From Roseovarius sp. M141 (lineage in GTDB: Bacteria > Pseudomonadota > Alphaproteobacteria > Rhodobacterales > Rhodobacteraceae), in assembly GCF_024355225.1 (NCBI RefSeq), contig NZ_VCNH01000008.1, forward strand, positions 1,364,001-1,428,000: a stretch of 64,000 nt of DNA, read 5' to 3'. A model generated the notes under the pieces. That model did no database searches, was not told the origin of the DNA, and saw nothing but the letters and a program-made list of their open reading frames with translations. Below are positions 1 through 64,000 of this stretch, in pieces (the stretch's first letter is position 1; each line of letters begins with the position of its first letter). Both the position numbers and the translations under genes were made by a program.

Positions 1-767
1 TGCCCAAGGGCATCGACCAGCGTAGCGCCTGCCGCCACCCCGACTGGACCGGCCCCGATGATCTGGAAATCAAGATCATGGAACTGCGCGAAATCACCGC
101 GTGGGAAAAGCCGATCTACGTCAAGATCGGTGGCACACGGCCCTATTTCGATACCATGCTGGCGATCAAGGCCGGTGCGGACGTTGTCGTTCTGGACGGC
201 ATGCAGGGTGGCACCGCCGCCACGCAGGACGTGTTCATCGAACATGTCGGTCTGCCGATCATCTCCTGCATCGGCGAGGCCGTTCGCGCGCTTCAGGACA
301 TGGATCTGCACCGCGAAGTGCAGCTGATCGTCTCGGGCGGTATCCGTGGCGGCGCGGACGTGGCCAAGGCACTTGCCATGGGCGCCGATGCGGTTGCCAT
401 CGGCACGGCTGCCATGATCGCGCTGGGTGACAACGACCCCCGCTGGGAGGACGAGTATAACGCGCTCGGCACCACTGCGGGCGCCTATGACGACTGGCAC
501 GAGGGCAAGGACCCTGCGGGTATCACCACGCAGGACGCCGAGCTGATGAAGCGGTTCGACCCGATCGCGGGCGGCCGTCACCTGAACAACTTCCTCAAGG
601 TGATGACGCTGGAGGCGCAGACGATTGCGCGGGCGTGCGGGCACAACCACCTGCACAACCTCGAGCCCGAGGATCTTGTGGCGCTGACGATGGAAGCCGC
701 CGCAATGACGAAAATCCCGCTGGCGGGAACCAACTGGTACCCCGGCAAGCCGGGCACCAGCTACTGA
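1..767 (+). CDS. mgsC: N-methylglutamate synthase subunit C / glutamate synthase-like FMN protein (3' part)
   Basis: Partial gene entering from the left edge; the first full codon is at base 3 and 254 residues remain. It shows the FMN-binding half of a glutamate synthase large-subunit domain, with the segments YVKIGGTRPYFDT, VVLDGMQGGTAAT and VSGGIRGGADVAKALAMGADAVAIGTA in barrel order. In the N-methylglutamate pathway this subunit (also annotated GlxD) makes N-methylglutamate from methylamine and glutamate with MgsA and MgsB. The choice of MgsC over ordinary glutamate synthase rests on the next gene, which is a GmaS-like glutamine synthetase. The upstream mgsA, mgsB and mgd genes would lie outside the window. 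Confidence 0.8.
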   Translation, partial: PKGIDQRSACRHPDWTGPDDLEIKIMELREITAWEKPIYVKIGGTRPYFDTMLAIKAGADVVVLDGMQGGTAATQDVFIEHVGLPIISCIGEAVRALQDMDLHREVQLIVSGGIRGGADVAKALAMGADAVAIGTAAMIALGDNDPRWEDEYNALGTTAGAYDDWHEGKDPAGITTQDAELMKRFDPIAGGRHLNNFLKVMTLEAQTIARACGHNHLHNLEPEDLVALTMEAAAMTKIPLAGTNWYPGKPGTSY

Positions 768-784
768 TTGGAACCGGCCAAGGG

Positions 785-813
785 GGGCGCGCACAATGTG
801 GCGCGCCCTTTTT
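785..813 (+). terminator. Intercistronic rho-independent terminator
   Basis: A perfect 8-bp stem (GGGCGCGC at 785-792 with GCGCGCCC at 801-808) closes an 8-base loop and is followed by TTTTT. It sits 18 bases after the mgsC stop and 42 bases before the gmaS start, so it probably separates or attenuates transcription between two genes of one pathway. Confidence 0.75.
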
Positions 814-854
814 GCCATAGATATCCAAAAGATAATCAACAGGGATACCCGAAC

Positions 855-2210
855 ATGACAACAGATCAACTTGTTCAAGACTCGCAGATCAACCTTGAAA
901 GCTGGGGCAAAGAACGCGGCATCAAGCAATTCATGGTTAACTTCACGGATATTCTGGGCATGCAGCGCACCAAGCTGGTCCCGATCCGCGCAATCGGCAG
1001 AATGCAAAAGGGCGGTGCAGGGTTCGCCGGCTTTGCAGGTGGCATGGATTACATGCCGTCCCATCCCGACATGCTGGTGATGCCCGACGCCGATGCCGTC
1101 GTTCAGATTCCGTGGCAGAAGGATCTGGCATGGGTTCCCGGTAACCCGGTCATGAAGAATGAATATTCCGCACAGGCGCCGCGCAACGTCCTGCGCAAGC
1201 AGATCGCCGACGCGGCCGAACTGGGCCTGCACTTCAAGATTGGCGTTGAGCCGGAGTTCTCTCTGCTGAACGCCGATGGCACGTCGGTCTCCGACGTTTT
1301 GGATAGCCGCACGAAGCCTTGCTATGACCAGCAATCGATGATGCGTAACTACCACATCATCAGCGAAGTCAGCGACTACATGCTGGAGATGGGCTGGGGC
1401 TGCTATCAGGCCGACCACGAGGACGCCAACGGCCAGTGGGAAATGAACTGGGACTTTGACGATGTTCTGCGGATGGCCGATCAGCTGAGCTTCTTCAAGT
1501 TCATGATCAAATACGTCGCGGAAAAGCATGGCATGCGCGCCAGCTTCATGCCCAAGCCGCTGCCGACGCTGACGGGCAATGGCCTGCACGCGCATATTTC
1601 TGCGTGGGACGGCACCGGCAAGGACGCCAAGACGAACCTCTTTGCCGGGTCAGGCGATACACCTGCCGGGCGTCACGGCCTGTCGGAAACCGCCGCGCAT
1701 TTCCTGGGCGGTATGCTCAAGCACGGCACTGGCATGACCGTCATCTGCTGCCCGACAGTCAACAGCTACAAGCGAATCGGCGCCCCCAGCACAGCGTCCG
1801 GGGCGACATGGGCACCCAAGGATATCACCTGGGCGGGCGACAACCGCGTCCATCTGGTGCGTGTCCCCGGCGGCGGCCGTATGGAGCTGCGTCTGCCCGA
1901 TGGCGCGACGAACCCCTATCTGATGCCTGCCGTGATCATGGCCGCAGGTCTTGACGGTGTCCGCAACAAGATCGATCCCGGCGACACCCACGACATGGAC
2001 AGGGTCGTCGATGCCGACAAGGTGGTCGAGCCTGCGAAACTGCCGCAGAACATGCTGGACGGGCTGCGCAGCTATGAGGCGGACACCCAGCTGACCGAGA
2101 CGATGGGCGAAGAGTTCTCGAAGTCTTTCCTCAAGCTGAAGCACCGCGAGTGGGAAAACTACATGACCCATTTCACCCAGTGGGAGCGCGACAACACGCT
2201 GGACATCTGA
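855..2210 (+). CDS. gmaS: Gamma-glutamylmethylamide synthetase (glutamine synthetase type III-like)
   Basis: This 451-residue protein has a full glutamine synthetase fold: VEPEF at 131-135, NGQWEMN at 192-198, GNGLHAHIS at 241-249, then the NSYKRIGAP and GRMELRLPDGATNPY segments of the nucleotide and glutamate sites. GmaS condenses methylamine with glutamate using ATP, the first step of the indirect methylamine pathway. Such genes are often annotated glnT. Sequence alone does not separate GmaS from GlnT; the call comes from its place after mgsC, the usual roseobacter arrangement. The ATG at 855 is chosen because the domain starts directly there; the longer frame from 768 runs through the terminator. 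Confidence 0.85.
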   Translation: MTTDQLVQDSQINLESWGKERGIKQFMVNFTDILGMQRTKLVPIRAIGRMQKGGAGFAGFAGGMDYMPSHPDMLVMPDADAVVQIPWQKDLAWVPGNPVMKNEYSAQAPRNVLRKQIADAAELGLHFKIGVEPEFSLLNADGTSVSDVLDSRTKPCYDQQSMMRNYHIISEVSDYMLEMGWGCYQADHEDANGQWEMNWDFDDVLRMADQLSFFKFMIKYVAEKHGMRASFMPKPLPTLTGNGLHAHISAWDGTGKDAKTNLFAGSGDTPAGRHGLSETAAHFLGGMLKHGTGMTVICCPTVNSYKRIGAPSTASGATWAPKDITWAGDNRVHLVRVPGGGRMELRLPDGATNPYLMPAVIMAAGLDGVRNKIDPGDTHDMDRVVDADKVVEPAKLPQNMLDGLRSYEADTQLTETMGEEFSKSFLKLKHREWENYMTHFTQWERDNTLDI

Positions 2211-2234
2211 CCGGCGACATTGTCACCACGACGC

Positions 2235-2265
2235 AGGAGCGGGCCGAAAGGTCCGCTCCTTTGTG
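2235..2265 (+). terminator. Terminator downstream of gmaS
   Basis: An 11-bp stem (2235-2245 with 2250-2260, one G-T pair) around a GAAA tetraloop is followed by TTGTGTTT. It lies between the convergent ends of gmaS (+) and the XRE regulator gene (-). Confidence 0.75.
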
Positions 2266-2302
2266 TTTCGTCCAGCTCGTTTTGAACTCCGGTGTTTCGA
2301 AC

Positions 2303-2959
2303 TCAGGTGTTTTGCGGGTAGCTGATGATCGACAGGTAGCGGCAGGGCAGGGTCACCAGCCGCTCCGGCCCGTGCGCGGCATCGGCGTCAAAAAACAGTG
2401 TATCGCCGGGCCGCAGGGGCACGACGGCATCGCCGTGCCTATAGTCCACAGCGCCCTCCAGCATATATATCGTCTCGATCCCGCCATGCTGGAACGTGGG
2501 AAAAGTGTCCGACGTATCGGTCAGCGTGATCAGGTATGGTTCGACGATGACGCCCGACCCATTCGATCCGATATGCCCCAGGAGGTTGTATTGATGCCCC
2601 GCGCGCGTGCCGTCGCGCTCCAGTTCGACCCCTTCGCCGGATTTGGTATGCACGCATTCGCGCGTCTCTTCGAAGCGGCGGAAGAATCCGGTGATCGGCA
2701 CCCGCAACGCGTTCGCCAATGTCTGAAGCGTGGTCAGTGACGGCGATGTGTTGCCGTTCTCGATCTTGGACAACATGCCGATGCTGAGACCGGTCCGGGC
2801 CGACAATTCGGCGACCGTGATCTCCTGCTTGCGGCGATGCGCACGCAATTCGCGGCCAATGGCGATTTCCAGAACGTTTTCGCGGTCTTCCTTGGGGCCG
2901 CGATGGGGGTCTTGCGTCAACTTTGTCGCGCGGGCGGGCGTAATCTTTTCAATGTTCAT
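2303..2959 (-). CDS. XRE-family transcriptional regulator with C-terminal cupin domain
   Basis: A 218-residue regulator. Residues about 35-90 form a helix-turn-helix of the XRE type (ELSARTGLSIGMLSKIENG), and residues about 115-215 form a small-molecule-sensing cupin (EPYLITL, HGGIETIYMLEG, LRPGDTLFFDADAAHGPE). Members of this class usually respond to an amine, amino acid or osmolyte ligand. It is transcribed away from the transporter gene at 3358, and the shared 398-bp gap contains two palindromes that may be its operators. Its place between gmaS and the transporter suggests control of methylated-amine use, which is inference. Confidence 0.85.
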   Translation of the reverse strand: MNIEKITPARATKLTQDPHRGPKEDRENVLEIAIGRELRAHRRKQEITVAELSARTGLSIGMLSKIENGNTSPSLTTLQTLANALRVPITGFFRRFEETRECVHTKSGEGVELERDGTRAGHQYNLLGHIGSNGSGVIVEPYLITLTDTSDTFPTFQHGGIETIYMLEGAVDYRHGDAVVPLRPGDTLFFDADAAHGPERLVTLPCRYLSIISYPQNT

Positions 2960-3040
2960 TCAGCTTTCCGATGTAGCAGGCTGCGGATCCTTCGCGGTGG
3001 CGTTGTCTTCGGGGCCCTTCTGCGGGCCTTTGCAGGGTAC

Positions 3041-3052
3041 GTGAAATTTCAC
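3041..3052. promoter_or_regulatory. Candidate operator, perfect 12-bp palindrome
   Basis: GTGAAATTTCAC is a perfect palindrome 82 bases upstream of the XRE start codon, in the divergent control region. Binding by the adjacent XRE-cupin regulator is inferred from position only. Confidence 0.45.
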
Positions 3053-3078
3053 TGACAGGACAAGAACTTTGCAACACA

Positions 3079-3093
3079 GTAAAAATTTTTTAC
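3079..3093. promoter_or_regulatory. Second candidate operator, 15-base AT-rich palindrome
   Basis: The sequence reads GTAAAAA, one central T, TTTTTAC. Its centre is about 40 bases (nearly four helical turns) from the centre of the palindrome at 3041-3052, as expected for two dimers on one DNA face. Confidence 0.4.
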
Positions 3094-3291
3094 CGAGGTC
3101 GCACAAGGACTCCCGACAGGATATCGTTCGACATACCTCTCGCTTCATGAGGTCAGTTCGGGCAGGGGCAATGGACAGGCGTTGCCAGCGTCGCAGAAAA
3201 AAACTTGACCCAGAGTGAAAACCTGCAAAACTAACCCCCCGGTCCGCACTGAAAAGGGTCAATACGAATCCTGTCGGACCAAAGATAATGA

Positions 3292-4299
<1,008 letters not shown>

Positions 4300-4328
4300 T
4301 CCTTGCCGTTTCGATCTGACACGTCTCA

Positions 4329-4362
4329 GGCCCCGCTCGACCAGATCGAACGGGGCCGTTTT
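4329..4362 (+). terminator. Hairpin between binding protein and ATPase genes
   Basis: A 7-bp GC stem (GGCCCCG at 4329-4335 with CGGGGCC at 4351-4357) with an inner TCGA/TCGA pairing is followed by GTTTTGCC. It lies between tmoX and tmoW and probably lets tmoX be expressed above the membrane components. Confidence 0.6.
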
Positions 4363-4376
4363 GCCAAAGGTAGACA

Positions 4377-5396
4377 ATGACCCAAAACACACCTGTCATC
4401 TCTTGCCAGAATGTCTGGAAACTGTTCGGCCGTGACCCCGAGACATATCTTGCCACACTTCCCGCCGGACGCGGCTACGAGGAAATCCACGCCGATGGCT
4501 ATATCGCCGGCGTCAAGGATGTCAGCATCGAGGTGCATCGCGGCGAGATGCTGGTGATCATGGGTCTGTCGGGGTCGGGGAAATCCACGCTGGTGCGCTG
4601 TTTCAGCCGCCTGCACGACATTACCGGCGGTATCATCACCGTCGAAGGGCAGGACGTGATGAAGCTGTCCGAGCGCGAACTGATCGAGCTGCGCCGTTCG
4701 AAAATGGGCATGGTTTTCCAGTCCTTCGGGCTGCTGCCGCACCGAACGGTGCTGGACAATGTCGCCTTCCCGCTGGAAATGCGGGGGCAGGATCGCCACA
4801 AGCGCCGCGAGCGCGCGATGGAAGTCATCAAGCTGGTGGGTCTTGAGGGGCGCGAAGACTATTTCCCGCGCGAGATGTCCGGCGGCCAGCAGCAGCGGGT
4901 CGGCATCGCCCGCTCGCTCGCGATCGAGCCTGACATCTGGTTTCTGGACGAGCCGTTCAGCGCGCTGGACCCGCTGATCCGGCGTGAAATGCAGGACGAA
5001 TTCCTGCGGCTTCAGTCGATGCTGGCGAAAACGATCGTGTTCATCACCCATGATTTTGACGAGGCGCTGCGCCTCGCCGACCGCATCGCCATCATGAAAA
5101 ATGGCGCGGTCGAGCAATGTGATACCCCCGACCAGATCGTGCTGCATCCGGCCACCGAATATGTGCGCAAATTTACCGAAGAGATCGACAAGGCCCGCGT
5201 CGTGCATGCCAAGGTGCTGGCCAATCCAGAGATCACCGGCAGCGGCGATCCTGTCGATGCGGGCGCTACCGTCCACCAACTGGCGCAATTGCTGGTTCAG
5301 GACACGCGCGAGGCGATCCCGGTGGCGCGCGATGGCGTGGTCATCGGCGCCTTTCGCCGCAGTGACGCGCTGGACATTCTCGTGGGGTCGAATTGA
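4377..5396 (+). CDS. tmoW: ABC transporter ATPase, TmoW/ProV-like
   Basis: This 339-residue ATPase powers the quaternary-amine importer. It has Walker A GLSGSGKST (63-71), the Q-loop MVFQSFGLLPH, signature MSGGQQQR, Walker B with D-loop FLDEPFSALDP, and the switch histidine in FITHDFDEA. The roughly 70 residues after the ATPase domain resemble the regulatory tail of ProV/OpuAA-type ATPases. The stop codon shares one base with the start of the permease gene (TGATG at 5394-5398), so the two are translationally coupled. Confidence 0.85.
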   Translation: MTQNTPVISCQNVWKLFGRDPETYLATLPAGRGYEEIHADGYIAGVKDVSIEVHRGEMLVIMGLSGSGKSTLVRCFSRLHDITGGIITVEGQDVMKLSERELIELRRSKMGMVFQSFGLLPHRTVLDNVAFPLEMRGQDRHKRRERAMEVIKLVGLEGREDYFPREMSGGQQQRVGIARSLAIEPDIWFLDEPFSALDPLIRREMQDEFLRLQSMLAKTIVFITHDFDEALRLADRIAIMKNGAVEQCDTPDQIVLHPATEYVRKFTEEIDKARVVHAKVLANPEITGSGDPVDAGATVHQLAQLLVQDTREAIPVARDGVVIGAFRRSDALDILVGSN

Positions 5397-7372
5397 TGGC
5401 GGTACTGACCACCAATGCGGCTGCAGACCCCGGTTTGACCCGCCCGCGCGCGGCGTTGATCATGGTGGCGCTCGCCGTGGTCCTGACGGCGTTGCATTAC
5501 GTCGGTGTCTTGCCTGATGTCCTGTACCGCCTGCCCGAAACGATGATTCCGCCCTTTGCCAAATGGCTGGATGTGGCGTTTAATTTCGTCAAGGATGATC
5601 TGGGCCTGCTGGCGCTGACGCGGTTTTTGACGCAGGGCCTGGAATGGTTGCTGGATATCACCGCGAACCTCTTTTTCGGTCAGCGTCGCTGGCCATACCT
5701 TGGCCCGATCCCATGGACGGCCATTGCCGCCGTCGCCGCCGTGGTCGGCTATTATCTGGGCGGCTGGCGCATGGCCCTGCTGGGCGGGGGCGTGTTCGTC
5801 TGGACTGCACTGATCGGCCAGTGGAAGATCGCGATGCAGACCGCGTCGGTGCTGGTCGTCGCGGCGCCGCTTGCGTTTGTCATCGGCCTTGGCCTCGGCA
5901 TTGCCGCGTGGAAATACGCATGGGTCAGCCGCGCGATCAAGCCGGTGCTGTCGGTGTTGCAAACACTGCCATTTTTCACCTACCTGCTCCCGGCGGTCAT
6001 CTTCTTCAAGGTCGGGCCGACGGCGGGCGCCGTGGCCACCACGATCTACGCCATCCCGCCGATGATCCTGATGACGACGCTGGGCCTGCAAAAAGTCCCG
6101 CACGAGGTGGTCGAGGCCGGCCATATGAGCGGCTGTTCTCGTTGGCAGCTTTTGCGCCACGTCTATCTGCCCTCGGCGCGGCGCGAGATATTGGTTGGCG
6201 TCAATCAGGTCATCATGCTGAGCCTTGCCATGGTCGTTCTGACCGCCTTTATCGGCATGCCCGGCCTTGGCGCGAAATTGCTGGCGATGATGGGCAGTTT
6301 CAAGCTGGGCCGTTCGTTCGAGATCGGCGTGACCATCGTGTTGATCGCCGTCATGCTGGATCGCATGTCCAAGGCATGGGTGATCAAGCAGCCCGAGCAT
6401 TTCGTGCGCGGCACCCCTTGGTGGAAGCGGCACATCCTGTTGCTGACCGGCATAGGTGTCTTTGTTTTCTTCTGCGTCGTCGGCCAGTTCGTCGAGGTCG
6501 CCACCGATATCGGGCGCAAGCAGAATTTCAGCCAAGGCAGGGAAATCGACGATCTGATGAAGGGTTTCCTGGGGTTGGACTGGGTCAACGCGATCACTGG
6601 TTCGATCCGCTACTTCCTGAACGTCAAGGTGCTGATCCCCTTCCGTAACTTCATGCTCAGTATTCCGACACCTGCGTTTATCCTGCTCATCGCGGCCTTT
6701 GCGATGTGGCTGGGCGGGCGCAAACAGGCGTTGCTGGCGGCGTTGTTTTTCAGCCTCGTGGCGCTGTCGGGCTGGTGGGATCGATCGGTCATCACGCTTT
6801 ATTCGGTGATTTCGGCGGTGACGCTGGCCATGATATTTGGCCTGCCGTTGGGCATCCTGGCCTCGCGCAGCGAAAAATGGTCGCGCCGGGTGCTGCTGGC
6901 CTGCGATACCGCGCAGACCTTTCCCAGCTTTATCTACCTGATCCCGGCGATCATGCTGTTTGGTATCACCGATGTGGCCGTCATCTTCTCGATCCTGATC
7001 TTTGCCATGGTGCCGCTGACGCGCTACACCATCGAAGGGCTGCGCACGGTCCCTGAGGAAATGACCGAGGCCGCCGACATGGCAGGTGCCACGCGGATGC
7101 AAAAGCTGTGGAAGGTGCAGCTGCCGCTGGCCCTTCCCACCATGGCCGTGGGGTTCAATCAGGCGATCATGTTTGCGTTCTTCATGGTGATCATCGCGGC
7201 CTTCATCGGCACGCAGGATCTGGGGCAGGAATTGCAGCGCACGCTGGCCGGCACCGACATGGGCAAGAATTTCGTTCTGGGTATCTGTGTGTCGCTGATG
7301 GCGCTGACGTTCGATCTGACGATCCTGAAATGGGCGAACGATCAAAAGAGGATGCTGGGTCTGGGCGAATAG
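5396..7372 (+). CDS. tmoV: Double-length ABC permease, TmoV-like
   Basis: The 658-residue membrane protein contains two BPD permease domains in tandem. The first has its coupling loop at EAGHMSGCSRWQLLRHV and the second at EAADMAGATRMQKLWKV; each is flanked by several hydrophobic helices. One polypeptide would therefore supply both transmembrane halves. A fused permease of this size agrees with the TmoV type as I recall it. The ATG at 5396 overlaps the tmoW stop; an in-frame TTG at 5393 is the only alternative nearby. Confidence 0.8.
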   Translation: MAVLTTNAAADPGLTRPRAALIMVALAVVLTALHYVGVLPDVLYRLPETMIPPFAKWLDVAFNFVKDDLGLLALTRFLTQGLEWLLDITANLFFGQRRWPYLGPIPWTAIAAVAAVVGYYLGGWRMALLGGGVFVWTALIGQWKIAMQTASVLVVAAPLAFVIGLGLGIAAWKYAWVSRAIKPVLSVLQTLPFFTYLLPAVIFFKVGPTAGAVATTIYAIPPMILMTTLGLQKVPHEVVEAGHMSGCSRWQLLRHVYLPSARREILVGVNQVIMLSLAMVVLTAFIGMPGLGAKLLAMMGSFKLGRSFEIGVTIVLIAVMLDRMSKAWVIKQPEHFVRGTPWWKRHILLLTGIGVFVFFCVVGQFVEVATDIGRKQNFSQGREIDDLMKGFLGLDWVNAITGSIRYFLNVKVLIPFRNFMLSIPTPAFILLIAAFAMWLGGRKQALLAALFFSLVALSGWWDRSVITLYSVISAVTLAMIFGLPLGILASRSEKWSRRVLLACDTAQTFPSFIYLIPAIMLFGITDVAVIFSILIFAMVPLTRYTIEGLRTVPEEMTEAADMAGATRMQKLWKVQLPLALPTMAVGFNQAIMFAFFMVIIAAFIGTQDLGQELQRTLAGTDMGKNFVLGICVSLMALTFDLTILKWANDQKRMLGLGE

Positions 7373-7434
7373 CGCCGCCGCAACCGGCGATCATCTAACA
7401 ACCCGCGTCGCCAGTGGCGGCGCGCACTTAATCT

Positions 7435-7452
7435 AGTGGACTCCGGTCCAGT
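7435..7452. promoter_or_regulatory. Imperfect dyad upstream of the tmpA-like gene
   Basis: TGGAC and GTCCA flank a TCCG centre and are followed by GTGCTTTTT. It could be an operator for the gene at 7565 or a weak terminator for the transporter operon; the 5-bp stem is too short to decide. Confidence 0.25.
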
Positions 7453-7492
7453 GCTTTTTCCGGCATCGGCAGCACCTGATCACAGGCGCTGA

Positions 7493-9285
<1,793 letters not shown>

Positions 9286-9332
9286 GGGCCTTGCGAAACT
9301 GGGGAGGGGATTGCTTTGGCGGCGATCCTGCT

Positions 9333-10775
9333 TTAGCCCGCCACCGGATCAATCGGCCCCAGCGGGCCGCCCATCACCATCTCGACAAAGCGCGCGGCGG
9401 CCAGCAGGTCGGCCTCGCCGCGCGGTTTGCCGACCAGTTGCAGGCCCACCGGCATGCCGCGCGGACCCAGCCCCACCGGCACCGATATCGCAGGCAAGCC
9501 CGCCGTCGTAGCAAGGAAGGCAAAGCGCAGCCAGTCCATGTAGCCGGTCAGTGTCTGGCCATCTATCTCGCGCACCCATTCCTCGGATTGGGGGTGCGGC
9601 ATGCAGCCGACCACGGGCAGGGCCAGCACGTCGAACCGGTCAAAGAACGCCAGCATCGCGTTGAAGATTGCCGTGCGCCCGACCTGTGCGTCGGCCACGT
9701 CTTGAATTGTCAGGCCTTCGCCAAAACGGGTGTTTTCCTCCAGCGTGGGCTTGAAATGCCGGCGCACCGCCGGGTCCATCGTGCGCGCTGCGGTGACCCA
9801 GCTGATACCGCGCAGGATATGATAGGTCCGCTCCAACCCGGTGACATCGGGGCAGGCCTCTTCGACGTTCGCGCCGCTGCGTTCCAGCTGCGCCATGGCA
9901 TCGTTCAGGTGGGTCGCCATTTCTGCATCGACGGGACTGAAGCCGCCCAGATCGGGCGCGTATCCGATGCGCAGCCTGCCACTCGCGCGGCGCACGGCCT
10001 CTTGAAATGGTGCGTCCGGTGCCGGGTATGAGATGGGAAAACGTGGCTCGAACCCCGCCATCGTGTCCAGAAACAGTGCGCAATCGGTGACAGAGCGGGC
10101 CATCGGCCCCTGCGCGCTCTCGATCAGATATCCCGCATTCGGTGATGCGCCGCCCGCGCGGCCCGGTGTGGGGCGCAGTCCGACGATCCCGCAATAGGCC
10201 GCAGGCGTGCGCAACGATCCGCCGTGGTCGGACCCGTGGCTCAGCCACACCTCGCCCGTTGCCAGCCCCGCCGCGGCCCCGCCCGAAGAGCCGCCGGCGT
10301 TCAGTCTGGTATTCCATGGGTTCAGCGTCGGGCCAAACACATCGTTGAACGTATTGGCCCCGGCGCCCATTTCTGGCGTGTTGGTTTTGCCCACCACCAG
10401 CGCGCCGCGCGTCTCCAGCCGATCGACCAAGGGGTCGCTGGTGGCGGGGAAGAAATCGCGCAGGCCCTTGGTGCCGAAGGTGGTGCGTACACCGGCGACC
10501 GGGGTCAGATCCTTGATGCCGATGGGCAGTCCGCCCAGCCAGCCGGGCGCAGCCCTATCGCCGCCCTCCAGCGCAGCAATGGCCGCCTCGGCCCAGTCCC
10601 AGCAGGTGGTCGGCATCGCATTGATCTGCGGCTCGACCGCGTCGGTGCGGGCACGCGATGCGCCCACCAGATCACGCGGCGCGATGTCGCGCTTGCGCAG
10701 AAGGGCGACGATCTCATGCGCTTCACGCGCGCACAGGTCCGGCCCGGTGAACGGCGGGGATGCGTTTGAATTCAT
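9333..10775 (-). CDS. Amidase signature family hydrolase
   Basis: A 480-residue amidase with the Ser-cisSer-Lys triad visible as K88 (GIKD), the GGSSGG motif at 161-166 (S163) and S187 (SDHGGSLRTPA). Length and motif spacing are normal for the family, which includes GatA-like enzymes, aryl and aliphatic amidases and indoleacetamide hydrolases. Nothing in the sequence fixes the substrate. It is convergent with tmpB and stands alone. Its stop lies 47 bases from the tmpB stop, and the two need not be related. Confidence 0.8.
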   Translation of the reverse strand: MNSNASPPFTGPDLCAREAHEIVALLRKRDIAPRDLVGASRARTDAVEPQINAMPTTCWDWAEAAIAALEGGDRAAPGWLGGLPIGIKDLTPVAGVRTTFGTKGLRDFFPATSDPLVDRLETRGALVVGKTNTPEMGAGANTFNDVFGPTLNPWNTRLNAGGSSGGAAAGLATGEVWLSHGSDHGGSLRTPAAYCGIVGLRPTPGRAGGASPNAGYLIESAQGPMARSVTDCALFLDTMAGFEPRFPISYPAPDAPFQEAVRRASGRLRIGYAPDLGGFSPVDAEMATHLNDAMAQLERSGANVEEACPDVTGLERTYHILRGISWVTAARTMDPAVRRHFKPTLEENTRFGEGLTIQDVADAQVGRTAIFNAMLAFFDRFDVLALPVVGCMPHPQSEEWVREIDGQTLTGYMDWLRFAFLATTAGLPAISVPVGLGPRGMPVGLQLVGKPRGEADLLAAARFVEMVMGGPLGPIDPVAG

Positions 10776-10968
10776 GGCATTCTCCGGCTCCGGCGCGCCG
10801 ACGCGGCGCTTGTGCCAGAGTACTCAGGGGACGTGGCAAGGTGCAAGTGAGCGCGGCGCAGCGTGTCCAAGAAGCTTGATCGGGGCGCAAAACAACGACA
10901 ATGTATAAGAGTTAGCATTTTATTAGACGAATGTAGGTTTTTAAGGAGTTTTTGGAAGGGATACTGAT

Positions 10969-11697
10969 ATGCGGACAGGCATTGTTTCGGTTTTTGCCAT
11001 TTGCGTTAGCGCGGCTTTGACAGGGTCGGCTCAGGCGCAGGTCAGTATCAACGGTGGCCCGAGCTATTCCTGTGACGGGCGGCTGAATGCTTCGGAGAAA
11101 CGGATTTGTGATGATCCGGTGTTGTCCACGCTGGACAGGAAAATGGTAGGCCACTTCCGGCGCGCCCTTGCCGGGCTCACGGCGCGGGGGCAGGCCAGAT
11201 TGAAAGAGCAACAGCTTGTGTGGCTGCGTTGGCGCAACGCCTGTGACCAGCAAAGCCCGTGCCTGAGGCGCAGATACGAACAGCGCATCGCTGATCTGAC
11301 CGGGGATAGCGGCGCGTCCGGCGGCGATGCCGCGAGCGGGCCAGCAGGCAGCGGAGTGATCGTGGAACGGCGGATCACGGACAACAAATATGAGACCGTG
11401 TACGGCGACGGTCGGATCGAATGGTATTCGGTGGACGGTGGGTCGCTGGGTACGGTTTTTCCCGACGGAACCAGTACGGTATCAGCCTTTGCACATTCGC
11501 CGGGCCCCGGGTTTCCCTCCTTGCCGGCAGCCAATCAGCAATGGGCCGATACGGTTGAAATCAGCCTGCTCAGCATGATCGACAGCTGGTTGTCGGCTGA
11601 GGATCAGGCGGAGTATCGCGGCATTGTCCAGAGCAAGCCGATCACCGACCGGGTGCTGGGGCATATCAGCGTCATCGGCCATCTGGCGGGGCGTTGA
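10969..11697 (+). CDS. Secreted protein with LprI-like (DUF1311) domain
   Basis: The 242-residue product starts with a signal peptide (cleavage after AQAQ, about residue 24). Residues 30-110 have the LprI/DUF1311 pattern: SYSCDGRLNASEKRICDDP, an LDRKM helix, then LVWLRWRNACDQQSPCLRRRYEQRIADL. Four cysteines could form two disulfides. LprI-type domains inhibit lysozymes in some bacteria, but many members are uncharacterised. The rest (about 125-242) is glycine- and serine-rich and then unrecognised. The next gene begins three bases after its stop. Confidence 0.6.
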   Translation: MRTGIVSVFAICVSAALTGSAQAQVSINGGPSYSCDGRLNASEKRICDDPVLSTLDRKMVGHFRRALAGLTARGQARLKEQQLVWLRWRNACDQQSPCLRRRYEQRIADLTGDSGASGGDAASGPAGSGVIVERRITDNKYETVYGDGRIEWYSVDGGSLGTVFPDGTSTVSAFAHSPGPGFPSLPAANQQWADTVEISLLSMIDSWLSAEDQAEYRGIVQSKPITDRVLGHISVIGHLAGR

Positions 11698-11699
11698 GA

Positions 11700-12251
11700 A
11701 TGCTGAATGTGCTGCGCAGACTGATCGTGATCCTGAGCGCCCTGCTGATGCCAATGGCAGTGGCGGGACAGGAGGATGAAGCCACGCCGATGGGCGGTGT
11801 CCAGAGCGCCTTTGAGCAGGGTGCGGAAAGTCAGACCACGAACGTCGCCAGCGCAGCGCAGGGTGCGGGCAATGAAACGTTTTTCCCGCAGCTGCCCGAC
11901 AATTTTGAACCGGACGCGCAAACGCTTGAGGCGATCCAGCAGGCGGTGCGCCAGTATTACCAGTACCGCGTGACGGCCTTTGGTCACCGCAACCGGCTGT
12001 TTGACTGGCAGCACACGTCGTCGATGATCATTTTCGGCGTGGTGATCGGTATCGTCTTGCTGGGGCTGTATTTTTCCTGGGTGCAGTTTCACAAGGACGA
12101 AAAGATATCGGACCATGTCACGACACTGGAGGCCACCAAGACCGGGATCAAGGTGTCCTCGCCCGTGCTGGGCGTGATCATCCTGATGATATCATTGCTG
12201 TTTTTCTATATGTACCTGATCTATGTCTACCCGGTTTTCGACACGTTCTAA
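11700..12251 (+). CDS. Unrecognised membrane protein with signal peptide and two membrane segments
   Basis: A 183-residue protein of no family I recognise. A signal peptide (about 1-24) precedes a polar, glutamine-rich stretch. Two hydrophobic segments follow, SSMIIFGVVIGIVLLGLYF and VLGVIILMISLLFFYMYLIY, separated by a charged loop of about 35 residues. The ATG at 11700 lies just after the previous stop; TTG at 11694 is also in frame. Its coupling to the LprI-like gene suggests a joint envelope role, which is inference. Confidence 0.6.
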   Translation: MLNVLRRLIVILSALLMPMAVAGQEDEATPMGGVQSAFEQGAESQTTNVASAAQGAGNETFFPQLPDNFEPDAQTLEAIQQAVRQYYQYRVTAFGHRNRLFDWQHTSSMIIFGVVIGIVLLGLYFSWVQFHKDEKISDHVTTLEATKTGIKVSSPVLGVIILMISLLFFYMYLIYVYPVFDTF

Positions 12252-12407
12252 GACGTGACGGGACCGGGGGTCAGATCGCGGACCCTTCCCGGAAAATCGA
12301 TTGTGCGACGCCATGAAATGAAGTGGTCCGGCCAATCCCGCCAGCGGTTGATGCAAATGATGGCCAATCGTGCGGGTCATCCCCGGCATCACAGGTTCGC
12401 GAGGTAC

Positions 12408-12434
12408 GTAACATTGTCACTCCTGAAGAGACCC
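12408..12434 (+). promoter_or_regulatory. Candidate ECF-type promoter element before bufA
   Basis: GTAACA at 12408-12413 is followed after 17 bases by ACCC (12431-12434). The same GTAACA-N17-(A/T)CCC arrangement occurs before the anti-sigma gene (15674-15700). Assignment to the local ECF sigma factor is inference. Confidence 0.45.
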
Positions 12435-12486
12435 TTTGACGTGGGTGAAAGAAATACCCTCGTTTAAACCGACATGGAGTGAGATT

Positions 12487-12792
12487 ATGACAGCTATGAA
12501 AACGACCCTCGGTCTTGGTGCTTCTCTGGCCTGCGCGCTGAGCGTGATGGCGGCTGCACCGGCACAAGCACAAGACATGGAAAAATGCTTTGGCGTCGCC
12601 CTTGCAGGCGAAAATGACTGTGCCGCAGGGCCCGGCACAACCTGCGCCGGTACGTCGAAAGTGGATTATCAAGGCAACGCCTGGAGCCTGGTTCCCGCTG
12701 GCACTTGCGCCGATATCGAGCTGCCCGCCATGGACGACGAAACCGCGCGCTCGGGCTCTCTCGAAGCGTTGGAGCGCGACGTCCCCGCATAG
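12487..12792 (+). CDS. bufA: Bufferin-type metallophore precursor, BufA1/DUF2282 family
   Basis: A 101-residue precursor. The first 28 residues form a Sec signal peptide (AAPAQA|Q). The mature part has four cysteines, C34 (EKCFG), C45 (ENDCAAG), C53 (TTCAG) and C74 (AGTCADIE), in the DUF2282/BufA1 pattern. In characterised bufferins an MNIO enzyme converts cysteines to thiooxazoles that bind copper and protect the cell; here the enzyme gene follows at once. The start at 12487 is chosen for the GGAGTGAG ribosome site and because it opens the signal peptide. Modification of C45 and C53 is predicted by analogy. Confidence 0.85.
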
Positions 12793-12866
12793 GCCGGACC
12801 TCGCCGGACCGGACGGGGCAGCACAGTCCCGTCCGGGTTTGGAATTGACCCCACAGGGAGGAAACG

Positions 12867-13718
12867 ATGACGAACCTACCGAATACAGTTGGCGTCGGGT
12901 TCAAGCCGGAGCATTTTGACGAAATTCACGCGCGCGCGGATCCTGTCGGTTTTTTCGAGGTTCACGCCGAAAATTACATGGGCGCCGGTGGCCAGCCCCA
13001 TGCACATCTGACCGCTTTGCGAAATGACTTTGCGCTTTCCATCCACGGGGTCGGTTTGTCGATCGGCGGGTCCGGTCCGATTGACCGCGATCATCTTGGG
13101 CGGCTGCGCACGCTATGCGATCGCTACGAACCCGAAAGCTTTTCCGAACATCTGGCATGGTCGAGCCACGGGGTGGATTATCTCAACGATCTGTTGCCAT
13201 TGCCTTATACGCCCGAAACGCTCGCGCTGGTCTGCGATCATATCGACGAGGTGCAGGAGGCGCTGGGGCGTCCGATGCTGCTTGAAAATCCGTCGACCTA
13301 CATCCTGTTTGAGCAATCGAGCATCGAAGAAACCGAATTCCTGCGCGAAATCACGCGGCGCACGGGCTGCGGGCTGCTGCTGGATATCAATAATGTCTTT
13401 GTCACGGCGACCAATCACCGCAATGATCCGCGCGCTTATCTTGCCGGTTTTCCAATGGGGGCCGTGGGTGAAATTCATCTTGGCGGGCACGATACCGAAG
13501 ACCTGCCCTCTGGTCCGCTGCTGATTGACGCACACAGAACCGCCGTGGCCGATCCGGTCTGGTCGCTCTACGCCGAGGTGATCGCGGCCTACGGGCCGCG
13601 CCCGACGCTGGTCGAATGGGATAATGACGTGCCCGCATGGCCCGTGCTACAGGCCGAAGCCGTGCGCGCGCAGGCATTGCTGGCCGCGAAAGGGGTGGAA
13701 TATGGCCGCGCATCATGA
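12867..13718 (+). CDS. bufB: Multinuclear non-heme iron oxidative enzyme (MNIO), DUF692
   Basis: This 283-residue TIM-barrel enzyme carries the DUF692 hallmarks: GVGFKPEH near the start, [58 protein letters not shown] and VEWDNDVP, which supply His, Asp, Glu and Asn ligands for an iron cluster. In bufferin systems the enzyme oxidises cysteine side chains of BufA. Its length is usual for the family. A GGGAGGAAACG ribosome site precedes the ATG, and the 3' end overlaps bufC by 17 bases. Confidence 0.9.
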
Positions 13719-14457
13719 CCTCACGCGTCATTTTGACATGGGCCTGAAGACAGGCGCTGTCCCCGAAGGCGCCACCGCACGTGACCCAGCGGAAACAGCG
13801 CGGCGTTTCGCCGTTTATCAAAACAACGTTGCCCACAGCCTGACCGAGGCGCTCGGCGCGCGCTTTCCGGTCATCCGGCGGCTCGTGGGGGATGAGTTCT
13901 TTGGCGCGATGGCGCGCGTCTATGCGGAATCTAGCCGGCCGCGCACGCCCGTCCTTATTGACTGGGGCGATGATTTCGCCGCTTTTCTGGCCGCCTTCGA
14001 ACCGCTGGCAGGCTACCCTTATATGCGCGATGTCGCGCGGATCGAATGGGTGCGGGGGCGCGCCTATCACGCGGCTGATTCCGCGCCGCTTGATCCTGTG
14101 GCTTTTGCGCAAGCGAACCCGTCCGATCTGGTTTTGCGCTTTCACCCATCGGTTCAGGTTCTGCGGCTCAAGACGCCCGCCGTATCGATCTGGCTCGCGA
14201 ACCAGCCCGGCTCCGAATCCGGTCGCGCCCTGCCGCAGGGCGGGGAAATCGGGCTGGTCCTGCGCGATCAGAAATTCAGGGTTCCGGTCCTCGCGATCTG
14301 CGAGGGTGATGCGATCTTTGTGGAGCATCTATCAACCGGCGCCACTCTGCAAGTCGCTGCCGAGCTTGCGAACTGGGCAGATACCGATCATGACCCGCAG
14401 CCCATTCTCATCCGCTTGATGCAGGCGGGCGCATTCATAAAACGGGAAGGAACCTGA
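13702..14457 (+). CDS. bufC: MNIO partner protein, DUF2063 family
   Basis: A 251-residue protein with the N-terminal DUF2063 domain ([33 protein letters not shown], here quoted only by its first and last parts: RFAVYQNN and LVGDEFF). Family members are called putative DNA-binding but act as recognition partners for DUF692 enzymes. The gene overlaps bufB by 17 bases with an AGGGGTGGA ribosome site inside bufB, and precedes the next gene by three bases, so translation of BufB and BufC is probably coupled. Confidence 0.8.
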
Positions 14458-14460
14458 TCC

Positions 14461-14940
14461 ATGAAAACGCTTATCCGACGTTTGAACGGCCTGCTCAGCC
14501 ACATTCCGGGCGATGTGGTCGCACTGGCCCTACGTGTCTTTCCGGCGATGGTCTTTTTCCAGTCCGGGCGCACCAAGGTCGACGGGCTGTTCTCGATCAA
14601 GGACTCGACCTATTTCCTGTTTCAGCATGAATATGCGTTGCCAGTTGTTCCGCATCAATTGGCCGCCGTGATGGGAACCGTGGCCGAGCATGCCCTGCCG
14701 GTGCTGCTGATCGTCGGCCTGTTGGCCCGTTTTTCGGCCCTTGGGCTGCTGGGCATGACATTGGTGATCCAGACATTCGTCTATCCCGGTGCGTGGATCA
14801 CCCACGGGCTCTGGGCGGCGGCGCTGTTGCCCACGGTGGCCTATGGTCCGGGGCGGCTGTCGCTGGATCATCTTTTGGGGCTCGATCCGCAATCCAGGCC
14901 CCGCGGCAGCCGGAGGAAAAGCCAGGCTGTCGCAAGGTAG
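14461..14940 (+). CDS. bufD: DoxX-family membrane protein
   Basis: The 159-residue product has four hydrophobic segments typical of DoxX proteins ([18 protein letters not shown] near the start, then [19 protein letters not shown] and [15 protein letters not shown], and a last helix near 115-130). The GRTK segment after helix 1 is a family feature. DoxX genes close many bufferin operons. Its role there is unclear; redox or membrane maturation has been suggested. It starts three bases after bufC. Confidence 0.8.
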
Positions 14941-15023
14941 GCTATACGCTGGAAACCAAATATTCCGGTGATCTGCGCGCTTTCAACTGGACACATGGAA
15001 TGTTTGTTCTGTTTACTTCGGCG

Positions 15024-15635
15024 ATGAGTGTGACGCGAGACATTGATCAGGAAACGCAGATTGTTGCGCTGTTGGCCACGGCTGATCCCGACGCCTTTGA
15101 GACAGTCTATCGAAGGTACAACGGATCAATGCTGCGTCTGTGTGGCAGCATCGTGAAAAACCACGCAACCGCCGAAGAGATCGCGCAAGATACCTGGGTT
15201 GCGGTACTGACGAACATTTCGAAATTCGAGGGCCGCTCGTCGCTGGCGGGCTGGATATATTCCATATTGGTAAACAAATCGCGGACACGGCTCAAACGCG
15301 ATGGCCGTAGCATTTCCTTTGACGAACACGGCGACGATGGCGGGCTACAGGCCGCGTTTGACGGGAAAGGGCGTTGGAAAAACCTGCCCGAGCTATGGGA
15401 CGAACTGACACCAGAGCGCATTGTCGCGGGCAGGGCCGTTGTGGCCCATATCGCAGACGCGATTGAAACACTGCCGACGGCGCAGCGCGCCGTGCTGATC
15501 CTGCGCAGCCAGAAAGATCTGGACCCGATCGAGGTATGCGAGATTCTGGATATCACCGAAGGGAACATGCGCGTCCTGCTGCATCGCGCGCGCCTTGCCA
15601 TGCGAAAGACACTAGATGATCTGCAAAGACCATAG
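15024..15635 (+). CDS. ECF-type RNA polymerase sigma factor
   Basis: A 203-residue group IV sigma factor. Region 2 is clear (AFETVYRRYNGSMLRLC, then AEEIAQDTWVAVLTNISKF and SLAGWIYSILVNKSR), and region 4 follows (IETLPTAQRAVLILR, EVCEILDITEGNMRVLLHRARLAMR). It is downstream of the bufferin genes on the same strand, so it likely controls them. No good ribosome site marks the start; ATG at 15000 would add eight residues. The linker between regions 2 and 4 is long (about 60 residues), with an unusual acidic stretch. Confidence 0.85.
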   Translation: MSVTRDIDQETQIVALLATADPDAFETVYRRYNGSMLRLCGSIVKNHATAEEIAQDTWVAVLTNISKFEGRSSLAGWIYSILVNKSRTRLKRDGRSISFDEHGDDGGLQAAFDGKGRWKNLPELWDELTPERIVAGRAVVAHIADAIETLPTAQRAVLILRSQKDLDPIEVCEILDITEGNMRVLLHRARLAMRKTLDDLQRP

Positions 15636-15673
15636 GAATTTCAGGAGTGCTGACGAGGTTTTGAATTTTACCT

Positions 15674-15700
15674 GTAACACTTTTCTGAATCGGCGGTCCC
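15674..15700 (+). promoter_or_regulatory. Candidate ECF-type promoter element before the anti-sigma gene
   Basis: GTAACA at 15674-15679 and TCCC at 15697-15700 are separated by 17 bases, matching the element before bufA. It lies 34 bases before the anti-sigma ATG and would give that gene its own sigma-dependent promoter. Confidence 0.4.
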
Positions 15701-15733
15701 ACTAATACGAGGGCCGAAACAAGGGTGACCCGG

Positions 15734-15985
15734 ATGCTAAGCTGTAAGGAAGTTGTGGAACGTGCAAGCGCGCTGATCGACGACGATCTGTCGATATGGG
15801 CAGCCCTTCAGATGCGATTTCATTTGGCGATGTGCAAAGGCTGCGGCGCGTTTATCGCGCAGATGCGCGCGACCGCACGCATCACAGAGGCTGCGGCCAA
15901 CACATTGCCTGACGAGTCAGCGGATGATGAGCGTATGCTGGACATCCTGTCCCGCGTTCACAAAAAAATGCACTCAGGCAGCTGA
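15734..15985 (+). CDS. Small zinc-finger anti-sigma factor
   Basis: Only 83 residues, with a zf-HC2 type anti-sigma signature: SCKEVVERASALIDDDLS, then H, C and C in FHLAMCKGCGAF. The four ligands (Cys, His, Cys, Cys) form the zinc site seen in RsrA/ChrR-type soluble anti-sigmas. No membrane segment is present, so it should act in the cytoplasm on the ECF factor encoded just upstream. The ATG at 15734 is preferred over GTG at 15725 because AGGG precedes it by about eight bases. Confidence 0.8.
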   Translation: MLSCKEVVERASALIDDDLSIWAALQMRFHLAMCKGCGAFIAQMRATARITEAAANTLPDESADDERMLDILSRVHKKMHSGS

Positions 15986-16071
15986 CGCCGGTCCTCCCGT
16001 TGTGAAACCTGGCCCCGTCGCGCAGTTTTCAGGTCTCTCCCTCGCGCAATATGACCCCTCGCCTCTGGGTA

Positions 16072-17100
16072 TCAGCGCGCGCCCCAGGTGTCCGGCAGAC
16101 GGTAGCCTTCGGGCCAGGGGTCGCCCGGGTCCAGCATGTGCTGGTGAATGCCGGTGATCCAGCCGCGCCCCGATAGTTCGGGGTGAATGGCGGGGCGCTC
16201 GCCCACTGTCGTCTCGCCCAGAATACGCCCGGTAAACTCGGACCCGATGATGGAAACGGTGGTCAGGCGGTCGTCCATCCCCATTTGTCCACGCGCATGC
16301 AGCACCGCCATCCGCGCGCACAGCGCCGTGCCGGTGGGCGAACGGTCGACCTTGCCCGGCTGGACCGCGACGGCAGCGCCCGCGCGCAGATCGCTTCCGT
16401 CGCGCGTTACCGGCCCGGCGAAAAGACAGAACGAGAAGTGAGTCCAATCCGGGTTTTCCGGGTGGCGGAATGTCAGCGCCTTGTTCGCGGCATTGGTGAT
16501 GCGCACGCCCATCCGTGCGATCTCATGCGCTTCGGATGTGTCCAGTTTCAGCCCCATCGCCGTGGCGTCGACGATCACGAAACTATCGCCGCCATAGGCG
16601 GTATCGACGGTCAGCGTGCCCAGCCCGTCGACCTCCAGCGGCACATCCAGATCGGCGGCAAAGCTGGGCAGGTTCTGCACGAAAATGCGCTGCGCCTTGC
16701 CGTCCTTGCACTCGGCCCGGACAGCGACCAGCCCACCGGGCGCCTCGAGCGTCAGGTGGGTTTCAGGCTCGGTCATGGGCAGGATGCCACCGTCCAGTAG
16801 AACGGTCGCCACGCAGATGGAATTGGACCCGCTCATGGGTGGGGTATCCTCCGGCTCCATGATGATGAAGGCGGCGTCGGCATCGGGGTTCTTGGGCGGG
16901 ACCAGCAGGTTGACGTGGCGGAAAACGCCGCCGCGCGGTTCGTTCAGGACGAAGTTGCGCAAGGTGTTATCGCGCGCGATCCAGCGGCTCTGCTCCCAGA
17001 TCGTGTCGCCGGGCGGAGGCGCAACGCCGCCAACGATGACATCGCCCACCTCGCCCTCGGCATGGGCCGAGATGACATGGATGGTTTTGCTGCTACGCAT
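16072..17100 (-). CDS. Proline racemase-family protein, probable trans-3-hydroxy-L-proline dehydratase
   Basis: A 342-residue proline racemase-fold protein. The two catalytic positions that are Cys in racemases and epimerases are S90 ([10 protein letters not shown]) and T256 (DRSPTGTAL). Without the Cys pair, two-base racemisation is unlikely; Ser/Thr forms are linked to dehydration of trans-3-hydroxyproline to pyrroline-2-carboxylate. The call is strengthened by an aconitase X gene 13 bases upstream and a pyrroline-2-carboxylate reductase gene at 28912. The ATG at 17100 starts [16 protein letters not shown], the usual family start. It is the last gene of the minus-strand operon. Confidence 0.7.
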
Positions 17101-17113
17101 GTGTTTATTCCTT

Positions 17114-18790
17114 TTAGACAAGCCAGATGGGTAAATTGGTGGGTGCTTTCCCTATAACAGCAGCTTCTGTGCAATCCTGCAGGCTGCCGAAACGGACCTT
17201 GCGGCCCGACAGGCCCGGCCCGTAATGGGCGTATTTGCCGGAATTGGTAAGAACGGTGCGCGCCTTGGGCGGAAAGACCGGCTCGGAAATCGAACACCAG
17301 CAGATGTCGGGAACGACCTGCACGCCAGAGGTTTCAAGCGCCGTTAATGTGCCATCCGCGCGGATCGCGTCCAGCACGTTCTGGCCCACGGTGACGATGA
17401 CGTGGGTGCCGTCGTGGCGGCGGCGTCCGTCTAGCGCGGCAGCCAGAGCGCGGCATTCAGTATGCGAGAAATGCGGACTGCCAAAGGCGATCAGATCGAC
17501 CTTGGCACTGCCTGCGTTGAAGCCCTGCCAGACCTCGGCCAGATCGGCGCGGCCTGCGCGGAATATGTCCGCGCCGGGCGCCAGCGCCCCGTCGGCCTCG
17601 GGCGTAATGCCCGCGACGTGCAGCATCGGCGCCGCAGAGGTGGTGCCGAACGCGGCGCAAAGCGCCTTGAGATCGTCCTCGGAAGGGGTGGTTCCTTCAA
17701 GCCCCCGCAACAGCGGGATGCGGTCGGGCGACAGGCGCCCGGCCAACCAGCCCAGCATGGGCCAGAGGGCATCGTCATGGGCGTCCGGCAGATCAATCTC
17801 GATCACCCGGCGCGCGGCGCGGGGGGCGTCGAGGTAGACACCGGACAGGGGCGCGCGGCCGGTCAAGGCGATGCACAGGTCCAGAAAATCCGGATGCTTG
17901 ACCGTGCGCGCGCCCAGCACGGTGTTGGCATAGACGACGGCGTTGGATTCGGCCCATGCAATTGCCTCGCCCTTCTTTGGCGGGTCCATCAACAGGTACG
18001 GCGCGCAGGTGAAGCTGGGGCGCGCGCCCATCTGGACATAGGCATCGGCCAGTTGCTGCGCCGGGTTGCCGAAGATTGGCGGCACGCCTTGACTGCGCCA
18101 GTTGACGTGATCGACGGAAATGGCGTTCATCGTGGTCGGAATGCGCACCTGCGCGCCCATATCGGCCATCTTTTGGGCGAAGCGCAGGTTGGCGGGGCTG
18201 GCATAGATGCAGCCGTCGATATGCGCGCGGGTGACGTCTATCAGGCTCGTGGCGCCTTGCGACGTGCCCATGGTGCAGATCGTCTGCATGGCCAGTTGCG
18301 CCACATCGCCCTCGCGCCCATCCAGCATGGCGCGGTCGGCCTCGCTCAGGTCCAACTGATCGGCGCTGAGCGGCTCCAGCGTCAGTGACAGGCCATCGGC
18401 CTCCAGGTGGGTGGCCGTGATACGCGCGTCGGGGAGGGCGGCCAGCACCTCATAGTCATCCGGCTCCAGTCGCAGCACGGCCAAGGGCCGGTCGAACATC
18501 CGCCCGGCCAGCAGCGCGCCAAGCGTCAGGATGTCCTCGGCCTCGCGGAATATCAGCGCGGCGGGTGCGTGGCCGTTCAGGGCCAACTCCAGCAGCACAC
18601 CGGACCCGGTGCAGGAGCCCCGGCTGGTCGGCATCATCACCAGTTTGCCGGCAAGGGACTGACCGCAGGCCGGGTGGTGTGCGTCGATCACCGTGCCGGT
18701 GGCCGGGTCGATCCCGCCCCAGAAGCTGAGGCCCTCGGGCAGGGCCAGAACCGGGCCCGCAGCCTCGGCGGGAACGATGAGATGCGCCAT
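17114..18790 (-). CDS. acnX: Aconitase X, probable cis-3-hydroxy-L-proline dehydratase
   Basis: A 558-residue single-chain (type I) aconitase X. The small swivel domain comes first ([20 protein letters not shown] near residues 45-65), then the large domain ([56 protein letters not shown]), with CWCSISEP near the C-terminus. Fused AcnX proteins have been shown to dehydrate cis-3-hydroxy-L-proline, whereas split ones act on mevalonate phosphate. Its place between hydroxyproline enzymes supports the first role. The ATG at 18790 follows the epimerase stop by 10 bases. Confidence 0.8.
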
Positions 18791-18800
18791 GTTGGCCCTT

Positions 18801-19802
18801 TCAGGTGACGACGAAACCGTGCGCCAATGGATCACGGTCGTCGATGAAGATGGTGTTGATCCCCGTCACCCGCGCCCAGCCGGCGATGGAGGGGATGATG
18901 GCGGCCTTGCCGCCCACCTCTGCCGCAGCTTCGACGCGGCCTTTGAAAAGCGTGCCGATGATGGATTCATGGATGAACTCGTCGCCCGGCGCCAGCCGTC
19001 CCTTGGCTGCCAGTTGCGCCATGCGCGCCGAAGTGCCGGTGCCGCAGGGCGAACGGTCGATCGCCTTGTCGCCATAGAACACCGCGTTGCGTGCATGGGC
19101 GGCCGGATTGCGCGGCGCGCCGGTCCACAGGATGTGGCTAAGGCCGTTGATAGCGGGAAATTCGGGGTGGATGAACTCGTACTTTGCATTGAGCGCCGCG
19201 CGCAGCTTCGGGCTGAGGTCCACCAGCCGCGCCGCGCTGAAATCCGCCATATCGCCGAAATTCGCCTGCGGCTCGACGATGGCATAGAAATTGCCGCCAT
19301 AGGCGACGTCGACGCTGATCTCGCCGATGCCCTCCAGATGCGCCGTCAACCCCTCGGAATGCAGGAACCCCGGCACGTTGGTCAGGCGGACCTCTTCGAC
19401 AAAGCGACCCTCCTGCACATAGGTCACATCGACCCGGCCGGCGGGCGTTTCCAGCCGCAACTGGCCGGGGGTTTCGGGCCGGATCAGGCCGTTTTCCAGC
19501 GCTATGGTGACGGTGCCGATGGTGCCATGCCCGCACATTGGCAGGCAGCCGGACGTTTCGATAAAGAGGACGGCAATGTCACAATCGTCGCGCGTCGGCG
19601 GATAGAGGATCGCGCCCGACATCTGGTCGTGGCCGCGCGGCTCGAACATCAGGCCGGTGCGGATCCAATCGTATTCGGACAGGAAATGCGCGCGCTTTTC
19701 CAGCATGTTCGCGCCCTTGAGCAGGGGCGCGCCCCCGGTGACGAGACGGACGGGATTGCCGCAGGTGTGACCGTCGATGCAGGGGAAGGTGTATTGGGTC
19801 AT
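18801..19802 (-). CDS. 4-hydroxyproline 2-epimerase
   Basis: A 333-residue proline racemase-family enzyme with both catalytic cysteines, C90 ([10 protein letters not shown]) and C253 ([13 protein letters not shown]), so it should be a true epimerase. It would interconvert trans-4-hydroxy-L-proline and cis-4-hydroxy-D-proline, the entry step of the LhpA route. The start ([19 protein letters not shown]) is the family N-terminus and overlaps the upstream oxidase stop by four bases. The contrast with the Ser/Thr paralogue two genes downstream helps assign both. Confidence 0.88.
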
Positions 19803-21034
19803 GTCGCTCTCGTGAAACGCGCCGGGGAAAACGGCGCAAGGTTGATCTGTGGCGTCTGCCCGGTCAGAAGGTCGGCGACGATCCGCGCGGTGCCGGTTGA
19901 TTGCGTCAGGCCCAGATGGCCATGACCAAAGGCGCAGATCGCGCCTGTATCGCCGGGCAGGGGCCCGATGGCAGGCAGGCTGTCGGGCAGGGAGGGGCGC
20001 AGCCCCATCCATTGCACGCCGCCTGTGGTTTTCAGCCCCGGAAGGAAATCGGCGGCCTTTTTCAGCATCGCGTCGGCGCGGGCGTAGTTCGGCGGCAGAT
20101 CCAGTCCGCCCAGTTCGACAGCGCCGCCAACGCGCAGGCCCGAACCAAGGCTGACCACGACAAAGCCGTGCCCGCCGAACGTCACCTGACAGCGCAGATC
20201 GAACGCGCCGGGGGGCAGGGTGGTGTTATAGCCGCGCTCGGCCTCCAGCGGGATGCGCACGTTTGCGGTGCGCGCCAGATGGTGCGAATGGGCACCGGCA
20301 GCCAGTACGACGCGGCCCTGCATCGGGCCTATGCTGGTCTGAACGCCGCCTTGGGTCAGCGCGGTCGCCTCGGCGATGACGATCTCGCCGCCATTTTCCC
20401 GCACGCGGTCTGCCAGCGCCAGCGTATAATCCTTGGGATCGTTGATCGTGAACCAGCCGGGGGTAAAGGTCGCGTGGGTAAAGCGCGGCGCGAGGCCGGG
20501 CTGATAGGCGGCGATCCCGTCGCCTTTGAGGTGGGTGAATTCGATGCCCGCAGCCGCGCGCGTCTCCCATCCCGGCAGCGATGCGTTGAATTCGCGCACG
20601 CCCTCGTAGACCTGCAAATTCCCTTCACGCCGCAGCATGTGGGCCAGTCCGGCGCGCTCCAGAAACGGATCGAGCGTCGCCTTGGAGAGATTCATCATCG
20701 CCGTCTGCGCAAGGGTCGATGCACGAACCTGCGCAGGCCAACTGGCGCGCCAGAAGCGCAGCATCCATGGTGCGATCTTCAGCGCATAGGCAGGCGGCAC
20801 GCTGAGCGGGCCGAGCGGGTCCAGCAGCCATCTGGGCGCCTGCCGGATGATCCGGGGCGACGCCAGCGGCAGGATATCGGTGAAGGCGAACGCGCCCGCG
20901 TTGCCCGCCGACGCACCCGCCACCGGACCGACCCTGTCGATCACGCGCACCCTCAGCCCTTGCGCCTGCGCCTCCAGCGCGGCGGACAGGCCGACGACAC
21001 CGGCCCCCACGATGATCACATCGGGGGCGTCCAT
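19799..21034 (-). CDS. FAD-dependent D-amino acid (cis-4-hydroxy-D-proline) oxidase/dehydrogenase
   Basis: A 411-residue DadA-like flavoprotein with an N-terminal dinucleotide fold (IIVGAGVVGLSAALEAQ) and the DAO-family C-terminal half (GVQWMGLRPSLPDSLPAIGP, FGHGHLGLTQSTGTARIVADLL). It should oxidise cis-4-hydroxy-D-proline to 1-pyrroline-4-hydroxy-2-carboxylate. It lies between the epimerase (4-bp overlap) and the ABC ATPase (1-base overlap), so oxidation and uptake genes form one transcript. Specificity is inferred from context. Confidence 0.8.
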   Translation of the reverse strand: MDAPDVIIVGAGVVGLSAALEAQAQGLRVRVIDRVGPVAGASAGNAGAFAFTDILPLASPRIIRQAPRWLLDPLGPLSVPPAYALKIAPWMLRFWRASWPAQVRASTLAQTAMMNLSKATLDPFLERAGLAHMLRREGNLQVYEGVREFNASLPGWETRAAAGIEFTHLKGDGIAAYQPGLAPRFTHATFTPGWFTINDPKDYTLALADRVRENGGEIVIAEATALTQGGVQTSIGPMQGRVVLAAGAHSHHLARTANVRIPLEAERGYNTTLPPGAFDLRCQVTFGGHGFVVVSLGSGLRVGGAVELGGLDLPPNYARADAMLKKAADFLPGLKTTGGVQWMGLRPSLPDSLPAIGPLPGDTGAICAFGHGHLGLTQSTGTARIVADLLTGQTPQINLAPFSPARFTRAT

Positions 21035-21756
21035 CAGCGCACGTTCGACAGGAATTTCTGCGTTTCGCCGTCCTGCGGCGCGTCAAAGATCTGCTCGGGC
21101 GGCCCGATCTCGCACATGACACCCTGATGAAAGAACGCCACGCGATTGGATACGTCGCGCGCGAAATGCATTTCGTGGGTGACGCAGATCATCGTCATGC
21201 CGTCATCGGCCAGCAGTTTCAGCGTATCCAGAACCTCGCCCACCAATTGCGGATCCAGTGCCGATGTCACCTCGTCGAACAGGATGTAGTCGGGCGCCAT
21301 CGCCAGCGCGCGGGCGATGGCCATGCGTTGCTGTTGGCCGCCGGACAGACGGCCGGGATAGACCTTCAGCTTGTCGGCGAGGCCCACATGGGTCAACTGC
21401 TTGACCGCGACTTCCTCGGCGTCACTTTTTGACATGCCCTTGACCTTGCGGGGGGCGAGGGTGACGTTTTCCAGAACGGTCAGGTGCGGAAACGCGTTGA
21501 ACTGCTGGAACACGATGCCGATCTTGCGGCGCAGCTTGTTCAGGTCGGTGCTGCGGGCGTGAACTTCGGTTCCGTCCACCAGAATACGGCCGCTGTCGAT
21601 AGGCTCCAGCCCGTTGATGCAGGTCAGCAGCGTCGACTTACCCGACCCCGAGCCCCCGATCACCGACACCACTTCGCCCTTGGCGACGGTCAGGTCGATG
21701 CCCTTGAGCACCTGCAACTGGCCAAAGGATTTGTGGACGTTCTCGATCTCAATCAT
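21034..21756 (-). CDS. Polar amino acid ABC transporter ATPase
   Basis: A 240-residue ATPase of the GlnQ/HisP type: Walker A GGSGSGKST, Q-loop VFQQFNAFPHL, signature LSGGQQQRMAIARAL, Walker B ILFDEVTSALDP, and H-loop VTHEMHFARDVSNRV. It forms an operon with two permease genes and a binding protein gene upstream. Within the hydroxyproline cluster the likely cargo is hydroxyproline or its epimers. The stop overlaps the oxidase start. Confidence 0.85.
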   Translation of the reverse strand: MIEIENVHKSFGQLQVLKGIDLTVAKGEVVSVIGGSGSGKSTLLTCINGLEPIDSGRILVDGTEVHARSTDLNKLRRKIGIVFQQFNAFPHLTVLENVTLAPRKVKGMSKSDAEEVAVKQLTHVGLADKLKVYPGRLSGGQQQRMAIARALAMAPDYILFDEVTSALDPQLVGEVLDTLKLLADDGMTMICVTHEMHFARDVSNRVAFFHQGVMCEIGPPEQIFDAPQDGETQKFLSNVR

Positions 21757-22402
21757 TCTCTTTCCACCTTTTCTCCAATTGGCTGCCCAGCCGGGCGATG
21801 GGGAAGCTGAGCAGGAAGTAAATCGCCCCGGCGACCAGCAGGATGAACATCGGCTCTTGCAGGCGCGTGACCAGAATCTGGCTGGCGCGCAGCAGCTCGA
21901 TGATACCCAGCCACAGCACCAGCGCGCTGTCCTTCATCACGCCCAGCGTCAGGCCGATCCAGCTGGGCAGGGCGACGCGCAGGGCCATGGGGAACACGAT
22001 CTGCGTCATGTCCTGCCCCCATGTCAGCCCCAGCGAGCGTGCGGCGCGGCGCGTGACCATCGGTACCGCCTCGATCGCGCCGCGCACGATCTCGGTGCAA
22101 TAGGCAGAAGTATAGAGCGCCAGCACGATGCAGGACGTCACGAATGGCGATATGCCAAAGCCCGCGATGGCCTGAAACGCGTTCGCCAGGATCAGCTGGA
22201 TCAGCAGCGGGACGGATCGAAAAATATCCAGTACGAAGGTCAGCGGCAGGGCCATCCACGGTTTGATCTGCGCACGGATCACGCCGAACAGCAGGCCCAG
22301 CGCCGTGCCGCCTACGACGGCAAAGAACGTCACCGCCAGCGTCATGCCCGCGCCCTTGAGCATGAACAGCAGGTCGTTGAAGGTCAGGGAAGTCTCAAAC
22401 AT
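21749..22402 (-). CDS. Polar amino acid ABC transporter permease
   Basis: A 217-residue HisMQ-type permease with five predicted helices and the coupling motif RAARSLGLTWGQDMTQIVFPMALR. It pairs with the permease encoded at 22416-23081 as a heterodimer. Its 3' end overlaps the ATPase gene by eight bases. Confidence 0.85.
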   Translation of the reverse strand: MFETSLTFNDLLFMLKGAGMTLAVTFFAVVGGTALGLLFGVIRAQIKPWMALPLTFVLDIFRSVPLLIQLILANAFQAIAGFGISPFVTSCIVLALYTSAYCTEIVRGAIEAVPMVTRRAARSLGLTWGQDMTQIVFPMALRVALPSWIGLTLGVMKDSALVLWLGIIELLRASQILVTRLQEPMFILLVAGAIYFLLSFPIARLGSQLEKRWKEND

Positions 22403-22415
22403 CTGGATCTTCCCT

Positions 22416-23081
22416 TCAATACCGGAACAGGCGCCACGCCAGCAGGCGCGCCGCCAGCATCACGGCCTTGGTGATGAGGTAGTAGATGACCGCCGCCAGC
22501 GCGAAGAACTCGAACGTGCGGAAGCTGCGCGCGTTCAGATCCTGCGTGACCCCGGTCAGGTCGGTCGACATGCCCACGGTGACGCCCAGCGACGTCATCA
22601 GGATGGCCCAGACCATCTGGTTCATCGTCGGCAGGAACGCGATGCGGAACATCTGCGGCATGACGATCAGGCGGAACGCCTTGGGCGCGCTCATGCCCAG
22701 CGACCGGCCCGCGCGAATCTGCGTGTCGGGAATGGCGCGCAGCGAGCCGCGGAACGTCTCGCACAGGTAGCCGGCGTTGTTGAATGCGATCCCGGCCAGC
22801 AGCGCCACGTAGGGGCTGAGGTAGATGCCAAAGGAGCCAAGGCCGAAATGTGCCATGTAAATCTGGAACAGGGCGGGCGTGTTGCGTGCCAATTCGACCC
22901 ATGCGGTCGCAGGCGCCCGCAGCCAGCGCGATTTCGAATTGCGCGCGACGGCCAGAAACACGGCGATGGTGATGCCGATCAGCATCGACAGGATCGCGAT
23001 CTGCATCGTGACCAGCGCGCCGTCCAGCATATCCGGCAGCGCGCGCAGTGCCTGTCGCCATTGGAAGGTGTAGTTGCCCAT
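22416..23081 (-). CDS. Polar amino acid ABC transporter permease
   Basis: A 221-residue HisMQ-type permease with the coupling motif RAGRSLGMSAPKAFRLIVMPQMFR and the usual LARNTPALFQIYMAHFGLG segment. The start MGNYTF (ATG at 23081) is preferred because the in-frame ATG further upstream would lie beyond a strong hairpin. It is 13 bases from the second permease gene. Confidence 0.85.
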   Translation of the reverse strand: MGNYTFQWRQALRALPDMLDGALVTMQIAILSMLIGITIAVFLAVARNSKSRWLRAPATAWVELARNTPALFQIYMAHFGLGSFGIYLSPYVALLAGIAFNNAGYLCETFRGSLRAIPDTQIRAGRSLGMSAPKAFRLIVMPQMFRIAFLPTMNQMVWAILMTSLGVTVGMSTDLTGVTQDLNARSFRTFEFFALAAVIYYLITKAVMLAARLLAWRLFRY

Positions 23082-23105
23082 TCGGCTTGGCTCCTGCCGC
23101 TTTAC

Positions 23106-23136
23106 GGAAAGGGCGGGGGCCGATTGGCCCCCGCCC
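23106..23136 (-). terminator. Strong hairpin between binding protein and permease genes
   Basis: A perfect 11-bp GC stem (23111-23121 with 23126-23136) has a 4-base loop and, on the minus strand, a short TTTCC tail. It separates the highly needed binding protein gene from the transporter core genes, a typical expression-ratio attenuator. Confidence 0.65.
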
Positions 23137-23156
23137 ATGTCACCAGATGGTGACGA

Positions 23157-23966
23157 TCAACGATAGACTTTATCGACGGTCAGATCCGGTGCGTCGCCGC
23201 CGACCCACTCTTCATAAAGTTCCTGGTAGCGGCCGGTGCGGACCTGCTGATTGATGAAAAGGTCAAGGTAGTTCAGCAGGCCGTATTCCTGACGCAGCGC
23301 GATCAGGCCGACATAGTCGGGCAGGTAAGGTGCGTCGCCCGCAATGGTCAGGCCCTCGTATTTACCGCCGGCAACGATGGACGATGCCACGGTCGATGTG
23401 ACGACAGTCGCGTCGATCTGACCCTGCGACAATGCCAGAAACACGTCTGCCTGGCTCTGATAGGGGCGGAAGCTGCCGCCCTGGTCCCATTTGGTGATGT
23501 CGTCGTCCAGCGCGATGCCCTCGTAGGTGCCCGCGACCGACCCGACAGTGTGGGTGGCCAGCGAGTCATACCCGTCGATTCCGGTGTCTTCGCGCGTCAG
23601 CACGACGTTGGTGAAGGCAAAGTAAGGCACCGTGAACCCCGCCGTCTTGGCCCGCTCCAGCGTGTCCGATGTGGACGCCACGCCCACGTCGACGCGCCCC
23701 GACACCAGCGCCGGAATACGGTCGGGGAACGGGGTTTCGACAATCTCGGCCTCAACGCCCAGTGCGGCGGCCAGATCGTTGCAGTAATCGACGTCAAAGC
23801 CGATCGGGTTGTTGTCCGCATCCCGCGATCCCATCGGCGGGAAGTCCAGAACCACGGCGCAGCGCAGCGTGCCCGAAGCGACGATGTCGTCCAGTTTGTC
23901 AGCCTGCGCGGCGGGCGCGGCGATGGCGGCGGCCAGTGCGGTACCGGCGATATATCCGAATTTCAT
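23157..23966 (-). CDS. Amino acid ABC transporter periplasmic binding protein
   Basis: A 269-residue secreted SBP_bac_3 protein. The signal peptide ends near residue 22 (APAAQA|DKLDD). The body shows the family signature GFDVDYCNDLAAALGVEAEIVETPFPDRIPALVSGRVDVG, here seen as GFDVDYCNDLA and ALVSGRVDV, and PDYVGLIALRQEYGLLNYLD at the end. The ATG at 23966 begins the signal peptide. It leads an operon with permeases, ATPase and catabolic genes. A dyad that may bind the cluster regulator lies about 95 bases upstream. Confidence 0.87.
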   Translation of the reverse strand: MKFGYIAGTALAAAIAAPAAQADKLDDIVASGTLRCAVVLDFPPMGSRDADNNPIGFDVDYCNDLAAALGVEAEIVETPFPDRIPALVSGRVDVGVASTSDTLERAKTAGFTVPYFAFTNVVLTREDTGIDGYDSLATHTVGSVAGTYEGIALDDDITKWDQGGSFRPYQSQADVFLALSQGQIDATVVTSTVASSIVAGGKYEGLTIAGDAPYLPDYVGLIALRQEYGLLNYLDLFINQQVRTGRYQELYEEWVGGDAPDLTVDKVYR

Positions 23967-24058
23967 GTATGACTCCCTGTCATGTTTTTGGGTCAGACCC
24001 GTCGCTCGTCCGCTCAGTGGGGACGAGTCGGTAGGGTCAGGCAACAATGAATCCTGCG

Positions 24059-24077
24059 AAAATACAAGAAGTATTTT
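24059..24077. promoter_or_regulatory. Candidate operator, AAAATAC-N5-GTATTTT
   Basis: A perfect 7-bp inverted repeat around AAGAA upstream of the ABC operon. The core ATAC-N5-GTAT recurs before the reductase gene (28858-28870), and in near form before the DapA-family gene. It is a candidate site for the GntR regulator at 31176. Confidence 0.5.
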
Positions 24078-24131
24078 GGGTCAGGTGCGGCGGTTGGGTT
24101 ATATATTCCTGTCCTCCGTCCAACCATCGGA

Positions 24132-25445
24132 TCAAAAGCCCACGATGCGGTCGGGCAGCCAAGTCACCAGTGCCGGAAAGGTCGCGATCAGCGCCAGCGT
24201 CAACACTTGAAGCACGATGAACGGCACGACGCCACGGCACATCTGCCCATAGGTCATATCGGGTGGCGCGATGGATTTCAGGTAGAATATGGACGAGGCC
24301 ATGGGCGGCGTTAGATACCCGGTCTGAATCACGATCAGCACCATCGTCGCGAACCAGATCGGATCAATCCCGGACGAGCGGATGAAGGGCGTGAACAGCG
24401 GCACGCAGATCAGTACGTTGGCCGTCCAGTCCAGCACGAATCCCAGCACGAAGACGACCAGCAGGAAGAACACGATCATGCCCGTGGTGCCCAGACCCGC
24501 GCCTTCGATGAAGCCGCGGATCAGGCTGGCGCCGCCGTTGGCCGCAAAGACCCCCATGAACATCGTGCCCGCGGCCACGATCAGCAGGATCATCGCCGAG
24601 ATGCGCACCGTTATCGCCAGCGATTCGCGCAGAACGATCCAGTTGAACCGGCGGTTGGCGATACACAGGACCAGCGCACCTGCCGCACCCACAGCCGCCG
24701 CCTCGGTAGGGGAGGCGACGCCGCCCAGGATCGAGCCGAGGACCGCAAAGATCAGTAGGAACACAGGGACCAGCGTCAGCACGGTCGCGCGCAGTTTCTC
24801 GCCCAAGGTGAATTCCTCTTCCGGCGCATCGCCGGGCAGGGGGATGGCCGGATTGCGGATGCCCTGCACGGCGATATAGCCCAGAAACAGCACCACCATC
24901 AGCAGGCCGGGGATCATCATCCCGGCCAGCAGCTTGCCCACGGACATCTGCGCGAGGGAGGCATACATCACCGCAATGACCGACGGCGGGATCATCGTGC
25001 CCAGCGATCCGCCGGCGCAGATCGTCCCGGCGATCAGCGAATTGTCATAGCGTGCCTTTTGCATGGCCGGAATCGCCATCATGCCGATCATCACCTCGAC
25101 CGCGCCGACGACGCCGGCAGCGGCCGCGAAAACGGCGCCCATCGCGATGGTGGCCAGCGCAAGCCCGCCGGGCAGACGCCCCAGCCACATGTTCATCACG
25201 CGAAACAGCCGCTCGGCGATGCCCGAGCGTTCCAGCAATGCGCCCATCAGGATGAACATCGGGATCGCCGACAGGATGAAGTTGGTCGAGGCCGAATAGA
25301 ACGAGCCGTATAGCTGGTTGAACCCGACCGGCCCAAAGGCGACCAGCCCCGCCCCGACCGATACGATCACCAGCGAAAAGGCAACGGGCAAGCCCAGGAG
25401 GATCAGCGCGAATAGCGCGGGAAACATCAGTCCGGCGGTCAGCAT
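24132..25445 (-). CDS. TRAP transporter large permease, DctM family
   Basis: A 437-residue protein with about a dozen hydrophobic helices and DctM hallmarks: LLGLPVAFSLVIVSV near the start, GTICAGGSLGTMIPPSV, PTEAAAVGAAGAL and LTPPMASSIFYLKSI. It imports a carboxylate-containing solute using a sodium gradient together with the small permease and binding protein encoded upstream. It follows dctQ after one base. The substrate is unknown; the location suggests hydroxyproline or a related compound. Confidence 0.87.
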   Translation of the reverse strand: MLTAGLMFPALFALILLGLPVAFSLVIVSVGAGLVAFGPVGFNQLYGSFYSASTNFILSAIPMFILMGALLERSGIAERLFRVMNMWLGRLPGGLALATIAMGAVFAAAAGVVGAVEVMIGMMAIPAMQKARYDNSLIAGTICAGGSLGTMIPPSVIAVMYASLAQMSVGKLLAGMMIPGLLMVVLFLGYIAVQGIRNPAIPLPGDAPEEEFTLGEKLRATVLTLVPVFLLIFAVLGSILGGVASPTEAAAVGAAGALVLCIANRRFNWIVLRESLAITVRISAMILLIVAAGTMFMGVFAANGGASLIRGFIEGAGLGTTGMIVFFLLVVFVLGFVLDWTANVLICVPLFTPFIRSSGIDPIWFATMVLIVIQTGYLTPPMASSIFYLKSIAPPDMTYGQMCRGVVPFIVLQVLTLALIATFPALVTWLPDRIVGF

Positions 25446-25446
25446 A

Positions 25447-25971
25447 TCAGGTCTCGATCTTGAATGTGTCGTCGGCGCGCGGATTCAGCAGCGCGCGTAT
25501 GCCCTCGGCGGCCAGTTGTAGCGAAAGGGCGGCCAGTCCGATGGTCAGCGCGGTGTAAAAGGGCCACATCAGCGGCGCCCACGGGCTGACATGCTCGACC
25601 TCGCCCGAGTGGAACGCGCGCAGCGCCCGTTCGCCGCCGATCCATGCCAGCTTGGCGAAGATGGGGCAGAGGATGAAGAGAAACGCGATACCGTCGATCG
25701 CGCCGCGCATACGGCGCGGCATGCGCGACGACAGGAAATCGATACGCACATGCGCATCCTCGCGCAGCGCCTGCGCGGCGCCGAGGACGAACAGCACGCC
25801 CGTGCTCATGTAGGCGATGTCGAACGCCCAAATCGTCGGCGCGCCAAATCCGTAGCGCGCCACCACCTCGTAAAGCATGGAGGCGATGAGGATCAGGACC
25901 ATGGCCTGTGCCAAATATCCAAGACCGGCTGATATGCCGTCCGCGAGGCCAAGAAAGATCCGTTTCATCAT
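25447..25971 (-). CDS. TRAP transporter small permease, DctQ family
   Basis: A 174-residue protein with four hydrophobic segments and DctQ features (LIASMLYEVVARYGFGAPTIWAFDIAYM, here seen as YEVVARYGFGAP and FDIAYMSTGVLF; then REDAHVRIDFL). It bridges the large permease and the binding protein. It lies between dctP (13 bases) and dctM (1 base). Confidence 0.85.
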   Translation of the reverse strand: MMKRIFLGLADGISAGLGYLAQAMVLILIASMLYEVVARYGFGAPTIWAFDIAYMSTGVLFVLGAAQALREDAHVRIDFLSSRMPRRMRGAIDGIAFLFILCPIFAKLAWIGGERALRAFHSGEVEHVSPWAPLMWPFYTALTIGLAALSLQLAAEGIRALLNPRADDTFKIET

Positions 25972-25984
25972 CGCCTCCGGTGGC

Positions 25985-27046
25985 TTACTTGCCGTTGCGG
26001 ATCAGATACCCGCTCTGCTGGGTCCAGCGATCCTCGTAGGCCAGATAGCCTTCGAGGATGTCCGCCATGCGCCCGCGCCCGGCCTCTTTTTCGGCCTCGG
26101 CCTGCTTCTTGATCCAGTCGACGCCAGCGGCCTCAAGCTCGTCCTGAAAGGCAGGGTCCAGCTCGATCACTTCGGCCTTGGAGGCACGGAACGTCTCCAT
26201 CGCCTTCATGTCGTTGTCGTAGAAGTTCATCAGCGATTGCAGCGTTGTCAGCTCGGCTGCCGCCTCCAGCTTGGGCTTGAGCGCGTCGTCCAGCGCATCC
26301 CACGTCTCTTGCTTGACCACGACTTCCCACAGGAAAGTGGGCTGATGCACGCCGGGGGTGATGATATAGGGCGCGGCCTCGTGAAAGCCTTCGGGAAGGT
26401 TGGCCGAGGGGGGCGCCCATTCGATGGCGTCGACGCCCTTGCGCTCCAGCAGGGTATAGATCTCGCCCGGCGGAACCACGGTGGGGACGGCGCCGAAATA
26501 GTCGCGCATCACTTCGGCCCAGGGGCCGGACGTGCGGTATTTCAGGCCCTTGAGGTCTTCGGCGGTTTTGATCGGCTTGTTGGCGTGCGCCATGATCTCG
26601 GACGAGCCGATGCCGACGATGAGCGTCTTGAAGCCCTCCTCGGCGCGGATCTCCTGAAGCAGTTCGCGCCCGCCGCCCTCATAGATCCAGGTTGCATAGG
26701 CCTCGGGGCCCATGCCGCCGGGAAAGCCCGAGAAGATGGCGTTGATCGGGTTCTGGTTGACCAGATAGCTGGGGGTCGAGTGGCCCGCCTCGGTGATGCC
26801 ATCACGCACGCCGTCATAGACTTGCAGCGCCGGAACGAGGATGCCCGCACCGAAGGGCTGGATTTCGACTGCGCCATCGGTCAGCAGCTCGGTATTGTCG
26901 GCGAAACGCCCAAGGAAATTGACGTAAAACGGTGACCCTTCGGGGACGGATGTCGGCACGCGCCAAGTGACGTCCTGCGCGGCTGCGCTGAGCGCGACCA
27001 GTGACAGCGCGCTGGCGAGGGCCAGGGATTTGATTGGGGAATTCAT
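25985..27046 (-). CDS. TRAP transporter solute-binding protein, DctP family
   Basis: A 353-residue periplasmic protein with a signal peptide of about 23 residues (ALSAAAQ). It has DctP features: the arginine-bearing segment LKGLKYRTSGPWAEVMRDYFGAVPT and GVDAIEWAPPSANLPEGFHEAAPYI. The TSGPWAE and IEWAPP segments place it with the TakP/DctP-like branch that binds alpha-keto and amino acids. It leads the TRAP operon. The ATG at 27046 starts the signal peptide. Confidence 0.85.
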   Translation of the reverse strand: MNSPIKSLALASALSLVALSAAAQDVTWRVPTSVPEGSPFYVNFLGRFADNTELLTDGAVEIQPFGAGILVPALQVYDGVRDGITEAGHSTPSYLVNQNPINAIFSGFPGGMGPEAYATWIYEGGGRELLQEIRAEEGFKTLIVGIGSSEIMAHANKPIKTAEDLKGLKYRTSGPWAEVMRDYFGAVPTVVPPGEIYTLLERKGVDAIEWAPPSANLPEGFHEAAPYIITPGVHQPTFLWEVVVKQETWDALDDALKPKLEAAAELTTLQSLMNFYDNDMKAMETFRASKAEVIELDPAFQDELEAAGVDWIKKQAEAEKEAGRGRMADILEGYLAYEDRWTQQSGYLIRNGK

Positions 27047-27136
27047 GTGTAACACCTCCGGTTTGTTCTGTTGGGCGTCGCGGTCCACGCTGAGGCGTGG
27101 TTGGCGACTCCTAGGGTATACAATTAGAGTTATTCG

Positions 27137-27164
27137 TGTCGACATAAAAAATACAAAGAGGACT
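27137..27164. promoter_or_regulatory. Candidate operator before the TRAP operon
   Basis: TGTCGACA (27137-27144) is followed after TA by AAAAATACAAA (27147-27157). The same two blocks, also two bases apart but on the other strand, occur at 31109-31129 before the DapA-family gene: 19 of 21 bases agree. The site is about 90 bases upstream of the dctP start. Confidence 0.55.
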
Positions 27165-27222
27165 GGAAAATTCGTGACAGATACTCAGGCCCACGCGATC
27201 CGGGCGTTTTCGCCCGCGAGGC

Positions 27223-27250
27223 AAAAGGGGCGATCCATTGACCGCCCCTT
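27223..27250 (-). terminator. Terminator after the semialdehyde dehydrogenase gene
   Basis: An 8-bp stem (AAGGGGCG at 27225-27232 with CGCCCCTT at 27243-27250) reads on the minus strand into TTTTGCC. It lies just beyond the stop at 27262. A second small hairpin (CGGGCG-TTTT-CGCCCG) is at 27201-27216. Confidence 0.7.
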
Positions 27251-27261
27251 GCTGATCCGCT

Positions 27262-28785
27262 TCAGTTCTGCTTCACCGCGTCTTCGGGCAGCAGCGCCTC
27301 GGGCATGTTTTGATAGCTGACCGGGCGCAGAAAGCGGCGGATCGACAATGTCCCGACGCTGGTTGCGCCAAAGTTGGTGCTGGCCGGATACGGTCCGCCA
27401 TGGACCATCGAATCGACCACCTCGACCCCGGTGGGGAAGCCGTTGACCAGCACCCGGCCGGCCTTGCGCTCCAGCACCGGGCGCAGGCTGCGCGCGGCGT
27501 CCATATCGCCATCGTCCATGTGCAGCGTGGCCGTCAGCTGACCCTGAAAGCCACTGGCCAGATCGCGCATCTCGTCCAGTGACGCGGCCCGCACGACCAG
27601 CCCCAGAGGGCCAAAGACCTCCTCGTGCAGCGCCGGGTCGGCTTTGAATTCGGCTGCTGTCGTTTCGAACAGGGCAGGCGCGGCAGTGCGTCCTTCGGAC
27701 GGCGCGGACACCACGGGGCGCACGCCATTCAGCGCTTTGATGCGGTCAGCGCCGTCGCAATAGGCCTTGGCGATGCCGTCGGTCAGCATGGTCTGGGGGG
27801 CGACCTCTTGCAGCGCGCCCGCCGCTGCCGACACGAAGGCGTCCGCGTCGGCGCCGTCCAGCACCACGGCGATGCCGGGGTTGGTGCAGAACTGACCGGC
27901 GCCCATGGTCAGCGATCCGGCCCAGGCGCGGCCCAGATCGGCGCCGCGCGCCTTGGTCGCCTCGGGCATCAGGAACATCGGATTGACCGAGCCGAGTTCG
28001 CCAAAGAACGGGATCGGCTCGGGGCGCTGGGCGCACAGATCGAACAGCGCCCGGCCCCCGGCCAGCGATCCGGTAAAGCCGACCGCCTTGATCAACGGAT
28101 GTTGCACCAGCGCCTGACCCACGGCGCGGTCGCCCCCCTGGATCAGCGAAAAGATGCCCTTGGGCATGGCGCATTTCTCGATTGCGGCATGGATCGCCTC
28201 GGCGACGATCTCGCCGGTGCCGGGATGGGCCGAGTGCCCCTTGACCACAACCGGGCAACCGGCGGCCAGTGCCGCAGCGGTATCGCCCCCGGCAGTGGAG
28301 AAGGCGAGCGGGAAGTTGGACGCACCAAAGACGGCGACCGGACCGATGGGGCGCTGCACCATGACGATTTCGGGGCGCGGCGCCGGGGCGCGATCCGGCA
28401 TCGCGGCGTCGAACCGGTGGTCCAGATAGTCGCCCTTGACGATGTGATCCGCGAACAGGCGCAGCTGGCCCACGGTGCGGCCACGCTCGCCCTGAAGGCG
28501 GCCTTCGGGCAGGCCGGTTTCCTGCGTGCCGATCTGGGTGATCGCGTCGCCACGTGCGTCGATTTCATCAGCGATGGCGTTCAGGAACGCGGCGCGATCT
28601 GCGCGCGACGTTGTTGCGTAGGCGTCGAATGTGTCTTCGGCGGCCTTGCAAGCGCGATCCACCAGATCAACGGTGCCGACGGAAAACGCGTGCGTCGGGC
28701 CGTGCGCCGGGCTGGAGTCGAATGTATCATCGCCGGCGATCCATTCGCCCGCGATCAGGTGGTTGCCATGGGGATTGAAAGTCAT
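27262..28785 (-). CDS. 2,5-dioxovalerate (alpha-ketoglutarate semialdehyde) dehydrogenase
   Basis: A 507-residue aldehyde dehydrogenase. The NAD(P) segment (GPVAVFGASNFPLAFSTAGGD), glutamate in FFGELGSVNPMF and cysteine in GAGQFCTNPG mark the active site; VHGGPYPAST and SIRRFLRPVSYQNMP at the C-terminus are typical of the KGSA dehydrogenase branch. It oxidises alpha-ketoglutarate semialdehyde to 2-oxoglutarate, the last step of the trans-4-hydroxyproline route. The ATG at 28785 starts the conserved MTFNPHGNHLIAGEW; the upstream extension is not family-like. Confidence 0.85.
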   Translation of the reverse strand: MTFNPHGNHLIAGEWIAGDDTFDSSPAHGPTHAFSVGTVDLVDRACKAAEDTFDAYATTSRADRAAFLNAIADEIDARGDAITQIGTQETGLPEGRLQGERGRTVGQLRLFADHIVKGDYLDHRFDAAMPDRAPAPRPEIVMVQRPIGPVAVFGASNFPLAFSTAGGDTAAALAAGCPVVVKGHSAHPGTGEIVAEAIHAAIEKCAMPKGIFSLIQGGDRAVGQALVQHPLIKAVGFTGSLAGGRALFDLCAQRPEPIPFFGELGSVNPMFLMPEATKARGADLGRAWAGSLTMGAGQFCTNPGIAVVLDGADADAFVSAAAGALQEVAPQTMLTDGIAKAYCDGADRIKALNGVRPVVSAPSEGRTAAPALFETTAAEFKADPALHEEVFGPLGLVVRAASLDEMRDLASGFQGQLTATLHMDDGDMDAARSLRPVLERKAGRVLVNGFPTGVEVVDSMVHGGPYPASTNFGATSVGTLSIRRFLRPVSYQNMPEALLPEDAVKQN

Positions 28786-28851
28786 GGGTGTGGTCCTTTC
28801 CTTGCGCCCGCGCGATAGTGCACCGGCGCCTTGAATGTTTCCTAGATGAAG

Positions 28852-28873
28852 GTATGCATACATCAAGTATGCA
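28852..28873. promoter_or_regulatory. Candidate operator, TGCATAC-N5-GTATGCA
   Basis: TGCATAC (28855-28861) and GTATGCA (28867-28873) form a perfect 7-bp inverted repeat around ATCAA. The left half is also part of GTATGCATAC (28852-28861), itself a palindrome. It lies between two divergent genes of the cluster, 39 bases before the reductase start, and shares the ATAC-N5-GTAT core with 24059-24077. Confidence 0.5.
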
Positions 28874-28911
28874 AGATTTCAACCCGATCCACTCCAAGAA
28901 AGGACAGCCCG

Positions 28912-29946
28912 ATGCCGCAGACGACAGTGACAGCCCGTGCCCTGATGGCCCTTGTGACCGAGATATTCCAGCGCGGAGGGCTGTCGCAGCAGCATGCCGA
29001 GGCGTTGGGCCGCGCGATTGTCGCGGGCGAACGGGACAATTGCAAATCGCACGGCGTCTACCGGATCGAGGGCTGCCTGCGCACCGTCAAGGCAGGCAAG
29101 GTCGCGCCGGATGCCGTGCCCGCGCTGGACGACACGGCGGGCGCAATCCTGCGTGTGGATGCCAAAGGCGGCTTTTCCAACGCCGCGTTCGAGCTGGGCG
29201 CGCCTGCGCTGGCTGCGCGCGCGCGCGAGTTGGGCATGGCAGCGCTGGTGATCAACGACTGCGTTCACTTCGCCGCCCTCTGGCCCGAGATCGAGATGCT
29301 GACGGACATGGGGCTGGCCGCGATGGCCATGTGCCCCAGCTATGCCAGCGTCGCGCCCACCGGCGGCACCGCCCCGCTGATGGGGACCAACCCGTTTGCA
29401 TTCGGCTGGCCGCGCCCGGACGGCGCGCCCTACGTCTTTGATTTTGCCACCAGCGTTGCCGCGCGCGGCGAGATCGAGCTGCACCGCCGCGCCGGCAAAC
29501 CGCTGCCCGAAGGCTGGGCGCTGGACAAGGACGGCGTGCCCACGACCGACCCCGAGGCGGCGCTGAATGGCGCGATGCTGCCTTTTGGCGCGCATAAGGG
29601 GTCGGCCATCTCGACCATGATCGAGCTGCTGGCCGGCGTGATGATCGGTGATTTGACCAGCCCCGAGGCGCTGGATCTTCTGGGCACGACCACGCTGGCC
29701 CCCAAGCACGGCGAATTAATCTTGGCCTTCGATCCCGCGCGTTTCGCCGCCGGACGGGGCGACCCGCTGGCCCGCGCCGAAACGCTGTTCGAGGCGATTG
29801 CCGGGCAGGGCGCGCGCCTGCCGTCACAGCGCCGTTTCGCCGCGCGGGCCGAGACCGAGAGGAATGGGATCACGCTGACCGAGGCGGAGATGGCATTGAT
29901 GGAGAAGCTGCGCGATCAGGGGTTGGAGGCGGTGGATCTGGTCTGA
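28912..29946 (+). CDS. Ldh2-family reductase, probable delta1-pyrroline-2-carboxylate reductase
   Basis: A 344-residue malate/L-lactate dehydrogenase-family (type 2) NAD(P)H enzyme: ERDNCKSHGVYRIEGCLRTV with the conserved SHG, VINDCVHFAALWPEIE, PLMGTNPFAFGWPR, and FGAHKGSAISTMIELLAG. In hydroxyproline clusters this family (LhpD/DpkA) reduces pyrroline-2-carboxylate to L-proline, the product expected from the two 3-hydroxyproline dehydratases here. It is the only plus-strand gene in the cluster and faces the dehydrogenase across a dyad. Confidence 0.78.
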   Translation: MPQTTVTARALMALVTEIFQRGGLSQQHAEALGRAIVAGERDNCKSHGVYRIEGCLRTVKAGKVAPDAVPALDDTAGAILRVDAKGGFSNAAFELGAPALAARARELGMAALVINDCVHFAALWPEIEMLTDMGLAAMAMCPSYASVAPTGGTAPLMGTNPFAFGWPRPDGAPYVFDFATSVAARGEIELHRRAGKPLPEGWALDKDGVPTTDPEAALNGAMLPFGAHKGSAISTMIELLAGVMIGDLTSPEALDLLGTTTLAPKHGELILAFDPARFAAGRGDPLARAETLFEAIAGQGARLPSQRRFAARAETERNGITLTEAEMALMEKLRDQGLEAVDLV

Positions 29947-30004
29947 CAGGCGCTCTTTCGTGGCTTCGCCTTTGTCCCGAACGGCAGGGCGTCTGACCGA
30001 GCCC

Positions 30005-30030
30005 AAAAGGGCGGCCCAATCGGACCGCCC
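30005..30030 (-). terminator. Terminator between the convergent reductase and DapA-family genes
   Basis: A 9-bp stem with one mismatch (30009-30017 with 30022-30030) reads on the minus strand into TTTTGGGC. It terminates the DapA-family gene (stop at 30058) and may also stop the plus-strand reductase transcript. Confidence 0.65.
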
Positions 30031-30057
30031 TCCTTCCTCAACATCTGGGTGCAGACC

Positions 30058-31020
30058 TCACGCCGCGTATTTACTGACCGCGCCGGGCAGCTTGCTCCAG
30101 TCGGCATACCAGTTCTGGAACAGCTTCAACTGCGCCTCGGCATAGCCGCGCTGGCTGTCGGTCAGTTTATCGCTTTCGTTAAAGTGGAGCGTGTATTCCG
30201 CGTCGCCGTTCAGCACCATCATGTGCTTGTAATACAGCACCAGATCCGGGCCTTCATCAAAGGATGACAGCACGGCCAGCGCCTCGTCCAGTTCCTGCGC
30301 GCGCAAATATGCGTCGGCGTCGCCCTTGGCGGCGGCCTGACTGAGCGCGACAAGGTGCAGAACCTCGCGGGGCAGCACGTTGCCGATGCCGGTGATTGCG
30401 CCATAGGCGCCGCATTTGACGAACCCATGCACCACGGTGGTGTCGACGCCGATCATCAGCTTGATATCGTCATCGCCGCTGGTGATATGCTCGGCCGCAT
30501 AGGTCAGATCGGCGGCGCCGCCGAATTCCTTGAAACCGACAAGGTTCGCATGCTCGGCCCGCAGTGCAAAAAACAGGTCCGCGCGTGTGGCAAAGCCGTA
30601 ATAGGGGCTGTTGTAGATCACGGCGGGCAGATCGGGCGCTGCGGCCAGAACCGCCTTGAAATGCGCGCGCTGGGCGGTGGCCGACAGGCCGCGCGACAGA
30701 ACCCGCGGGATGACCATCAGGCCATGCGCGCCGACCTTCTGCGCATGTGCGGCATGGGCGACGGCCATGGCAGTGTTGACGGCGCCGGTGCCGACGATGA
30801 CAGGCACGCCCGCCTTCACCAGACGCTCCACGCCCTCCATGCGCTGCGCATCGGTCAGCAGCGGCCAGTCCCCCATCGAGCCGCAATAGACGACGGCGTG
30901 CATGCCCGTGGCGATCAGCTCTTTGCCCTTTTTCACGAGCGAATCGAAATCGGGGCTGCGGTCCGTGTTGCAGGGGGTCATCAGGGCCGGGATGCACCCG
31001 GAGAAAATGTTGGATTCCAT
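30058..31020 (-). CDS. DapA-family protein, probable pyrroline-4-hydroxy-2-carboxylate deaminase
   Basis: A 320-residue class I aldolase-fold enzyme of the dihydrodipicolinate synthase family. The Schiff-base lysine is in NLVGFKEFGG and the tyrosine in VIYNSPYYGF; GSMGDWPLLT replaces the usual GTTGE motif. In the hydroxyproline route LhpC converts pyrroline-4-hydroxy-2-carboxylate to alpha-ketoglutarate semialdehyde and ammonia. The ATG at 31020 follows GGAGAACG. Context, more than motifs, fixes the function. Confidence 0.78.
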   Translation of the reverse strand: MESNIFSGCIPALMTPCNTDRSPDFDSLVKKGKELIATGMHAVVYCGSMGDWPLLTDAQRMEGVERLVKAGVPVIVGTGAVNTAMAVAHAAHAQKVGAHGLMVIPRVLSRGLSATAQRAHFKAVLAAAPDLPAVIYNSPYYGFATRADLFFALRAEHANLVGFKEFGGAADLTYAAEHITSGDDDIKLMIGVDTTVVHGFVKCGAYGAITGIGNVLPREVLHLVALSQAAAKGDADAYLRAQELDEALAVLSSFDEGPDLVLYYKHMMVLNGDAEYTLHFNESDKLTDSQRGYAEAQLKLFQNWYADWSKLPGAVSKYAA

Positions 31021-31101
31021 GTCGTTCTCCTTTGAAAGCCAATCTCTTCCGCGCGGTGGATCGGCGCGCCTGCGCCTGAATTCTACCCGGGATACAGTGA
31101 C

Positions 31102-31129
31102 AATATCATTTGTATTTTTCTTGTCGACA
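31102..31129. promoter_or_regulatory. Candidate operator before the DapA-family gene
   Basis: ATAT-CATTT-GTAT (31103-31115) is a one-base variant of the ATAC-N5-GTAT dyad, and TGTCGACA follows at 31122-31129. On the other strand the block TGTCGACA, two bases, AAAAATACAAA matches 27137-27157. It is about 85-110 bases upstream of the start at 31020. Confidence 0.5.
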
Positions 31130-31175
31130 GGAATTTTCAGCACAACGAGGAACGCAGTGCTTCCGGTGGCCCCTG

Positions 31176-31880
31176 TCAGAGCGCGACGTGCTGGCGCCGG
31201 TCGCGGGCGATCATGGTCTGGATCTGCTCGACAATCTGGTCGGCATGGGCTTGGGCCAGTGCGTCGGAGCGGGCAACATCGCGCGCCTCGATGGCGGCGA
31301 TCATGTCGGCATGTTCCTGCACATAGCGATAGGGCACGCGGTCCTCGAACGAATAGTAATAGAGGCGTAGCAGGCGCCGCCCCTCGTCCAGCAGGCGGTG
31401 ACACAGCCCCTCGTAATACGGGTTGCGCCCTGCGGTCGCGATAGTGGCGTGAAATTCGCGGTTGGTGGCGATCATCGCCAGCGCATCCTCGGCCGCGACC
31501 GCCTTGGCATATTCCTGGTGCCAGTGGGACATCAGCTCCAGATCGGCAGGCGTGTGGTTTTCCGCCGCCAGCCGGGTGGTAACGCGATACATCAGCGTCA
31601 TCGCGTCAAAGAATGTGTGCAGGTTGAGAAAGTCGATGCTGGACACAACGGTCGAGCGGTTGGGCAATGCCGTCACCAGACCTTCACTGGCCAGCCGCAC
31701 CAGCGCTTCGCGGATGGGGGTGCGCGACATCGACAGCCGCTCGGACAGCATGATCTCGTCGATGGGGCTGCCGGGGGCGAGCGTAAGATCGAGTATCTCG
31801 TCGCGCAGCACCTTGTAGACGTATTGCACACCAGAGCCGCGCTTGCGTTCGGGGGTGTGAGCAGGTGATTTCTGTGTCAT
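31176..31880 (-). CDS. GntR-family regulator with FCD ligand domain
   Basis: A 234-residue regulator. The winged helix is at about 15-85 (YVYKVLRDEILDLTLAPGSPIDEIMLSERLSMSRTPIREAL, seen as LAPGSPIDE and MSRTPIREALVRLASEGLV), and the FCD all-helical ligand domain fills 95-225 with likely metal/ligand histidines (NREFHATIA, YVQEHADMIAAIE). It sits at the end of the hydroxyproline cluster and is the best candidate for its repressor. A TGTCGACA palindrome lies 14 bases upstream of its start, suggesting autoregulation. Confidence 0.85.
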   Translation of the reverse strand: MTQKSPAHTPERKRGSGVQYVYKVLRDEILDLTLAPGSPIDEIMLSERLSMSRTPIREALVRLASEGLVTALPNRSTVVSSIDFLNLHTFFDAMTLMYRVTTRLAAENHTPADLELMSHWHQEYAKAVAAEDALAMIATNREFHATIATAGRNPYYEGLCHRLLDEGRRLLRLYYYSFEDRVPYRYVQEHADMIAAIEARDVARSDALAQAHADQIVEQIQTMIARDRRQHVAL

Positions 31881-31893
31881 CGGATATCCTGTA

Positions 31894-31901
31894 TGTCGAC
31901 A
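31894..31901. promoter_or_regulatory. TGTCGACA palindrome upstream of the GntR gene
   Basis: The third copy of TGTCGACA seen near starts of this cluster, within GTATGTCGACATGG. It overlaps the likely promoter of the GntR gene. Confidence 0.4.
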
Positions 31902-31985
31902 TGGTAGATACGGAATCGATGCGGCAAAAACAATCTGTGCATGCGCAATTTGTCACGCGCAACCGCGTGATGCTGACGGGTGGCG

Positions 31986-34185
<2,200 letters not shown>

Positions 34186-34209
34186 GCGATCTCCGGTGCG
34201 GTGCGTGCC

Positions 34210-35307
34210 TCAGGTGTTGAACAGGAAGTGCAGCACGTCGCCATCCTTGACGATATACGCTTTTCCCTCGGCGCGCATCTTGCCTGCTTCTTTCGCGGCC
34301 TGTTCGCCGCCCAGAGCGGTGAAATCGTCATAGGCGATGGTTTCGGCGCGGATGAAGCCGCGCTCGAAATCGCCGTGAATCACGCCGGCGGCTTTGGGCG
34401 CCGACGTGCCGGCGCGGATCGTCCAGGCGCGCGCCTCCTTGGGGCCGACGGTGAAATATGTCTCAAGGTGCAGCAGCTCATAGCCGGCCTTGATCAGGCG
34501 GCTCAGACCGGCCTCATCCAGACCCATTTCGGTCAGGAACATCTCGGCCTCATCGGCGTCCAGCTGGCTGATTTCCTCTTCGATCTGGGCGCTGATGATG
34601 ACGTGCGAATTGCCCTCGGCGGCGGCCATTTCGCCAACCCTGGCCGACAGGGCATTGCCATCTGCCGCGTCCGATTCGCCGACGTTGCAGACATACAGGA
34701 CCGGCTTGGTCGTCAGCAGTTGCAGCAGTTTCCACGCGCGGCGATCCTCGTCATCCACCTCGACCGTCCGGGCGGGTTTGCCCTCTTCCAGCGCGGCCAG
34801 CGCGGCCTTCAGCAGGCGTTCCTGCTGCACCGCCTCCTTGTCGCCGCCGCGTACCTTGCGGGTGATATTCTGCATGCGTTTTTCGATGCTTTCGATATCG
34901 GCCAGCATGAGTTCGGTTTCGATGGTTTCCGCGTCTGCGACGGGATCGATGCGGTTCTCGACATGGGTGACGTCGCTATCCTCAAAGCAACGCACCACAT
35001 GCGCAATCGCGTCGACCTCGCGGATATTGGCCAGAAACTGGTTGCCCAGCCCCTCGCCCTTGCTGGCGCCCTTCACCAGCCCGGCGATATCGACAAAAGT
35101 CATGCGCGTCGGGATCGTCTGTTTGCTACCGGCGATCTGCGCCAGTTTGTCCAGCCGCGCATCGGGTACGGCCACGTCGCCGACGTTCGGCTCGATCGTG
35201 CAGAACGGAAAATTGGCCGCCTGCGCCGCTGCCGTGCGCGTCAGCGCATTGAAGAGCGTCGATTTGCCCACGTTGGGCAGTCCAACGATACCCATTTTGA
35301 ACCCCAT
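34210..35307 (-). CDS. ychF: Redox-regulated ATPase/GTPase YchF
   Basis: A 365-residue Obg-like P-loop protein: GLPNVGKSTLFNAL (G1), DIAGLVKGASKGEGLGNQFL (G3 region), a short coiled insert with repeated Arg/Lys, and the TGS domain at the C-terminus (TYFTVGPKEARAWTIRAGTSAPKAAGVIHGDFERGFIRAE seen in parts; FIRAETIAYDDF). In place of the NKXD specificity motif it has CNVGES, as usual for ATP-preferring YchF. A universal housekeeping protein. Confidence 0.95.
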   Translation of the reverse strand: MGFKMGIVGLPNVGKSTLFNALTRTAAAQAANFPFCTIEPNVGDVAVPDARLDKLAQIAGSKQTIPTRMTFVDIAGLVKGASKGEGLGNQFLANIREVDAIAHVVRCFEDSDVTHVENRIDPVADAETIETELMLADIESIEKRMQNITRKVRGGDKEAVQQERLLKAALAALEEGKPARTVEVDDEDRRAWKLLQLLTTKPVLYVCNVGESDAADGNALSARVGEMAAAEGNSHVIISAQIEEEISQLDADEAEMFLTEMGLDEAGLSRLIKAGYELLHLETYFTVGPKEARAWTIRAGTSAPKAAGVIHGDFERGFIRAETIAYDDFTALGGEQAAKEAGKMRAEGKAYIVKDGDVLHFLFNT

Positions 35308-35427
35308 GACGCCGCTCCTTGGTGAAAAGTCACGGCATCTATGGCACCGGGGCGCTCAAGGTCAAGCAGACCATTGATTTCCGCGCCCCATTGGGCCAAA
35401 CCCGCCTTGATCAAACAGGGGACCGCC

Positions 35428-36219
35428 ATGAGCCGTATCGACGCCAAATTCGACCAGTTGAAAGCCGCCGGCAAAAAGGCGTTCGTGGCCTATGTCATGG
35501 CAGGCGACCCCGATTTCGACACATCGCTGGAAATCGTGCGCGGTCTGCCCGGTGCGGGCGTCGACATCATCGAGCTGGGCCTGCCATTTACCGATCCGAT
35601 GGCCGACGGCGTGACGATCCAGCTGGCGGGGCAGCGGGCGCTGAAGGGCGGTATGACGCTGAAGCGCACGCTGCAGATGGCGCGCGAATTTCGCAAGGGC
35701 GACGACACCACGCCGATCGTGCTGATGGGGTATTACAATCCGATTTATAACCACGGTGTTCCGCAGTTCCTGATCGACGCCAAGGAGGCCGGCATTGACG
35801 GGCTGATCGTCGTCGATCTGCCCCCCGAAGAGGACGAGGAACTGTGCATCCCGGCGCAGGCGGCGGGCCTGAATTTCATCCGGCTGGCGACGCCGACCAC
35901 AGATGACAAGCGTCTGCCGAAGGTCATGCAGAACACCTCGGGCTTCGTTTATTACGTGTCGATCACCGGCGTAACCGGCGCCGCCGCCGCCGAGGCGGGC
36001 GATGTCGCCCCCGAGGTCGCGCGGATCAAGGCGCAGACCGATCTGCCCGTCATCGTCGGCTTTGGCATCCGCACGCCGGAAACGTCGCGCGCAATAGCTG
36101 GCGTGGCAGACGGGGCCGTCGTCGGCTCGGCCATCGTCGGCAAGATCGCGAATGGCGGCAGCCCGGCCGATGTGCTGGGTTTCGTCAAGGGGCTGGCGGA
36201 CGGCGCGCATTCGGCCTGA
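35428..36219 (+). CDS. trpA: Tryptophan synthase alpha subunit
   Basis: A 263-residue TIM barrel with family landmarks: [12 protein letters not shown], the catalytic glutamate in [15 protein letters not shown] (Glu and Asp), [37 protein letters not shown] and [11 protein letters not shown]. It cleaves indole-3-glycerol phosphate to indole. Here trpA is not beside trpB, as in several roseobacters. The ATG at 35428 is the family start. The gene ends one base before the alkyltransferase homologue start. Confidence 0.95.
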
Positions 36220-36220
36220 T

Positions 36221-36676
36221 ATGGCCAGCGCCTCGCTGCCCACGCCGCTGGGGCCGATCTGCGTCACCGAAGAGCATGGCGCGATTACCGCGCTCGACTG
36301 GCACGACGCGTTCCTGCCCGAAGACACGCCCCTGCTGCGCCGCGCATTGGAGCAGCTTCGCGCCTATTTCGCGGGTGATTTGCAGCAGTTCGATCTGCCT
36401 CTCCGCATACGCGGCACCGATTTTCAGCGCAGCGTCTGCGATGCCATTGCCACCATCCCTCTTGGCGAAACGCGCAGCTACGGGGATCTGGCGAAGGCGC
36501 TGAAAGTGCCCGCGCAGGCTGTCGGAACGGGATGTGGCGGCAATCCGATTCCGATCATAATCCCCTGCCACAGGGTGCTAGGCACACATGGTCTGGGCGG
36601 GTTCTCGGGCAAGGGCGGGGTCGAGACCAAGGTCTGGCTGCTGCGCCATGAGGGCGCCGGAGGGCTGCTGATTTAG
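36221..36676 (+). CDS. Methylated-DNA-protein cysteine methyltransferase
   Basis: A 151-residue alkyl-acceptor protein. The active-site motif IPCHRVLG (Cys in PCHR) and the helix-turn-helix part (LGETRSYGDLAKALKVPAQAVGTGCGGNPIPIIIPCHR, seen in parts) are intact, so it should repair O6-alkylguanine. The start ATG at 36221 lies one base after the trpA stop, giving a small operon. Confidence 0.9.
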   Translation: MASASLPTPLGPICVTEEHGAITALDWHDAFLPEDTPLLRRALEQLRAYFAGDLQQFDLPLRIRGTDFQRSVCDAIATIPLGETRSYGDLAKALKVPAQAVGTGCGGNPIPIIIPCHRVLGTHGLGGFSGKGGVETKVWLLRHEGAGGLLI

Positions 36677-36716
36677 ATGGCGGCCCGCGGCGATGTTGAA
36701 CTCAAAGCGAACCCGT

Positions 36717-37100
36717 TCAAAGCGTTGATTGGTCGACTGGCTGCACATCGGGAAGATCGTAGTAGTCGCCCTTTGACTCCGGGTATAGCTGCCTATCCAT
36801 TTTGAGTCCGGTGTTGCCGTCGATCGTTCCGGCCATCACCGATGTGAAATCGCCGGACAGCTCGGTCCAAAAGAGTTGGCTACCGCATATTTTGCAAAAC
36901 CCTCGCTTGGCTGAATCTGACGAGTGATACCAAGTTACGTTTGAAATACCTTCTATTTCAATACTTTCAGTGAGCGCTTGGGTGGCCGCAACATAGTGGC
37001 CAGAGGCTTTTCGACATTGCGTGCAGTGGCACGCCACCACCGATCTGGGTTCATCCTGAATTCGATATCTGACTTGGCCACACAAACAACTTCCACGCAT
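36717..37100 (-). CDS. GFA-family (CENP-V/GFA domain) zinc protein
   Basis: A 127-residue protein with the zinc-binding cysteines of the glutathione-dependent formaldehyde-activating family: GSCLCGQVRYR, CHCTQCRKASGHY and GFCKICGSQLFW. Members bind zinc and sometimes glutathione adducts, but most small ones have no proven reaction. The ATG at 37100 starts the domain; the longer frame adds 35 unconserved residues. Base composition is lower in GC than neighbours, hinting at transfer. Confidence 0.8.
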   Translation of the reverse strand: MRGSCLCGQVRYRIQDEPRSVVACHCTQCRKASGHYVAATQALTESIEIEGISNVTWYHSSDSAKRGFCKICGSQLFWTELSGDFTSVMAGTIDGNTGLKMDRQLYPESKGDYYDLPDVQPVDQSTL

Positions 37101-37239
37101 TGGCACCTCCGGAATTGCGTAGGTCCATACTATTTCCAAAGCTCGACGGTTTGTGTTCAATAGCGGTAAGCTTGAGTGTGTTTGCGACGACAAGCAGATC
37201 CGCATAGCGGATATTGATCACGCTCAAACCGACCCAGTT

Positions 37240-37941
37240 TCAGCCCTTAGCGCCACGCTCCGGCACGATCTGCTGCACGATCCCGGCGCCCAGCAGGTAG
37301 ACCGACGTCACCACCAGCCCCCAATGTGCCCAGCTTTCGGGGTGGAAATCGACCCATGCGGCCCAGCCGGCGAAGAACGTCCAGATAAAGATCATCGGCA
37401 GGGATATCGCGCGCCAGCGCTTGGTGCGCACGGGGTGAATGAATTTCAGGGGCAGGAACATGGCCACCGCCAGCACGGCCACCAGACCCAGCGTGAACCA
37501 GAAAGGTGGCTCGGTCGCGAACAGCACCAGCACCAGCATGTTCCAGCAGCCGGGAAAGCCGGAGAAGGATTTGTCGGCGGTTTTCATGCCGCGATCACAG
37601 AAATACATCGCGCTGGCAAAGGTGATCAGGATGATCGCCGCCCAGCCCGTCCAGCCCGGCAGCAGCCCCGATTTGAACAGGGCAAAGGCCGGAATGAACG
37701 CGTAGGTGATGAAATCGATGATCATGTCCAGCAGCACGCCATCGAAACGCGGTGCGTATTTGTCGACGTGGTATTTGCGCGCCAGCGGGCCGTCCGCCCC
37801 GTCGACAGCGAAGGCGACGACCAGCCAGATGAACATGAGATCCCATTTTTCGTCTGCGGCAGCCAGCATGGCCAGCATGGCAAAAACGATGCCTGTCGCG
37901 GTGAAAAGATGGACGGAGAGAGCTTTGATTTCGCGTGTCAT
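37240..37941 (-). CDS. pcs: Phosphatidylcholine synthase
   Basis: A 233-residue membrane enzyme with the CDP-alcohol phosphotransferase motif in FAVDGADGPLARKYHVDKYAPRFDG, seen as DGADGPLAR followed at the usual distance by RFDGVLLDMIID. About eight hydrophobic helices surround it. Pcs condenses choline with CDP-diacylglycerol, a route typical of alphaproteobacteria. Confidence 0.9.
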   Translation of the reverse strand: MTREIKALSVHLFTATGIVFAMLAMLAAADEKWDLMFIWLVVAFAVDGADGPLARKYHVDKYAPRFDGVLLDMIIDFITYAFIPAFALFKSGLLPGWTGWAAIILITFASAMYFCDRGMKTADKSFSGFPGCWNMLVLVLFATEPPFWFTLGLVAVLAVAMFLPLKFIHPVRTKRWRAISLPMIFIWTFFAGWAAWVDFHPESWAHWGLVVTSVYLLGAGIVQQIVPERGAKG

Positions 37942-37976
37942 GGCGTCCCTATAGGCCCTTGGGCGGGGGTGGGCAA

Positions 37977-38891
37977 TCAGGCTTTGGGGTGGGCGCGCGC
38001 GTAGACTTCCATCAGGCGGGCGGTATCGACGCCGGTATAGGCCTGCGTGGTGGACAAGGACGCGTGGCCCAACAATTCCTGTATCGCCCGTAGATCGCCG
38101 CCCGCATTCAGCAGATGCGTGGCAAAGCTGTGGCGCAGCGCGTGGGGCGTCGCTGTGGCGGGCAGGCCCAGTTGGCCGCGCACCTGCTCCATCAGCTTTT
38201 GCACGGTGCGGGGGGCCAGTTTGCCGCCGCGCGCGCCCATGAAGAGCGGGCCATCTGCCTCAAACGGATGCGGGCAGGCGCGTGTGTATTCGGCCACGGC
38301 CTGCTGCGCGGCGGGCAGGACCGGCACCATGCGTTCCTTGCCGCCCTTGCCGATGATGCGCAAGCTGGGGGGGAGGGGCGCGTCGGCGCCGGTCAGCGAC
38401 AGGGCCTCGGAAATGCGTAGCCCGCAGCCATAGAGCACGGTGATCACGGCCTGATCGCGCGCGGCGATCCACGGGGTCAGTGACTGGAATTCGGCGGTGT
38501 CGATCACATTGCGCGCGGCCTCGACGCTGAGGGGGCGGGGCAGTTTGCGCTGGAATTTCGGGCTGCGCGTGGCCAGCACGGCGGTTGGCTCGAACCCCTC
38601 GCGCTCGGCCAGCCAGCGGTAGAACGATTTCACCGCCGACAGCTTGCGCGCAAGCGACCGGGGACCGACATCATCGCCGCGCGTATGCGCCATCCAGGCG
38701 CGCATGTCGGAGGTGGTTATCTCGGCCAGCGCGCCCAGGCCCTGCGGGCCGCCCTTGTGCTGGGTGATAAAGGCCAGAAATCCGGTGACATCGGCGCAAT
38801 AGGCGGTGATCGTGTTCTCCGCTGCGCCGTGCAGCGCGCGCTGCTGGTCCAGCCAGTGCGCCAGCGCGCCGCTGGCTGCGGGCGAGATCAT
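37977..38891 (-). CDS. xerC: Tyrosine recombinase XerC
   Basis: A 304-residue recombinase with an N-terminal SAM-like domain and the catalytic set: first Arg in YGCGLRISEALSLTG, HALRHSFATHLLNAG (His-x-x-Arg), LLGHASLSTTQAYTGVD (His, nucleophile Tyr). Its place directly after the DUF484 gene with a 4-bp overlap is the standard proteobacterial xerC context, so this is chromosomal dimer resolution and not a phage integrase. Confidence 0.92.
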   Translation of the reverse strand: MISPAASGALAHWLDQQRALHGAAENTITAYCADVTGFLAFITQHKGGPQGLGALAEITTSDMRAWMAHTRGDDVGPRSLARKLSAVKSFYRWLAEREGFEPTAVLATRSPKFQRKLPRPLSVEAARNVIDTAEFQSLTPWIAARDQAVITVLYGCGLRISEALSLTGADAPLPPSLRIIGKGGKERMVPVLPAAQQAVAEYTRACPHPFEADGPLFMGARGGKLAPRTVQKLMEQVRGQLGLPATATPHALRHSFATHLLNAGGDLRAIQELLGHASLSTTQAYTGVDTARLMEVYARAHPKA

Positions 38892-39598
38892 GACAGCCAG
38901 CGGCGCATTGCCCTTTCAAACACGCCGGCAAAGAAGGTCAGCAGATCGGTGCCCTGCTGGGGGGTAAACTGATGCTGATCCTCGGCCCCCAGAACCAGCA
39001 TGCCGGGCAGGCGCCCGCCGCCAAAATCCAGCCGCAGACACGCCTCGGAGCGGATGTGTGCCGCCGCGCCTGCATGGAGCGTGGACTCCCTGCCGGTCAA
39101 CTGGCGCAACGTCACCTGACGTTCTCCGCCGCGCCCGTTTTCGATGTAGCGCGCGATGAATCCCGGTTCGGCCACCGTCAGGACATCGCCCAGCCGTTGC
39201 ACGGCCGGATCAGCATCGTCCTGCACCGTTTCGAGGATCAGGCGCACCGAGGCGACGCGCAGGATTTGTGCCACCTCGCCGCCCAGATTGTGCAGGAACG
39301 CCTCGAATTCCGTCGGGTCCAGCATCCGCAGAATGGCGCGATGCACCTGATTTGTGCCGGCCAGATTGTCATAGGCAGCGGCAATCACGCTACGATGCGT
39401 GTCCTCCAACTGATCAAGCCGCGCCTCCAGCCGGTCCATCGCGACACCGCGCAGGTCGACGATATTGCTGCCCATCGCGCGTTCATTTGCGGCGATGAGG
39501 GCGTGCATAACATCCTGATCTTCAAGGATAACATCGGGTTGACTGATGATCCGCTCGCGCAGGTGGTCATCCATCTTGGGTTTGCTGCTCATGCTCAT
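38888..39598 (-). CDS. DUF484 family protein
   Basis: A 236-residue GAF-like DUF484 protein: helical N-terminal part (LRERIISQPDVILEDQDVMHALI), then the sensor-like domain ending GMLVLGAEDQHQFTPQQGTDLLTFFAGVFERAM. Function is unknown, but it precedes xerC in most proteobacteria. The start at 39598 is close to the mobile-element region; the transaldolase gene, often its near neighbour, now lies 4.7 kb away. Confidence 0.9.
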   Translation of the reverse strand: MSMSSKPKMDDHLRERIISQPDVILEDQDVMHALIAANERAMGSNIVDLRGVAMDRLEARLDQLEDTHRSVIAAAYDNLAGTNQVHRAILRMLDPTEFEAFLHNLGGEVAQILRVASVRLILETVQDDADPAVQRLGDVLTVAEPGFIARYIENGRGGERQVTLRQLTGRESTLHAGAAAHIRSEACLRLDFGGGRLPGMLVLGAEDQHQFTPQQGTDLLTFFAGVFERAMRRWLS

Positions 39599-39829
39599 GC
39601 TCGCTTTTTTTGATTTTGAGGTGGTATAGCATGAGGTTGCGGGAAAATCTTCATCTGATTTGGGGAGCGGTGGGAAAATGCCGGGCGACGAAGGTTATCC
39701 AGGCAGTCATATAGCGCTTCATGTCTGCTGTGCGGGGCAAAGCGCCAGTTCGCTGCGGCTGCGCCAAAGCCCGGTTTGGGGGGAACCGTGCAACAAACGG
39801 TTATTTTTAGAGTTTTTAAATTCCCTCTA

Positions 39830-39862
39830 TCCTCACGCACCCAGTAACTGCTTGCGTGAGGA
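39830..39862. terminator. Hairpin downstream of the small lipoprotein gene
   Basis: A perfect 10-bp inverted repeat (TCCTCACGCA at 39830-39839 with TGCGTGAGGA at 39853-39862) lies 19 bases past the lipoprotein stop on the minus strand. No clear T run follows, so terminator function is uncertain. Confidence 0.4.
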
Positions 39863-39880
39863 TATTGGCTGTCTCTACCT

Positions 39881-40114
39881 TTATTGGCGGCGCGCGCCTT
39901 CGTTGCGGCATATGGTATCTGCGGTCTCGACGCTCATGTTTGCGGGCCGGTCTATAGAACGATCCCAGTCCAGCCTGTTTTGCGTATAGAGTTGGCAGGT
40001 CACTGCACCCTGAGCTGTGGCGACCTGTACAGGAGTGCTTTCATAGTTCTCTGGGGAGACACAAGCGGAGAGGGCCAGAACAGCGGCGGCAAGAGTTACG
40101 AGTTTGAAGCACAT
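39881..40114 (-). CDS. Small lipoprotein of unknown function
   Basis: A 77-residue product beginning MCFKLVTLAAAVLALSAC, a lipoprotein signal with lipobox LSAC. The remaining 58 residues include two further cysteines and DWDRSIDRPANMSVETADTICRNEG, a pattern I have seen in short uncharacterised roseobacter and phage-borne proteins. An in-frame ATG 48 bases upstream would spoil the signal peptide. It lies at the edge of the mobile-DNA region. Confidence 0.55.
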   Translation of the reverse strand: MCFKLVTLAAAVLALSACVSPENYESTPVQVATAQGAVTCQLYTQNRLDWDRSIDRPANMSVETADTICRNEGARRQ

Positions 40115-40826
40115 TCGATGAGCCTTTCGGAAACAAAGTTGAGAAAAATCAGAGTCGCGCAAGGCTACATCAAATCAGCCTTACAAAAAACCTTATCGGC
40201 CGGTTTTAGATTCGTCGCAACAGCCCAAAGGTTGCGCTGGGTTCGGCAAATTACAATTCTCCACCAGGCATGTTCCGAAAACGCTCGATATCGATGAAGA
40301 ACTCGCCCATGCGGTTTTGAAGCGCCGTTATGAAAATGCTGTTCTTCCAAGTCGCCCGATAGGCCCGCATCCGGGTTAAACGACCAACAGGTTGGAACGC
40401 TGTTCGCATTTTGAGACCCGGCGCAAGTTGCGACGAAGTTTTTCACAGATATCGATCGGAGCACTCAATGGCTCCTTTGATGTAGGTTTTTCTGGCGCGC
40501 TGCGGGACGTTTGTGTGACGCGGGACGTTGCCTGTCGTCGGAGAGGCGCTCAGGCGGGAAATCGCGGGGTTGGGCTTGGTGGGTCGTTTGTTGTCATGGG
40601 GATTTGGGCGGCGGGCTTGTCTCGGATCCGATCTGACAGACCCGTTGACCGTGGTTTGTTAGGCTAAGCACGGTGCCGGTTTTGCCAACACCTGGCCTAT
40701 TCGTGCTGTTTCTTGTCGATATTATCCGCTTTCGCGGAGTTGATACCTTGAGCTGTGCATGACGATTGGTTCGCAGGAGATATAGCCTGCGGCTGAGGAT
40801 ATCGTTCGTATTGTACGGCACGCGGG
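40115..40826. other. Gene-poor stretch left of the IS91 remnant
   Basis: Several open frames of 60-140 codons occur on both strands, but none has a recognisable domain or good ribosome site. GC content is lower than in the core genome. The part near 40640-40826 probably holds the end of the IS91-type element; no boundary could be fixed. Confidence 0.4.
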
Positions 40827-41134
40827 TCATGCTGCGGCCCTTTGTGGTTTTGGCGGTGCTCTGGAGTGCTGTGCTGGTGCGATTGTCTCAACGATGATCA
40901 ACTGTCCGCCACAACATGGACAAGGCAATGCCAGGACACGGGGCGGCTCATTGGTATCGCTGGGACGGCCCTCATCAGCGCGATCTTTGTCTGATCGGTT
41001 GGCCCCAGGCAGTTGCCTGATCCGCGCGATATTGGCGGCACGATTACCATTGCCATAAAGCCGTAGTGACGGATGCGGTGTTGGGCTTTTGGCAGGACAT
41101 GGATCAGGAACCGGCGGATGAACTCATTTGTGGC

Positions 41135-42479
41135 TGAACTGGCCCCCCTTTCGACCGGAGACTCGGGCATAACCATGGAGGCTTAGGGGAGCCCTAAGCA
41201 CGTGCTTATGTCTGACTATGAGATTATCACCGATGGCGGCCGTCGGCGTCGCTGGTCGTCGTCCGAGAAGCTGCGCATCGTGGAGGAGACGCTGGACGAG
41301 ACCGCCAGCATCTCGGTCGTTGCACGCCGCAATGGTGTCGCGCCGAACCTGCTGTATCGTTGGCGGCGTCTGATGCTGGAGGGAGGGGCCGTGGCCGTAT
41401 CTGGAGACGATGACGTCACAAGCAATCGCGCGGTCCGGCAGATGGAGGATCGCATTCGCGAGCTGGAGCGCCAACTGGGGCGAAAGACCCTCGAAGTCGA
41501 AATCCTCAAGGAGGCGCTCGACAAGTCACGCTCAAAAAAACTGACGTGGCAAGTGCAATCGCAGCCCAAGGACGGTTCCCCCCTCTCGGGCATGCAGGCA
41601 TGCCCTGCCGGGCAGTGGATGAGCATCGTGGCCGAAACTCTGGGCGTCTCCAGATCGAACCTGCACGCCCGCGTGACGGGAAGCGCGAAGCCGCGTCGGC
41701 GCTATCATAAAGCGCAAGACGCGGCGGTGGTGCCGCTCATCACCGCGCTGGTGGCGGCGCGACCGACCTACGGGTATCGTCGCATCACGGCCATCCTGAA
41801 CCGGCAGTTGCGTGCCACCGGCGCATCGCCTGTTAATCACAAACGCGTCTACCGGATCATGCAGGCCCAGAACCTGCTGCTGGCGCGTCGCTACACCGAA
41901 CGGTCCGATCGCGCGCACAACGGCAAGATCGTGACTATGCGATCGAACCTGCGATGGTGCTCAGACGGCTTCGAGTTCACATGCTGGAATGGTGACATCG
42001 TGCGTGGCGCATTCATCATCGACGCCCACGACCGTGAAATCATCGCCTGGTGCGCCGTGGTGAACGCAGGCATCAGCGGATCGGACGTGCGCGACATGAT
42101 GCTGGCGGCGGTGGAGGCGCGGTTTGGCGGCCATCGCGCGCCGCACCAGGTCGAGATGCTCAGCGACAACGGTTCGCCCTACATCGCCAAGGAAACCTGC
42201 ATCTTCGCCCGCCAGCTCGGCCTGAAACCCTGCTATACGCCGGTGAAGAGCCCGCAGAGCAATGGGATATCCGAGGCATTCGTGAACACGCTCAAGCGGG
42301 ACTACGTGAACGTCACTCCGCTGCCAGACGCCGTCACCGTCCTTGGATTGATTGCCGGATGGTTCGAAGACTACAATGAGAACCACCCGCATTCGGGGCT
42401 GAAGATGCGCTCACCACGCGAGTTCATCGCAGCCCAAACCGCAACCGCCTGAGTGTCCGGTGAAAAGGGGGCAAGATCA
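41135..42479 (+). mobile_element. IS3-family insertion sequence inserted in the IS91 transposase
   Basis: This 1345-bp element is flanked by a 5-bp target duplication GTGGC (41130-41134 and 42480-42484). Its ends are related inverted repeats of about 30 bases: TGAACTGGCCCCCC on the left and, read inwards, TGATCTTGCCCCC on the right, both followed by TTTC and ACCGGA. It carries one transposase gene. Removing it with one duplication copy restores the interrupted IS91 frame. Confidence 0.92.
41202..42452 (+). CDS. IS3-family transposase, OrfA and OrfB in one frame
   Basis: A 416-residue transposase. The N-terminal helix-turn-helix (RRRWSSSEKLRIVEETL, SVVARRNGVAPNLLYRWRR) and leucine-rich coil correspond to OrfA. 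HTH_21 follows (RPTYGYRRITAILNRQL), then the DDE integrase core: D in WCSDGFEFT/IIDAHDREI, D in MLSDNGSPY and E in NGISEAFVNTLKRDYV. It belongs to the IS2-like group. In most relatives OrfA and OrfB need a -1 shift; here they are fused after KSRSKKL, next to an A7 run at about 41535. ATG at 41208 is an alternative to GTG at 41202. Confidence 0.88.
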   Translation: MLMSDYEIITDGGRRRRWSSSEKLRIVEETLDETASISVVARRNGVAPNLLYRWRRLMLEGGAVAVSGDDDVTSNRAVRQMEDRIRELERQLGRKTLEVEILKEALDKSRSKKLTWQVQSQPKDGSPLSGMQACPAGQWMSIVAETLGVSRSNLHARVTGSAKPRRRYHKAQDAAVVPLITALVAARPTYGYRRITAILNRQLRATGASPVNHKRVYRIMQAQNLLLARRYTERSDRAHNGKIVTMRSNLRWCSDGFEFTCWNGDIVRGAFIIDAHDREIIAWCAVVNAGISGSDVRDMMLAAVEARFGGHRAPHQVEMLSDNGSPYIAKETCIFARQLGLKPCYTPVKSPQSNGISEAFVNTLKRDYVNVTPLPDAVTVLGLIAGWFEDYNENHPHSGLKMRSPREFIAAQTATA

Positions 42480-42920
42480 GTGGCCAAGGTCATGGTGGTG
42501 TGGCGGCCCGCGCCTTTGAGACGGTAATCTTTGACGCGGAAGGTGACGCGGTGGTCGTCGATGCGGATCAGGCGACTGTTTGAGATGGCGACACGATGGG
42601 GGTATCGCGACAGATATGCCAATACTGCTTTGGGCTCGGCGAAGGGTTCCTTTGCGTAGACGACCCGGTCGAGTTTGCGCGGTGGTTGCAGGAGGTTGTT
42701 GAAGGTATTGTGGTCAATGAGGCCCGCATGATCGCCGAAGAACTGCAGTTTCCCGGCATCATGCAGCTTGCCCAGCCCTTCCTGAATGTGACGGCGATAC
42801 AGACGGGACAGCACGCGGACGGACTGGAAGAAGGTCTTGCGGCAGGCGATCCACTTTGTGCCATCCGCAGACAAGCCCCCGCCCGGGACGATCATGTGGA
42901 CGTGGGGGTGGTGGGTCATT

Positions 42921-42952
42921 GCCGAGCCCCAGGTATGCCGAGCCCCAGGTAT
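42921..42952. repeat. 16-bp tandem duplication inside the IS91 transposase
   Basis: GCCGAGCCCCAGGTAT occurs twice in a row (42921-42936 and 42937-42952). Sixteen is not a multiple of three, so the second copy shifts the frame. With one copy the protein reads HTWGSAMTHHPHVHM without a break. Confidence 0.95.
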
Positions 42953-43406
42953 GGAGGACGGAAATGATGCCGGCCCGGGCACCAAGGTGCTTGGGGTCGG
43001 CGGCAATCTTGATCACCGTGTCCGCACTTGCCCGCATTAGCAGATTATGGATCTCTCGTTTGTTTTGGGATGCAATGTCGGCAATCTGTTTGGGCAAGGT
43101 GAAGACCAAGTGGAAGTACCGCACGGGCAGCAGTTCCGCCTCGCGCGCCGCCAGCCATGCTTTTGCGGCAGTGGATTGGCATTTGGGACAGTGACGATTG
43201 CGGCAGGAATTACAGGCGATGTGCTCATGCGCGCAGTCAGCGCAGCGCACCACATGACCGCCAGGCGCCGCCGTGCGGCAGCGCTCAATGGCACTCATGA
43301 CTTTGAACTGGTTCAGGCTAAAGTGCCCTGCATTCGCCCTACGCCATGCAGCACCATGGGCGCGGAAAATATCCGCGACCTCCAGAGATTGAACTGGCAT
43401 GGCGGC

Positions 43407-43898
43407 TTATGACGGCCCGGCCTTGCCCTTCTTGCGCTTGGTTTGGTTCAGATCGTCCAGCGGGCCGTCCGCGGCTGCAATCATACCAGTTGCCACGCTG
43501 GCATAGCGTGCGGTGGTCGTCAGTTTAGTATGCCCAAGCAGGGCTTGGATCACCCGGATATCGACGCCGCGTTCCAGCAGGTGGGTAGCAAAGGAATGGC
43601 GTAACCTGTGCAGCGTGACCGGCTTGGTGATCCCGGCCTCCTGCGCTGTCTGTCTGAACAGTCGCGATCTCTGTCGCGCCGAAAGGTGCCTCCCACGATA
43701 GCCGGGAAAAAGGACCCGCTCGGGTTCAGGGACATCCTTGTCCTGACTGATGGGCCGCTCTTTCCACCACGCACGCAGCAGGTCTGAAATCTCAGCTGGC
43801 AACACCACGGTGCGATCCTTACACCCCTTCGCCTGGACAATCCGGATGATCTCCTGAGCGCTGTCGATATCACCAACCTTGAGCCGCACGACGCTCAA
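43407..43898 (-). pseudogene. Tyrosine recombinase, N-terminally truncated
   Basis: About 163 residues of the catalytic half of a phage-type integrase. Lysine in KGCKDRTVVLP, HRLRHSFATHLLERG (His-x-x-Arg), LLGHTKLTTTARYAS (His, Tyr) are present, but the SAM-like DNA-binding domain and the first catalytic Arg region are gone: upstream of SVVRLKVGDID the frame reaches a stop within about 10 codons. Such integrases accompany IS91-type transposases, which begins seven bases downstream, so both are parts of one decayed element. Confidence 0.8.
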
Positions 43899-43922
43899 GC
43901 GTGCGCGCTGTCATGTCCGCGA

Positions 43923-44250
43923 TCATGCGAGCGCGAAGGGGGGGCATCGGTGTCGATTGTTGAATGTTGATCGGAATGTCCTCTGTCAATCGAGGCAAAA
44001 TCACCTCGATCAACAGCACACACCCAACATCTCAAAACGCGAAACAAATCCCAGCGCAACGCAACAAACAGGCGCCCTATCGCGGAGCGAGGTAGGGCAA
44101 GAGCGCAAAGTAGCGGGCGCTGCATGATGCACCGATGTCCGCTTACGCATGAACGGCAAAAATCTTCGACGACCCTGTCGATTTAGAATGAGATTTTTGG
44201 TGGCGTCAGTCTGGGTGGCTTTCGTGAGTTCCACAAACGATCGTGAATCG
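43923..44250. other. Non-coding stretch between the integrase remnant and transaldolase
   Basis: No supported gene. The sequence is AT-richer than the core and probably includes the outer part of the IS91-type element. It contains a 14-base sequence (44227-44240) found again at 47496-47509. Confidence 0.4.
44227..44240 (+). repeat. 14-base repeat, copy 1
   Basis: AGTTCCACAAACGA is identical to 47496-47509. The two copies lie outside the transaldolase-priA pair, one on each side, near mobile DNA. They might be remnants of one element's ends or chance. Confidence 0.4.
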
Positions 44251-44280
44251 CAAAACGCCCGGCAGATCATTCCACCGGGC
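44251..44280 (-). terminator. Terminator of the transaldolase gene
   Basis: GCCCGG (44257-44262) pairs with CCGGGC (44275-44280) and on the minus strand the stem reads into GTTTTGCG. It lies 28 bases past the transaldolase stop. Confidence 0.65.
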
Positions 44281-44307
44281 GCAGGGTCTGCTGATGTACG
44301 GACGGTT

Positions 44308-44961
44308 TCAGACGATCTTCTGCCCCGTCTTGGCCCAATCCTTCATGAACTGGTCCAACCCGGCATCGGTCAGCGGGTGGTCGGCCATCTTTTTGATCAC
44401 GGCGGGGGGCGCGGTCATCACGTCGGCGCCGATCAGGGCGGCCTGACAGGCGTGGTTCACCGTGCGGATCGAGGCGGCGAGGATCTGCGTCTCGTACCCA
44501 TAATTGTCATAGATTTGGCGGATGTCGGAAATCAGCTCCATTCCGTCGAGGTTGATATCGTCCAGCCGCCCGATGAAGGGGCTGATGAAGGTCGCGCCGG
44601 CCTTGGCCGCCAGCAGCGCCTGATTGGCCGAGAAACACAGCGTCACGTTAACCATGTTGCCCTCGTCCGTCAGCACCTTGCACGCCTTGAGGCCGGCCCA
44701 TGTCAGCGGCACCTTGACCGCGATGTTACCCGCGATCTGTGCCAGCTTGCGGCCCTCTGTGATCATCGCATCCGCGTCCAGTGCGACGACTTCGGCGCTG
44801 ACGGGGCCATCGACCATTTCGGCGATTTCCCTGGTGACTTCCAGAATATCGCGGCCCGATTTCAGGATCAGCGACGGGTTGGTCGTGACCCCGTCGACCA
44901 TGCCCAGATCGTTCAGCTCGGCGATTTGATCGACTTCGGCGGTATCGACGAAAAATTTCAT
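44308..44961 (-). CDS. Transaldolase (small, fructose-6-phosphate aldolase-like type)
   Basis: A 217-residue TIM-barrel enzyme of the short transaldolase type: [31 protein letters not shown], and the Schiff-base lysine in [38 protein letters not shown] and [11 protein letters not shown] follow. It transfers dihydroxyacetone units in the pentose phosphate pathway. It is divergent from priA (start codons 91 bases apart), a layout shared with other Rhodobacterales. Confidence 0.92.
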
Positions 44962-45052
44962 GGCGGCAGCCCTTCTTGGTGGATTGGAGTTTGTCAGCGG
45001 AACGTCTATCTCATGGGCGTATCCCGTGAAACCCTGAAAGGATCCTGCGCGC

Positions 45053-47251
45053 GTGACCGCTGCCCCCGAATTCTATGACGCAGGCGCGCTGGTCGGCGTG
45101 TTGACCGCGCAGCCGCTGGACCGCGTGTTGGACTACCGCGCGCCCGAGGGCGGCTGTTTTCCCGGCGCGTTTGTCGAGGTGCCGCTGGGCCCGCGCAAGG
45201 TGCTGGGCGTCGTCTGGGGGCCGGGCGAGGGGGGGTATGATCTGGCAAAGGTACGCCCCATCATCCGCGTGCTGGACGTGGCGCCGATGGCCGCGGAAAT
45301 GCACAGCTTCCTCCAGCGCGCCGCTGATTACACCCTGACGCCCATGACTGCGATGCTGCGCCTTGCCACCCGCGCGCCGGGGCTGGGCGATCCACCGTCG
45401 ATGCTGAAAGTGTACCGGCTGGGCTACGGCGCACCGACCCGCGTGACCGATGCGCGCCAGCGCGTTCTGGACGTGCTGGAGGGGCAGGGCGATCAGGCGT
45501 TCACGCTGAAAGAGCTGTCGGAGGAGGCGGGCGTGACGTCCTCGGTCGTCAAGGGGCTGGTGAAACAGGGCGCGGTGGACGAGGTGGATACCCCGCGCGA
45601 CACCCCCTACCGGCGGCTGGACCCGGCGATCCCGTCCAAGGATCTGACCGAGGATCAGGCGAGTTGTGCCGAGACACTGGATACCGCGATCCGCAGCGGT
45701 GCCTATGGCACGACCCTGCTGCGCGGCGTCACCGGGTCGGGCAAGACCGAAGTGTATCTCGAGGCCGTTGCCAGCACCCTGCGCATGGGCCGTCAGGCGC
45801 TGGTGCTGCTGCCCGAAATTGCGCTGACGGCCGAATTTCTGACCCGCGTGCAGGCCCGTTTCGGTGCCAAACCGGCCGAGTGGCATTCCGGCGTCACCAT
45901 GACCGAACGCCGCCGCTGCTGGCGCATGGTGGGGCAGGGCGGCGCGCAGCTGGTCGTCGGAGCGCGATCGGCGCTGTTTCTGCCGTTCCGCGATCTGGGG
46001 CTGATCGTCGTGGATGAGGAGCATGACACCTCCTACAAACAGGAGGACGGCGTGCTGTATAACGCCCGCGATATGGCGGTTCTGCGGGCCTCGATCTGCG
46101 GCGCGCAGGTGGTACTGGCCTCGGCCACGCCCAGCCTTGAGAGTTGGGTCAACGCTGAGGCAGGCAAATACACGCGGCTGGACCTGAAGGCGCGGTTCGG
46201 CGTCGCCGTCATGCCCGAAGTGCGCGCCATCGATATGCGCGCCGAGGATCTGCCCGGCAATCGCTGGATTTCCCCGACGCTGCAATCGGCCGTGACCCGG
46301 CGCATTGAAAGGGGCGAACAGTCACTGCTGTTCATCAACCGGCGTGGCTATGCCCCGGTTACGATCTGCCGGGCCTGCGGGCATCAGATCGGCTGCGATC
46401 ACTGCGACGCGCGGATGGTCGAGCACCGATTCCAGAAACGCCTGATGTGCCACCAATGCGGCGAGACGAAACCGATCCCCGATAAATGCCCCTCCTGCGA
46501 GGTCGAAGGCAAGCTGGCCCCGGTCGGCCCCGGTGTGGAAAGGCTGGGGGAGGAGGCGACGGCGCTGTTCCCCGATGCGCGCGTTGCCACCCTTAGCTCG
46601 GACATGTTTGCCAGTTCCCGCGCGCTCAAGGAACAGATCCGCGCCATCGCGGAGGGCGAGGCCGACATCATCATCGGCACGCAACTGGTGGCGAAGGGGC
46701 ATAACTTCCCGCTGCTGACGCTGGTCGGCGTGATCGACGCCGACCTGGGCCTGCAAGGGTCCGACCTGCGTGCCGCCGAGCGCACGTTTCAGCTAATGCG
46801 GCAGGTCGCGGGCCGGGCAGGGCGCGCGGACAAGCCGGGTACGGCGATGCTGCAAACCTTCCAGCCCGAACACCCTGTGATCCGCGCGATCCTGTCGGGC
46901 GACGAGGAAGGGTTCTGGCGCGCCGAGGCCGACGAACGCAGGCAGGCCGGCGTGCCCCCCTTCGGGCGTATGGCCGGCATTATCCTGAGCGGGCCGGACT
47001 TGCAGCAGACCTTCGATCTGGGCACCGCGCTGGCGCGAACAGACGCCCCCCTGCGCCAGATCGGCGCGCAGGTCTACGGCCCGGCGCCCGCGCCCATCGC
47101 CCGCGTGCGGGGCCGCCACCGCGTGCGCCTGCTGGTCAAGGCCCCCAAGGGCGCGGCGTTGCAGCCCGCGCTGGCGCAGTGGATCGCAGGCGTGCGCGCG
47201 CCGAACAATCTGCGCCTGAGCGTCGATATCGATCCGCAGAGTTTTTACTGA
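45053..47251 (+). CDS. priA: Primosomal replication restart helicase PriA
   Basis: A 732-residue superfamily 2 helicase. Walker A is [12 protein letters not shown], the Walker B box is DEEH ([12 protein letters not shown]), and the paired zinc sites are [13 protein letters not shown] and [17 protein letters not shown]. Motifs V and VI appear in [12 protein letters not shown] and [13 protein letters not shown]. It reloads the replisome at stalled forks. The start is GTG at 45053 with GAAAGGATCC upstream. It is slightly short at the N-terminus relative to enterobacterial PriA, which is normal in this group. Confidence 0.95.
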
Positions 47252-47562
47252 AACCGCCCGACTCTTTTGCATTGATATGAGCCAAGCCAAAAGCCGCTCT
47301 CTTGCCCAATCTGAAAATTTGTTGACCGCAGGGGTCAAACCAGAGAGGCGACATGCCGGGTCCATTATTGTCGAATGCTGCAATACGAAACGACTGCTAT
47401 CGCTGTAGAGGTAAAACGCCTCAACAACTACCTGGTTTTTGAACAGGTTTTTGGCGGCGCTAAGCGAGGTGATTTACGTATGCTCCACAGACGCAAGTTC
47501 CACAAACGAGCGCTTTTGCGTGATTTAGATGGGAACGGCAAAAGACAATCCTGAGTAGACTT
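47252..47562. other. Intergenic stretch between priA and the second IS3-type element
   Basis: No gene is supported. It holds the second copy of the 14-base repeat (47496-47509) and probably the original upstream region of the Hint-domain gene, now split off by the insertion at 47563. Confidence 0.4.
47496..47509 (+). repeat. 14-base repeat, copy 2
   Basis: AGTTCCACAAACGA, identical to 44227-44240, here 54 bases left of the IS3-type element. Confidence 0.4.
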
Positions 47563-48791
47563 TGGAGTGCCCCCATCGGGTGGTCCAGTTTGAATGTTAG
47601 TGCATGGTCGGCCTCTGGTCTATTGGCATGATACTTTTCGGCGCCGGAGGGCGGTAGCCCAGAGCGCTATGTGGCCTGACCGTGTTATAGTGGCGGCGCC
47701 ATCTTTCGATCAGGATCTGGGCTTCGCGTAGCGTGTAGAAGACCTCGCCGTTGAGCAGCTCGTCCCGAAACCGGGAATTGAAACTCTCACAGTAGCCGTT
47801 CTCCCAAGGTGATCCTGGTGCGATGAAGGCCGTCTTCGCGCCAACCGCGCCAATCCAGGCGCGCACCTTCTTGGCGATGAATTCCGCGCCATTGTCGGAC
47901 CTTATGTATTCCGGCGGGCCGCGCAGGATGAACAGGTCGGTCAGGGCGTCAACCACATCGGTTGAGTTGAGCTTGCGTTTGACACGGATCACCAGTGCCT
48001 CCTTCGTGAATTCATCGATGATGTTGAGCGTGCGGAAAACCCGCCCGTCGTGGGTCCGATCCTGAACAAAGTCGTAAGACCAAACATGGTTCGGGCGCTC
48101 TTACCGCAGCCGGACGCACGATCCGTCGTTCAGCCAGAGCCGTCCCTTCTTGGGGTGCTTTTTGCGGAACTTTCAGCCCCTCCCGCCGCCAGATCCGTTC
48201 GACCCTTTTATGGTTCACATGCCAGCCGCTGTTGTTTAGCATCCCGGTGATCATGCGATACCCATAGCGTCCAAACTCTTCTGTCAGTGCGATGATGTCA
48301 TCGGTCAGCCGCTCTTCGTCCGGCGGGCCACAGGGCACCTTGCGCTGTGTCGAGCGATGCTGACCCAATGTGCGGCAAACCCGGCGCTCAGATACGCTGA
48401 GGGTTTGCCGCACATGGTCAATGCACTGTCTGCGGCGGGAAGGGCTTAGAAGTTTCCCCCGGGCGGCCTCGGTCAGGATCATCTTGTCCAGCGTCAGATC
48501 CGACACGGCGCGCCTCAGCCGGGTATTCTCAACCTCCAACTCCTTTAGCCGTTTGAGCTGATCACGGCTCATGCCGCCATATTCTTTGCGCCATCGATAA
48601 TAGGTCTGCTGCGTCACGCCAATCTGGCGAACCGCATCAGCGATCGAACTGCCTTGCCCTTGCAACACTTCAACCTGCCGAAGCTTCAGCACGATCTCTT
48701 CGGGTTTATCTCTCTTTCCAGCCATCTCTGGTCCTCCTGAAATGGGATAATACTATCCCAGTTGGTGGACCACTTCAGTGGGGGCACTCCA
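47563..48791 (-). mobile_element. Second IS3-family element, inactive
   Basis: A 1229-bp element with terminal inverted repeats sharing TGGAGTGCCCCCA and, after a short mismatch, GTGGTCCA. The 4-bp target duplication ACTT is at 47559-47562 and 48792-48795. Its transposase gene runs on the minus strand and is broken. It lies about 50 bases before the likely start of the Hint-domain gene and so has displaced that gene's promoter. Confidence 0.9.
47597..48725 (-). pseudogene. IS3-family transposase with frameshift and stop
   Basis: From 48725 the product shows the OrfA part (PEEIVLKLRQVEVLQGQG, IGVTQQTYYRWRKEYGG) and HTH_21 (YGYRMITGMLNNSGWHVNHKRVERIWRREGL, seen in parts). An extra A in the run near 48163 shifts the frame after KVPQK; in the new frame RLWLNDGSCVRLR runs into a TAA, after which ERPNHVWSYDF and the DDE core continue (RSDNGAEF, GYCESFNSRFRDELL) to the stop at 47597. 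Two lesions make it non-functional unless supplied in trans. Confidence 0.85.
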
Positions 48792-49622
48792 ACTTCCCCT
48801 TTCCAAGTCTAATTGCTATATAGCCGCAAATCGATCGGGGTGGATGAGTTGGCGTTAGAAAATCTATTGGTTTACAATGTGATAGGTGACACAACCTATC
48901 CACATGGCGGGGCTTTCACAGTCACGGTTGCTGGTCAGGTCACCGTGGATGATTCAAACGGAACTGGCGATACAACCTTAGGTGATAACACGGATGGGGG
49001 GGCATCCGATGTTCCCGATCAGAACGTTACCGCATCAACCGTCGCCGGGATCGGTGTCACCGACATTCTTGATTCCCGATATTCCTACACATTCACCGGC
49101 AGTGATGGGTCCAGTGGAACCGTTTACTTTCTCGCGACAAATGGTGCCAATAATTACGGCTCCTTGGTTTTATCGAGCACGCCTCTCAACCCGTCTGTTA
49201 CCTACACCTTTGGAACATTCAACCGAAACGGACAAGTGTCCTACTCATCGGTTGTTCCCTGCTTTACCCGCGGAACCTTGATCGAAACAGAATCCGGAAC
49301 TGTATCGATCGAGACACTTGCCGCAGGAGATTTGGTTAGGACAATGAACCGCGGGTTCCAGCCTGTTCGTTGGATCGGGTCGACGAAAGTGCGGGCACGT
49401 TGTCTGGCAACCAATCCGAAGCTCCGTCCGGTTCGGATTATGGCAGAAGCTATGGGCTTGGGCCTGCCGAAAAGGGATATGTGGGTGTCGCGCCAACATC
49501 GCATGGTCGTCTCTTCGAGGATTGCAGATCGCATGTGTGACGGTGATGCGTTGGTCTCGGCTATCAAGTTGACGGAACTGCCCGGCATCTTTGTCGATGA
49601 CAGTGTGGAAGAGGTGGAATAT

Positions 49623-50998
49623 GAGAACCGCGCGAAAGTTGGTGATGCCCTGAGGGGCGGCATATCATGGCGGTGTCGAGTCGCCGTCAATTCTCAACCG
49701 AGAAAGGGATATGCCACGTGCCAGAGAATACCATCACCCAACTGCCCGATCCATTGGGTTTTTCATCCGATCCGTTCACCGACGTCCTCCGTGATGGCGC
49801 ACGCAAGCTGATCGAACAGGCGATACACGCGGAACTGGCGACGCTCTTGAACGCCTTTTCCGAGGAAAGGCTCACGGACGGACGGGCCCGCTTGGTGCGC
49901 CATGGTCACTTACCCGAACGCGAGGTGATGACCGGCATTGGTCCAGTGCCGGTGAAAGTGCCGCGCGTGCGGGATCGGGGCGCTGGCGAAGACAAGATCA
50001 CCTTCACGCCCAGCATCCTGCCGCGGTATCTGCGCAAAGCGAAATCGGTCGAAGATCTGCTGCCGTGGCTCTACCTCAAGGGGGTGTCCACGGGCGATTT
50101 CACTGAGGCGCTGGAGGCGCTGCTGGGTCCGAATGCCAAGGGTCTGTCCGCCAAGACTATCACGCGGCTGAAGGCCGACTGGTGGAAAAACTACGAGGCT
50201 TGGCAGAAACGCGATCTCGGCAACCGCCGCTTTCTCTATATTTGGGCGGATGGCGTCTATTTCAAACCGCGCATGGCTGAGGAAAAGCAATGCGTTCTGG
50301 TGATCGTCGGGGCGGATGAATATGGCCGCAAGGAACTGCTGGCCATGACCGACGGCTTTCGCGAAAGCACCCAAAGCTGGCGCGAAGTGCTGCTCGATCT
50401 CAAGCGGCGCGGCCTGAAACAGGATCCCAAGCTTGCCATTGGCGACGGTGCCCTGGGGTTCTGGACCGCGCTGCGCGAGGTATTTGCCACGACCAGAGAA
50501 CAGCGTTGCTGGGTCCATAAAACCATGAATGTGCTGAATGCGATGCCGAAATCCATCCAAGCCAAGGCAAAAGGCCATCTCCATGACATCTGGCAGGCCG
50601 AGACAAAAGCCAAGGCCAACCTCGCCTTCGATTTCTTCGTCGAAAACTACGGTGTGAAATGGGACAAGGCGGTGGCCAAACTGGTCAAAGACAGGGACGC
50701 GCTGCTGACCTTCTACGATTATCCGGCGGAACACTGGAAACACATCCGGACATCAAACCCGATCGAGAGCACCTTCGCCACCGTCAGGCATCGCACAAAG
50801 CGCACCAAGGGGTGCCTCAGCCGCAAGACCGGTCTGGCCATGGCCTTCAAGCTGATGATGTCGGCGCAGAAGAAATGGCGCAAGCTCGACGGTCAAAACC
50901 GCCTGCCCGAGATCATCCAGGGGATTGAGTTCCGCGATGGGATCCGCCAACTTCAAACTGCCGCCTGATCAAGCGTCACCAACTTTCGCCCATATCTC
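49623..50998 (+). mobile_element. IS256-family insertion sequence
   Basis: A 1376-bp element flanked by the 9-bp duplication GTGGAATAT (49614-49622 and 50999-51007). The 26-base ends both begin GAGA and share GCGAAAGTTGGTGA. The transposase appears intact, so this is probably the youngest and potentially active element here. Confidence 0.93.
49667..50968 (+). CDS. IS256-family (MULE-type) transposase
   Basis: A 433-residue transposase with the family core: YLKGVSTGDFTEALEALLGP, first Asp in IWADGVYFKPR, second Asp in AIGDGALGFWTAL, CWVHKTMNVLNAMPK, and the Glu in SNPIESTFATVRHRTKRTKG. No break is seen. An internal GTG at 49718 (416 residues) has a better ribosome site (GAGAAAGGGA) and gives a more usual N-terminus; the ATG at 49667 overlaps the truncated Hint frame. 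Confidence 0.92.
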   Translation: MAVSSRRQFSTEKGICHVPENTITQLPDPLGFSSDPFTDVLRDGARKLIEQAIHAELATLLNAFSEERLTDGRARLVRHGHLPEREVMTGIGPVPVKVPRVRDRGAGEDKITFTPSILPRYLRKAKSVEDLLPWLYLKGVSTGDFTEALEALLGPNAKGLSAKTITRLKADWWKNYEAWQKRDLGNRRFLYIWADGVYFKPRMAEEKQCVLVIVGADEYGRKELLAMTDGFRESTQSWREVLLDLKRRGLKQDPKLAIGDGALGFWTALREVFATTREQRCWVHKTMNVLNAMPKSIQAKAKGHLHDIWQAETKAKANLAFDFFVENYGVKWDKAVAKLVKDRDALLTFYDYPAEHWKHIRTSNPIESTFATVRHRTKRTKGCLSRKTGLAMAFKLMMSAQKKWRKLDGQNRLPEIIQGIEFRDGIRQLQTAA

Positions 50999-51265
50999 GT
51001 GGAATATTTCCATATGCTGTTCGATCAGCACGAAGTTGTCTTCGCTGACGGTGCACCATCCGAGAGCCTTTACACTGGCCCAGAAGCTCTCAAGGCAGTC
51101 TCACCAGAGGCGCGCACCGAGATACTGAGCCTTTTTCCTGAACTGGAATGCATGGACTACGTTCCAAAGTCAGCCCTGCCAATTCTTTCCCTCAAGCAGC
51201 AAAAGAAACTCGTATCGCGACATATCGCTAATGAGAGACCACTGTTGGAAAACTATCGGATATGA

Positions 51266-51615
51266 ACTGAAGTGCGAAATATAAATCTCACCTTGTTTCA
51301 TTGCGAAACCTACCAGGACTGGCCTGAGTGCTTGTAAATTCGGGCTCAAAAACGATCGTTTTCTGAATGCCGGCATTGCTGTTGGTCCGATGTCCGTTTC
51401 CCAAACGCAGGCATTGGCCCATCCGAGATCAAGGTCAGCTTTGTCGTGCAGTGCCGTCATACGGTTTGGCCCGGCAGACGAACGTTTTCGATGGAATTTC
51501 GGGCCGCACGCCCATCTCGCTGCCGAAAAACGTCAATCGACTGCTCCGTAGCCTGACACGCAGACCCAGCTCAATGCCTCTCGCCAAACCCATTGGGCTG
51601 GCGTAAAGAAAATCC
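51266..51615. other. Intergenic stretch before the MFS gene
   Basis: No gene is supported on either strand. AAAACGATCGTTTT at 51349-51362 is a perfect 14-base palindrome of unknown meaning. Confidence 0.4.
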
Positions 51616-52848
51616 ATGACACGCACGGTCCCCATAGGCGAAGCGCGCCAGATGCCCCTGTGGCGGCGTCCCCGTACGCTGCTGTTCTTGATGGCGGCGG
51701 CGATGCCCATCGCCTTTGCGACATGGTCAGCGCTGCTGAACAACTTCGTCATCGAGGTGGCGCAGTTCGACGGGCATGATATCGGCTGGCTGCACACCGT
51801 GCGCGAAATTCCCGGGTTTTTGGCCATCGGGGTCATCGCGATCATCATATTTGTGCGCGAGCAGGTGCTGGCGCTGGTGTCGTTGATCCTGCTGGGCGTT
51901 GCCACTGCATTCACCGCGTATTTTCCCAGTATGGGCGGCATCCTGACGATCACGATGCTCAGCTCGATCGGCTTTCACTATTACGAGACGGTCAACCAAA
52001 GCCTGCAACTGCAATGGCTTGACCGCGCCCGCGCGCCCCAGGTGCTGGGCTGGTTGCTGGCCGCCGGATCTGGCGCGACGCTGGTGTGCTATGGCCTCAT
52101 CGTGCTGCTGTGGGAACCATTGGGCCTGACATACACCATTGTCTACATGCTTTCAGGGGGGACGACGGCAGCCATCGCAATCTTTGCCCTCATTGCCTAC
52201 CCGCAGTTCGAGGCGCCCAATCCGCAGCTGAAAAAGATGATCCTGCGCCGCCGCTATTGGCTGTATTACCTGCTGCAATTCATGGCCGGCGCGCGGCGGC
52301 AGATCTTTGTCGTGTTTGCGGGTTTCATGATGGTCGAAAAGTTCGGCTTTGCCGTGCATGAGGTAACGGCGCTGTTTATGATAAACCTTGTCGCCAACAT
52401 GATCTTTGCGCCGTTGATGGGCGGCGCTGTTGCGCGGTTTGGCGAGCGTAGCACGCTGATCTTTGAATATGCGGGCCTGATGATCGTGTTTCTGGCCTAT
52501 GGCGGTATCTACATGTTCGGCTGGGGCGTGCTGTTGGCCGCGACGCTCTATGTCGTGGACCACATGCTGTTCGCTCTGGCGCTGGCGCTGAAGACCTATT
52601 TCCAGAAGATCGCGGATCCCGGTGATATCGCGCCCACCGCTGCGGTAGCGTTCACGATCAACCACATTGCCGCCGTGTTCCTGCCCGCGCTTTTGGGGTA
52701 TCTGTGGCTGGTGTCGCCTGCTGCGGTCTTCGTTCTGGCGGCTGGCATGGCGGGCATATCGCTGCTATTGGCGCTGTTGATCCCGCGCCATCCGGCGCCG
52801 GGCTATGAGACCATCCTGTCGCGCTCTGCCCCGGTTCTGGCCGAATAG
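51616..52848 (+). CDS. MFS-type membrane transporter
   Basis: A 410-residue protein with about twelve hydrophobic helices and the general shape of the major facilitator superfamily; NNFVIEVAQFDGHDIGWLHTVREIPGF (loop 1 region) and GAVARFGERSTLIFEYAGL (second-half cytoplasmic loop) are visible. No substrate motif is recognised. It starts the right-hand conserved block and precedes prmA by 28 bases. Confidence 0.75.
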   Translation: MTRTVPIGEARQMPLWRRPRTLLFLMAAAMPIAFATWSALLNNFVIEVAQFDGHDIGWLHTVREIPGFLAIGVIAIIIFVREQVLALVSLILLGVATAFTAYFPSMGGILTITMLSSIGFHYYETVNQSLQLQWLDRARAPQVLGWLLAAGSGATLVCYGLIVLLWEPLGLTYTIVYMLSGGTTAAIAIFALIAYPQFEAPNPQLKKMILRRRYWLYYLLQFMAGARRQIFVVFAGFMMVEKFGFAVHEVTALFMINLVANMIFAPLMGGAVARFGERSTLIFEYAGLMIVFLAYGGIYMFGWGVLLAATLYVVDHMLFALALALKTYFQKIADPGDIAPTAAVAFTINHIAAVFLPALLGYLWLVSPAAVFVLAAGMAGISLLLALLIPRHPAPGYETILSRSAPVLAE

Positions 52849-52876
52849 GGCGCGCCAAGCCAGAAGGCCCAGCCGC

Positions 52877-53752
52877 ATGACCACCTACACCGCCCTCACC
52901 ACCCTGCACGGGCAAACCGCCGCTGAGGCGCTGGCCGACGCGTTGGACGATATCACCCCCGAGCCGACGGGAATCGGCACGTTCGAGGTCGAAGACGGCA
53001 GCGGCACATGGGAGGTCGGCGCCTATTTCGAGGAGCACCCCGATATCGCGGGCCTTGCCCTGCTGGCCGAAATCCACGGCGCCCGCGCCTTCGCGGTGTC
53101 ACAGGTGCCCGACGCCGACTGGGTCGCCCATGTCAAGCGTGAGTTGACGCCAGTCGTGGCGGGCCGGTTTTTCGTCTACGGCAGCCATGACGCGGATCAG
53201 GTGCCGGATGATGCCGTGCCGCTGCTGATCGAGGCGGCGATGGCCTTTGGGACCGGCCATCACGGCACGACGCAGGGCTGTCTGCGCGCGCTGGACCATC
53301 TGGCCAGTTCCGGTGTCACCGCCAAGTCTGTGGCCGATATCGGCTGCGGTACCGCCGTTCTGGCAATGGCCGCCGCGCGTAGCTGGCCGGGTGTGATGCT
53401 GGCCAGCGACATCGATCCGGTCGCGGTGGACGTCGCCCGCGTCAATGTCGCCGCCAACGATCTGGACGGCAGGGTATCGTGCATCGAGGCGACGGGCCTG
53501 GATCATCCCACGCTGGAGGCCGCCGCGCCCTTCGATCTGATCTTTGCCAATATCCTCAAGGGTCCGCTGATCGACCTCGCGCCGGGGCTGACCCAGCGGC
53601 TGGCACCCGGCGGTCACGTGATTCTGTCCGGCATCCTGAACGAGCAGGCCGATGAGGTGGTCGCGGTTTATCTCAGCGCCGGAAACAGCCTGACTGAACG
53701 GCAGGAGATTGGTGACTGGACAACGCTCACATTGCGAAAAATTGTCGAATAA
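52877..53752 (+). CDS. prmA: Ribosomal protein L11 methyltransferase
   Basis: A 291-residue SAM-dependent methyltransferase. AFGTGHHGTTQGCLRAL and VADIGCGTAVLAMAAAR (SAM site), DIDPVAVDVARVN and FDLIFANILKGPLIDLAP (NPPF-like NILK motif) are diagnostic of PrmA, which trimethylates L11. The start is the ATG at 52877. A bidirectional terminator follows. Confidence 0.9.
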   Translation: MTTYTALTTLHGQTAAEALADALDDITPEPTGIGTFEVEDGSGTWEVGAYFEEHPDIAGLALLAEIHGARAFAVSQVPDADWVAHVKRELTPVVAGRFFVYGSHDADQVPDDAVPLLIEAAMAFGTGHHGTTQGCLRALDHLASSGVTAKSVADIGCGTAVLAMAAARSWPGVMLASDIDPVAVDVARVNVAANDLDGRVSCIEATGLDHPTLEAAAPFDLIFANILKGPLIDLAPGLTQRLAPGGHVILSGILNEQADEVVAVYLSAGNSLTERQEIGDWTTLTLRKIVE

Positions 53753-53973
53753 AGCGGCTAAAGGCAGTCCGGGTGAGGCATCTGCCTCAAATTGACATAG
53801 TTCAAACCTAAGTTTTACGAGTGATCTGGCGCGTGGCTGTGATGCCAAGCTGGAGCGCGGTGGTTTGATCGTGCTCCGGCCAAGGCGTCGAAAGGCCCGA
53901 TCTGCGCTTGCGCGGATTGCCCCTCGGGTCCGCTTCTCAGTGTTTTAAGCCGTGACTTGGGGCGCCTGTGCTG

Positions 53974-54010
53974 AAAAAACCCCTGCGCCGTCCGGCACAG
54001 GGGCTTTTTT
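53974..54010. terminator. Bidirectional terminator between prmA and carbonic anhydrase genes
   Basis: CCCCTGCGCC (53980-53989) pairs with GGCACAGGGG (53994-54003), one mismatch, with AAAAAA on the left and TTTTTT on the right, so it can serve both converging genes. Confidence 0.8.
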
Positions 54011-54038
54011 GTTACGAGGGCAGGGCACGCGCCTATTG

Positions 54039-54722
54039 TCAGATCGGGGCAAACCCCTTGGCGGCGGCATTATACTGCTCCACCCGGCCCTCGCCGATAT
54101 CCAGCCACAAACCATGCAGCGTCAGAACGCCCCGTTGCATCGCCTCGGTGACGAAGGGAAAGCTGGTCAGATTTTCCAACGATACCAGCACGGCTTCTTT
54201 CTCCAGCGCGCGGGCGCGTTCGTCATCGTCGACAATACCTGCCACGCGCTCGTAGCCGGGGCGCAGAATGTCGATCCAGCGCCCGACAAAGCTGCCGGGC
54301 GAATCCAGCAACGGCGCGTTACCCGAACACATTTCATCGCAGCCCTTGATGCCCCCGCACCCGGAATGCCCCATGACGATCACATGCGCCACGTGCAGCA
54401 CGCTGACGGCATATTCCAGCGCGGCCGAGGTGCCGTGCTGCCCGCCATCCGTGGTGTAGGGGGGCACCAGGTTGGCGATATTGCGGTGGATGAAAAATTC
54501 GCCCTGATCGGCGCCGAATATCGATGTGACATGCACCCGGCTGTCGCAGCACGAAATCATCATCGCGCGCGGGTGCTGGCCCTCTTGGGCGAGGGTGCGA
54601 TACCAGCTTTCGTTTTCGGTGTATGAGGTCGCTTTCCACCCATGATAACGTTGAATCAGGTAGGGCGGCAGGGGGCGCGCTTGATGCAATTTCCGGTCCT
54701 CTCGGCGAACATGTCCCGACAT
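54039..54722 (-). CDS. Beta-class carbonic anhydrase
   Basis: A 227-residue beta-carbonic anhydrase. Zinc ligands are the Cys in SCCDSRVHV, His and Cys in VMGHSGCGGI, with the Asp-Arg dyad in CDSRV. It hydrates CO2 to bicarbonate. The ATG at 54722 (MSGHVRREDRKLHQARP) is preferred over a longer frame that overlaps the divergent gene's upstream region. Confidence 0.9.
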   Translation of the reverse strand: MSGHVRREDRKLHQARPLPPYLIQRYHGWKATSYTENESWYRTLAQEGQHPRAMMISCCDSRVHVTSIFGADQGEFFIHRNIANLVPPYTTDGGQHGTSAALEYAVSVLHVAHVIVMGHSGCGGIKGCDEMCSGNAPLLDSPGSFVGRWIDILRPGYERVAGIVDDDERARALEKEAVLVSLENLTSFPFVTEAMQRGVLTLHGLWLDIGEGRVEQYNAAAKGFAPI

Positions 54723-54862
54723 GGAATAGACCGTATTCGCCTCGAATTCGAGTGATAAAATGCGCGACTCGAAACCATTTGGGAATATCTTTGGCTCAGG
54801 TTGTGCGTGCCGGGCGAGCTGTGGGGCCGCCGGGCGGATTGTCACGAAATCGGGGTGAGACC

Positions 54863-55243
54863 GTGGAACAGATAACGATGCTGAAACAGAATGAGGTGGT
54901 GCGCTTGAACTCGAACCGTCTGGAAGAGCTATATTCGCAACTGGGCGAAGCGGGGGCAGAGAATATCGTCTGCCGCGCGCTGGAGGAACTGGCCGTGCGC
55001 CTGTCCCACACCGAGCGGTACTACAGTGACGGGCGCTTGGCCGAGATGCGAAAATCGGCCCGCAGTATGGTGGCCATCGCCGATCAGATCGGCATGCACA
55101 TGCTGTCGCGGGTGGCCGCCGATGTTGCGGCCTGCGCAGGTGGCAGCGATCTGGTGGCGACCGCGGCGACCCTGTCGCGGCTTTTGCGCATAGGCGAGCG
55201 TAGTCTGAGCGAGGTTAGGGATCTTCAGGATGTGACCAATTGA
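54863..55243 (+). CDS. Conserved hypothetical protein
   Basis: A 126-residue, mostly helical, cytoplasmic protein of no family I can name. It has two helix-rich parts (LEELYSQLGEAGAENIVCRALEELAVRL; RKSARSMVAIADQIGMHMLSRVAADVA). GTG at 54863 is chosen because GGGGTGAG lies five bases upstream; ATG at 54878 is the alternative. It precedes the aminopeptidase gene by 83 bases. Confidence 0.65.
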   Translation: MEQITMLKQNEVVRLNSNRLEELYSQLGEAGAENIVCRALEELAVRLSHTERYYSDGRLAEMRKSARSMVAIADQIGMHMLSRVAADVAACAGGSDLVATAATLSRLLRIGERSLSEVRDLQDVTN

Positions 55244-55326
55244 TGGCTTGCAGGCACGTGCAGGGCGATTAGGCTGTTCCGGAAATCTCCGGCGCCGCTG
55301 CGCCACGTCCAGAAAGGTCCTGTCAC

Positions 55327-56730
55327 ATGCCCAACGCCACATTCCCCGCGCACTCCTTGGTCTTTGCGCGCGATCCGGGCGATGCGCTGGCGCTGCATGT
55401 GATCGACGCAGGCGGGCTGGAGGGGTGGTTGAAGACCCGCCCCGAGGGGCTGCGCAATTGGGTTCGCGCGACCGGCTTTGCCGCCGCGCAGGGCAAGGTG
55501 CTGATGGTGCCGGGCGCGGATGGCACGCCGGAAATGGCGCTGGTCGGATATGGCACCGCCGAGACGCGCGCGCGCGGGCGATTCCATCTGGCCGCCGCTG
55601 CTGCGGCGCTGCCCGAGGGCGTCTATCGCCTTGAGGGCCTCGATCCGGCCCGCGCGCAGGAGGAGGCGCTGGGCTGGCTCCTGGCCGCCTACGTCTTTGA
55701 CCGCTACCATATACAGAAGGGCCCCACGGCCCGACTGGTTGCGCCCGATGGCGTCGATGCCGCCCGGCTGGAGGTGATCGCGGCGGGCGAGGCGCTGACC
55801 CGCGATCTGATCAACACGCCCGCCAATGACATGGGTCCGGACACGCTGGAGGCCGCCTGCACGGACCTCGCTGTGCAGCACGGCGCCGACATTACCGTAA
55901 CCGCCGGCGCCGATCTGCTGGCGCAAAACCTGCCACTCATTCACGCTGTCGGGCGCGCATCGGACTGTGCCCCCCGCCTGATCGACATGTCGTGGGGGGC
56001 AGACGGCCCGGCGCTGACGCTGGTCGGCAAGGGGGTCTGTTTTGACACCGGCGGGCTGAACCTGAAACCCGGCTCCAGCATGGGGCTGATGAAAAAGGAT
56101 ATGGGCGGCGCGGCGACGGTCCTTGGGCTTGCGCATATGATCATGGCGCTTGATTTACCGGTACGCTTGCGTGTTCTGATCCCGGCCGTTGAAAATTCGG
56201 TCAGCGCGAATGCCATGCGCCCCGGCGACATCCTGACCGCGCGCAGCGGCAAGACCATCGAGATCAACAATACCGACGCCGAAGGGCGTCTGGTGCTGGC
56301 CGACGCGCTGACACTGGGCGCCGAGGGCGCACCGGATCTGATGATTTCGATGGCGACGCTGACGGGCGCCGCGCGGGTCGCGGTCGGGCCGGACCTTGCG
56401 CCCTATTATACAGATGACGCAGATTTGGTCACGGCGATCGAAGCGGGCGCGGTTGCCGCCAGCGATCCGGTCTGGCGCATGCCATTTCACACGCCCTATG
56501 AGACGATGATCGAGCCGGGCATCGCTGATTTGGACAATGCCCCATCGGGCGGTTTCGCCGGTTCGATCACCGCCGCGCTCTTTCTGCGCCGCTTTGCGGG
56601 CGCCGCGCGCTACGCGCATTTCGACATCTATGGCTGGAACCCCACCGCCGCGCCCGCCCGCCCCAAGGGTGGCGTCGGCATGGGCGCGCGTGCGCTGTTG
56701 GCGGCGCTGCCCGCCGCGCTGAACCTGTGA
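55327..56730 (+). CDS. M17 leucyl aminopeptidase
   Basis: A 467-residue peptidase. The M17 signature NTDAEGRLVLADAL is intact, with metal ligands in LVGKGVCFDTGGLNLKP (Lys, Asp) and MKKDMGGAATVLG (Lys, Asp). It releases N-terminal amino acids in the cytoplasm. Its stop overlaps the next gene's GTG start by four bases (GTGA), the first step of a three-gene overlapping operon. Confidence 0.9.
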   Translation: MPNATFPAHSLVFARDPGDALALHVIDAGGLEGWLKTRPEGLRNWVRATGFAAAQGKVLMVPGADGTPEMALVGYGTAETRARGRFHLAAAAAALPEGVYRLEGLDPARAQEEALGWLLAAYVFDRYHIQKGPTARLVAPDGVDAARLEVIAAGEALTRDLINTPANDMGPDTLEAACTDLAVQHGADITVTAGADLLAQNLPLIHAVGRASDCAPRLIDMSWGADGPALTLVGKGVCFDTGGLNLKPGSSMGLMKKDMGGAATVLGLAHMIMALDLPVRLRVLIPAVENSVSANAMRPGDILTARSGKTIEINNTDAEGRLVLADALTLGAEGAPDLMISMATLTGAARVAVGPDLAPYYTDDADLVTAIEAGAVAASDPVWRMPFHTPYETMIEPGIADLDNAPSGGFAGSITAALFLRRFAGAARYAHFDIYGWNPTAAPARPKGGVGMGARALLAALPAALNL

Positions 56731-57569
56731 GCGATCCGCGCCTGACCCCGGCCAATGCCCGCGTCGCGGATGCGGCGCTACGCGGGCAGGTCGCCGCCTC
56801 GCGCTATACGGAGGGCGCGGCGCGTCTGGTGTCTGCGCCGGTGGCCGACCTGCTGCCCGCGCCGCACGGCAAGCGATTGCGCCAGTTGCTGACGGGCGCC
56901 CCGGTCACCTGTTTCGAGACGCATGACGGCTGGGCCTTTGTGCGGGCCGAGGATGGCTATGTCGGCTATCTGCCGGAGGGGACACTGCATGATGGCCCGG
57001 CTCCGACCCACTGGATCGCTGCCCGCGCCACACACGTCTACGCCGCGCCCGACCTCAAATCGCCCGAGCGCATATCCCTCAGCCACCTGTCGCGCGTTGC
57101 TGTTCTGTCACAGACCGCCAAATGGGCCGAAACCCCGCTGGGCCATATTCCGTTGCAGCACCTCGCCGCCCTCCCCATGGCCGAGGCCGATCCCGTCGCC
57201 GTGGCCGAGCGATATATCGATGCGCCCTACCTCTGGGGCGGCAATTCAGCCTTCGGCATCGACTGCTCTGGCCTCGTGCAGGCGGGCTGCCGTGCCTGCG
57301 GAATCGCCTGTCCCGGCGATAGCGACATGCAAGAGGCGACGCTGGGCCATGCGCTGGCTGGCGATGCCGACCTGCGTCGCGGCGATCTGCTGTTCTGGCG
57401 CGGCCATGTCGCCTGGGTGCTGGATGCAGGCCGCATCCTGCACGCCAACGCGCACCACATGGCCGTCGGCATTGAGGGCCTGAAGCCCGCGATTGACCGC
57501 ATCACAGCCGAGGGCGGCGGCGCGGTGACGGCGCGCAAGCGTCTGACCCAGCCCGGAGCCACGCCATGA
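56727..57569 (+). CDS. NlpC/P60-family peptidase with SH3-like domain
   Basis: A 280-residue protein. An N-terminal SH3-like region (VTCFETHDGWAFVRAEDGYVGYLPEG) is followed by the NlpC/P60 catalytic domain: Cys in GIDCSGLVQAGCRACG, His in FWRGHVAWVLD, and a second His in ILHANAHHMAV. It should cut peptidoglycan stem peptides; no signal peptide is seen, so it may process recycled muropeptides, like other lap-linked family members. Start GTG overlaps the aminopeptidase stop. Confidence 0.85.
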   Translation: MSDPRLTPANARVADAALRGQVAASRYTEGAARLVSAPVADLLPAPHGKRLRQLLTGAPVTCFETHDGWAFVRAEDGYVGYLPEGTLHDGPAPTHWIAARATHVYAAPDLKSPERISLSHLSRVAVLSQTAKWAETPLGHIPLQHLAALPMAEADPVAVAERYIDAPYLWGGNSAFGIDCSGLVQAGCRACGIACPGDSDMQEATLGHALAGDADLRRGDLLFWRGHVAWVLDAGRILHANAHHMAVGIEGLKPAIDRITAEGGGAVTARKRLTQPGATP

Positions 57570-58525
57570 GCGACAGTTTCTTTCACCCGCCGCCTGCCTC
57601 CGATCTGCCCCGTTTTGCCGGGGTGGCGACCTTCATGCGTCTGCCGCATGTGCCGCCGGGTCACGCGCGCTTTGGCGATGTGGATGTGGGCCTGATCGGT
57701 GTGCCGTGGGATAGCGGCACGAGCAACCGGCCCGGCGCGCGCCACGGTCCGCGCCAGGTACGCGATGCGTCGACCATGATGCGCGCCCAGAACGGCGCCA
57801 CCGGCATCCGCCCGTTCGAGGCGCTGAATTGCGCCGATCTGGGCGACGTGCCACCGAACCCGGTGGATCTGGACGACAGCATGACCCGCATCACCGACTT
57901 TTACATCGCAACGCTGGACGCTGGCATCACCCCGTTGACCGCAGGCGGCGACCACCTGTCGACGCTGCCGATCCTGCGCGCAGTAGCGGCGCGCCGTCCG
58001 GTTGGCCTGATCCAGTTCGACAGTCACACCGACCTGACCGACAGCTATTTCGGCGGGCAGAAATACACGCATGGGACCCCCTTCCGCCGCGCGATCGAGG
58101 AAGGATTGATCGATCCGCGCCGTATGGTCCAGATCGGCATACGGGGCACGATGTACGACACAGAGGATCGCGATTTCGCCGATGCAAACGGTATTCGCCT
58201 GATCCCGGTCGAGGAGTTTCACGCGCGCGGCCCCGCGAATGTCATGGCCGAAGCGCGGCAGATCGCAGGGAGCGGCCCGACCTACATCACCTACGACATC
58301 GACTTCGTCGATCCGGCCTTTGCGCCCGGCACCGGCACGCCCGAGGTGGGCGGCCCGAACAGCCACCAGGCGCTGGAGGTGGTGCGCGGGTTGGCCGGGC
58401 TCGACATTGTCGGCGCCGATATGGTCGAGGTTTCACCGCCCTTCGACGCGTCCGGCGGCACCGCGCTTCTGGGCGCCACTATCCTGTTCGAGCTGCTCTG
58501 CGTCATGGCTGCCGACAACGGCTGA
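57566..58525 (+). CDS. Ureohydrolase (agmatinase/guanidinobutyrase type)
   Basis: A 319-residue arginase-fold enzyme with the two-manganese ligand set: GGDHLSTLP, FDSHTDLTDSYFGG and TYDIDFVDPAFAPGTGTPE. DSHTD replaces the more common DAHTD. Length fits agmatinase, but substrate specificity in this family (agmatine, guanidinobutyrate, guanidinopropionate) cannot be read from these motifs. It starts in an ATGA overlap with the NlpC/P60 gene. Confidence 0.8.
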   Translation: MSDSFFHPPPASDLPRFAGVATFMRLPHVPPGHARFGDVDVGLIGVPWDSGTSNRPGARHGPRQVRDASTMMRAQNGATGIRPFEALNCADLGDVPPNPVDLDDSMTRITDFYIATLDAGITPLTAGGDHLSTLPILRAVAARRPVGLIQFDSHTDLTDSYFGGQKYTHGTPFRRAIEEGLIDPRRMVQIGIRGTMYDTEDRDFADANGIRLIPVEEFHARGPANVMAEARQIAGSGPTYITYDIDFVDPAFAPGTGTPEVGGPNSHQALEVVRGLAGLDIVGADMVEVSPPFDASGGTALLGATILFELLCVMAADNG

Positions 58526-58539
58526 TTCATCAGGAAGAG

Positions 58540-58567
58540 CGGGTGCACATACCTGCACCCGCCCTTT
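58540..58567. terminator. Terminator between ureohydrolase and FAD-linked oxidase genes
   Basis: A perfect 8-bp stem CGGGTGCA (58540-58547) with TGCACCCG (58554-58561), followed by CCCTTTC. It lies between convergent genes. Confidence 0.65.
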
Positions 58568-58595
58568 CAATGTTCTCCAAATACTCAAAAAACGC

Positions 58596-60002
58596 TCAGA
58601 CGTCAGGCAGGACCTTGCCAGGGTTCAGAATCCCATTCGGATCGAGCGCCGCCTTGATCGTGCGCATCGCGGCCATCGCGGCCGGGTTCTTGTGACGCGC
58701 CATCGCGGCGCGCTTTTTCAGCCCGATGCCATGCTCGGCCGAAAAACTGCCGCCCATCGCAACGGCCGCGTCTTCTGCCAAATCGCCGATCTGTTGGCAC
58801 AGATCGTCGTCATCGCGGGTGGGGAACACGCCAAGATGCAGGTTTCCATCGCCCAGATGCGCGACAGATACGTCCTGCGCGCCGGGATCAAGCTCGGCAA
58901 TCATCTCGGCTATGCGGTCCAGAAACTCCTGCATGCGGTCGACTGGCACGGCGATGTCGCGGTCCACATGCGGCGTCTGATAGGTGATCACCTCGGCTGC
59001 GGCCTCGCGCCGGGCCCACATCTCGCGGCGTTGCGCCTCGTTCTGGGCGACCACGGCATCCAGAATCGCGCCCTCTTCGAAGAGGGCCGCAAGGACGTTT
59101 TCCAGATGGGTGGCAATGGGAATCTGCCCATTTTCGTCCGGCTCTGCATCGCGCGGCGCGGTAGCACCGACCTCGACCATGATGTTGACGTCATAGCGGT
59201 CGTCAAAAGGCGCCCGCGCGCCCGGAGATTGCTTGAGATGCGTTTCGATATAGGCGCGCGGCATGTATTCGAACGCCTGCACGGCGCCGCCCGTTTCCTG
59301 CTGCAATCGGTTCAAAAGGGTCAGCGCATCGCCCACGCGCGGCACGGCGACCATCGCGGTGGCATTGGCAAGCGGCGCGGGGAAGAGCTTGATCACTGCG
59401 GCGGTGATGATGCCCAGCGTGCCCTCGGCCCCGATCAGCAGATGGCGCAGGTCATAGCCGGAATTGTCCTTGTGCAGCTGGCGCATCAGGTCGATCACCT
59501 CGCCCGTGGGCAACACCGCCTCGATCCCCAGACACAGATCGCGGGTGTTGCCATAGCGTAGCACGTTCGAGCCGCCCGCGTTGGTTGACAGTGCACCACC
59601 GATCATGGCCGATCCGCGCGCCCCGAAAAACAGTGGAAAGATCAGCCCGTGTTCGGCCACCGCGTCGTGGATGCTGGCCAGGATCGCGCCGGCCTCGACA
59701 ATGGCAAGGCGGCTGGAGGGGCGGATTTCGCGGATCTTCGACATGCGCCCCAGTGACAGCAGCAGCGCGCCATCGGCTGACGTAGCGCCGGTCAGGCCGG
59801 TATTGCCCGAGATAGGCACGATCGTCGTGCCGGTCTCATTCGCCAGCTTGACGATGGCCGACACCTCGACGGTCGATGCGGGGCGGGCCACGGCCAGCGG
59901 CGTGCCCTGCGGGGCGCCCGACCAATCGCGCGCATAGCTGTCCATGTCGCTGCCGGTCAGGACATTGGCGGCGCCGATGAGATCGCGGAGTTTCTCCAGC
60001 AT
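58596..60002 (-). CDS. FAD-linked oxidase (D-lactate/D-2-hydroxyglutarate dehydrogenase type)
   Basis: A 468-residue VAO-type flavoprotein. The FAD domain is N-terminal (VPISGNTGLTGATSADGALLLSLGRM; GARGSAMIGGALSTNAGGSNVLRYG), and the C-terminal half ends with the GDGNLHLGVFPT and FSAEHGIGLKKRAAM motifs. Related enzymes oxidise D-2-hydroxy acids and pass electrons to a flavoprotein or quinone. The exact substrate is not evident. Its start lies three bases past the Lrp-type gene stop. Confidence 0.85.
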   Translation of the reverse strand: MLEKLRDLIGAANVLTGSDMDSYARDWSGAPQGTPLAVARPASTVEVSAIVKLANETGTTIVPISGNTGLTGATSADGALLLSLGRMSKIREIRPSSRLAIVEAGAILASIHDAVAEHGLIFPLFFGARGSAMIGGALSTNAGGSNVLRYGNTRDLCLGIEAVLPTGEVIDLMRQLHKDNSGYDLRHLLIGAEGTLGIITAAVIKLFPAPLANATAMVAVPRVGDALTLLNRLQQETGGAVQAFEYMPRAYIETHLKQSPGARAPFDDRYDVNIMVEVGATAPRDAEPDENGQIPIATHLENVLAALFEEGAILDAVVAQNEAQRREMWARREAAAEVITYQTPHVDRDIAVPVDRMQEFLDRIAEMIAELDPGAQDVSVAHLGDGNLHLGVFPTRDDDDLCQQIGDLAEDAAVAMGGSFSAEHGIGLKKRAAMARHKNPAAMAAMRTIKAALDPNGILNPGKVLPDV

Positions 60003-60005
60003 GGC

Positions 60006-60242
60006 CTAGAACGCCTTGAAGGTGAGGGTGGTTTCAGTGCGCTCGATATTCGGGATATTCAGCAGGTTCTCGTTGATGAATATGCCCACGTCCTCGGCGT
60101 CGGGGATGTAGAGTTTCAGCAGCAGATCGAACGGGCCAGAGGTCGAGTACAGCTCGGAATGGACCTCGCGCAGGGTGATTTCTTCAGCCACCTTGTAGGA
60201 GGTGCCGGGCTTGCAGCGGATGTTTACGAAAACGCAGTGCAT
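60006..60242 (-). CDS. Lrp/AsnC ligand-binding domain protein without DNA-binding part
   Basis: Only 78 residues, matching the RAM (AsnC C-terminal) domain: FVNIRCKPGTSYKVAEEI, VHSELYSTSGPFDLLLKLYIPDAEDVGIFI, and TTLTFKAF at the end. No helix-turn-helix precedes it, so it is a stand-alone amino acid-binding domain, a known compact class. It may sense metabolites for the adjacent oxidase, which is inference. Confidence 0.8.
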   Translation of the reverse strand: MHCVFVNIRCKPGTSYKVAEEITLREVHSELYSTSGPFDLLLKLYIPDAEDVGIFINENLLNIPNIERTETTLTFKAF

Positions 60243-60272
60243 TGGGGGTATCCTTTTGGTTTTGGCGGCCTG

Positions 60273-60698
60273 TCACAGGCTCATGTGGCGGGCACGCGCG
60301 CCGCGCTCGATCGCGGCGGCATGAAGGCGGTCGAGGTTCAGCTCGTAGCGGATTTCCTCCAGCAAGCGCAGTTCGCTGTCGGCCAGCGTGCCATCGGCGG
60401 CGGCCACGTCGCAGGCCAGCGCGTAGGCGGTTTCGAACAGGCGTTCGGGCAGGTTGTCGCGGATCAGGCCAAACAGGGCGTCCAGCCCATCCTCGTCCGA
60501 GAACAGATCGAACACCGTCTGCGCCACGATATGGACGCGATCCTCGTCATAATCGCCAAAGATCGGCAGGTTGTTCACGGCGCTTTCGATCTTGATCAGT
60601 TCGGCGGTGCGAATCTGTTCATCCGAGGCGGAAACCGCGATCATGACGGCCACCAGGCAGTCCTGCGCGCTCAGCGGGTGCGTCACGGTCTCGTTCAT
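60273..60698 (-). CDS. TerB-family protein
   Basis: A 141-residue all-helical protein with two acidic, metal-binding helix pairs: VAVMIAVSASDEQIRTAELIKIESAVN, and CDVAAADGTLADSELRLLEEI, typical of TerB/DjlA-like domains. Function is unknown; tellurite resistance should not be assumed. ATG at 60698 starts the conserved part. Confidence 0.8.
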   Translation of the reverse strand: MNETVTHPLSAQDCLVAVMIAVSASDEQIRTAELIKIESAVNNLPIFGDYDEDRVHIVAQTVFDLFSDEDGLDALFGLIRDNLPERLFETAYALACDVAAADGTLADSELRLLEEIRYELNLDRLHAAAIERGARARHMSL

Positions 60699-60821
60699 TG
60701 GGATAATCCTTTGCAATGCGGGGTCTTCGGGCGCAGATTATTGACCTTCGCCCCCCTCGGCAATAGGAAGCGGCGATGCCATCCGCGTATCCGCGCGGGG
60801 GCCTGATACCTGGAGAATCTC

Positions 60822-62396
60822 ATGTCCGATTTGCGCGACGCTGCAATGACCTCGAAAGCCTGGCCGTTCGAAGAAGCGCGCCGGCTGCTGAAACGGTATG
60901 AGAAGAAGGCCCCCGAGAAGGGTTACGTGCTGTTCGAGACGGGCTATGGCCCCTCTGGTTTGCCGCATATCGGCACCTTCGGCGAAGTGCTGCGCACTAC
61001 GATGATCCGCCGTGCGTTCGAATTGATCAGTGATATTCCCACGCGCCTGATTTGTTTTTCCGACGATCTGGACGGCATGCGCAAGGTGCCCGGCAACGTG
61101 CCGGACAGCGAGGCGCTGGCCGAGCATCTGCAAAAGCCGCTGACCTCCGTGCCCGATCCGTTCGGCACGCATGACAGCTTTGGCGCGCATAACAACGCGA
61201 TGTTGCGGCGGTTTCTGGATACGTTCGGGTTCGAATACGAATTCATTTCAGCGACTGAATTCTACCGCTCCGGCCAGTTTGACGAGGTGCTGCTGCGCGC
61301 TGCCGAACGCTATGACGACGTGATGAAGGTCATGCTGAAATCCCTGCGGGACGAGCGCCGCCAGACCTATTCGATCTTCCTGCCGATCCACCCCGAAACG
61401 GGGCGCGTTCTGTACGTGCCGATCAAACATGTCGATGCCGCCAATGGCACGATCACGTTCGACACCGAAGACGGGCAGGAAATGACGCTGCCGGTCACGG
61501 GGGGCAACGTGAAATTGCAGTGGAAGCCCGATTTCGGCGCCCGCTGGGCCGCGCTGGACGTCGATTTCGAAATGTATGGCAAGGATCACAGCACCAACAC
61601 GCCGATCTATGACAGAATTTGCGAAATCCTGGGCGGCAAGAAGCCCGAGCATTTTACGTATGAGCTGTTTCTGGACGAGAATGGTCAGAAAATCTCGAAA
61701 ACTTCGGGCAATGGCATCAGCATCGACGAATGGCTGACCTATGCCTCGACGGAGTCGCTGAGCTATTTCATGTATGCCAAGCCGAAAACGGCCAAGCGGA
61801 TGCATTTCGACGTGATCCCCAAGGCGGTGGATGAATATCATCAGCAATTGCGCGCCCATGCGGGGCAGGATGCGGCGGCGCGGGTCAATAACCCGGTGTT
61901 TCATATCCACCCGGACGGCGTGCCGGAAAGCCGCATGGTCGTGCCGTTCTCGATGTTGCTCAACCTCGCCTCGGTCGCCGGGGCCGAGCGTAAGGACCAG
62001 TTGTGGGGGTTCATTCAGCGCTACGCGCCCGATGCTAGCGCCGAGGCGAATCCCGACATGGATCAGGCCGTGGGCCATGCGTTGCGCTACTACGCCGATT
62101 TCGTGAAACCGGCCAAGGTATACCGCGCCCCGACTGATCTGGAGCGTGAGGCGCTTATGGAACTGCGCGACCAGTTGGCAGCCTATGACGGCCGGCGCGA
62201 TGACGAGGCGCTGCAATCTGTGGTGTATGGCGTGGGGCGCGACCGTTTCGATCCGCTGCGCGACTGGTTCAAAGCCCTCTACGAGGTGCTTCTGGGCGCG
62301 TCGCAAGGGCCGCGCTTCGGCGGGTTTATCGCGCTTTACGGGGTGGATGAAACTGTGCAGTTGATCGATGACGCATTGGCTGGCAAGTTCATCTGA
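60822..62396 (+). CDS. lysS: Class I lysyl-tRNA synthetase
   Basis: A 524-residue class I LysRS (LysK type). The HIGH-like motif is in [14 protein letters not shown] and the KMSKS-like loop in [12 protein letters not shown]. This fold is unrelated to the class II enzyme of most bacteria and is common in archaea, spirochaetes and alphaproteobacteria. The start ATG at 60822 follows GGAGAATC. Confidence 0.92.
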
Positions 62397-62446
62397 TCAA
62401 AGGCGGCGCAGACCGTCAGTGACCATCTGAGGCAAAGGAGACGGCA

Positions 62447-62857
62447 ATGAAATACGCAGTGATGGCGGTCGGGCTGGGCGGGCTTGGCGTTCTGGCGGCC
62501 TGCATGCAGACCAGTTCCATGCCCGAGGCCGATGAGGGCCGCAGGCTATATGTCGAGAATTGCGTGCAATGTCATGGCCCTTCGGGCAAGGGCGATGGGC
62601 CGCTGGCCAAGCGCCTGTCGCCCAAGCCGACAGACCTGACGCAGCTGTCCAGCCAGGGCAAATTCCCGCGCGCGCGGGTGCTCTCGACCATCGACGGCTA
62701 TCACCGGGCGCAGATCCCCGGCGAGCAGATGCCGGAATTTGGCGCATTGCTGGAGGGTGATACCGTTCCGGTTCAGACCGGCGATGGTGTGATGACTCCG
62801 ACACCGCGCCCTCTGGCCGCGCTCTTGGCCTATCTGGAATCGATTCAGGACGTCTGA
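62447..62857 (+). CDS. Lipoprotein cytochrome c, monohaem
   Basis: A 136-residue protein. The lipoprotein signal (GLGVLAACMQT) would anchor it to a membrane; the haem site CVQCHGPSGKGDGPLAKRL is at about 40, and the axial Met is probably in GEQMPEFGALL. It should be a small periplasmic electron carrier. A GGAG ribosome site precedes the ATG. No partner oxidase or dehydrogenase lies next to it. Confidence 0.85.
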   Translation: MKYAVMAVGLGGLGVLAACMQTSSMPEADEGRRLYVENCVQCHGPSGKGDGPLAKRLSPKPTDLTQLSSQGKFPRARVLSTIDGYHRAQIPGEQMPEFGALLEGDTVPVQTGDGVMTPTPRPLAALLAYLESIQDV

Positions 62858-62862
62858 GTCGA

Positions 62863-63139
62863 CTACGCCCGTTGCGCATCAATTGACGAGGTCAGCGCGT
62901 TCAGCGTTGTCGTTTCACCCGAACGGGAGCCGCCCGAGACGATGACGTCCAACCGGCAGGCCACGGTGGCTTGCAGATAAGCTGCTATTTCTTCGATGAA
63001 GGCGCCATATTTAGCCAGATCGTCGATACCCCGATTGTCTTTTTTGAACTTTTGGATCGAATCCAGACTGCCGTCGACCACGACGGTCTGCACCATCGCG
63101 ATAATCGGGTCGGGTGTGGCGCCAGCGTTTGCTCGCGTT
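62863..63139 (-). pseudogene. CpaF/TadA-type secretion ATPase fragment
   Basis: About 90 codons match the middle of CpaF-type pilus ATPases: IQKFKKDNRGIDDLAKYGAF, EEIAAYLQATVACRLDVIVSGG, then a P-loop that reads GGSRSGETTTLNAL where GGTGSGKTTTLNAL is expected. The essential Lys is Glu and the frame stops soon after (IDAQRA). Nothing else of the roughly 450-residue protein is present. It is a relic, not a gene. Confidence 0.7.
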
Positions 63140-63253
63140 GGAACCGGGCGGGCGTGGTCGTGCGGTCAGCGAATAGGGCGCGCGGAAAATCGAGGGCGGC
63201 GCCGCATGGCACCGCCCGTATTTTCTTGTGGTCTTGTACAAGCCGTTTCGCGT

Positions 63254-63877
63254 TTAGACGATGGTCGCCCCGGTTGCGGCGCGCATTTCATCCTCGGTGA
63301 CGCCATCGGCGGTCTCGACAATCTTCAGGCCGCCTTCGACCACGTCCAGAACGCCCAGGTTCGTGATGATGCGATTCACGACACCTGTGCCGGTCAGCGG
63401 CAGGGTGCACTTCTTCAGCAATTTGCTGTCGCCATGCTTGCTGGTGTGGTCCATCACGACGATAACCTTGCCGACGCCGGCGACCAGATCCATCGCGCCG
63501 CCCATACCCTTGACCAGCTTGCCGGGAATCATCCAGTTCGCCAGATCGCCATTTTCCGCGACCTCCATCGCGCCAAGGATCGCCGCCGCGATCTTGCCCC
63601 CGCGAATCATGCCGAAGCTGGTCGCGCTGTCGAAATAGGACGTGCGGTTGAGTTCGGTAATCGTCTGCTTGCCTGCGTTGATCAGGTCGGGGTCTTCGTC
63701 GCCCTCGTAGGGAAAGGCGCCCATGCCCAGCATGCCGTTTTCGGATTGCAGGGTGATCTCCTTGTCGCCGACATAGTTGGCCACCAGCGTCGGGATGCCG
63801 ATGCCAAGGTTGACATACATGCCGTCTTCCAGCTCTTGCGCGGCGCGTTCGGCCATTTGGTTACGGTCCCAGGGCAT
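63254..63877 (-). CDS. scoB: 3-oxoacid CoA-transferase subunit B
   Basis: A 207-residue CoA-transferase subunit with the catalytic glutamate in LQSENGMLGMG and the GIGIPTLVANY segment. KLVKGMGGAMDLVAG is typical of acetoacetate/succinyl-CoA transferases. It acts with subunit A in ketone body use. Its ATG overlaps the scoA stop by one base (TAATG). Confidence 0.92.
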   Translation of the reverse strand: MPWDRNQMAERAAQELEDGMYVNLGIGIPTLVANYVGDKEITLQSENGMLGMGAFPYEGDEDPDLINAGKQTITELNRTSYFDSATSFGMIRGGKIAAAILGAMEVAENGDLANWMIPGKLVKGMGGAMDLVAGVGKVIVVMDHTSKHGDSKLLKKCTLPLTGTGVVNRIITNLGVLDVVEGGLKIVETADGVTEDEMRAATGATIV

Positions 63878-64000
63878 TACACGTCCTCCCTTTTGCGCGT
63901 GGTGCGCTGTTCGATCCGTTTCTCATGATCGCCTTGGATCAGGCGGTGCACATAGATGCCGGGCAGGTGGATGTTGTCGGGGTCCAGCGATCCGCGTGGC
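63877..64000 (-). CDS. scoA: 3-oxoacid CoA-transferase subunit A (3' part)
   Basis: The last 40 codons of the upstream subunit gene, cut by the window edge: SLDPDNIHLPGIYVHRLIQG, then a basic tail EKRIEQRTTRKREDV. The segment GIYVHRLIQG is the conserved C-terminus of ScoA. Confidence 0.88.
   Translation of the reverse strand, partial: PRGSLDPDNIHLPGIYVHRLIQGDHEKRIEQRTTRKREDV

Follow-up and report, generated by a model that had tools for sequence, protein, structure and literature searches.

Downstream of a Buf1 bufferin operon, the Roseovarius sp. M141 DNA analysed here (64,000 nucleotides, hereafter the window) encodes an ECF sigma factor and a soluble anti-sigma factor of the ZAS type, a position held by an ECF gene and a gene for the membrane anti-sigma NrsF in two Paracoccus clusters. 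We regard it as fairly probable that bufABC-doxX is run by this linked sigma, which the cytoplasmic, zinc-binding anti-sigma of 83 residues would hold inactive. Buf1 clusters with a linked ECF sigma and NrsF are an already published kind, and the pairing of a ZAS anti-sigma with a sister peptide is known in Neisseria; the novelty here lies in the soluble pair. A search covering mainly the freely accessible literature found no publication in which a ZAS anti-sigma accompanies a DUF2282 cluster.

The six genes are all on the forward strand, in the order DUF2282 precursor, BufB, DUF2063 partner, DoxX, ECF sigma and zinc-finger anti-sigma, and the gene order and single strand given in the first-pass annotation were recovered for all six, coordinates included. 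The precursor gene bufA (12487..12792, 101 aa) matches PF10048 at 88.6 bits (Pfam cut-off 22.4) and is the sole DUF2282 match in the genome. It is followed by bufB (12867..13718), encoding an MNIO enzyme that scores 376.8 bits with NF050167 MNIO_BufB (cut-off 310) and 345.2 bits with the Pfam model MbnB_TglH_ChrH. PF09836 recognises the DUF2063/HvfC-like partner bufC (13702..14457, 81.4 bits), and PF07681 the DoxX-family membrane protein (14461..14940, 56.4 bits); the narrower HvfC and HvfX models match these two products under their cut-offs (NF050145, 57.4 bits against 142; NF050144, 47.9 bits against 80). The bufferin-type assignment is thus borne out by curated Pfam and NCBIfam models. The four Cys ascribed to the precursor are those of the predicted mature part (C34, C45, C53 and C74), while the whole precursor has five, C16 lying in what was judged by eye to be a Sec-type signal peptide. 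With such a precursor, a BufB-type MNIO, a DUF2063 protein and DoxX, the locus is by its domain content a Buf1 bufferin cluster, and BufB is expected to make Cys-derived thiooxazoles. According to the available part of one report, four hydrogens are lost per modified Cys (PMC13097082), hence eight per Cys pair, plus two for a disulphide, and not four per pair as had been proposed.

The description of the junctions as tight or overlapping applies to two of the five, with a 17-nt overlap between bufB and bufC and a 3-nt gap between bufC and doxX. The other three are wider, at 74 nt between bufA and bufB, 83 nt between doxX and the sigma gene, and 98 nt between the sigma and anti-sigma genes, where a separate promoter-like element is found. 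RNA folding placed a stem-loop with a nine-pair stem in the bufA-bufB gap (12811..12834, forward strand). In each of the four loci that were folded, a stem-loop sits at this place, its sequence differing between loci and its z-score lying between -1.3 and -4.3; these structures possibly raise precursor dosage above enzyme dosage.

The sigma gene (15024..15635, forward strand, 203 aa) matches Sigma70_r2 (47.4 bits), Sigma70_r4_2 (43.2 bits) and TIGR02937 (78.4 bits, cut-off 42.9), and the profile of its product matches sigma-H, SigW and RpoE among solved structures. An in-frame ATG further upstream, at 15000, is another possible start. The anti-sigma gene (15734..15985, forward strand, 83 aa), for which a GTG at 15725 is an alternative start, scores 35.1 bits with zf-HC2 and 49.9 bits with NF052368 antisigmaE, whose cut-off is 50; its profile has a weak match to RsiW among solved structures (E 0.0084). 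Its ligand pattern, C4-X25-H30-X3-C34-X2-C37, conforms to the ZAS motif (C/H)-X23-26-H-X3-C-X2-C as stated in the accessible part of the Haemophilus work (PMC7907618), and all four residues are invariant in the 16 sequences compared. These residues make it plausible that, as the first-pass annotation suggested, a small Cys/His anti-sigma senses metal or oxidation, and such proteins are already known (NMB2145, HrsE, RsrA). The anti-sigma gene lies directly 3' of the sigma gene in the window and in 27 of 29 loci in all, the exceptions being L094, where it is divergent, and L072, where it is about 6 kb away.

Under the proposed regulation, a thiol-reactive stress, caused by an oxidant or by a metal that binds thiols, for example Cu(I), would disturb the Cys/His zinc site and free the sigma. 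RNA polymerase carrying the freed sigma would then initiate at GTAAC-N17-G(T/A)C before bufA and before the anti-sigma gene, BufB and BufC would turn two central Cys into thiooxazoles, and the exported peptide would bind copper in the periplasm. Because the anti-sigma gene has a site of its own and the sigma gene none close by, active sigma would yield more of its own inhibitor, and the response would be self-limiting. The suggestion that the anti-sigma closes a loop with the product found no direct support, the peptide being predicted to be exported and the anti-sigma to be cytoplasmic. In that scheme the zinc anti-sigma would sense copper directly and mature bufferin would feed back by lowering cytoplasmic copper. 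Although the ZAS Cys thiols could bind Cu(I), we consider it quite improbable, given the predicted export, the HOCl and H2O2 used in the accessible part of the HrsE work (PMC7907618) and, in the sections available for N. meningitidis, sigma-E expression that oxidants left unaltered (PMC2893595).

The candidate promoter element is best defined at the anti-sigma gene. Exact GTAAC-N17-GTC precedes it in 28 of the 29 loci, where 0.015 would be expected (15674..15698 on the forward strand in the window), and was found within 250 nt before the sigma gene in none of the 29. Ten of the 29, those with at least 52% identity, were taken from a set of 80 loci kept from at least 187 relatives, and L106 (same contig as L073) was not counted a second time; three plasmid loci outside the 29 (L184, L187 and L188) also have the element near the anti-sigma gene. 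Several loci have a -10 (GTCCT) that complements the anti-sigma Shine-Dalgarno and could mask it in read-through transcripts. Over 24 folded loci, the mean unpaired probability was 0.40 for the read-through transcript, 0.61 for the presumed start and 0.48 with the -10 shuffled. A leader hairpin masking the Shine-Dalgarno was strong in about five of these 24 loci and was not seen in the window, and this candidate was dropped.

Before bufA, the window has GTAAC-N17-GAC (12408..12432, forward strand), 79 nt ahead of the start codon, with an exact -35 half and a -10 half one base from the consensus GTC. The GTAAC half was found in all eight bufA upstreams compared, and the -10 is uncertain since GACC lines up, too, with GGACCC, a leader stretch in relatives. 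A matrix trained without the window ranked its bufA third among 40 upstreams and above its own 100 shuffles, with a score of 9.9, against -0.2 for L072 and 6.8 and 4.9 for two sigma-less members of the genus (L018 and L019). GTAAC-N17-GAC occurs three times across loci, against 16 for the reversed control, and hence is not enriched; the bufferin promoters of G011, G064 and L070 have the GTAAC half and lack the rest of the element. With the -35 half present and the -10 imperfect, direct control of the window bufferin genes by the sigma is likely on this motif evidence, and read-through from bufA could make the sigma itself. Genome-wide, YGTAACN17GWCY gave 18 matches against 132 for the reversed control, that is, no enrichment over the genome as a whole. 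Many of the 18 are within long ORFs, and only bufA and the anti-sigma gene are defensible targets. A site beside a globin-like ORF in L083 overlaps an ORF on the opposite strand, by appearance an NsrR-type regulator, and was judged to be due to chance.

The distribution of the pair leaves room for a looser relationship. The ECF/ZAS pair is rare, occurring in 14 of the 394 genomes of the family, and in 22 of the 29 sigma loci examined with their flanks the fetched stretch has no bufferin genes. The pair might therefore be a mere neighbour, a general stress module behind doxX serving its own anti-sigma and genes elsewhere, with the bufferin genes under another sigma or a metal regulator. Visual inspection of 30 loci placed a DUF6789-like gene directly 3' of the anti-sigma gene in 15 of them (one member was confirmed in Pfam), which agrees with this, as do copies of the element before genes encoding a solute-binding protein, a peptidase of family C92 and a P460 cytochrome. 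We nevertheless hold a neighbour-only relationship to be rather unlikely, for bufferin genes are linked to this sigma in several differing layouts besides that of the window. The order is sigma-asf-bufABCX in L070 and bufA-DoxX-sigma-asf-bufBC in L098, whereas asf diverges from buf in L072 and the two sets of genes are about 3 kb apart in L100. The exact element stands before bufA in L098 and L100, and in L098 before bufB as well. Among 84 genomes of the genus, window-type BufB (at least 71%) occurs in three, all with this sigma, which is present in 2 of the other 81. That the pair is the cluster's own regulator is a likely reading.

Comparison with Paracoccus suggests how the slot may have changed hands. 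The plasmid-borne Buf1 clusters of Paracoccus liaowanqingii and P. aestuarii have bufA 66-70% and bufB 73-74% identical to the window, and both (2/2 inspected) carry an ECF and a DUF1109 gene behind bufABC-DoxX, as in the window order, one with an intervening thioredoxin gene. The one DUF1109 protein tested is NrsF (151.6 bits). Their sigmas share 21-23% identity with the window sigma over 142-149 aligned columns, and thus a different sigma/anti-sigma occupies the same slot. NrsF (PF06532) was matched in none of nine genomes tested, the window genome included, whereas a control Caulobacter genome gave a match. In the accessible part of the Caulobacter crescentus sigF-nrsF study (PMC3511200), the DUF2282-DUF692-DUF2063(-DoxX) operons CC3254-57 and CC2907-05 are under an ECF sigma linked to CC3254-57, with a -35 GTAAC as in the window. 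Unlike the window anti-sigma, NrsF crosses the membrane with six helices and has two Cys of key importance, and the SigF system also differs in its -10 CGAA and its signals, Cr and Cd. The window bufA promoter could still be of this type (GTAAC-N16/17-CGAA), read by a putative remaining ECF16-like sigma, with the ZAS pair irrelevant. The GTAAC half is indeed kept, P. aestuarii bufA has GTAAC-N17-CGAA upstream and the published SigF promoter is GTAACC-N16-CGAA (PMC3511200, part available), but CGAA is absent at that spacing before window bufA, which, with the missing NrsF, makes this explanation very unlikely. We tentatively propose, as possible rather than probable, that a transferable thiol-stress switch, the ECF/ZAS module, replaced the membrane-bound NrsF pair in the Buf1 slot, moving the trigger from envelope to cytoplasm and limiting itself through an anti-sigma-only promoter. 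Since GTAAC serves as the -35 for either type of sigma, the exchange would have been eased, with a change needed in the -10 half only.

Related arrangements are known outside the Rhodobacterales. In Neisseria, the rpoE operon (NMB2140-NMB2145 / NGO1948-NGO1943) runs DoxX-precursor-MNIO (DUF692)-DUF2063-sigma-ZAS anti-sigma, its anti-sigma ligands C4, H30, C34 and C37 are at positions identical to those of the window, and, in the sections available, the operon is sigma-dependent, cotranscribed, autoregulated and repressed by the anti-sigma (PMC2893595, PMC2954202). Its promoter (GTMAGBWTT, 12-13 nt, CGTCTAAH) is unlike the window element, and its autoregulation contrasts with a window in which the anti-sigma gene, and not the sigma gene, has a nearby element. 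The Neisseria precursor is of the EGKCG type, the periplasmic gonophorin in the accessible part of its description (PMC12668002), whereas that of the window is DUF2282. The gigPABT-rpoQ-rsqA genes of Cupriavidus metallidurans similarly place a small periplasmic protein, DUF2063 and a DoxX-like protein beside an ECF pair, with a divergent layout and a predicted membrane-bound anti-sigma unlike the window; gigPABT is copper- and gold-induced, and dependence on RpoQ is not demonstrated in the available sections (PMC10304878). In the accessible part of the Haemophilus influenzae work, HrsE is a 67-residue cytoplasmic ZAS anti-sigma like that of the window, and RpoE2 controls a doxX/COG3767/COG3220/DUF2063 cluster upon HOCl, this cluster being a locus separate from rpoE2, unlike the window (PMC7907618).

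These comparisons suggest that a single copper-binding RiPP operon can come under the control of stress switches that differ greatly. The role of the bufferin in copper binding may be separable from its trigger, possibly thiol stress rather than copper. We take the precursor of the Haemophilus cluster to be of the EGKCG/oxazolin type. For the ECF/ZAS family of Rhodobacterales, the analysis yields a concrete promoter element and a candidate regulon.

Gene calls and curated models bore out the six genes of the first-pass annotation on the plus strand of the window, namely a DUF2282 bufferin precursor (bufA), an MNIO enzyme of the BufB type scoring above the NCBIfam cut-off, its DUF2063 partner (bufC), DoxX, an ECF sigma, and a protein with a zf-HC2 domain, the putative zinc-binding anti-sigma (ZAS). 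The precursor is the only DUF2282 match in the 4.5 Mb genome. The tight or overlapping junctions also described there hold for bufB, bufC and doxX (17-nt overlap, 3-nt gap), but not for the remaining gaps of 74, 83 and 98 nt. Folding placed a GC-rich stem-loop between bufA and bufB (12811-12834); stems in the same place, different in sequence and still pairing, were found in all four loci folded (the window, L037, L038 and L072; z-scores -1.3 to -4.3), which would fit a precursor output higher than that of the enzyme. BufBC is expected to modify the two central Cys of the precursor, the targets named in an MNIO cluster survey (PMC12452194). Since four hydrogens are reported lost per modified Cys (PMC13097082), the earlier figure of four per pair is half of the expected value. 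The cluster is a genuine, complete-looking bufferin operon of a known kind, with an unusual regulator.

Several clusters of related kind are reported under sigma factor control or beside sigma factor genes. The survey lists Buf1 clusters with sigma factors and NrsF (DUF1109) anti-sigmas (PMC12452194), two such operons are controlled by SigF-NrsF in Caulobacter (PMC3511200), a DUF692-DUF2063 operon is under RpoE7 control in S. meliloti (PMC6180224), and gigPABT adjoins rpoQ-rsqA in Cupriavidus (PMC10304878). The nearest whole-cluster parallel is in Neisseria, where a single sigma-dependent operon encodes DoxX, a periplasmic protein, DUF692, DUF2063, an ECF sigma and a ZAS anti-sigma (PMC2893595, PMC2954202). 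The ligands C4, H30, C34 and C37 are numbered identically in the Neisseria and window anti-sigmas. As its precursor, Neisseria has gonophorin, a peptide of the EGKCG type (PMC12668002). A cluster of the Neisseria kind is described in Haemophilus as controlled by RpoE2, with the 67-residue HrsE, after HOCl (PMC7907618).

Plasmid-borne relatives of BufB provided a comparison for the regulator slot. Among the best 10 of 67 records, mostly Paracoccus and Gemmobacter, three were inspected. Both Paracoccus clusters carry an ECF-DUF1109 pair downstream of bufABC-DoxX, with an intervening thioredoxin gene in one, and Pfam identifies the P. liaowanqingii DUF1109 protein as NrsF. In the Gemmobacter cluster an ECF gene lies on the opposite side, and the stretch shown contains no DUF1109. 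The window sigma shares just 21-23% identity with the two Paracoccus sigmas, despite 73-74% identity between the BufB proteins, and a search for NrsF in nine genomes, Roseovarius sp. M141 among them, gave no match. Therefore, the slot is occupied by a different pair. The L072 locus, with a BufB 75% identical to that of the window, has neither arrangement: the anti-sigma gene there diverges from buf, with the sigma gene ca. 6 kb away.

The sigma is rare: among 394 genomes of the family it occurs in 14, and among 84 of the genus in 5 (Roseovarius sp. M141 counted in both). BufB was found in 45 of these 84. The sigma was present in all three genus genomes with a BufB of at least 71% identity versus 2 of the 81 others (hypergeometric probability of about 1e-4, calculated by hand with relatedness left in). 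We compared 29 sigma places with flanks: the window, 14 other places, genomes G011, G064, G095 and G082, and ten loci of at least 52% identity among the 80 listed. Bufferin genes were found within the fetched stretch in seven (window, L070, L072, L098, L100, G011 and G064) and were absent from it in 22, some on short contigs. In G011 and G064 they lie ca. 15 kb from the sigma pair, at opposite ends of a similar stretch (L037 and L180) carrying DUF3179-like and solute-binding-protein genes (Pfam on the G064 copies only); a patatin gene is also visible in G064. A DUF6789-like gene directly follows the anti-sigma gene in 15 of 30 loci (by eye, one member confirmed in Pfam). On the minus strand of the window (16072-20012) are what we take to be two racemase/epimerase-like genes flanking an aconitase-like gene, beside an amino-acid ABC transporter, perhaps serving hydroxyproline use. 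Remoter sigma-ZAS pairs from bins of Deltaproteobacteria and Myxococcaceae lie near BufB genes in L104, L115 and L160 and near a BufC match only in L168; GTAAC-N17-GTC is missing in front of the anti-sigma gene in these four.

When the sigma/anti-sigma gap was compared across the first 15 loci, no columns but those of GTAAC and GTC were invariant. GTAAC-N17-GTC lies 56-75 nt upstream of the anti-sigma start in 28 of 29 loci (window copy at 15674-15698, plus strand), against 0.015 expected from Markov-resampled sequences, the lone exception, L072, having an 18-nt spacer; within 250 nt, the element precedes none of the 29 sigma genes. These homologous loci are not independent trials, yet conservation of the gap around the element is low (mean column identity 43%). 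Across 404 kb of sigma loci, the element occurs 54 times versus 15 for the reversed pattern. Its GTAAC half is identical to the -35 reported for SigF (PMC3511200) and RpoE7 (PMC6180224), and the element as a whole fits an ECF promoter. Further copies ca. 55-70 nt upstream of solute-binding protein, C92 peptidase and P460 cytochrome genes (Pfam, one protein each), in L037, L180, L063, L181, L065, L061, L062, L068 and L108, point to a candidate regulon for the ECF family. In five Acetobacteraceae/Rhodospirillales loci (L101, L102, L103, L107, L109; sigma identity 42-44%), the anti-sigma gene diverges from the sigma gene and still has GTAAC-N17/18-GTC in front of it. Elsewhere in the Roseovarius sp. 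M141 genome (L082 near 1500; C8:1062567), TGTAAC-N17-GTCC followed by GCGTGAAAC closely resembles the anti-sigma promoter; no clear gene lies downstream, and the site may belong to a small RNA or to a gene that was missed.

Control of bufA by this sigma is somewhat more likely than not. In Solirhodobacter olei (L098) the exact element lies upstream of both bufA and bufB, and in a Pseudorhodobacter bin (L100) it lies upstream of bufA. In front of the window bufA, at 79 nt, stands GTAAC-N17-GAC (12408-12432, plus strand), which L072 bufA also has, and the G011 and G064 upstreams keep GTAAC alone. With a matrix built from 27 loci other than the window, the window bufA scored 9.9, third of 40 upstreams (six being the same site fetched twice) and above its 100 mononucleotide shuffles, in a scan where a shuffle beat the real score in many rows. 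L072 scored -0.2, L070 -6.2, and two sigma-less genus members 6.8 and 4.9. The L070 bufA, on the same strand and downstream of the anti-sigma gene, could share its promoter. GTAAC-N17-GAC is unenriched in the loci (3 versus 16 for the reversed control), and the 18 matches to YGTAACN17GWCY in the Roseovarius sp. M141 genome are fewer than those of the reversed control (132). In alignment, the GACCC of the window falls on a leader element, which P. aestuarii has behind a proper CGAA -10. In one reading, an NrsF-type -10 was lost and a shorter spacer then put GACC in register; in another, GACC is no -10 at all. Nine genus members with the other BufB type and without this sigma (L010, L015, L016, L017, L025, L029, L031, L032, L034) have a box like CGTGTCTRAC-N5-CGTGA ca. 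110-170 nt before the bufA start, which another regulator may recognise.

Judging from ZAS proteins already characterised, oxidation of the zinc thiols, or their capture by a thiol-loving metal, would cause the anti-sigma to free the sigma. Feedback from the product, as the first-pass annotation proposed, would have to act on a cytoplasmic anti-sigma and is hypothetical. Because the anti-sigma gene alone of the pair carries the element, the response is predicted to be self-limiting.
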